A program made the position numbers and the translations under genes. From IMG/VR virus record IMGVR_UViG_3300029448_008110, positions 620 to 27,718 of that record: DNA of 27,099 bases. One strand, 5' to 3'. Below the pieces are notes generated by a model. The model worked only from the letters and a program-made list of their open reading frames with translations, was not told where the DNA came from and ran no database searches. Source of the DNA: a virus. Below are positions 1 through 27,099 of the stretch, piece after piece. Every line of letters starts with the position of its first letter. The stretch's first letter is position 1.

Positions 1-187
1 GTCCGTCGATTATAGATACTTTAGTATCTTTATCTAAAGCTAGCTTTATAAAAGACTTATGTGTATTGTTAAGTTCAAACTCTTGATTAATTTCAAAACT
101 CGTAAAATAATTTTTCTGAATTTTGTCCTCTATGTTTGTGTCCCTTGAAGCTTTTTGCTTCTTAGGTTCACGTTTTGTTCTTGCCAT
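1..187 (-). CDS. phoH: PhoH-like ATPase, N-terminal part only (runs off the left edge)
   Basis: Read on the minus strand from ATG at 187-185, this frame stays open for 62 codons to the edge of the window. The start is basic (MARTKREPKK), followed by a segment ending in THKSFIKLALDKDTKVSIIDG. In PhoH-family P-loop proteins this kind of segment (N-x-x-H-K-x-F followed by a strand) lies just before the Walker A GPAGTGKT, so the Walker A would begin in the next codons outside the window. PhoH homologues are common in marine T4-like phages, where they are predicted NTPases or RNA-binding proteins of the phosphate-stress regulon with no settled role in infection. The gene diverges from thyX. No Shine-Dalgarno sequence precedes the ATG. 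The frame is directly seen; the family call rests on a short stretch and its likely continuation. Confidence 0.62.
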   Translation of the reverse strand, partial: MARTKREPKKQKASRDTNIEDKIQKNYFTSFEINQEFELNNTHKSFIKLALDKDTKVSIIDG

Positions 188-314
188 AACGTGTAATTAT
201 TTAGTATTTTTTCTGTTGTTATCGTTTAATAATATTGTTGTATATTTAAGAGCTATATAGATTAAATACATTATAATCAGTTGATATATTTTTGTATTAT
301 TATATAATACAGTA
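188..314. promoter_or_regulatory. Divergent AT-rich intergenic region with candidate thyX promoter
   Basis: This 127-bp gap separates the divergent phoH-like and thyX genes, so it should hold promoters for both strands. On the plus strand TTGATA (281-286) and TATAAT (303-308) are 16 bp apart, a near-consensus sigma-70 pair. The -10 ends only 6 bp before the thyX ATG, so the transcript would be nearly leaderless. A TAnnTTTG element of the kind used by Bacteroidota sits at 287-294 as an alternative. Because the region is almost pure A/T, chance matches are likely and no single promoter can be assigned with confidence. Confidence 0.4.
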
Positions 315-968
315 ATGAATGTAGAGCTTGTATCTTATACCCAACCTGTTAAGAGATTAGTAGATAAAGGAATTAATAATGCGGATGATCTCGTAGCATA
401 TATTGCCCGGGTTTCTAATCCAAGTAATCAGTTTAACACCCTTACAGCTCCTAAACTTATTAAATACTTAACTAAACATAGACATTGGTCTCCCTTCGAG
501 ATGACTGATATGTGTGTAGAGATCAAGACTTCAAGAGCAATTGCAGCACAGATATTAAGACATAGATCATTCTCGTTTCAAGAGTTCAGTCAACGGTATA
601 GTAATGTTAATACGTTTGAAGATATTGAATGGCGACTACAAGGTAAAACTAATAGACAAGTTGGGGATGAGTCTGTTGAGATAGATAAACAGCTAGAAAG
701 TTCAATTAGTTTACATCTTGACAATAGCTTATTGTTGTATGATGAATTACTCGCGCAGGGGGTAGCTAAAGAATGTGCTCGTAATATATTACCACTAACT
801 ACTGAGACTACTATGTATATGAAAGGTTCTTTTAGATCTTGGATTCATTATATCGATTTAAGAACTTGTGAAGATACTCAAAAAGAGCATAGAGATATTG
901 CATTGAAATGTAAGGAAATATTTGTAAATACTTTTCCTAAGACCGGTGAAGCCCTACAGTGGGGATGA
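315..968 (+). CDS. thyX: Flavin-dependent thymidylate synthase ThyX
   Basis: ThyX makes dTMP from dUMP with methylene-tetrahydrofolate, FAD and NADPH, supplying thymidine for phage DNA synthesis. The 217-residue protein has the family-defining RHRxxS motif (RHRSFS, residues 82-87), extended to Q-E-F-S-Q-R-Y (89-95). It also has a preceding HRHWSPFE segment (55-62) and the C-terminal RSWIHYIDLR region typical of the dUMP/flavin site. Length is normal for the family. T4 itself uses the unrelated ThyA-type enzyme, while ThyX is common in marine T4-like phages. The gene starts right after a TATAAT box with no Shine-Dalgarno sequence. It ends 18 bp before the first glycan gene, so the two may be cotranscribed. 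Confidence 0.96.
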   Translation: MNVELVSYTQPVKRLVDKGINNADDLVAYIARVSNPSNQFNTLTAPKLIKYLTKHRHWSPFEMTDMCVEIKTSRAIAAQILRHRSFSFQEFSQRYSNVNTFEDIEWRLQGKTNRQVGDESVEIDKQLESSISLHLDNSLLLYDELLAQGVAKECARNILPLTTETTMYMKGSFRSWIHYIDLRTCEDTQKEHRDIALKCKEIFVNTFPKTGEALQWG

Positions 969-986
969 AGGTTGTTTTATATTATA

Positions 987-1817
987 ATGAAAATTCTAAT
1001 TAGTTGTCTTAGCTTTAGGAATTATACTGGTTCTGAATTATATTTTTACGAACTCGCGACTGAGTTAACTAATCAAGGTCACGAGATACATATATATTCT
1101 CGTTTTACTGATACCCCATTAACGACTAAATGCAAAAATATAATCTTCGATACAAAAGAAACTTTATTAACTCAAACTTTCGATAAAGTTATATTTTCTC
1201 ATGGTACTGTTTTGTGGGATGATATAAAAGATATTAAAACCCAAGAATTTGTTAATGTTTTACATTCTGAAGTGCTAGATTTAGAAAAGCCTATTATCGA
1301 TAATAAGATTAGTAGGTATGTAGGTATAAGACCCTCTATTATTGAATCAGTTAATGTAAAGTGTGATTTAATTTATAATCCGTTTGACTTTAATAGATTT
1401 AACCCGCAAGATTGTCTAAAAAGTAAAGATATCAAGGAAAAAATAGTTTTATTTCCCGGTAGTATTGATTATTTGAGATATAAACCAGTACAGTATCTGT
1501 TAAATTTATCCACCAAACAAAAATTCAAAGTTCTACATGTAGGTCGCATGGACTATAATATCACACACCCTAATTTTATTTCTAAAGAACCAGTATGGGA
1601 GATAGAGAAATACTACAAGCAGTGTGATATTGTGTCAGGTATATTTTTAGGTCGTACTTCTATAGAAGGTTTACTTGCAGGTAAACAGGTGTTCCAGTTT
1701 GATGTTGATAAGAATGGAGACATTAAAAAGGTGTATTGGCATAAAGAAGACAACTTAAATAAGTTTAATAGACATACAGTAGTAAATCAGTTTATAACCA
1801 CACAAAAATTTAGTTGA
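987..1817 (+). CDS. GT-B fold glycosyltransferase (GT4-like)
   Basis: This is a putative sugar transferase and the first gene of the glycan island. I chose ATG 987 (MKILISCLSF) rather than an in-frame TTG 15 bp upstream, because the first strand of the Rossmann domain begins there. The N-terminal part has the GT-B pattern of strand, TGSE loop and helix (YFYELATELTNQGHEIHIYS), as in GT4 enzymes that process activated sugars. Near the C-terminus, FLGRTSIEGLLAGKQVF resembles the donor-binding E-x(7)-E region (R-T-S-x-E-G), with the second acidic residue not obvious. At 276 residues it is shorter than classical GT4 enzymes (350-400), so the C-terminal domain is compact. Donor and acceptor cannot be told from sequence. 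No Shine-Dalgarno sequence is seen. Confidence 0.78.
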   Translation: MKILISCLSFRNYTGSELYFYELATELTNQGHEIHIYSRFTDTPLTTKCKNIIFDTKETLLTQTFDKVIFSHGTVLWDDIKDIKTQEFVNVLHSEVLDLEKPIIDNKISRYVGIRPSIIESVNVKCDLIYNPFDFNRFNPQDCLKSKDIKEKIVLFPGSIDYLRYKPVQYLLNLSTKQKFKVLHVGRMDYNITHPNFISKEPVWEIEKYYKQCDIVSGIFLGRTSIEGLLAGKQVFQFDVDKNGDIKKVYWHKEDNLNKFNRHTVVNQFITTQKFS

Positions 1818-1847
1818 CTTTAGATTTTTATATCTTAAAATAAAATA

Positions 1848-2477
1848 ATGTTAAATCTAGAGGGTATAGAAAATAAATTTAAAGATGTTTATAGCAGTGA
1901 ATCATTTGAGCAGATTCAGACTCTTTTTAATGAGCGACAAAACATTGTTGTACTGGGTAACGGTGGTAATTACGCAGTAGCTCAACACGGAGCCGCTGAT
2001 TGTTCAAGATTAACAACTAAAAATGTTATTAGTCTCGATAGCCCTACATATCTTACATCAATAGCTAATGATAATGGATATGAACAATTATTTGTTAAAT
2101 GGTTGGAGACATTATATAATAAAAAAATAATTAATAAGGATAATTCCTTTATTATTGGTTTATCATCTACAGGTACATCAAAAAACATATGCTCAGCACT
2201 TAATTGGTCAGTCAAAAATAAAATACCATGTAGTATTATTACAGGTCAACCTTCAGTTAATTTGAGACATGCGGATAGACCCCCGTTTGATAAAGATGTT
2301 ATTGAATGTATTCTTGAAACTGAACATTTTCATACTGCAGAAATATTAAGTTTAATACTTTTTTACCAGTTAGTAGAGGGCGCTGGTGAATGCTGCCCGT
2401 TAATTGACGAAGAAAAGGCTCGTCGTGCTGAATTAAATTGTAATTTTGATAATTTAAATCCGTATATTGAAGAATAA
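1848..2477 (+). CDS. SIS-domain sugar-phosphate isomerase, GmhA-like
   Basis: This 209-residue protein has a single SIS (sugar isomerase) domain closest to GmhA, which converts sedoheptulose 7-phosphate to D-glycero-D-manno-heptose 7-phosphate, the first step of heptose synthesis. Seen directly are a glycine-rich phosphate loop, GNGGNYAVAQHGAAD (37-51), the GmhA-type TSIANDNGYEQLF (70-82) and the Ser/Thr loop SSTGTS (106-111). A late ETEHFHTAEI segment lies where the GmhA catalytic Glu/His residues fall. No other heptose-pathway genes (HldE, GmhB, HldD) are in the window. The enzyme may therefore act on another C7 or C6 sugar phosphate, perhaps feeding the sugar-phosphate cyclase encoded about 3.4 kb downstream. 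The family call is firm; the substrate is inference. Confidence 0.82.
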   Translation: MLNLEGIENKFKDVYSSESFEQIQTLFNERQNIVVLGNGGNYAVAQHGAADCSRLTTKNVISLDSPTYLTSIANDNGYEQLFVKWLETLYNKKIINKDNSFIIGLSSTGTSKNICSALNWSVKNKIPCSIITGQPSVNLRHADRPPFDKDVIECILETEHFHTAEILSLILFYQLVEGAGECCPLIDEEKARRAELNCNFDNLNPYIEE

Positions 2478-2480
2478 GAT

Positions 2481-3218
2481 ATGACTGATCTCATCCAAAT
2501 TTCTACCTTTTCTGAATTTGTATTAAACTATTTCGACCAGGTATATGTTATAAATTTAGATAGTAGACCTGACCGGATGCAACAAGTTAATGAACTTTTA
2601 TCTCAATATAAAATTAACTATAAACGAATATCTGGTATTTTTTTAAAAGATAAGTATATAGATGTAATTAATAATAAAACTAATACATCGAGTCTCGGTA
2701 TCTTGGGTTGTATATTAAGCCATGTTAAATGTTGTCAAGACGCGCTAGATAATAACTATAATAGAATTCTAGTATTAGAGGATGATATTACGTTTATAGA
2801 GAATCACATTAATATTATTAATTTTCAGAAACTATATAATGAAATACAAACTATAGATTGGAATATATTCTATTTAGGCGCTACATTTAATAGTAAACTA
2901 ATTCCATTAACCCCTCACATAGATAAACCCTCTGGTGAGGTCTGGGCTACTCAAAGTATAGGATATAATAAAAATACTATAATGGAAATTACCAGTAAGA
3001 TACCTAGTGACCCAGATTATTATATGGTACAAAATAGACTCGAAGGTTTATTCCCTATAGATGTTATATATGATCGGAGTTTCAAAAAAAATCGGGTTGT
3101 TGTTAACCCTATTGTATGCGTACAAAATACATCCGCTAGTGATATAGTACCAGCAGAATTAATGATGAATAATACTGAATACCAACTAAGTAGGTGGCGT
3201 CAGAATAAATCTATATGA
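2481..3218 (+). CDS. Glycosyltransferase family 25 (LPS-type)
   Basis: GT25 enzymes are inverting transferases of LPS and capsule assembly, typically moving galactose or similar sugars. The hallmark N-terminal VYVINLDSRPDR (21-32) is present. It is followed by a GCILSHVKCCQDAL helix (76-89; family G-x-x-x-S-H) and the acidic ILVLEDD motif (96-102), a conserved family signature thought to bind metal and nucleotide sugar. The 245-residue length is standard. The gene starts 3 bp after the isomerase stop. Its end overlaps the start of the next gene by 4 bp (ATGA), indicating translational coupling. Specificity cannot be derived from the sequence. Confidence 0.9.
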   Translation: MTDLIQISTFSEFVLNYFDQVYVINLDSRPDRMQQVNELLSQYKINYKRISGIFLKDKYIDVINNKTNTSSLGILGCILSHVKCCQDALDNNYNRILVLEDDITFIENHINIINFQKLYNEIQTIDWNIFYLGATFNSKLIPLTPHIDKPSGEVWATQSIGYNKNTIMEITSKIPSDPDYYMVQNRLEGLFPIDVIYDRSFKKNRVVVNPIVCVQNTSASDIVPAELMMNNTEYQLSRWRQNKSI

Positions 3219-4063
3219 ATAAATCTAAATGGTATGGGGACTTAAAAGATAATATTATTAATATTAAACACACTGACTCTGTTATTAAATGGAGTTCTGC
3301 ATCTCCTTCCCCTGAAGCGCACTTCCAAGACCCGAGAATGAAAGCGTTAAACATTACTTCATATGAGGATTTTAAACGCAATGAAGATTTAGCGAAGTTA
3401 ATAGAGGGTAAAACTATTGCTTATGTATGTTCATCTCCTCATGTAAAGGACCAGGGGACTGTTATTGATTCTTTTGATTTAGTAGCTCGAGTCAACCAGA
3501 ACTTCCCGTTACCTAAAGAATTATATAAAGATAGAGGTAGCCGTATAGATATACAAGTTAATTGTTGTAATAGACCAAAGCGTAGAGCAATGACAGATAA
3601 TATAAATTTTATAAAAACAATGAAATTTATATTATGTCCCATGGTAACTGTATGGGAGCTGGGAGAGACAGATGATTTTCTTAAAAATACTAATGTACCA
3701 TACGAAAATATATCTGATGGTTATTTATTTAAAATTTTTAAAGAGATAGGAACTATATGTAATACTGGTTTATTAGGTATAATAGCTTTACTTAACTACG
3801 ATATAAAACTATATGTTACTGGTATGACGTTTTTTAATATGAACAATTTTGGTAGTATATATTATGATCAATATCACGATCACCAATCCTCTTATGGTCA
3901 ATTCAGTCAAACCTCGCAAAAGCACCCTATACCCTCGGAATTGAGAATGGATATTCATAATAATTTATATCAAATAGAATTTTTTAAGAAAATTGTTAAA
4001 GAACACTACCCTCATAAACTATTATTAGATAATTATTTGATAGAAAACTTTGTAGATAAATAA
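3215..4063 (+). CDS. GT29-like (sialyltransferase-like) glycosyltransferase
   Basis: The 282-residue protein has two regions that recall the sialylmotifs of family GT29. The first is GKTIAYVCSSPHVKDQG...IDSFDLVARVNQNF (about 65-97), resembling sialylmotif L (G-N-S...I-D-x-x-D-x-V-x-R-x-N). The second is GTICNTGLLGIIALL...LYVTGMTFF (about 179-207), resembling sialylmotif S (P-S-T-G-x-x). A later H-D-H-Q-S-S stretch and conserved histidines could be catalytic. GT29 enzymes use CMP-sialic acid, and a CMP-sugar synthetase homologue starts 1 bp after this gene ends, which fits. The N-terminal 60 residues are not recognised. Many bacterial members of this group are uncharacterised, so the donor may not be a sialic acid. 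Confidence 0.68.
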   Translation: MNKSKWYGDLKDNIINIKHTDSVIKWSSASPSPEAHFQDPRMKALNITSYEDFKRNEDLAKLIEGKTIAYVCSSPHVKDQGTVIDSFDLVARVNQNFPLPKELYKDRGSRIDIQVNCCNRPKRRAMTDNINFIKTMKFILCPMVTVWELGETDDFLKNTNVPYENISDGYLFKIFKEIGTICNTGLLGIIALLNYDIKLYVTGMTFFNMNNFGSIYYDQYHDHQSSYGQFSQTSQKHPIPSELRMDIHNNLYQIEFFKKIVKEHYPHKLLLDNYLIENFVDK

Positions 4064-4064
4064 T

Positions 4065-5231
4065 ATGAAAAGAAATATTTGTATGATACCAGCTCGTGCT
4101 GGTAGTAAACGAATTAAAAATAAAAATATTCGCGAATTAAACGGAAAGCCGTTAATTGGTTATGTAATAGAGGCTTGTATTAAGGCTAATTGTTTTGATG
4201 AGATTTATGTAAACTCTGAATCAGAATTAATTGGAGAGATTGCAAGTTCTTATAATATAAATTATTATAAAAGGCCTTCTTCTTTATCTACCGATAAATC
4301 TACTAACGATGAATTCGTCTTAGATTTTATCGAAAAAAATAATTTAGAAGATTGTAATATTATTCAAATACTACCTACTTCACCATTTTTGACATCTATA
4401 GAAATTACAGAATTTGTTAGAGCATTTACTACATGCCATAAAAATGATATATCATATACGACGTTAGTATCTGTTGTAGAAAACAAAATTGAGTGTCTAT
4501 ATCAAAATGACCCTATAAATTTTGATCGCTTGCAGCCTACCCAACCATCTCAACAACTAAATTCAATATTATCATATGCATGCGCTTTAATGGCGTGGTC
4601 TGCGGATAACTATTTGCATAATATTAAAGTTTTTAGTAGTGGTTATCATGGAGGAGACCCTAAAGACAGTAAAACATCTATTGGTACTTATAAATTGACA
4701 GGATTATCGTGTATTGATATAGACAATGAATCTGATTTCCAGCTTGCAGAGGCTATTATGAGAAGTAACCATAATACAAATCAATTTAAACCCAAGTATT
4801 ATAAATCTCAAGATAAAGAACGAATCGAAGATGACGTACCTAGTATTTTAGTTAAAGATGGGGTACCTAATAATGACTTACATGATTGTAATAAAGATGT
4901 TGTTAAAATTAACGACATTCTCGACTCAAAAAAAGAATTTAAATCATGGAGTAAGAGGATTATAAACACAGATAGTAATAGTGCTACTTTAATACAGCAA
5001 CTACCTGGGGAAGGTAATAGAAGACATTATCATCCTAACTGGAATGAGTGGTGGTATATTGTCGATGGTCAGTGGGAGTGGGAAGTAGAGGGGGAAATAA
5101 AAGTAGTAAATAAGGGAGACATTGTTTTAATTGAGAAAAATAAGAGACATAAAATAACCGCTATAGGAGATAAACCCGCTATCCGTTTAGCAGTAAGTAG
5201 AGAAGATGTTCCACATATATATGAAAATTAA
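4065..5231 (+). CDS. CMP-sugar synthetase (NeuA-like) fused to a cupin domain
   Basis: Residues 1-235 are a cytidylyltransferase of the NeuA/KdsB/PseF group, which activates a nonulosonic or related acidic sugar as a CMP-sugar. The nucleotide-binding IPARAGSKRIKNKNI (8-22), LNGKPLIGY and the LPTSPFLT motif (103-110) are all present. After a linker (about 236-260), residues 300-375 form a cupin. It has a perfect motif 1, G(x)5HxH(x)4E(x)6G, with H321, H323, E328 and G335, and motif 2 ends in H362, so it probably binds a metal. Cupins in sugar clusters are often epimerases or isomerases, so the fusion may carry out two steps of one pathway. Both domains lie in one uninterrupted 388-residue frame. 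The last 11 bp overlap the next gene. Confidence 0.9.
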   Translation: MKRNICMIPARAGSKRIKNKNIRELNGKPLIGYVIEACIKANCFDEIYVNSESELIGEIASSYNINYYKRPSSLSTDKSTNDEFVLDFIEKNNLEDCNIIQILPTSPFLTSIEITEFVRAFTTCHKNDISYTTLVSVVENKIECLYQNDPINFDRLQPTQPSQQLNSILSYACALMAWSADNYLHNIKVFSSGYHGGDPKDSKTSIGTYKLTGLSCIDIDNESDFQLAEAIMRSNHNTNQFKPKYYKSQDKERIEDDVPSILVKDGVPNNDLHDCNKDVVKINDILDSKKEFKSWSKRIINTDSNSATLIQQLPGEGNRRHYHPNWNEWWYIVDGQWEWEVEGEIKVVNKGDIVLIEKNKRHKITAIGDKPAIRLAVSREDVPHIYEN

Positions 5232-5904
5232 TTTTAAAAATAAAAATATTCTCATTACTGGTGGCTCTAGAGGTATAGGTAAAGAACTTGTCAATACATT
5301 TACAGATTTAGAAGGTAATATCACATACACATCTACTAAAGATTTAAATTTTAACAATCAGTCTTCAGTCAATATCTTTTTAAATAAAATTAAAAATACT
5401 ACCTTTGATATTTGTATTAACAATGCTGGTATTAATACAAATAATAATTTTTGTGATATTAAAGATGAAGATTGGAATAGTATAATTAACGTCAATTTAA
5501 CTGGGTGTTATAAGATATGTAAAGCTGTATCTAGAAATATGATAAATAAGAGATTCGGTAAAATTGTAAATATATCTTCTATTTGGGGTAATGTTTCTAA
5601 ACAAGGAAGAGCAGCGTATTCTGCTAGTAAGTTTGGAGTTAAAGGTCTTACGTTAGGCATGGCGTCTGAGTTAGCGCAATATAATATATTAGTTAATAGT
5701 GTGTCACCAGGGGTCACTATGACTGAGCTAACGGAAAAAACATTAGGAATAGAAGGTATGAATAAAATTAAAAAAGAAATACCGCTAAATCGTTTAGCAA
5801 CAACTAAAGAGATAGCAAACGCTATAATATTCCTATGCAGTGATTTAAATACATATATATCTGGCCAAGATTTAATAGTAGATGGGGGTTTTTGTGCTAC
5901 ATGA
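5221..5904 (+). CDS. Short-chain dehydrogenase/reductase (SDR)
   Basis: This is a classical NAD(P)-dependent SDR of about 227 residues. It has the cofactor loop TGGSRGIG near residue 14, the NNAG motif, a catalytic Ser in VNISSIWG, and Y-x-x-x-K (YSASK). The usual C-terminal ISGQDLIVDGG is also present. I chose ATG 5221 (MKINFKNKNILITGG) over the in-frame ATG 15 bp upstream because SDRs begin just before the first strand and the shorter form gives a minimal overlap with the previous gene. Position between the CMP-sugar synthetase and the sugar-phosphate cyclase suggests it oxidises or reduces a sugar or cyclitol intermediate. It resembles FabG, but a fatty-acid role in this setting is unlikely. 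The next gene begins in its stop codon (ATGA). Confidence 0.9.
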   Translation: MKINFKNKNILITGGSRGIGKELVNTFTDLEGNITYTSTKDLNFNNQSSVNIFLNKIKNTTFDICINNAGINTNNNFCDIKDEDWNSIINVNLTGCYKICKAVSRNMINKRFGKIVNISSIWGNVSKQGRAAYSASKFGVKGLTLGMASELAQYNILVNSVSPGVTMTELTEKTLGIEGMNKIKKEIPLNRLATTKEIANAIIFLCSDLNTYISGQDLIVDGGFCAT

Positions 5905-6974
5905 AAATAAAGTCTTATAGAGGTAAATATGAAGTAGTATTTAAACAAAATATAAAAGATACTATTACACCCGATGAAAAAAGCTTTTTCATCGTAGATA
6001 GAGAGGTTGAAAAATATAATCCTGATCTCTTTAAAGATGCAAAAAATGTAATATTTATTACCGCAGAAGAGTGTAATAAAGATTTAGAGTATTCCTCTTC
6101 TATTATAAGCTCTTTAATAGAAAAAAATATAAAAAAGAACTGTGTATTGATAGCAGTCGGTGGTGGTATAACTCAAGATATAACTTGTTTTATTGCTTCT
6201 ACTCTATTTAGAGGTATAAGTTGGTATTTCGTACCAACTACTTTATTATCTCAAGCAGATAGTTGTATAGGTAGTAAGAGTTCTATTAACTTCAAAGGTA
6301 TAAAAAATTTATTAGGTAATTTTTATCCACCTAAAAAAATATTTTGCTGTTCAGATTTCTTAAAATCCCTACCTATTCAACAAATTAAATCTGGTCTAGG
6401 GGAAATATTACATTTTTTGTTTATAGGTAATAGTAAATTATTACATACTTTTGTTTCTGACTATGATAACTTGTTAGAGTTAAGTCCTACTATCGATAAC
6501 TATATTGAAGAGTGCCTATCTATTAAAAAGAAAACTATAGAAAAAGATGAGTTCGATACTGGTGTACGTCAAATTAATAACTTCGGTCATACATTTGGTC
6601 ACGCATTAGAAACAGCGACTGATTATAATTTATCTCACGGTCAAGCTGTTACCATGGGTATGTCTATAGCTAATTTTATATCTTTAAATCTAGAGTTTAT
6701 AGATTCTACTACATATAATTTTAATCAAAATATTATAAATGTTAATCTACCAGAAGTTATTCTTACAAAAGAACAAAAAACTTTATTTTTTGCTGCTCTT
6801 AAAAAAGATAAGAAAAATATTAATAATAGTTTAGTATGTATTTTACAAAAAAAGGATAATAAGATTTTTTGGAGATCAAATGCTACTTCATTTAACATAC
6901 ATACATTAGAAAATTTTATAAAGGTAGAGGAAATTATTAATATATACTTTAAAAATAATGAAACCAGTATTTGA
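5901..6974 (+). CDS. Sugar-phosphate cyclase, dehydroquinate synthase superfamily
   Basis: This is a 357-residue NAD- and metal-dependent cyclase of the AroB / 2-epi-5-epi-valiolone synthase / 2-deoxy-scyllo-inosose synthase superfamily. Visible motifs are the NAD loop VGGGITQD (86-93), FRGISWYFVPTTLLSQADS (103-121), GSKSSIN (124-130) and KNLLGNF (135-141). The metal ligands are E168, H230 (in NFGHTFGH) and H246, with the normal 16-residue spacing between the histidines. In dehydroquinate synthases the metal Glu is followed by a conserved Lys (E-V-I-K). Here the sequence is E-I-L-H, placing His171 at that site and suggesting a substrate other than DAHP. No other shikimate gene is near. Substrates used elsewhere in the family include sedoheptulose 7-phosphate, consistent with the GmhA-like isomerase in the island. 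Start ATG 5901 overlaps the SDR stop. Confidence 0.88.
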   Translation: MKIKSYRGKYEVVFKQNIKDTITPDEKSFFIVDREVEKYNPDLFKDAKNVIFITAEECNKDLEYSSSIISSLIEKNIKKNCVLIAVGGGITQDITCFIASTLFRGISWYFVPTTLLSQADSCIGSKSSINFKGIKNLLGNFYPPKKIFCCSDFLKSLPIQQIKSGLGEILHFLFIGNSKLLHTFVSDYDNLLELSPTIDNYIEECLSIKKKTIEKDEFDTGVRQINNFGHTFGHALETATDYNLSHGQAVTMGMSIANFISLNLEFIDSTTYNFNQNIINVNLPEVILTKEQKTLFFAALKKDKKNINNSLVCILQKKDNKIFWRSNATSFNIHTLENFIKVEEIINIYFKNNETSI

Positions 6975-8112
6975 TATAGATTTAAATTATAATTTAAGTA
7001 AAAATTCTTTTATATATGATAATAAATCTAAAGAATATTTCTTAGATTTGTTTTGTATGTTTTCCTCTTTACCATTAGGGTATAATCACCCTATTTTTGA
7101 TAGAGAGTTTGAACGAGATATTATTACTATAGGTAAAATTAAAACATCTAATAAAGCGTTTAAAACTGAAGTATATAATCGTTTTGATAATTCTTTCAAA
7201 GAATGGATTACTGATTTCCACAATACTCATTATTGTTCTACAGGAGCTCTTGCAGTTGAAGCAGCATGTAAATGCGCATATTTCCATAACCCAGGAAAAA
7301 AACGAATACTTACATTCAAAAAGTCTTTTCACGGTATATATGGCTTTACAACATTTCTTACAGACAAATTTTCTACTACAGAATCAAGATTAAATTATTT
7401 ACCATCAAACATACTATCAAATAATTACTGTTTAGAGGAGGACTCTTTAAACTTTTTATTAAAAAACCCCACACATGCAAAAGACATGATACCAGATGTT
7501 GCTGGTATATTAGTAGAGCCAATTAAATGTACATATGGAGATGAATTTTGGGATAAAAAGGATATTATGTCTCTACGGTTGTTAGCAGATACTCTTAATA
7601 TACCTTTAATCTTTGATGAAATACAAGTAGGCTTTGGAGCAACAGGTAAACAATGGTATTATAAGCACCTGGATATAATACCAGATATACTAATATATGG
7701 TAAGCGAACTCAAATTTCTGGTATCGCAACATCTAAAAAGTATAGCATGCCTAATATGTCTGATACATTAGGTTGCACCTGGGATGGAGATATAGTAGAT
7801 ATGCTTAGATGTGTGTATATAATGAACGCATTTAAAGAATATAATATATTAGATAATGTTAATAACTCAGCTAATGTTATTAAACAAGGATTAAAGAATA
7901 ATAGTAATTTTCTCTTTGAAAATGAAGGGTTAATTATGTCTGCTAAATTCGAAACGACAGGGAATAGGGATAAATTTTATAATTATTTGTTTAGCAATAA
8001 AATTTTATCTAACCCTACAGGAGAAAGGTGTATTCGTTTTAGACCAAGCTTGGGTATTAGTGAGACTGAAATAATTATGTTTATAGAGATAGTCAATAAA
8101 TATGAATCATAG
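6958..8112 (+). CDS. Class III PLP aminotransferase (lysine 6-transaminase-like)
   Basis: This 384-residue fold-type I PLP enzyme belongs to aminotransferase class III. The cofactor-binding STGALAVEAA loop (94-103), IFDEIQVGFGATG (218-230; D220 contacts the pyridine nitrogen) and the Schiff-base lysine K249 in YGKRTQISG are all present. The G-K-x-T-Q form is typical of the L-lysine 6-transaminase (Lat) branch. Class III aminotransferases are rare in surface-sugar pathways, most of which use DegT-type enzymes. Some aminocyclitol pathways such as acarbose do use class III enzymes. Following a sugar-phosphate cyclase and overlapping it by 17 bp, this enzyme may aminate a keto-cyclitol or keto-sugar. 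The true amino acceptor is unknown. Confidence 0.87.
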   Translation: MKPVFDIDLNYNLSKNSFIYDNKSKEYFLDLFCMFSSLPLGYNHPIFDREFERDIITIGKIKTSNKAFKTEVYNRFDNSFKEWITDFHNTHYCSTGALAVEAACKCAYFHNPGKKRILTFKKSFHGIYGFTTFLTDKFSTTESRLNYLPSNILSNNYCLEEDSLNFLLKNPTHAKDMIPDVAGILVEPIKCTYGDEFWDKKDIMSLRLLADTLNIPLIFDEIQVGFGATGKQWYYKHLDIIPDILIYGKRTQISGIATSKKYSMPNMSDTLGCTWDGDIVDMLRCVYIMNAFKEYNILDNVNNSANVIKQGLKNNSNFLFENEGLIMSAKFETTGNRDKFYNYLFSNKILSNPTGERCIRFRPSLGISETEIIMFIEIVNKYES

Positions 8113-8992
8113 AGAAGGGGTAGAACTATCACGAGGGAAGACAGCATTTGTTATAGGTACAGGTCCTAGTTTGAGAGATATAGATGTATCTTTACTCAAA
8201 GACCATACTACTATAACGTTTAATCGAGCTTATATAGCATTTGAAGATTGGGGTTTCGACCCCACGTATTATCTTGCGATTGACAGTAATGATATTAGAT
8301 CAATTTATAAAGATATTAATAATTTAATACTTAATAGTAATATAGAAAAATTCTTTTTCACAGATACACTCAATAATGAATATTATACTCATAAAGATTC
8401 TTATCAAGACGGTGATATAGTGTCAAGTGACGAAATGCTTGTTGGTAGTGAGAAGGTATATTATCTCTGGCCAGATCTTCAAGCTTTGAATGACCCTGAA
8501 GCATACGCAGCGTTTCTACGTATACGATATAATAACCTTTATCCTAATAAGGAATTGATACCCCACGATAAAGCATATTTTCCGGTGTTTGTCAATGATC
8601 ATTGGTCTAGTAGTACAGGAGGAGCTAATGCTGGATTTTGCGGTATTAAGGTTTTAGCTGCGCTTGGTTATAGTAGGATTGCCTTTGTTGGGTGTGATTG
8701 TCGGTATCAAGACGATAAACAAAGTAATATAGATATAACTACACGTACTGGAGCTGTGGGAGAAGAATACACATCACACGCAGATACAGATATAAATCAT
8801 TTCAGTCCGAAATATTTCGGAAAAGGCATTCATTTCGGAAAACCCAATGAACCAGATATATTAAATATTTGGCGACTTGGCGCTGAGATACTTAAAAGAA
8901 CTGGTATACAGGTGATTTCTTGCACCAAAAACTCTAAAGCTAATGAATGGTATGATTATATACCTTTTGAAGATTTTATTAAAACCATATGA
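8102..8992 (+). CDS. DUF115/MAF-like putative glycosyltransferase
   Basis: This 296-residue protein has a Rossmann-like start, GKTAFVIGTGPSLRDID (12-28), as in the DUF115 / 6-hydroxymethylpterin-pyrophosphokinase-MptE-like family. That family includes the motility-associated factors (MAF/PseE) implicated in transferring nonulosonic acids to flagellin, and it is distantly related to sialyltransferases. A second family feature is GGANAGFCGIKVLAALGYSRIAFVGCD (about 174-200), a helix-strand pair ending in an acidic pocket. It overlaps the aminotransferase by 11 bp and the GT11 gene by 4 bp. It most likely transfers or binds the CMP-activated product of the upstream genes. A protein acceptor such as a phage structural protein is possible but unproven. 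Confidence 0.7.
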   Translation: MNHREGVELSRGKTAFVIGTGPSLRDIDVSLLKDHTTITFNRAYIAFEDWGFDPTYYLAIDSNDIRSIYKDINNLILNSNIEKFFFTDTLNNEYYTHKDSYQDGDIVSSDEMLVGSEKVYYLWPDLQALNDPEAYAAFLRIRYNNLYPNKELIPHDKAYFPVFVNDHWSSSTGGANAGFCGIKVLAALGYSRIAFVGCDCRYQDDKQSNIDITTRTGAVGEEYTSHADTDINHFSPKYFGKGIHFGKPNEPDILNIWRLGAEILKRTGIQVISCTKNSKANEWYDYIPFEDFIKTI

Positions 8993-9789
8993 TAACGTTT
9001 AGACAATTAGGTAGATTTGGTAATTTAGGTAATACTCTATTCCAGTACTCTACTCTACTAGGAGTGAGCTATAAAACTGGTTACGATGTTTTAATACCGA
9101 AACATGATACATACTATGAGCCTAGTTATGAGAATTATAATTATTCTATATTTGACGGCTTTGATATAACTACCCCTATTTTTAAAACAGATACAACAAA
9201 ATATAATTTTGAATATAATGGTATGGATTATAGATCTGATATTTTTCAAATATCAGATAATACTAATTTGCACGGGTATTTTCAAAGTGAAAGATATTTT
9301 AGTTTTTGTAGATCTTTAATTTTAGATAATCTTAAGTTTAAAGAAGATATAATTAACAAAAGCGATATCTTTTTTAAGAATTTAAATATAGACCCAGGAG
9401 AAACGACCTCTATACATGTAAGGAGAGGGGATTACCTTAAAAAAACTCAACATCACCCCATACAACCATCTGATTATTATAAAGAAGCAATTAAGCACAC
9501 TAAAAATAAAAACTACTTGTTTTTCTCAGATGATATTGTATGGTGTAAATCAACATATAAAGATAATAAAAACGTTTATTTTAGTGAAAATAATAACCCG
9601 TTCATAGATTTATACTCAATGTCAAAATGTAAGGATAATATTATAGTTAATAGTAGTTTCAGCTGGTGGGGAGCATGGATGAACTCTCATCCAGATAAGA
9701 AAGTTGTAGCACCTAGTAAGTGGTTTGGGGCGGCTTATAGTCATTATACCGCAAAAGATATAATACCTCAAAGTTGGATGGTTTTATGA
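8989..9789 (+). CDS. GT11 alpha-1,2-fucosyltransferase-like enzyme
   Basis: GT11 enzymes transfer L-fucose (in some cases colitose) from the GDP-sugar in alpha-1,2 linkage to galactose, as in Lewis-type and O-antigen structures. The signature HVRRGDY (143-149), which binds GDP-fucose, is intact. The upstream LGRFGNLGNTLFQY (7-20), DLYSMSKC (207-214) and the NSSFSWWGAW block (221-230) are standard family motifs. The 266-residue length is typical. The GDP-sugar would come from the Gmd and Fcl-like enzymes encoded 2.7-4.6 kb downstream. The gene overlaps both neighbours by 4 bp, indicating coupled translation with the next, unrelated fucosyltransferase-family gene. Confidence 0.92.
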   Translation: MITFRQLGRFGNLGNTLFQYSTLLGVSYKTGYDVLIPKHDTYYEPSYENYNYSIFDGFDITTPIFKTDTTKYNFEYNGMDYRSDIFQISDNTNLHGYFQSERYFSFCRSLILDNLKFKEDIINKSDIFFKNLNIDPGETTSIHVRRGDYLKKTQHHPIQPSDYYKEAIKHTKNKNYLFFSDDIVWCKSTYKDNKNVYFSENNNPFIDLYSMSKCKDNIIVNSSFSWWGAWMNSHPDKKVVAPSKWFGAAYSHYTAKDIIPQSWMVL

Positions 9790-10592
9790 AAATTAATTTA
9801 GTAGATTCTACATTTTCCCATTGCGAAGTCAGTAGTAACCCTCTGCCTATTATTAATAAGGCAAAGCATATACAATGGCTGAGAAGAGACTCAATAAACG
9901 AAACTGTTATCTATACTGATAGTAATATACCATTAGCGGTATCTAGTAAATCTATAGCTTGGTTGATAGAACCAGAAGAAATTAAATCTGCAGGGTATAG
10001 TTTTGTAAGGAAAAATTACAAGAAGTTTAAATCTGTATGGACATATGACCGAGAACTTCTCAATACGATTCCTAACGCAACATTTTACCCGTTTGGTGGT
10101 TGTTGGATTGAGAATAATGATAGAGCAATCCATAAAAAAACTAAAACATTTTCTATAATATCTTCAAACAAAAAACAAACTATAGGGCATAAACTAAGAC
10201 ATCAAATAATTTCAAAATCTAACAATAAAATTGATGTATTTGGGGCGGGTTATGAACCTATAGAAAATAAAATACAAGGATTACGGGATTATAGATATCA
10301 CTTTGTTATTGAGAATGTAAGAAAGGACTATTGGTTTACAGAAAAATTAATAGACTCGTTTATTACAGGTACTATACCTATATACTGGGGGTGTCCTTCT
10401 ATTGGAGATTTTTTCAATACAGATGGTATGGTTATTTTTAATGATTTAATTGAATTGCAGGAGAAATTAAAAAAATGTACAGATAGTTTTTATAACGATA
10501 GGCTTGACATTATAAAAGAGAATTTTAATTTAGCTAGAAAATATACTCTTGCAGAGGATTGGATTTATAGTAATATATTAAATAATGATTAA
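9786..10592 (+). CDS. GT10 alpha-1,3/1,4-fucosyltransferase-like enzyme
   Basis: The GT10 family transfers fucose from GDP-fucose in alpha-1,3 or alpha-1,4 linkage and builds Lewis antigens in animals and Helicobacter. The 268-residue product has the conserved C-terminal donor-binding stretch FVIENVRKDYWFTEKLIDSF (173-192), followed by GTIPIYWGCPSI (195-206). This matches the family pattern F-x-x-x-F-E-N-S-x-x-x-D-Y-V-T-E-K followed by G-x-x-P-V-x-x-G. The N-terminal acceptor domain is divergent and short. I use ATG 9786, which overlaps the GT11 stop (ATGA), rather than an in-frame ATG 12 bp upstream. Together with GT11 it would allow a doubly substituted, Lewis-like epitope if both use the same GDP-sugar. 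Confidence 0.87.
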   Translation: MKINLVDSTFSHCEVSSNPLPIINKAKHIQWLRRDSINETVIYTDSNIPLAVSSKSIAWLIEPEEIKSAGYSFVRKNYKKFKSVWTYDRELLNTIPNATFYPFGGCWIENNDRAIHKKTKTFSIISSNKKQTIGHKLRHQIISKSNNKIDVFGAGYEPIENKIQGLRDYRYHFVIENVRKDYWFTEKLIDSFITGTIPIYWGCPSIGDFFNTDGMVIFNDLIELQEKLKKCTDSFYNDRLDIIKENFNLARKYTLAEDWIYSNILNND

Positions 10593-11769
10593 TTTAGTTA
10601 GTGATACAATAGATAGGGCAGATATTAATAATTTAATCGAATGGCTCAATCAAGAGCCCATACCAAGATTAACTAAAGGACATCTGACAAAGGAATTAGA
10701 AGATGCCTGGGCAAAAAAAATAGGTACTAATTATAGCGTGTATGTTAATTCTGGTTCTTCTGCGTTACTACTAACACTAGCAGCTCTAAAATACTTTGAA
10801 ATTGAGAATGGACCATCCTCGTATAATTTTTTAAAAAACAATAAAATAGTTATTCCAAATTTAAGCTGGGCAACAGATGTTTCGTCTCCACATTTATTGG
10901 GGTATGATGTATCTTTAGTTGATTGTAATTTAGATGATTTAAGCGTTGATATAGAATCATTAGAGAGAATATTTATACAAGAAACACCTGCTGCGCTTAT
11001 GCTAGTATCTGTTTTAGGTTTTGTACCAAAAATGGATGTAATAATCGATCTATGTAATAAATATAATGTTATATTACTTGAAGATGTTTGTGAGTCAATG
11101 GGTTCGGAATATAACAATCGCAAATTAGGGTCGTTTGGTTTAGCTTCATGTTTTTCTCTATACTTCGGTCATCATCTATCTACTATAGAAGGTGGTTTTA
11201 TTAATACCGATAATAAGGATTTTTATAATTTATTATTAAGCATGCGAAGTCATGGATGGGATAGAGACTGTGATAAGGATGTACAAACTTTATGGAGAGA
11301 TAAGTATAATGTAGATGACTTCTCGAGTTTATATACATTTTTTTACCCGGGCTTCAATGTACGTAGTACTGACTTGCAAGCATTTATAGGTTTACGTCAA
11401 ATAAATAAATTAGATAATTATAAAATAAAAAGAAACACGAATTATAAATTATATAAAAAATATATTACAAATAATAAACTAAATTTAGAAGAAAGAACGA
11501 ATGACTTTATATCTAACTTCACATATCCTGTGATTGCGGAAAACAGAAGTAGTATTGTTTCTGAATTACAAAAAAATAACGTAGAGGTTAGACCATTAAT
11601 AGCAGGAGCAATGCATAAAAACCCTTTTATTAAGAAATACATTACTAGAGAACACAATAAGAGTTTCCCTAATTGCGAGCTTGTGGATACTCAGGGGTTC
11701 TATATACCTAATCATCAAGATATTTCGGAAGAAGACATAAAATTTATAGCAAATATAGTAAATGAATAA
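10585..11769 (+). CDS. colD: ColD-like PLP-dependent sugar 3-dehydratase (DegT/DnrJ/EryC1 family)
   Basis: This 394-residue protein has the DegT/DnrJ/EryC1 aminotransferase fold: NSGSSALLL for phosphate binding (55-63) and LLEDVCES with D167 for the pyridine ring. The position of the Schiff-base lysine is a histidine, with H196 in FGHHLSTIEGG. This replacement defines the dehydratases ColD (GDP-4-keto-6-deoxy-D-mannose 3-dehydratase) and RfbH/E1, rather than aminotransferases. Later segments MRSHGWDRD, PGFNVRSTDLQAFIG, VEVRPLIAG and FYIPNHQ follow ColD closely. ColD uses PMP and glutamate to remove the 3-hydroxyl of the Gmd product on the way to GDP-L-colitose. Gmd and an Fcl/ColC-like enzyme are encoded just downstream, which strongly supports this reading. 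It overlaps the GT10 gene by 8 bp. Confidence 0.85.
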   Translation: MINLVSDTIDRADINNLIEWLNQEPIPRLTKGHLTKELEDAWAKKIGTNYSVYVNSGSSALLLTLAALKYFEIENGPSSYNFLKNNKIVIPNLSWATDVSSPHLLGYDVSLVDCNLDDLSVDIESLERIFIQETPAALMLVSVLGFVPKMDVIIDLCNKYNVILLEDVCESMGSEYNNRKLGSFGLASCFSLYFGHHLSTIEGGFINTDNKDFYNLLLSMRSHGWDRDCDKDVQTLWRDKYNVDDFSSLYTFFYPGFNVRSTDLQAFIGLRQINKLDNYKIKRNTNYKLYKKYITNNKLNLEERTNDFISNFTYPVIAENRSSIVSELQKNNVEVRPLIAGAMHKNPFIKKYITREHNKSFPNCELVDTQGFYIPNHQDISEEDIKFIANIVNE

Positions 11770-11821
11770 GGGTACTTGCATCGATATAGCTGGTGTTTAA
11801 ATATTACTGTAGCAATTAATA

Positions 11822-12451
11822 ATGAAAACCACAGACGACTTCAACTGGGATACATATACAACAGAATACGAGAGACAAGTAACTAAAGAATTAGAAATAG
11901 AAGATAAATTAGATCTTATAATTAAAGATTTTACTACTGATTCTAATAATATATATTTTGAAGATAACTTACACCCAAATTGGAAGGAGCTATATTATCA
12001 TGTCTTTAAATTAAAACCAAACTCGATTTTTGAGTGTGGCTGTGGTTGTGCGCATCATTTAATTAATATATCTAAAATATTACCACATGCTGATATATCA
12101 GGTTGTGATTATAGTCAATCTCAAATAAACTTAGGCTATAAGTATTATAATTTAGATAAATATGAATTTAACAAGACATTATTCGTACAGGATTTAACTA
12201 AAAATATCGATACAACAAAAAAATATGAATTTGTATATACTCAAGCAGTAATGTTGCATTTATCATATGAACGCGCTAAGCTCTTTTTATCTAATATGGC
12301 TAAACTTTCTAGTAGATATATTTTCTTTATAGAAAATTTTTCTCAGCATAATTTCTATAATATGGTAGAAGAGGTTATACCGGAATTTGAAATAATTAAT
12401 AACAAAAGTAAATTCTTAGATAATAACTTTATGCTTTTAAAGAGAAAATGA
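11822..12451 (+). CDS. Class I SAM-dependent methyltransferase
   Basis: This 209-residue protein has a Rossmann-type methyltransferase core: motif I as IFECGCGCAHHL (strand plus Gly-rich loop with unusual cysteines), GCDYS as the acidic ribose-binding end of strand 2, VQDL near the adenine pocket, and YTQAVMLHL as motif IV. The order matches small-molecule or sugar O-methyltransferases. It lies between the ColD-like and Gmd genes, so methylation of a sugar is the natural guess; there is no DNA-methylase NPPY or DPPY motif. A 52-bp spacer precedes it, the longest gap inside the second half of the island. Its last 4 bp overlap the Gmd start. Substrate unknown. Confidence 0.8.
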   Translation: MKTTDDFNWDTYTTEYERQVTKELEIEDKLDLIIKDFTTDSNNIYFEDNLHPNWKELYYHVFKLKPNSIFECGCGCAHHLINISKILPHADISGCDYSQSQINLGYKYYNLDKYEFNKTLFVQDLTKNIDTTKKYEFVYTQAVMLHLSYERAKLFLSNMAKLSSRYIFFIENFSQHNFYNMVEEVIPEFEIINNKSKFLDNNFMLLKRK

Positions 12452-13416
12452 AAAAGGCTTTAATTACAGGAATCTCTGGTCAAGATGGTTCATATTTATC
12501 TGAACTCTTATTAGAGAAAGGTTACGATGTATGGGGGTTGATAAGACGTAATTCCTCGTCATCTAATCAAACTTCACGAATTAATCATATTTTTGATAAA
12601 ATAAATTTAAGATACGGTGATCTTACAGACCCGTTATCCTTGATTAATATTATTAAAGAAATTCAACCTGATGAAATATATAATTTAGCTGCACAATCTC
12701 ATGTTAGAGTTAGTTTTGATAACCCTCACTACACAGCTTGTACTACGGGCTTAGGTACATTAAATTTGCTTGAAGCTGTAAGACAAATAAACCCGAGTAT
12801 AAAAATATATCAAGCATCTTCTAGTGAGATGTTTGGTAATAATATAGATTCCGATGGGTATCAGAGAGAGTCTACTCCAATGTCACCTGTATCACCATAT
12901 GGTTGCGCGAAAGTATTTTCATATAATATATGTAATAATTATAAAAATAGTTATAATATGTTTATTAGTAATGGTATTCTTTTTAATCATGAATCCCCGC
13001 GTAGAGGTATAACCTTTGTTACTAATAAAGTAGTTAAATGCGCAGTTGAAATTTATAAAGGAACACGGACTAATTTACCACTAGGTAATCTCAACGCAAC
13101 TAGAGACTGGGGCCACGCAAAGGACTATGTAAAAGCTATGTGGATGATGTTACAGCAAGATACTCCAGATAATTTTGTATGTTCAACTGGCATTTCTCAT
13201 TCTGTTGAAGATTTAGTACGTTATGTTTTCGGTAAACTTGATTTAGATTATAAAAAATATATTATTCAAGATAAACGATTTTTGAGACCAGAAGAGCTCA
13301 GAGATTTGAAGGGTGATTGTAGTAAACTAAAAAAAGCTACCTCTTGGGAACCTATATATAGTTTTGAGACAATGCTCGATGAAATGATTGAGTTTTGGAA
13401 AGAAACGATAATATGA
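12448..13416 (+). CDS. gmd: GDP-mannose 4,6-dehydratase
   Basis: Gmd converts GDP-D-mannose to GDP-4-keto-6-deoxy-D-mannose, the shared precursor of L-fucose, colitose, rhamnose and perosamine. The extended-SDR features are complete: NADP loop TGISGQDGSYL (7-17), RRNSSSSNQTSRI (33-45), LAAQSHVRVSFDNP (80-93), the catalytic SSSEMFG (124-130), Y151 and K155 in SPYGCAK, and NHESPRRG (180-187). At 322 residues it is slightly shorter than the usual 345-370. GDP-mannose must come from the host, since no ManC or ManB is present here. A purine-rich AAAGAG precedes the start, one of the few candidate Shine-Dalgarno sequences in the window. The next gene begins within its stop codon. Confidence 0.95.
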   Translation: MKKALITGISGQDGSYLSELLLEKGYDVWGLIRRNSSSSNQTSRINHIFDKINLRYGDLTDPLSLINIIKEIQPDEIYNLAAQSHVRVSFDNPHYTACTTGLGTLNLLEAVRQINPSIKIYQASSSEMFGNNIDSDGYQRESTPMSPVSPYGCAKVFSYNICNNYKNSYNMFISNGILFNHESPRRGITFVTNKVVKCAVEIYKGTRTNLPLGNLNATRDWGHAKDYVKAMWMMLQQDTPDNFVCSTGISHSVEDLVRYVFGKLDLDYKKYIIQDKRFLRPEELRDLKGDCSKLKKATSWEPIYSFETMLDEMIEFWKETII

Positions 13417-14351
13417 GTATTTTAGTCACAGGTGGTACTAGTACTATTGGTAAACATTTAAAGGAATTTTTACCAGACGCTAAGTATGTATCCTCTTCGA
13501 TGTTTGACTTAACGCGTCAAGAAGAAGTAGAAAGGATGTTTGCATATACAAACCCAACTATTGTTATACACTTAGCAGCAACAGTCGGGGGTATACAAGA
13601 TAATATTAATTACCCGGATCGTTATTTAGAAGAAAACGTTCTTATGAATACGTTTGTTACTAGACAAGCAATGAAACAGAGAGTCAAGAGGTTTATCGGT
13701 ATTCTAAGTACTTGTATTTACCCAGATAAATTATCAGCTGATCAGTATCCTATGACTGAAGAAATGCTTCACTTGGGCCCACCTGCTCCAACAAACTTTG
13801 GCTATGGTTACTCTAAAAGATTACTGGGTGTACAAATAGATACATATAGAAAACAATACAAAAATATAAAATACTCATATATTACTCCCTGTAATCTTTA
13901 TAGCGAATATGATGACTTTCATAATGACAGTAAGGCTCATTTTGTTACTGCTTTATTACAAAAAATTAAAAATGCTGTTAATACAGGATCGAAAGAATTA
14001 AATTTATTCGGTACAGGTACTCCGTTAAGACAATTTATACATTCTAAAGATGTTGCAAGAATTATTAATAGGTGTATTACTTCTGATTTGTATGAAAACT
14101 TTAATGTCGCAGATAGCAGGTGTTTATCTATTCGAGAGTTAGCTGAAACAACATTAAGAGCTTTAGATATTGATCTAGAGTTAAAATTTGATACGTCTAA
14201 GCCAGATGGACAATATCGAAAAGATGTAAGTAATAAAAAATTATTAGAGTTTTTTCCTGACTTCAAATTTACTTCGTTTGAAGATGGTATTCGTTTGGTT
14301 TATAAAAATCTGGTTTTAAATGATACAAGCAAACTACGAAAAAAAGCTTGA
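13413..14351 (+). CDS. fcl: GDP-fucose synthase / GDP-colitose synthase-like epimerase-reductase
   Basis: Fcl (WcaG) performs 3,5-epimerisation and 4-reduction to give GDP-L-fucose. Its relative ColC performs 5-epimerisation and 4-reduction to give GDP-L-colitose. The 312-residue protein has an NADP loop VTGGTSTIGKHL, AATVGGIQDN (56-64), the active-site STCIYP with C101, the GPPAPTN segment (122-128) and Y131/K135 as the Y-x-x-x-K pair. All fit the Fcl/ColC group. The sequence alone does not settle fucose versus colitose; the neighbouring ColD-like gene favours colitose or a mixture. I start it at ATG 13413 in an ATGA overlap with gmd, not at an in-frame ATG 18 bp upstream. GGAAAG about 10 bp upstream is a possible ribosome site. 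This is the last gene of the glycan island. Confidence 0.9.
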   Translation: MSILVTGGTSTIGKHLKEFLPDAKYVSSSMFDLTRQEEVERMFAYTNPTIVIHLAATVGGIQDNINYPDRYLEENVLMNTFVTRQAMKQRVKRFIGILSTCIYPDKLSADQYPMTEEMLHLGPPAPTNFGYGYSKRLLGVQIDTYRKQYKNIKYSYITPCNLYSEYDDFHNDSKAHFVTALLQKIKNAVNTGSKELNLFGTGTPLRQFIHSKDVARIINRCITSDLYENFNVADSRCLSIRELAETTLRALDIDLELKFDTSKPDGQYRKDVSNKKLLEFFPDFKFTSFEDGIRLVYKNLVLNDTSKLRKKA

Positions 14352-14381
14352 TATTACTAGATTAACTCATATACTCACTAT

Positions 14382-14969
14382 ATGATTGTAGAAGATATTA
14401 AATCTTACGATGGTAATCTGATTCATAACAGATTCGCTTATAAATACTTTGGTAAAAAAACTCTTCCAATAGGAAATATTATTGCTTTTCGTTCACCTAT
14501 GTTCGTAGAAGCAGAAGGAATGATTGATAATGAAGACCTTATTAACAACGATTACATTTACTCTGACGATGCTATTAATTTTTGCTGGGAAATTCCTAAT
14601 TTGTGTCCTCTCGGTGCTGTTGCTTTTCAAAGATTACTTAACACACAAATTGCGAACATTCTTTCAACCAATTATATCAAGAAACCTATTGAAGTAGATG
14701 GAGATGACTTGATTGTACATGCAGAGCATAACCAACATAACATTATACAACAAAAAGGTAAGTGTAGCGTTAGTATTACGTATGCAAAAGATAATGTAGC
14801 TATTGGTCATACAGGTATTAACATTGAAGCTGGTAAGAAAGCACCTGCGTTTGCTTTTAGTACTAAACTTAGAGATGAAGAAGCTCATGAATTTATGAAG
14901 AATATTATAGATGTATTCTACTCTATGGCAGATGATATGTTTATTGCTACTACAAAAGTTATTGTATGA
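14382..14969 (+). CDS. DUF366-like protein
   Basis: This 195-residue protein, conserved in outline with the DUF366 family, has no established function that I know of. The supporting pattern is an early acidic VEAEGMIDNEDLINNDYIYSDD region, a middle PLGAVAFQRLLNTQIANIL helix, then GDDLIV, a SVSITYAKDNVAIGHTGINI strand pair and a closing region PAFAFSTKLRDEEAHEFM. This matches the DUF366 layout of an R-G-D-D-x-Y strand followed by S-I-A...H-x-G-I-N. It is soluble, with no signal or membrane segment. It starts 30 bp after the glycan island and is coupled (ATGA) to the clamp-loader-like gene. It therefore belongs to the replication-side operon rather than the glycan genes. The family call is from memory of motifs and is moderate. 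Confidence 0.55.
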   Translation: MIVEDIKSYDGNLIHNRFAYKYFGKKTLPIGNIIAFRSPMFVEAEGMIDNEDLINNDYIYSDDAINFCWEIPNLCPLGAVAFQRLLNTQIANILSTNYIKKPIEVDGDDLIVHAEHNQHNIIQQKGKCSVSITYAKDNVAIGHTGINIEAGKKAPAFAFSTKLRDEEAHEFMKNIIDVFYSMADDMFIATTKVIV

Positions 14970-15337
14970 CGATATTTGACTTTCTTAATAATATTACTCA
15001 TGAGAAGAGTAAGAAAGAATTAGATATATCTGACCAAACCTTATACAGTCCTTATATTATTAATCGCTTTTTATCTCAATACAATAAAGATGTTTGTTAT
15101 ATAATCAATCACACTATGAATAAACATTGCGATGGTAATTTAGATAAAGAGTTTCATTATAAATTTCTTACTAACGTCTTACCAAAGTTAAAAAAGAAGT
15201 TTATCAGATATATTAAAAAGAAAAAAGAAGATAAAAAACCTAATTTTGACAAATGTGCTTCCCTTCATGAAATTTCTAAGAGAGAAGTAGATTTGTATTT
15301 CAAAGAGTTTAACCTAAATACAAAGAAATATGAGTGA
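14966..15337 (+). CDS. 62: Clamp-loader small subunit, T4 gp62-like
   Basis: The 123-residue basic protein matches the short gp62 type of marine T4-like phages. It starts IFDFLNNITHEK, followed by YSPYIINRFLSQY (the P-x-x-x-N-R-x-L-S pattern), and N-x-x-M-N-K-H...LDKEFHYKFLTNVLPK. It then has a lysine-rich stretch (about 58-75% of length) and a C-terminal EISKREVDLYF helix where homologues have S-x-R-x-A. In T4, gp62 joins four gp44 ATPases to load the gp45 sliding clamp for DNA replication and late transcription. gp44 and gp45 are not in this window. T4 gp62 is longer (187 residues). Stop and start overlaps link it to both neighbours. Confidence 0.68.
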   Translation: MTIFDFLNNITHEKSKKELDISDQTLYSPYIINRFLSQYNKDVCYIINHTMNKHCDGNLDKEFHYKFLTNVLPKLKKKFIRYIKKKKEDKKPNFDKCASLHEISKREVDLYFKEFNLNTKKYE

Positions 15338-15794
15338 GTTTGAAAACGCTTTAGATAAATCCGGTATTGAGCTTACGGATTCCCAACGAGATGCATTTGA
15401 TGTATCTGCAAAAAAGAGTCTTATTAACCTAGATACATATAGTAACGATACTTTTAGTCTATATGGTTATAAATTAAACAAAGTATTAGATGATATCTTA
15501 CTAGTACAGTATGTTGATTTATCAGAAGATGGTAAGTCAGTAGTTCGTAATGGAATTCATATTCCATTAGCCCAAGTTCAAAAAACATGGAGACTCGCGC
15601 GCGTTATTTTAGTTGGTCCTTTATGTAAATACGCGCAAGTGGGGGATATTGTTTGTTTCCCAGATGATAAGGGCATTAAAGTAGATAACATTTCAATCAA
15701 GGGTATTGAAAATTCTGTTAGAGATTGTGTCTTCTTGAATGAAGAGAGAATATTCGGAGTATGTGAACCAGAAGAAGTAGATGAAAGTAAGTAG
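15330..15794 (+). CDS. 31: GroES/gp31-like co-chaperonin
   Basis: This 154-residue protein has a GroES-like beta-barrel outline. An opening strand VLDDILLVQYVDLS (52-65) is followed by a polar loop with an I-H-I-P hydrophobic tripeptide-like element (77-79) in the place of the GroEL-binding mobile loop. Then come ARVILVGP (90-97), VGDIVCFPDDKGIKV (104-118) and a final FLNEERIFGVCE (135-146), the usual GroES C-terminal strand. In T4, gp31 replaces host GroES so that GroEL can fold the large capsid protein gp23. An unusual N-terminal extension of about 48 residues precedes the barrel. Similarity is at the level of pattern only; a non-chaperone beta-barrel remains possible. Confidence 0.6.
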   Translation: MSEFENALDKSGIELTDSQRDAFDVSAKKSLINLDTYSNDTFSLYGYKLNKVLDDILLVQYVDLSEDGKSVVRNGIHIPLAQVQKTWRLARVILVGPLCKYAQVGDIVCFPDDKGIKVDNISIKGIENSVRDCVFLNEERIFGVCEPEEVDESK

Positions 15795-16155
15795 GTCTAA
15801 TTTACTAGGAGAGTTGAATAGTAAAGTATGTGAGATTAGGTTTTTGAGACGTTCTCCTAAACCTAACTCACCGTCAACTAGGAGAATGATTTGCAGTAAT
15901 AATCTAAATTTACTCAATAGTGTAAATGGTAGATCTACTCTAAATTTTAAACCTAGTAGTTCGAGTCCTCGATATAATACAGCTAATGAAAATACAATTA
16001 TCACATGGGATGTTTTTATGCAAAGCTGGAGGACTATAAACTGTGATAGTGTTGACTTAATTAACTCATGGACAGAGGATGATTTCTGGGGTGTGTTTAA
16101 CGAGAGTTTTGCCCCAATGTCATCCGATGGTAAAATAGCATTTATGAACTCATGA
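15781..16155 (+). CDS. DUF2693/WYL_2-like small phage protein
   Basis: This 124-residue protein opens with MKVSRSNLLGELNSKVCEIRF, then RRMICSNNLNLLNS, and an ITWDVFMQSWRTINCDSVDLI core. That pattern (L-x-x-E-L, V-C-x-I-x-F, R-x-M-x-C, and a W-D...M-Q-x-W/F-R strand) is the one seen in the small DUF2693/WYL_2 proteins widespread in T4-like marine phages. They are presumed nucleic-acid or ligand-binding beta barrels of unknown role. A poorly conserved Ser/Pro-rich stretch separates the two halves (57-64). The C-terminal 30 residues are acidic and not recognised. It overlaps its upstream and downstream neighbours and probably belongs to a regulatory or replication set. Confidence 0.58.
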   Translation: MKVSRSNLLGELNSKVCEIRFLRRSPKPNSPSTRRMICSNNLNLLNSVNGRSTLNFKPSSSSPRYNTANENTIITWDVFMQSWRTINCDSVDLINSWTEDDFWGVFNESFAPMSSDGKIAFMNS

Positions 16156-16478
16156 TACAACTTGAACTTATAGAGAACAATCTCAAACAAATTTTACTTA
16201 AAACTGTAGACGTACAATTGCGTGGTAAATCAGTTATAAAAGATAAACTTGTTTTTTATGAGTTCAAAGATTTTAACTTCAAACTTATTTTTAATAATTC
16301 CAAGAAGTTTGAATTTCCTTATCCTTTCGATATTGAGTCTTCCGACTCAGAAATCCGTATGTCCTATCATAACAAGTTTGTTCATCATGATGACCCTATC
16401 CATAAGTTCAAAATGGTGAATTGTATGAAAAACTTGAAAAATAAGTTTTATAATTCTACGCTAGTGATTATAATATAA
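16152..16478 (+). CDS. Hypothetical phage protein
   Basis: I do not recognise this 108-residue protein. It is rich in Lys, Phe and Asn, has alternating beta-strand-like segments (KLVFYEFKDFNFKLIF, EIRMSYHNKFVHH) and no transmembrane or signal segment. Its ATG overlaps the stop of the upstream WYL_2-like gene (ATGA), and the DinG-like helicase starts 3 bp after it ends. It is thus almost certainly translated as part of the same operon. The tight packing and sustained codon structure support a real gene. A compact alpha/beta nucleic-acid-associated protein would fit the setting, but no function can be assigned. Confidence 0.6.
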   Translation: MIQLELIENNLKQILLKTVDVQLRGKSVIKDKLVFYEFKDFNFKLIFNNSKKFEFPYPFDIESSDSEIRMSYHNKFVHHDDPIHKFKMVNCMKNLKNKFYNSTLVIII

Positions 16479-16480
16479 TC

Positions 16481-18121
16481 ATGCTGATAGATTATTTCCC
16501 CACAGGTTATAAACCTACTGATAAACAGAAATCTGCTTTTGACTTAATAGATGATAAGTTAAAATCTCCTAAGAAATTTCTTATTATACAAGCACCAACA
16601 GGTACTGGTAAGAGTTTTATTAGTAAGACAGTAGCTAATTTAGCGAGGAAACCATCTCAGAAGTTCAATGACTTAGTAGATAGCGGGGATATATACAAGA
16701 CTGATATACAGGGTAACTATATCAATAGTGATTTAGTATATAGAGAAGAAACTCATGGTTGTTATTCTCTTACTATCACTAAAACTCTCCAAGACCAATA
16801 TAAAACGCTTTTCGATGATACGCAGGTACTAAAAGGTAAGGGTAATTATACTTGCGCGATAGATGAGCAATTCGAAGTTGATACAGCTCCTTGTGTATAT
16901 CTTCAAGATCAAAAGAAAAAATGTCTAGATAACAAATGTTGTTATTACTATAACGCGATTGATAATACTCTTAAAAATAATTTTAGTTGTTTAAGCTATA
17001 GTAAATTTTTATCTCTTCAAGACCACCTCAAAAGACGTCAATACTTAGTACTTGATGAAGCCTCTGAACTTGAATCAGAGTTAGTAAAGGAATTTACTTT
17101 TGTATTACCTCACAAAGACCTTAAAAAGAAAGGTATCTTATTTAAGTATCATAGCAATCGCAATAAGTTATATGAAAGTCTATTTAACTGTTATAGCGAC
17201 TTAGGGGAATACCTTCAAAACGTTAAGAAACACATAAATAAAAAGAAGAATGATTTTAATTCTAGAAGTAAGCTTGTATTCGAGTACAAAAAATATTATA
17301 GAATCTATCTAGGACTTAAGACTCTTATAAAAACATATAGAGAGAGTAAGTATATAGTTGAGAAAGACGGTCTGGAAATAACATTTACTCCCTTGAAAGT
17401 TGATCTATTGAGTAAACATGTCTTTGATCATGCAGATAAAGTTATTTTAATGTCTGCTACTATTGTAGGTATTAAGAGCTTTGTTAAGAGTTTGGGTATA
17501 AGCAGTGATAATTATGACTATATTGACATTCCGAGTACATTCGACCCTAAGTTATCCCCTATATTAGTATTTAAAGATACGCCACTCAATGCAAAGAATC
17601 TAGTTCGTACGTTACCTAAGCTAGTTGATAGAGTAGAGTGGTTATTAGATAATCATAAAAACGAAAAGGGCATAATTCATACTCAGACTAATAATATTAC
17701 AGAGTACATTAAGAACTTTATTGACCCGAAATATACTAATAGGTTATTATTTAGAGAGCCTGGGGTTAAAAACGAACATATACTCAAGCAGCATATGGAG
17801 TCTGATGAGCCTACTGTATTAGTTAGCCCGTCTATGTGCTACGGGGTTGATCTAAAGGATGAATTAGGTAGATTCCAAGTGATAATGAAATTGCCTTACA
17901 TACCTTGGAATGATAAGAGAGCTCAATGTATAAGAGAAACAGATGAAAAATGGTATACACTACAAATGCTATCTAGCTTAATACAAGCATGCGGTCGTAC
18001 TACGCGTGGAGATGTAGATCATAGTACTACTTATATCATGGATTCCAATTTCTTAAGAATAAGAGAGTTGTTTTATACTGAACTACCAGTATATTTTAGA
18101 AAACGATGCGAAAACGGTTGA
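16481..18121 (+). CDS. DinG/XPD-type superfamily 2 helicase with iron-sulphur cysteines
   Basis: This 546-residue helicase has the Q-like PTDKQKSAF (12-20) and Walker A QAPTGTGKS (37-45). Four cysteines follow in the XPD/DinG arrangement (C125, C138, C148, and C153 or C154), which would hold a 4Fe-4S cluster. Walker B is a variant LDEAS (191-195) instead of DEAH. Motif III is MSAT (324-327), and motif VI is QACGRTTRG (502-510), preceded by VSPSMCYGVDLKDE (448-461). XPD/DinG helicases unwind 5' to 3' and resolve R-loops and other structures, aiding replication and repair. The protein is somewhat shorter than E. coli DinG. It closes the replication-side operon just before the structural genes. 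The exact role in this phage is inference. Confidence 0.87.
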   Translation: MLIDYFPTGYKPTDKQKSAFDLIDDKLKSPKKFLIIQAPTGTGKSFISKTVANLARKPSQKFNDLVDSGDIYKTDIQGNYINSDLVYREETHGCYSLTITKTLQDQYKTLFDDTQVLKGKGNYTCAIDEQFEVDTAPCVYLQDQKKKCLDNKCCYYYNAIDNTLKNNFSCLSYSKFLSLQDHLKRRQYLVLDEASELESELVKEFTFVLPHKDLKKKGILFKYHSNRNKLYESLFNCYSDLGEYLQNVKKHINKKKNDFNSRSKLVFEYKKYYRIYLGLKTLIKTYRESKYIVEKDGLEITFTPLKVDLLSKHVFDHADKVILMSATIVGIKSFVKSLGISSDNYDYIDIPSTFDPKLSPILVFKDTPLNAKNLVRTLPKLVDRVEWLLDNHKNEKGIIHTQTNNITEYIKNFIDPKYTNRLLFREPGVKNEHILKQHMESDEPTVLVSPSMCYGVDLKDELGRFQVIMKLPYIPWNDKRAQCIRETDEKWYTLQMLSSLIQACGRTTRGDVDHSTTYIMDSNFLRIRELFYTELPVYFRKRCENG

Positions 18122-18127
18122 CCAATA

Positions 18128-18135
18128 GATAAATA
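18128..18135 (+). promoter_or_regulatory. Late-promoter-like GATAAATA box before the structural genes
   Basis: GATAAATA matches 7 of 8 bases of the T4 late-promoter core TATAAATA recognised by gp55. It lies immediately upstream of the first structural gene of this module. Transcription would begin at about the TTG start codon, implying a leaderless or nearly leaderless message. The AT-rich background makes chance matches common. Confidence 0.35.
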
Positions 18136-18141
18136 TTATTA

Positions 18142-18825
18142 TTGAAGACACAATATTACGGTTTTGAAATTAAAGATATTATGAAGCAGTTTGTTTCTGC
18201 TTTTAATAGTATCATTATCAATAGATATAATAAATCTAGATCTGTTGAAGATAGTGTACAGGCTAATTTTGTATATGCTCCTAAAGAAAGAGTCATTCAT
18301 GACTTAGTAAATAAGAGTCAGCATATAAAATTACCTGTTGTTTCTGTTTCTATGTCTAATATATCTAGAGATCCTGATAGAGTATTCAATAAGATACAGG
18401 GTTTCTATATTTCTAAAGCTCAAACCAGTACTACTGGTTCTTTTGATACAAATCACTTACCTACTCCACTGCCTGTTAATATAACTGTCAATATGGATAT
18501 ATTAGCTAGATTCCAAACAGACATGGATCAAATTTTAAGTAATTTTATTCCTTATAATAACCCATATATTGTTATAAGCTGGAAAGTACCTTCTTCACAA
18601 CATTTAGTAGATGACTTAGAGATAAGATCTGAGGTTTTATGGTCTGGTGATATCTCGCTAGATTATCCAAAAGAGCTATCTGGTACGGTACCTTATAGAG
18701 TATCAGCAAATACGAGCTTTACAATTAAGGGATGGTTATTCAAGAAGAACATAGACAATAACGTTGCAAATATCTTTAATATTGATCAGACATTTGTACC
18801 AGTAAGTGGGTTTGAGTATGAGTAA
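18142..18825 (+). CDS. 15: Tail sheath stabiliser/terminator, T4 gp15-like
   Basis: gp15 caps the tail tube and sheath and joins tail to neck. The 227-residue product follows the T4 gp15 outline: an N-terminal Y-Y-G-F...F-x-x-x-F-N-S-I-I-I helix, a VYAPKERVIHDL segment, LPVVSVSMSNISRDPDR, and the hallmark PLPVNITVNMDILARFQTDM (about 111-130), which runs into Q-I-L-x-x-F-I-P. It ends with a FTIKGWLFKK strand. Homology extends upstream of the first ATG (18181), so I accept the TTG at 18142. A stop lies 12 bp upstream of that TTG, leaving no ATG or GTG in between. The gene follows the helicase by 20 bp and carries a late-promoter-like box there. Confidence 0.78.
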   Translation: MKTQYYGFEIKDIMKQFVSAFNSIIINRYNKSRSVEDSVQANFVYAPKERVIHDLVNKSQHIKLPVVSVSMSNISRDPDRVFNKIQGFYISKAQTSTTGSFDTNHLPTPLPVNITVNMDILARFQTDMDQILSNFIPYNNPYIVISWKVPSSQHLVDDLEIRSEVLWSGDISLDYPKELSGTVPYRVSANTSFTIKGWLFKKNIDNNVANIFNIDQTFVPVSGFEYE

Positions 18826-19306
18826 GTTTATATTATATAATTCTAATTTAACTAATGTCACTAGTTTTAGTGGTAATTTTGATAATAGAGAACTCTCTGG
18901 GAGACCTCAATTCACAGGAGACTTTAGAACTACCCTTTTACAGAATTTTTCTGGTACTAAGACCTTCTCTGGTTATGGGTTTGACAGTATCACGAGTGTA
19001 ATGCTAAGCTCTACAAACGATGTTAACTTGTTTGATGCTTCTTATACACTATCTAGTTACAATTTTTATAACGAACTCACTGCAGTAAGTACTAACTCAA
19101 CACCATCAAATTCAATTTCAGCTAATTATCCTGAAATAAGTGGGTTTCCTATAACAACATATACAATAAATAACTATAATACTTTTAGTATCACGTTCCC
19201 TACGGTAACAGCCACAGGAACAGTTGATGTTATAGCTATTAACGCGGCAGGTTACGGTATATTTTCAGTAGATGTAACAGGGACAAGTGGTATAACAGTA
19301 CAGTAA
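18818..19306 (+). CDS. Ser/Thr/Asn-rich beta-structured protein, probable virion component
   Basis: I do not recognise the family. The 162-residue product is extremely rich in Ser, Thr, Asn and Phe, nearly free of charged residues after position 40, and has regular short strand-and-turn repeats. Its last 60 residues (TITF-like, FSITFPTVTATGTVDVIAI and FSVDVTGTSGITV) look like an Ig-like or TIG-type beta sandwich of the kind often displayed on virions. It starts at ATG 18818, overlapping the end of gene 15, and sits 4 bp before the portal gene. It is therefore expressed with structural genes. It could be a head decoration, neck fibre or small tail protein. An in-frame GTG 12 bp upstream is a less likely start. 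Confidence 0.7.
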   Translation: MSKFILYNSNLTNVTSFSGNFDNRELSGRPQFTGDFRTTLLQNFSGTKTFSGYGFDSITSVMLSSTNDVNLFDASYTLSSYNFYNELTAVSTNSTPSNSISANYPEISGFPITTYTINNYNTFSITFPTVTATGTVDVIAINAAGYGIFSVDVTGTSGITVQ

Positions 19307-19310
19307 TAAT

Positions 19311-21059
19311 ATGGACACAGGAAAAAATTCAACATTCGGTAGGAATCTACAACAGTTTATTTCAAATGCATTACCTTACAGGTCACCTGCTGCGATTATT
19401 GATGACGTGCAGTCACAGAACCCTAAATTTAAGGAGTTTTATAAATCTGGTAGTTTAAGACAAGATCTTTTATCAAAACACTCGATTGTAACTCCTAAAG
19501 TACCTGAGTCTGAACAACCAATTGGTAATTTTTTAGCTGATAGAGCTTATAACCAATTAATGTATGCCCATTTAGATGTAGATAAAGGTCGCCGACTCAG
19601 AGATTATAGAGTCATGGCTGCATTTGCTGAGGTATCAGATGCCCTAGATGAGATTTGTGATGATTTTCTCTGTGAAGATGAGATGGGTAATATTATTGAT
19701 TTAAAATTCCGAGATGCCTTTGATTATGACCCATTAGTTGTAAAGCAGATTAACGAGGAGTTTAGGAAGTTCATTAATATATACGAACTCAAAGATAAAG
19801 GCTGGGAATACTTACGTTACTTGCTTATTGACGGGGAATTATATTTTGAAAACATTATACATAAAGATCATCCTGAAAGTGGTATTTTAGGAGTAGTAAA
19901 TATTCCTACTCATATTATTGATCCTGTATATGATAGCTTTCAAAATATGTCTATTAAAGCTTTTCTTTTGCGTAAAATGAAGCATCATAAAGATGAAAGG
20001 GAAGCCCCCACAGCACATGTAAAGGATAAAGATTTTATACCTCTAGATAAGAATCAAATTACCTATATTAATTCAGGTACATGGAATGAAGATAAAACAT
20101 TTAGAGTACCATTTATTGAAAACGCTAGAAGAGCGTATCGTCAACTAACAATGGTAGAGGATTCTATTATTATATATCGATTAGTTCGAGCTCCAGAGAG
20201 ATTAGTATTTAATGTAGATGTGGGCAATATGAGCACACCTAAAGCAGAGTCTTACATGCGTAAGTTAATGCAAAATTACTGGTCTAAGAAAACATTTAAC
20301 TTAGATGAAGATAAGAGAGTTAATACATTTAACCCCCAATCAATTCTTGATGCTTTTTGGTTTCCTAAAAGAGAAGGTAGTGAAGGCACTAATGTTACGA
20401 CATTACCAGGTGGTCAGAATCTAGGGGAACTTCAAGACTTAGTTTATTTTGTTAAAAAATTATATAAAGCGTTAAAAGTCCCAACCAATAGAGCTGATAT
20501 TGAAAGTACATACCAGGCTGACTCTACTGTATTAAGAGAGGAGCTTAAATTTGCTAATTTTATTGTTAGGTTACAAGCTAAATTTGCTGTTGGTTTAAAG
20601 AATGCTTTTGTTACTCATCTTAAGCTTAAAAAACTTTGGCAAAATTTTGAAATGAGAGAAAATTCGTTTGATCTTGAGTTCACCCCACCTAGAAATTATT
20701 ATGAGTTACGTAGACAGCAAATACTTGATCTCAAATTGAATAACTTTAATAGTATAACTCAAAATGAATCTATATCTAAGGGTTATGCGCAAAAAACTTT
20801 CTTAGGATGGAATGACGAGCAGATAAAAGCTAATAGAGAGTGGCTACGCAAGGATGCTTCCTTGCAACATGAAATTGCAAGTATTCAAGAAGGTGGAAGT
20901 GATTGGAATGCAGGTGCTGGTGGAGGTACAGGGGAGACTGCTGGATCTGTTGATCAAGGAGAAGAGACTCCACCTGATTTCGGTCCATCTCCTGGGGATA
21001 CAGGAGGAGATGAACAACCTGCCGATACTCCTGCGCCTACTCCACCACCAGAAGCCTAA
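19311..21059 (+). CDS. 20: Portal vertex protein, T4 gp20-like
   Basis: gp20 forms the dodecameric portal through which DNA is packaged. It also nucleates prohead assembly and joins the neck. The 582-residue protein has the conserved body of T4-type portals: VMAAFAEVSDALDEICDDF, LRYLLIDGELYFENI, YRQLTMVEDSIIIYRLVRAPERLVF and a NRADIESTYQADSTV region. The clip/crown helices lie near FMVRLQAKFAVGLKNAF-like residues. After about residue 520 comes a low-complexity tail rich in Gly, Pro, Asp and Glu (to 582), longer and more proline-rich than in T4 gp20 (524 residues). No Shine-Dalgarno sequence precedes ATG 19311. The assignment is very secure. Confidence 0.95.
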   Translation: MDTGKNSTFGRNLQQFISNALPYRSPAAIIDDVQSQNPKFKEFYKSGSLRQDLLSKHSIVTPKVPESEQPIGNFLADRAYNQLMYAHLDVDKGRRLRDYRVMAAFAEVSDALDEICDDFLCEDEMGNIIDLKFRDAFDYDPLVVKQINEEFRKFINIYELKDKGWEYLRYLLIDGELYFENIIHKDHPESGILGVVNIPTHIIDPVYDSFQNMSIKAFLLRKMKHHKDEREAPTAHVKDKDFIPLDKNQITYINSGTWNEDKTFRVPFIENARRAYRQLTMVEDSIIIYRLVRAPERLVFNVDVGNMSTPKAESYMRKLMQNYWSKKTFNLDEDKRVNTFNPQSILDAFWFPKREGSEGTNVTTLPGGQNLGELQDLVYFVKKLYKALKVPTNRADIESTYQADSTVLREELKFANFIVRLQAKFAVGLKNAFVTHLKLKKLWQNFEMRENSFDLEFTPPRNYYELRRQQILDLKLNNFNSITQNESISKGYAQKTFLGWNDEQIKANREWLRKDASLQHEIASIQEGGSDWNAGAGGGTGETAGSVDQGEETPPDFGPSPGDTGGDEQPADTPAPTPPPEA

Positions 21060-21068
21060 ATAATTATA

Positions 21069-22370
21069 ATGGCACAGACAACTTGGACAGATAGTCTATT
21101 AAGCGCTGGTAGTATTTTCTATTCTACTAACCTAGCTAATAAGATTGGTAGCTACCAGGCATTGGCAGATAGGATATGCTATGATTTGGGCTTCCCTTTA
21201 GTTAATTTAGAGCTTCATGGACAGCAACTCTTTACTAATATTGCGCGATCTATAGAAATGTATAGTAAATTCGCTGGTTATACTGAAGAGTTTTTAGTTT
21301 TTGATAGTAACCTATACACTAGAGGAAAAGGCCTTGATGTAGAAAAACTACTTACCCGGACCCCTGAATTAACATCAACTTATAGTACCACTTTAAAAAC
21401 AACAATTGCTACTACAAATACTGTAGCTACATTAACAAGTGCATCATTTAATACTAATTCTAACAACACGTTTGTACCTTTATTTAGTTTTGATGTATCT
21501 GATATTATAGTTGATCCATCTGAATATACGTTTACAGTGACGTTGGATGATACTAATACTCAGATAACTAAGTTATTATCAGTTGCTGTATCAGGAGCGA
21601 GTGAAGCATCTGTTACAAATACTGAATACGGTACTGTGTTTACTACTAGTACAGAGATTTTTGAATTAAGTACAACTGTATCTAGTAATCTTGTTACTAT
21701 AGGTATTGTACCTTCTGCTACTAAGTCAGGTTCAGTAAATGCAAACAGAAATGCAACAACTATAACTGATGCATCTACTCAGATATTAACCTCATTTTCA
21801 CCTGTAATTAATAACTTTGATGAATTAACTAAACAATACAGGAAAGTTATAGACGTTTATAGTTTTGATGAGTCAAGTAATTCAAGTCACCAGAATTTAT
21901 TCACTATAGAGCAGTCATTAGCGCAACAAACATACTTTAGTTATGCGATGGGTAATTATGGCTTTGATTTAATTAGTTGGTATACCATGAAGCAATGGAT
22001 GGAGACTCGTTCTAAGATGCTTGCGTTACAGAGAACTTTTAAATTCGATGAAAGGAGGCAGCATCTAGTGCTATACCCAGAACCAAAAGCTAATGAAACA
22101 TTTTATGGTGTGTTTGGAGCGTACTTAGAGCAACCTATAGGTGATTTAATTAAAGAACCATGGGTATTTCAATATGCTCTAGCTTTAACTAAGATTACAA
22201 TAGGTAGAATTCGTAGTAAATTCACGGGCACCCAGCTTTTTGGTGGCGGTACTCTAGATACTTCTTTATTACAAGAAGGTCTATCAGAGAAAAAAGAACT
22301 AGAGCAAATGCTACTCACTGGAACACCTGGCTTCGGTGATGCAGCGCCACCTAGTTTCTTTGTAGGATGA
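21069..22370 (+). CDS. 13: Neck protein, T4 gp13-like, with a large inserted beta domain
   Basis: gp13 forms part of the neck ring that seals the filled head and joins the tail. The N-terminal part (LADRICYDLGFPLVNLELHGQQL..., 32-53) shows the LG-x-P-x-x-x-x-E-L and helical features of gp13. The C-terminal part (about 248-415) has the FDEL...VIDVYSF strand, IEQSLAQQTYF, WMETRSKMLALQRTFKF and the EPWVFQYALALTKITIGRIRSKF helix. Between them, residues about 98-245 are a Thr/Ser/Asn/Val-rich stretch of beta strands absent from T4 gp13 (309 residues), which explains the 433-residue length. A TAAATAATTATAATGG context surrounds the start. The family assignment is by pattern and position. Confidence 0.78.
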   Translation: MAQTTWTDSLLSAGSIFYSTNLANKIGSYQALADRICYDLGFPLVNLELHGQQLFTNIARSIEMYSKFAGYTEEFLVFDSNLYTRGKGLDVEKLLTRTPELTSTYSTTLKTTIATTNTVATLTSASFNTNSNNTFVPLFSFDVSDIIVDPSEYTFTVTLDDTNTQITKLLSVAVSGASEASVTNTEYGTVFTTSTEIFELSTTVSSNLVTIGIVPSATKSGSVNANRNATTITDASTQILTSFSPVINNFDELTKQYRKVIDVYSFDESSNSSHQNLFTIEQSLAQQTYFSYAMGNYGFDLISWYTMKQWMETRSKMLALQRTFKFDERRQHLVLYPEPKANETFYGVFGAYLEQPIGDLIKEPWVFQYALALTKITIGRIRSKFTGTQLFGGGTLDTSLLQEGLSEKKELEQMLLTGTPGFGDAAPPSFFVG

Positions 22371-22825
22371 TACATAAAAGGGGAGCATTTAAAAAGGGTA
22401 TATATAGACCTAAGAATAAACATAAGTATATTGGTAGGTCGACTCCAGAATACCGTAGCTCGTGGGAGCTTCATTTCTTTCAATGGTGTGATCGTAACCC
22501 TAATGTCTTAGAGTGGGCCGCAGAGGCTGTTGTTATCCCGTATATTTCCCCTGTAGATAGTAAAGTACATAGATACTTTGTAGATAATATTTTAATACTC
22601 AAAGAGGGTAATAAAAACACAAAGTACCTTGTTGAGATAAAACCCTCCAAGCAAACGATTCCTCCTAAATCTACAGGTAGAAAGAAGAGAGAAACCCTAT
22701 TGCACGAACAAATAACATATGAGGTTAATAAAGCAAAATGGGAAGCCGCGAACGCATGGTCTATTAAGAATGGGTATAAGTTTATTATATTAACAGAAAA
22801 AGAATTATTTCCTGAGAAAAAGTAG
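22367..22825 (+). CDS. 4: Head completion nuclease, T4 gp4-like
   Basis: gp4 (gp50/65) is needed to make DNA-filled heads able to join tails and has a TnsA/PD-(D/E)xK nuclease fold. The 152-residue protein closely follows T4 gp4: a basic start with KPKN-type residues, YRSSWELHFFQWCDRNPNVLEW (29-50), a VIPYISPVDSKVHRYFVDN strand-loop (57-75), VEIKPSKQTIPP (88-99) and the closing GYKFIILTEKEL. The acidic triad candidates are E34, D74 and E89-x-K91. Length equals T4 gp4. It overlaps the neck gene by 4 bp and the gp21 gene follows after 28 bp. In T4 this gene is elsewhere, so its place between portal and protease genes is a rearrangement. Confidence 0.93.
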   Translation: MIHKRGAFKKGIYRPKNKHKYIGRSTPEYRSSWELHFFQWCDRNPNVLEWAAEAVVIPYISPVDSKVHRYFVDNILILKEGNKNTKYLVEIKPSKQTIPPKSTGRKKRETLLHEQITYEVNKAKWEAANAWSIKNGYKFIILTEKELFPEKK

Positions 22826-22833
22826 TCGATAAG

Positions 22834-22841
22834 TATAAATA
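22834..22841 (+). promoter_or_regulatory. T4-type late promoter, perfect TATAAATA
   Basis: An exact 8-of-8 TATAAATA core, the sequence recognised by the T4 late sigma factor gp55, lies in the short gap between the gp4 and gp21 genes. Transcription would start about 6 bp downstream, giving a leader of only some 7 nt before the gp21 ATG at 22854. The exact match, intergenic location and function of the downstream gene make it the best promoter candidate in the window. Confidence 0.7.
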
Positions 22842-22853
22842 TTTATTAACGCG

Positions 22854-23513
22854 ATGTCATTTAAACTATTAGTAGAAAAACCGGATCTTAGTGATTTCGA
22901 ATATATTGTAGAAGAGAAGAACGCGAAAGAGCCTTCGAGGCTTTATATTCAGGGTCCATTTATGATGGCTTCTGAGAAAAATCGTAATAACAGAATCTAC
23001 AATCTTGAAGAAATGGCTAAGGAAGTTGATCGTTACACCGAAGAAATGATCGACAAAAATCGAGCGATGGGGGAATTAAATCATCCCACAACAGCTGAGG
23101 TAGATCTCGAACGTGCTTGTCATATTATAACTGAGCTAACGCAAAAAGATAACATTTTTTATGGTAAATCAAAGGTATTAAATACACCTTGTGGTCAGAT
23201 CGTAAAGAGCTTGGTTATGGATGGGGTTGAAGTTGGGGTTTCAAGTAGGGCATTAGGTCAAGTAGCAGAGAATTCTGATGGAGTCTCGTTAGTAAAAGAT
23301 ATGAAGCTAGTAGCTATTGATTGCGTTGCTGATCCTTCTTTTCCTAAAGCTTTCGTTAATGGTATTCTAGAATCTAAGCAATGGGTACTCGCAAATGACG
23401 GTAAATATGAAGAAATATACGATAAATTTCAAAACAGTATAAAAAATTTACCTAAAAAGGACTTAGATGGTTATCTCAAAGAGCAGATAATTAGTTTCAT
23501 AAAAAACTTTTGA
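22854..23513 (+). CDS. 21: Prohead core protease, T4 gp21-like
   Basis: gp21 is the serine protease that cleaves scaffold and capsid proteins at (L/I)-x-E sites during head maturation. The 219-residue protein carries the catalytic-site block MGELNHPTTAEVD (72-84) with His77, the nucleophile region VGVSSRALG (127-135) with Ser130/131, and a later IDCVADPSFP (155-164). The fold resembles herpesvirus-type assemblins. LYIQGPFMMASEKNRNNRIYN (30-50) matches the T4 N-terminal motif. The 45-residue C-terminal helical tail may act as an assembly or autoinhibitory segment. A perfect late-promoter box lies just upstream. Confidence 0.95.
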   Translation: MSFKLLVEKPDLSDFEYIVEEKNAKEPSRLYIQGPFMMASEKNRNNRIYNLEEMAKEVDRYTEEMIDKNRAMGELNHPTTAEVDLERACHIITELTQKDNIFYGKSKVLNTPCGQIVKSLVMDGVEVGVSSRALGQVAENSDGVSLVKDMKLVAIDCVADPSFPKAFVNGILESKQWVLANDGKYEEIYDKFQNSIKNLPKKDLDGYLKEQIISFIKNF

Positions 23514-23529
23514 AGTATAATAAATAATT

Positions 23530-23682
23530 ATGATGGACAGTAAACTTAAAGAGTCAATTAAGTCTTTTGTTAGTAACGTTTATAGTAAAAACTATAACGC
23601 AGCTAATGAAGATTTAAAAAAGACAGTAGAGTACAAGATCCAAGAGAGGATCAAAAAAGCATATAAGAAAGATTTATTTTAA
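23530..23682 (+). CDS. Small prohead-core-like protein (T4 gp67/gp68 position)
   Basis: A 50-codon frame encodes MMDSKLKESIKSFVSNVYS..., a wholly helical, Lys/Glu-rich peptide ending in KKAYKKDLF. It lies between protease and scaffold genes, the place where T4-like phages carry tiny prohead core proteins with an L-K-E-S/A-I...A...L-K...K-x-x-I-x-x-R pattern. Two ATGs are adjacent (23530 and 23533). The second aligns better with the start context of the neck gene, so it may be the real start. An AATAAATA late-promoter-like box overlaps just upstream. It ends 2 bp before gp22. Recognition is by position and composition rather than clear homology. Confidence 0.7.
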   Translation: MMDSKLKESIKSFVSNVYSKNYNAANEDLKKTVEYKIQERIKKAYKKDLF

Positions 23683-23684
23683 CG

Positions 23685-24557
23685 ATGAGCAAGATAACAG
23701 ACACATTAAAAGAGGCTGCTAAAGATGTTCTTACTGAGGAAACTCTTGAAGAGATTCAAAATACATTTAACGAACAGTTAGAATCTAAAGCAGATGAACG
23801 TTCGAAGATTGCAGTAGCCGCTGCTCTCAACGAACAAGACGAGAAGTATGCTGAGAAGCTAGAAGCATTACTTGAAGCTATTGATAAAGATCATTGCCGT
23901 AAACTTAAAAGAGTGGTTGAGTCTTTAGATAATGATAGAACTAATAAACTCAAGCGAGTTATTAAAAAATATCAGTCTGAGCTCAATACTGAAGCGGTTA
24001 AGCTAAGAGATGCAATCGTAGAGAGTGCTTCTGAATACTTAGATTCTTATATTGATGAAGCTTTACCTGTTTCTTCTATTCAAGAAGCTGTTGATAATAA
24101 GAAAGCCTTAGGTATTCTTGAAAACTTCCGTCAGACTTTAGGTGTTGATCTTGCTCTTGCAAATGAAACTATCAGAGAAGGTGTTGTTGATGGTAAGAAA
24201 CAGTTAGATGAGTCTAATGAGCAGTTGAAAATTACTTCTCAGCAGCGTAATACCCTCGCAGAAGAGGTAGCTGAACTTAAAAAGACAATTTTCTTATCTG
24301 AAAAGACAAAAAACTTCGATGAAAAGAAGACTAATTTTATTACCAAAACATTCAAAGGTAAAGATTTAGACTTCATTCAAGAAAATTTTAAATATACGGT
24401 TAAAATGTTTGATAAAAAGCATACTGAAGCATTAGATATTCTTAAAGAAGATGCTATATCAAACTCTGAAATCAAAAACGAAGTCAAACAAGAATTGACA
24501 ACCGAATCAACCGATGTTAAAAATCCTTACGTAAGTGAATTATCGAGGATTATGTAA
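23685..24557 (+). CDS. 22: Prohead scaffold core protein, T4 gp22-like
   Basis: gp22 is the main scaffold inside the prohead, removed by gp21 before packaging. The 290-residue protein is highly charged and helical, with no aromatic-rich globular core. A near-repeat of about 14 residues occurs at 69-97 (C-R-K-L-K-R-V-V-E-S-L-D then T-N-K-L-K-R-V-I-K-K-Y), giving a coiled coil. EYLDSYIDEALP (117-128) and the C-terminal NPYVSELSRIM (280-290) are typical of gp22 homologues. Candidate gp21 cleavage sites of (L/I)-x-E form occur, for example L62-L63-E64 before Ala65. Position directly before gp23 agrees with T4 order. Confidence 0.93.
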   Translation: MSKITDTLKEAAKDVLTEETLEEIQNTFNEQLESKADERSKIAVAAALNEQDEKYAEKLEALLEAIDKDHCRKLKRVVESLDNDRTNKLKRVIKKYQSELNTEAVKLRDAIVESASEYLDSYIDEALPVSSIQEAVDNKKALGILENFRQTLGVDLALANETIREGVVDGKKQLDESNEQLKITSQQRNTLAEEVAELKKTIFLSEKTKNFDEKKTNFITKTFKGKDLDFIQENFKYTVKMFDKKHTEALDILKEDAISNSEIKNEVKQELTTESTDVKNPYVSELSRIM

Positions 24558-24635
24558 TTTTAACTTGTTGAGGTAATTTATTACCTGATCTCCAATGTAA
24601 AGGACCCTAACCAATAAAATATATTATATAAAATT
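24558..24635 (+). promoter_or_regulatory. gp23 leader with small hairpin and AT-rich promoter-like segment
   Basis: The 78-bp gap before the capsid gene has a perfect 6-bp hairpin, AGGTAA-TTTA-TTACCT (24571-24586). It is followed by an AT-rich TATATAAAAT segment (24625-24634) two bases before the ATG. The latter matches the late core TATAAATA at only 6 of 8 bases. The hairpin lacks a U-tract, so it is not an obvious terminator. It may be a 5' UTR element or part of a processing site if transcripts start upstream. Confidence 0.4.
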
Positions 24636-26105
24636 ATGAACGAAACACAAACACGACCAAATACTAATTATATTGACGGTAGTAGGGCTGAGCAATTGTT
24701 GGAGAAGTGGAGTCCAGTTTTGGACTATACCTCTAACAAGGTCAGCGCTATTCAAGATAGTCATACCCGTCTAAACACAGCCATGCTTTTGGAAAACCAA
24801 GAGCAATGGTGTATAGAAGAAGCCAATCAATCTGGTGCTGGAGGATCACTCGGCACTCCTGTTGGTAATACCGCACAAGGTGGTGGAGCATACAACACTA
24901 CTGATACATATTCAACAGGTGATTCTCGTTTACCGAAAATCCTCATTCCAATGATCCGTAGGACATTCCCTGAGTTGATTACTAACGAAATCGTTGGTGT
25001 TCAGCCTATGTCTGGACCTGTTGGTTTGGCATTCGCCTTGCGTTATAAGTACTCTGCAGATGGTATTGCTGGTGGCGCTGCTTCAGCTCCTGGTACACCT
25101 GAGACTACACCTGTTTCTGGTGGCGTTGATGGAGAATTAGGTTACAACTTACTCGATACGAGATACTCAGGTAAAGGTGGTACTCATGTTGATTCTCTCT
25201 CTTGGACAAGTTCTGATGGTGGAGCAGGAGTTAACGGAGTAGCATTCGCTGATGAAGATAAAGGTTTAGCTGCAGCACTTGCTTCTTTTGAATTAGATGG
25301 TGCCTCTGCAATGCCCACAGTTGAGCTTAGCTTTGAGAAAACAGCTGTTGAAGCTGGTACTCGTAGATTAGGCGCTCGCTGGTCTGTTGAATTAGAGCAG
25401 GATCTTAAGAACATGAATGGTATTGACGTTGACTCTGAGTTAACCAATGCTATGTCTTATGAGATTCAAGCTGAGATTGATCGTGAAATGATCATCCGTA
25501 TGATTCAGGCCTCTCTTGGTGGTACATCTGGTCAGCATTACTCAACATTCAACGTTGCATCTGCTGATGGTCGTTGGATGGCTGAGCGTAACCGTGCTGT
25601 CTATCAGAAGTTGATCATCGAAGCTAATAGAATGGCTGTACGTAACCGACGTGGCGCTGCTAACTTTATTGTTGCAACTCCTCGCGTCTGTTCTATTCTT
25701 GAGATGTTACCTGAGTTCAGCTGGATGCAAGTTGAAGGTAATGTTAATACAGCTCCTATTGGTGTTGCTAAAGTTGGTAACGTTGGTGGACGTTTTAATG
25801 TCTATCGCGATACTCGTACTGAAGCTCAGTATAACTTAACCGCAACAGATGATAATAAGGTTGAATATGCATTGCTTGGATACAAAGGACCAGAATACTA
25901 TGATTCTGGTATTATCTACTGTCCTTATATCCCTGTTATGATTCAGCGTTCTATCGATCCTAACGGATTCTATCCAAAGGTTGGTCTCTTAACCCGTTAC
26001 GGTGTTGTTGATCACTTATTTGGTGCTGAGAACTACTACCATGTAGTATTTATTACTGGTATGAATATTGCGACCGGTGCGAGTGAGCTCAAACCATACG
26101 CATAA
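24636..26105 (+). CDS. 23: Major capsid protein, T4 gp23-like
   Basis: gp23 forms the hexamers of the head shell. The 489-residue protein has the T4-like N-terminal LLEKWSPVLDYTSNKVS segment, LPKILIPMIRRTFPELITNEIVGVQPMSGPVGL, the insertion region with Gly/Ala/Ser-rich loops (about 150-200), ARWSVELEQDLKNMNGIDVDSEL, and QAEIDREMIIRMI. It closes with FYPKVGLLTRYGV and YYHVVFITGM. Likely gp21 cleavage sites in the N-terminal part are L51-L52-E53 and I60-E61-E62 before Ala63. Codon use differs from the glycan genes: arginine is mostly CGT/CGC instead of AGA and GC content is clearly higher. This suggests translational optimisation of a highly expressed gene. It ends before a strong terminator. 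Confidence 0.97.
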   Translation: MNETQTRPNTNYIDGSRAEQLLEKWSPVLDYTSNKVSAIQDSHTRLNTAMLLENQEQWCIEEANQSGAGGSLGTPVGNTAQGGGAYNTTDTYSTGDSRLPKILIPMIRRTFPELITNEIVGVQPMSGPVGLAFALRYKYSADGIAGGAASAPGTPETTPVSGGVDGELGYNLLDTRYSGKGGTHVDSLSWTSSDGGAGVNGVAFADEDKGLAAALASFELDGASAMPTVELSFEKTAVEAGTRRLGARWSVELEQDLKNMNGIDVDSELTNAMSYEIQAEIDREMIIRMIQASLGGTSGQHYSTFNVASADGRWMAERNRAVYQKLIIEANRMAVRNRRGAANFIVATPRVCSILEMLPEFSWMQVEGNVNTAPIGVAKVGNVGGRFNVYRDTRTEAQYNLTATDDNKVEYALLGYKGPEYYDSGIIYCPYIPVMIQRSIDPNGFYPKVGLLTRYGVVDHLFGAENYYHVVFITGMNIATGASELKPYA

Positions 26106-26133
26106 TCTAGTTAATACAGATTAGTAAATCAAA

Positions 26134-26157
26134 AAAGGCTCGCGAAAGCGAGCCTTT
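26134..26157. terminator. Bidirectional intrinsic terminator between gp23 and queF
   Basis: AAAGGCTCGC (26134-26143), a GAAA tetraloop (26144-26147) and GCGAGCCTTT (26148-26157) form a perfect 10-bp stem. A C-C-T-T-T-T follows on the plus strand. On the minus strand the stem is followed by a T run (the A run at 26131-26136). It therefore can end both the capsid operon and the convergent queF transcript. The surrounding sequence is AT-rich, so this GC-rich stem stands out. Confidence 0.93.
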
Positions 26158-26180
26158 CCTTTTATATGAACAACTACTTC

Positions 26181-27086
26181 TTACTGTCTACCTGTTTTAG
26201 ACCATGGTTCAGTCTCGTCCCACATTTTCTTCTCAATTAGATACTCATGAGAGCATCGCTGAGGATTAATATCCCAGCCACCTCGTCTTACATATAAGCA
26301 AGCAACTGATAACTCTGTAGGTTTATATCGTTCCCATAATCTACTATAAATAGTCTCACAAATCTCTTCATGGAAATGACATTCATCTCTAAATGATATA
26401 ATATACTTCATTAGACTATCATGAGTAGGTACAGACTGACCTTTGATATAGATATAAACATCTCCCCAATCGGGTTGAGATGTAACCCTGCAGTTACTCT
26501 TTAGTAGTCTTGAAAATACTTTAAAGGGTTTTCCTGCTTGTGAGTCATTATCTTTAAGTAAATCAGGAGTTTCAGAGTATACATCTATATCTAATGTTTT
26601 AAATCTCTCTTCTAAGCACTCATACGATGAGTGATCGTCTAAGAAATCCATATCTCCGTATTCTAATTCAATAGGATTAAATAACTGTACTTTGACATCA
26701 GTTTCAAGTAATTCACTAAGATCTTTAGATGCTCTTTCTTTAATACTACTAAATACTTCGCAGATATCTTTACCTAATTTCTCCATATTGAAACTATTCC
26801 AGTAAAGCTTCATAGATTTAGACTCTACAATGTATTTACTATCACAAGGGTATACTACTTTCGCGACAAAGGCCGTAGGGAGACCTGAATCTAACAAGGC
26901 AGACACCTCAAATCCATTCCATACATCACATCCAAAGAATGGAAGCGCCTCATCTTTTATATTTAGATGTTTCCTATTGTTAATTCTAGGCTCTCTTACA
27001 AGAAGAGATGGGTCGTATGTAGATTTATACTGACTAGATTTACCTAGGTGCTTGCTAATTGCGCTATTATCTAATGTATCACTCAT
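26181..27086 (-). CDS. queF: NADPH-dependent 7-cyano-7-deazaguanine (preQ0) reductase, bimodular type
   Basis: QueF reduces preQ0 to preQ1 with NADPH in the queuosine pathway. The 301-residue protein is the long E. coli-type form with two tunnelling-fold modules. The N-terminal part shows GKSSQYKSTYDPSLL (15-29), a VESKSMKLYWNSFN specificity motif (87-100) with Glu88, and LPFFGCDVW. The C-terminal module has the catalytic Cys199 in LLKSNCRVTSQPDWGD, Asp206, and FHEE with His239 and Glu240, then RRGGWDINPQR. All key residues are present. In phages, deazaguanine enzymes may serve tRNA queuosine or 7-deazaguanine DNA modification; no other pathway gene lies in the window. ATG 27086 leaves 13 bp to the edge. 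It is transcribed convergently with gp23. Confidence 0.97.
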   Translation of the reverse strand: MSDTLDNSAISKHLGKSSQYKSTYDPSLLVREPRINNRKHLNIKDEALPFFGCDVWNGFEVSALLDSGLPTAFVAKVVYPCDSKYIVESKSMKLYWNSFNMEKLGKDICEVFSSIKERASKDLSELLETDVKVQLFNPIELEYGDMDFLDDHSSYECLEERFKTLDIDVYSETPDLLKDNDSQAGKPFKVFSRLLKSNCRVTSQPDWGDVYIYIKGQSVPTHDSLMKYIISFRDECHFHEEICETIYSRLWERYKPTELSVACLYVRRGGWDINPQRCSHEYLIEKKMWDETEPWSKTGRQ

Positions 27087-27099
27087 AGTTCTAAAATTT

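Follow-up and report, generated by a model that had tools for sequence, protein, structure and literature searches.

The window, the whole stretch of 27,099 nucleotides that we analysed, sits in a 27,718-base virus record. It encodes a T4-type portal (phrog_213, E 2.5e-102) and a T4-type major head protein (phrog_138, E 3.9e-86), and because both stand in the same window as the open reading frame at 3215-4063, we take this frame to be of phage origin. Among the best matches listed, the head protein is about 34-35% identical to those of known phages, cyanophages first. A sugar cluster (972-14351) separates thyX (315-968) from the head genes, and almost all of its genes overlap or directly adjoin the one that follows. 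A GTP cyclohydrolase-like gene (26181-27086, minus strand; phrog_5949, E 3.2e-77) follows the capsid gene on the opposite strand.

The frame at 3215-4063 lies on the plus strand, as do all cluster genes named below. It starts with ATG, runs for 282 amino acids uninterrupted by an internal stop, and is annotated here as a putative GT29-like CMP-sugar transferase. Its ATG overlaps the stop codon of a GT25 glycosyltransferase gene (2481-3218; PF01755, 1.2e-17), which is preceded by a gene for a GmhA-like SIS-domain sugar-phosphate isomerase (1848-2477; TIGR00441 4.7e-11 and PF01380 0.00042, both below cut-off). At its other end the stop codon finishes at 4063 and the next ATG stands at 4065, so that, as the earlier note had it, a single base separates it from a CMP-sugar synthetase gene. 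The product of this gene (4065-5231, 388 amino acids) is a fusion of a synthetase of the NeuA/PseF/KdsB superfamily (PF02348, 2.5e-23) and a cupin (PF07883, 2.4e-14). An SDR oxidoreductase (5206-5904; PF13561, 1.1e-46), a TIGR04425-like, AroB-like sugar-phosphate cyclase or phospholyase (5892-6974; 391.2 bits, cut-off 400) and a class III aminotransferase (6958-8112; PF00202 1e-43, lysine epsilon-aminotransferase 2jjh 1.8e-35) follow. Beyond them lie a Maf/GT42-like gene (8102-8992; PF01973, 5.9e-10), GT11 and GT10 fucosyltransferase-like genes (8989-9789, PF01531 9.3e-25, and 9774-10592, PF00852 2.2e-06), a DegT-type aminotransferase/dehydrase (10585-11769; PF01041, 1.7e-56), a GDP-mannose 4,6-dehydratase (12448-13416; PF16363, 2e-116) and an epimerase/reductase resembling GDP-fucose synthase (13395-14351; PF01370, 2e-41), whose function is assigned by context.

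The window carries two candidate CMP-sugar transferases of different families, the GT29-like protein and the product of the Maf/GT42-like gene. A family profile of the latter finds CstII (E 0.013). Its low-confidence model (pLDDT 65.9) resembles Maf 5mu5 (Z 12.9, rmsd 5.2, 192 aligned) and Cst-I 2p2v (Z 12.8, rmsd 4.1, 211 aligned); the model is poor, and we treat these matches as leads only.

Family, fold and donor site of the GT29-like protein

GT29 is the animal sialyltransferase family. We used the gathering cut-off of its Pfam model PF00777 (23 bits) as the threshold for membership. PF00777 is the best Pfam match of the window protein (12.8 bits, E 0.076, residues 79-116), and no Pfam family scores above its cut-off. 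PF06002 (GT42) gave no match at E<=1, PF01973 (MptE-like/Maf) gave none, and neither PHROGs nor NCBIfam contained a match for the frame; a divergent relative, L043, matches PF01973 with 13.6 bits against a cut-off of 34.6. Searching phages and plasmids with the window protein by tblastn returned nothing at E<=1, and a viral scan queried with a bacterial GT29 yielded no relatives; other phage and bacterial GT29s were reached only with a relative, L004, as query. Two PDB matches of the window protein alone, to a collagen adhesin (8.2e-07, resting on two 14.8-bit stretches) and to meso-DAP dehydrogenase, appear chance-like and were rejected because no family-level profile repeats them.

The family as a whole gives a clearer assignment. 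Its members were taken from viral contigs and one MAG contig; the near-identical record L001 apart, their identity in the best segment is 41-62%. All 15 members in our alignment match PF00777 at E<=1; the ten relatives scanned singly all exceed its cut-off (25.0-37.3 bits), as do 12 of 15 in a whole-record scan. When the 15-row profile was compared with all PDB sequences, eight matches were returned up to E 10, every one a GT29 sialyltransferase, with ST3Gal1 (2wnb) the best at 1.4e-4. Widening the profile with five other GT29s brought 2wnb to 4.4e-10, with motifs L and S both aligned; only this widened profile found CstII (E 0.0024), which ranked after eight GT29 sequences. By hhalign, the family aligned with three bacterial GT29s at 96.7% over 183 columns, the region of H248 included, and with five bacterial and phage GT29s at 98.2%; a control with a family of like fold, the Maf-type proteins encoded in these clusters, gave 0.6%. 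In sequence, then, the protein stands as a divergent GT29 relative, as the earlier note had proposed.

Several family members have unusual settings. In L005 (5110-6837) and L008 (5140-6858) the GT29-like domain makes up the C-terminal half of a longer protein (about 572 amino acids), and the N-terminal half in L008 matches no Pfam family above cut-off. In L015 (3-1127) the frame breaks after the motif S region and runs into unrelated sequence, indicating a chimera or a degraded copy; this member, broken within the domain, was left out of the 15-row alignment and of the VS and VGN counts below. Locus L016 is a 13.8-kb contig (JACAFS010000027.1) binned as a Thaumarchaeota MAG and carrying the phage-type cassette. 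A PF00777 search of 51 genomes of one archaeal phylum found the family in a single genome, the MAG of this very contig. Mis-binning is likely because the other genomes of that sample lack PF00777.

We next consider the predicted structure. An AlphaFold2 model of the window protein built from the 15-row alignment (pLDDT 83.3, pTM 0.87) has, by prediction, a GT-A variant 2 fold, the "sialyltransferase-like Rossmann" class. In a Foldseek search of the PDB, GT29 enzymes fill ranks 1-23 (best E 6e-4); GT29 enzymes, ST6Gal1 and ST3Gal1 among them, match the model over most of its length, which agrees with the family proposed in the earlier note. With VIA-align, rat ST6Gal1 (4mps_A) scored Z 10.2 (rmsd 4.0, 200 aligned), CstII Z 9.4 (rmsd 3.6, 194 aligned) and an archaeal HPPK Z 8.8 (rmsd 3.7, 172 aligned); SteA stood lower in the list (Z 7.6, rmsd 4.4, 168 aligned). 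The Z scores of GT29, GT42 and MptE lie within about 1.5 units of one another, so that the fold by itself gives a tie and it is sequence that decides for GT29.

The two motif readings of the earlier note, IDSFDLVARVN (residues 84-94) and ICNTGLLGIIALL (residues 181-193), are correct, as are its coordinates. The resemblance goes beyond chance: most columns are invariant or nearly so in 15 relatives at 43-53% identity, and profile searches place the stretches on the L and S sialylmotifs of porcine ST3Gal1. The motif L equivalent spans residues 66-112 (3410-3550), as placed by the 15-row alignment and the alignment with ST3Gal1 2wnb. Its core, GxxIDSxDxVxRxN, is invariant in all 15 rows, and the invariant columns comprise S74, G81, I84-D85-S86, D88, R92, N94, D106, G108 and D112. 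Residue 73, at the position of the GT29 VGN Asn, is Ser in the window protein and Pro in 13 of the 14 rows with a letter there. The motif S equivalent, GTxxNTG...TGMTFF, spans residues 179-207 (3749-3835). Its NTG...TGMTFF aligns with the S-T-G...YGF of GT29, such that N183 stands at the motif Ser and T184-G185 retain the Thr-Gly. Motif III is reduced to Tyr220 (3872-3874), its sole conserved part (Y in 15/15); the preceding position is Q, K, N, E, T or D, and the motif III His is not conserved in the 15 rows. It is also absent from two of three bacterial GT29s, and this His seems from these alignments to define the eukaryotic members only. The motif VS equivalent, H248-x4-Q253 (3956-3973), has H and Q invariant in 15/15, and H248, the putative catalytic base, aligns with the VS His of bacterial GT29s.

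To place these residues at the donor site, we transferred the roles described for human ST3Gal1. In the excerpt of PMC6884586, the contacts of the CMP phosphate are N147 and N170, S148 stabilises CMP, S268 and T269 contact Neu5Ac, and H299 (motif III) and H316 (motif VS) act as acid and base; the same excerpt lists E321Q among mutants that keep 25-80% activity. By alignment, N147 corresponds to residue 73, S148 to S74, N170 to N94, S268 to N183, T269 to T184, H316 to H248 and E321 to Q253, and H299 has no counterpart. We then compared 48 GT29 rows, of which 14 were duplicates, leaving 34 distinct sequences (29 cassette-type and five other GT29s). HxxxxQ is present in all 28 intact cassette-type members, the VGN Asn in none of the 28 with letters at that position, and the place of the motif S Ser is taken by Asn in 28 of 29 members, among them 27 of the 28 that are intact. 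The five other GT29s all have the VGN Asn and the motif S Ser, and four have HxxxxE, the fifth (L023) being doubtfully aligned at VS. N94 is kept in most members and is Gln or Gly in six divergent ones. Together, the three shared substitutions at the donor end suggest that the clade uses a different donor or holds it differently. CMP binding itself is less certain, since the clade lacks the VGN Asn, which binds the CMP phosphate in ST3Gal1.

Linkage to the synthetase and the nature of the sugar

The earlier note had suggested that the gene encodes a transferase dedicated to its neighbour. In a search from the GT29 side, the synthetase was the next gene in 15 of 16 loci, the exception being the broken copy in L015; its start codon was not located automatically in 3 of the 16 rows (L005, L006, L009), in which the gene is adjacent. 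To remove the bias of this approach, we searched from the synthetase side. This yielded 34 loci, two of which (L063, L064) match the cupin only and were left out. The 32 that remain are not independent: 12 lie on contigs of the first scan, and L045-L047 are identical over the DNA compared. A GT29-like gene is present in 28 of these 32 viral loci, and in 16 of the 20 that were newly found. It lies directly upstream of the synthetase in 25 of the 28, with something between the two in L052, L053 and L059. Its upstream neighbour varies, and its downstream one is constant. The four loci that lack it (L040, L049, L055, L056) all carry a PF01973 GT42/Maf-like gene, with scores under the 34.6-bit cut-off in L040 (28.8) and L056 (30.3). 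Such a swap of CMP-sugar transferase types beside the same synthetase is as expected of a dedicated transferase, and the linkage looks functional. Synthetase and cupin are two separate neighbouring frames in L011 and L012 and are fused in most other loci.

We next asked what sugar the cassette might supply. The best NCBIfam model for the synthetase is PseF, at 98 bits against a cut-off of 205.7, and in the PDB it matches 1eyr (2.5e-17), the CMP-NeuAc synthetase of Neisseria meningitidis. Across the 32 synthetase loci, a class III aminotransferase is found in 29, a SIS gene in 25, an SDR gene in 23 and an AroB-like gene in 21; within the locus stretches examined, the AroB-like gene is missing from 11 (two of them, L001 and L060, cut short) and the SDR gene from nine. 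TIGR04425, near which the AroB-like protein belongs, is named as a putative "cyclizing" sugar phosphate phospholyase. It is matched in 10 of 15 records, in five of them above the cut-off of 400, and none of 14 control genomes exceeded that cut-off. An aminocyclitol or similar donor is suggested because the AroB-like protein is near this "cyclizing" phospholyase. L004 and L006 have the core cassette without the AroB-like and SDR genes, and the sugar may therefore vary between loci. Pairs of frames whose translations resemble split transketolase N- and C-terminal subunits stand upstream of the cassette in L002 (1753-2867), L003 (819-1986), L004 (3303-4381) and L016 (2800-4006).

The sialic-acid synthase NeuB was found in one of 33 viral records (G067) and PF00793 in none of the 33; many of these records are fragments (the two longest have 165,609 and 156,635 bases), and for fragmentary records the absence of NeuB is weak evidence. 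The single NeuB homologue, at 41762-42262 on the minus strand of G067, lies about 1 kb from the cassette stretch examined. The earlier note had spoken of a sialyltransferase relative. Kinship to GT29 holds, and sialyltransferase as an activity does not follow: nothing speaks for sialic acid itself as the donor, given the altered donor-site residues and the failure to find NeuB in 32 of the 33 records.

Evidence on the acceptor comes from gene fusions and neighbours. A four-domain glycosyltransferase, with GT2, GT11, GT10 and GT29 domains in that order, is encoded by a single open frame (1,085 codons) in L045 (1747-5001, plus strand) and identically in L046 and L047. The window itself has GT11 and GT10 genes and two genes resembling the GDP-fucose pair. 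Because of this frame and these genes, the sugar is likely attached to, or near, a fucosylated oligosaccharide. None of nine records searched contained a PF01943 (Wzx-type) flippase, which makes it less likely that the phages have a complete surface polysaccharide pathway of their own; assembly of the glycan may finish on host carriers, or a phage protein may receive it.

Proposed role and comparison with known systems

We consider it probable that the frame encodes an inverting GT29-type transferase that extends a fucosylated glycan with a phage-made, probably non-sialic sugar, X, delivered as CMP-X. The enzyme would be soluble and divergent, with a GT-A variant 2 fold. X would be built by the phage cassette through the SIS isomerase, AroB-like cyclase, class III aminotransferase and SDR, and then joined to CMP from CTP by the synthetase-cupin encoded directly downstream. 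Transfer would proceed with inversion, H248 serving as catalytic base, to a glycan that also bears fucose from the cluster's GT11 and GT10 enzymes. X would probably be an amino sugar or an aminocyclitol-like compound and not sialic acid, and the purpose may be decoration of the host surface or the virion. We infer the catalysis and purpose, and read the donor and acceptor from gene context.

A bolder version of this proposal, which we put forward only tentatively, is that a GT29 subfamily carried by viruses, recognisable by its missing VGN Asn, its motif S Asn and HxxxxQ, switched to an aminocyclitol- or carbasugar-like CMP-donor made by the AroB-type cyclase and class III aminotransferase and activated by the synthetase-cupin. 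Such a pathway would be without known cellular counterpart, and GT29 and GT42/Maf-type transferases would interchange within it.

Alternatively, the protein might be a true sialyl- or nonulosonate transferase, its synthetase activating host-made Neu5Ac, pseudaminic acid, legionaminic acid or Kdo, and the AroB-like, aminotransferase and SDR genes serving another sugar. We regard this as unlikely, but it draws on several observations: the nearest models of the synthetase are PseF and NeuA, a Paracoccus plasmid GT29 adjoins an acylneuraminate cytidylyltransferase, NeuB lies close to the cassette in G067, CMP-Kdo transferase activity is reported for a plant GT29 (excerpt of PMC11288761), and the activity of E321Q and its class in human ST3Gal1 (excerpt of PMC6884586) makes HxxxxQ compatible with sialyl transfer. 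Against it stand the near absence of NeuB and PF00793 from the 33 records, the three shared substitutions that separate the clade from the five other GT29s, and the aminotransferase that accompanies the synthetase in 29 of 32 loci.

It is less probable still that transfer from CMP-X falls to the Maf/GT42-like protein (8102-8992) and that the GT29-like one has lost its role or uses another nucleotide sugar. The former does look like Maf/GT42, PF01973 genes occur in the loci that lack the GT29-like gene, and the VGN Asn is lost in the GT29-like clade; however, a Maf-like gene is recognised by profile in 12 of the 32 synthetase loci against 28 for the GT29-like gene, which adjoins the synthetase in 25 of those 28, and the GT29-like protein retains H248, N94 and motif S. 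That the protein is not GT29 at all, and acquired the motif L core by convergence within a distinct GT-A variant 2 or MptE-like lineage, is very improbable: the window copy is below the PF00777 cut-off, the motif III His is missing and the fold scores give a tie with CstII at Z 9.4 and archaeal HPPK at Z 8.8, but its relatives exceed that cut-off, the PDB profile matches are exclusively GT29, a bacterial GT29 aligns along the domain including the VS His, and the comparison with the MptE-like/Maf family gave 0.6%.

Returning to a GT29-type transferase for a phage-made CMP-sugar, its interest lies in the tight pairing of such an enzyme with its own CMP-sugar synthetase in some thirty viral records, with shared donor-site changes; the gene pair makes the question of the donor directly testable. 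If X is not a nonulosonic acid, the known chemistry of CMP-activated sugars would widen, and the system would show how phages remodel glycans. Among the open-licence PMC titles and abstracts examined on phage GT29, CMP-activated cyclitols, phage sugar genes and the AroB-related phospholyase, none describes the cassette. As far as this literature shows, the cassette linkage and the donor-site signature of the clade are new. The earlier note's remark that bacterial and phage members are little studied needs qualifying: bacterial GT29s are in print (excerpt of PMC5811610) and databases hold GT29-annotated proteins of Caudovirales and of giant viruses, and the remark holds for biochemistry, of which we found none for the bacterial or phage branches in the literature examined.

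The closest cellular comparison is with the bacterial GT29s described in 2018, a set of 23 sequences, 19 of them from alphaproteobacteria, which according to the excerpt of PMC5811610 have no transmembrane region and no conserved disulphide cysteines. Bacterial GT29s such as WP_114294753.1 from Pseudosulfitobacter share with the phage protein PF00777, the motif L core, the motif S Gly and the VS His, and two of the three examined lack the motif III His, as it does. Unlike the phage clade, they keep VGN and HxxxxE; they are about 16-18% identical to the window protein, and a cytidylyltransferase gene lies nearby in just one of the three, that of Paracoccus. Mammalian ST3Gal1 and ST6Gal1 have the fold, the alignment of motifs L and S and the single VS His in common with the phage protein, which by comparison is without the motif III His and the VGN Asn and has Gln for the VS Glu. 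CstII of GT42 and the Maf flagellin glycosyltransferases share a GT-A variant 2-like fold, tied by Z, whereas the window protein has no PF06002 or PF01973 match and the local Maf-type family aligned at 0.6% by hhalign. Among viral proteins annotated as GT29, A0A6J5NLG3 from an uncultured Caudovirales phage (Foldseek E 3.3e-5) and one of ChoanoV1 have a similar fold, and two proteins named glycosyltransferase family 29 are 13-18% identical to the window protein in the Foldseek alignments. Finally, the plant GT29 RCKT1/MGP2, described in the excerpt of PMC11288761 as the CMP-Kdo transferase of RG-II, is a eukaryotic Golgi enzyme, likened here by description, and provides a precedent for a GT29 with a non-sialic CMP donor.
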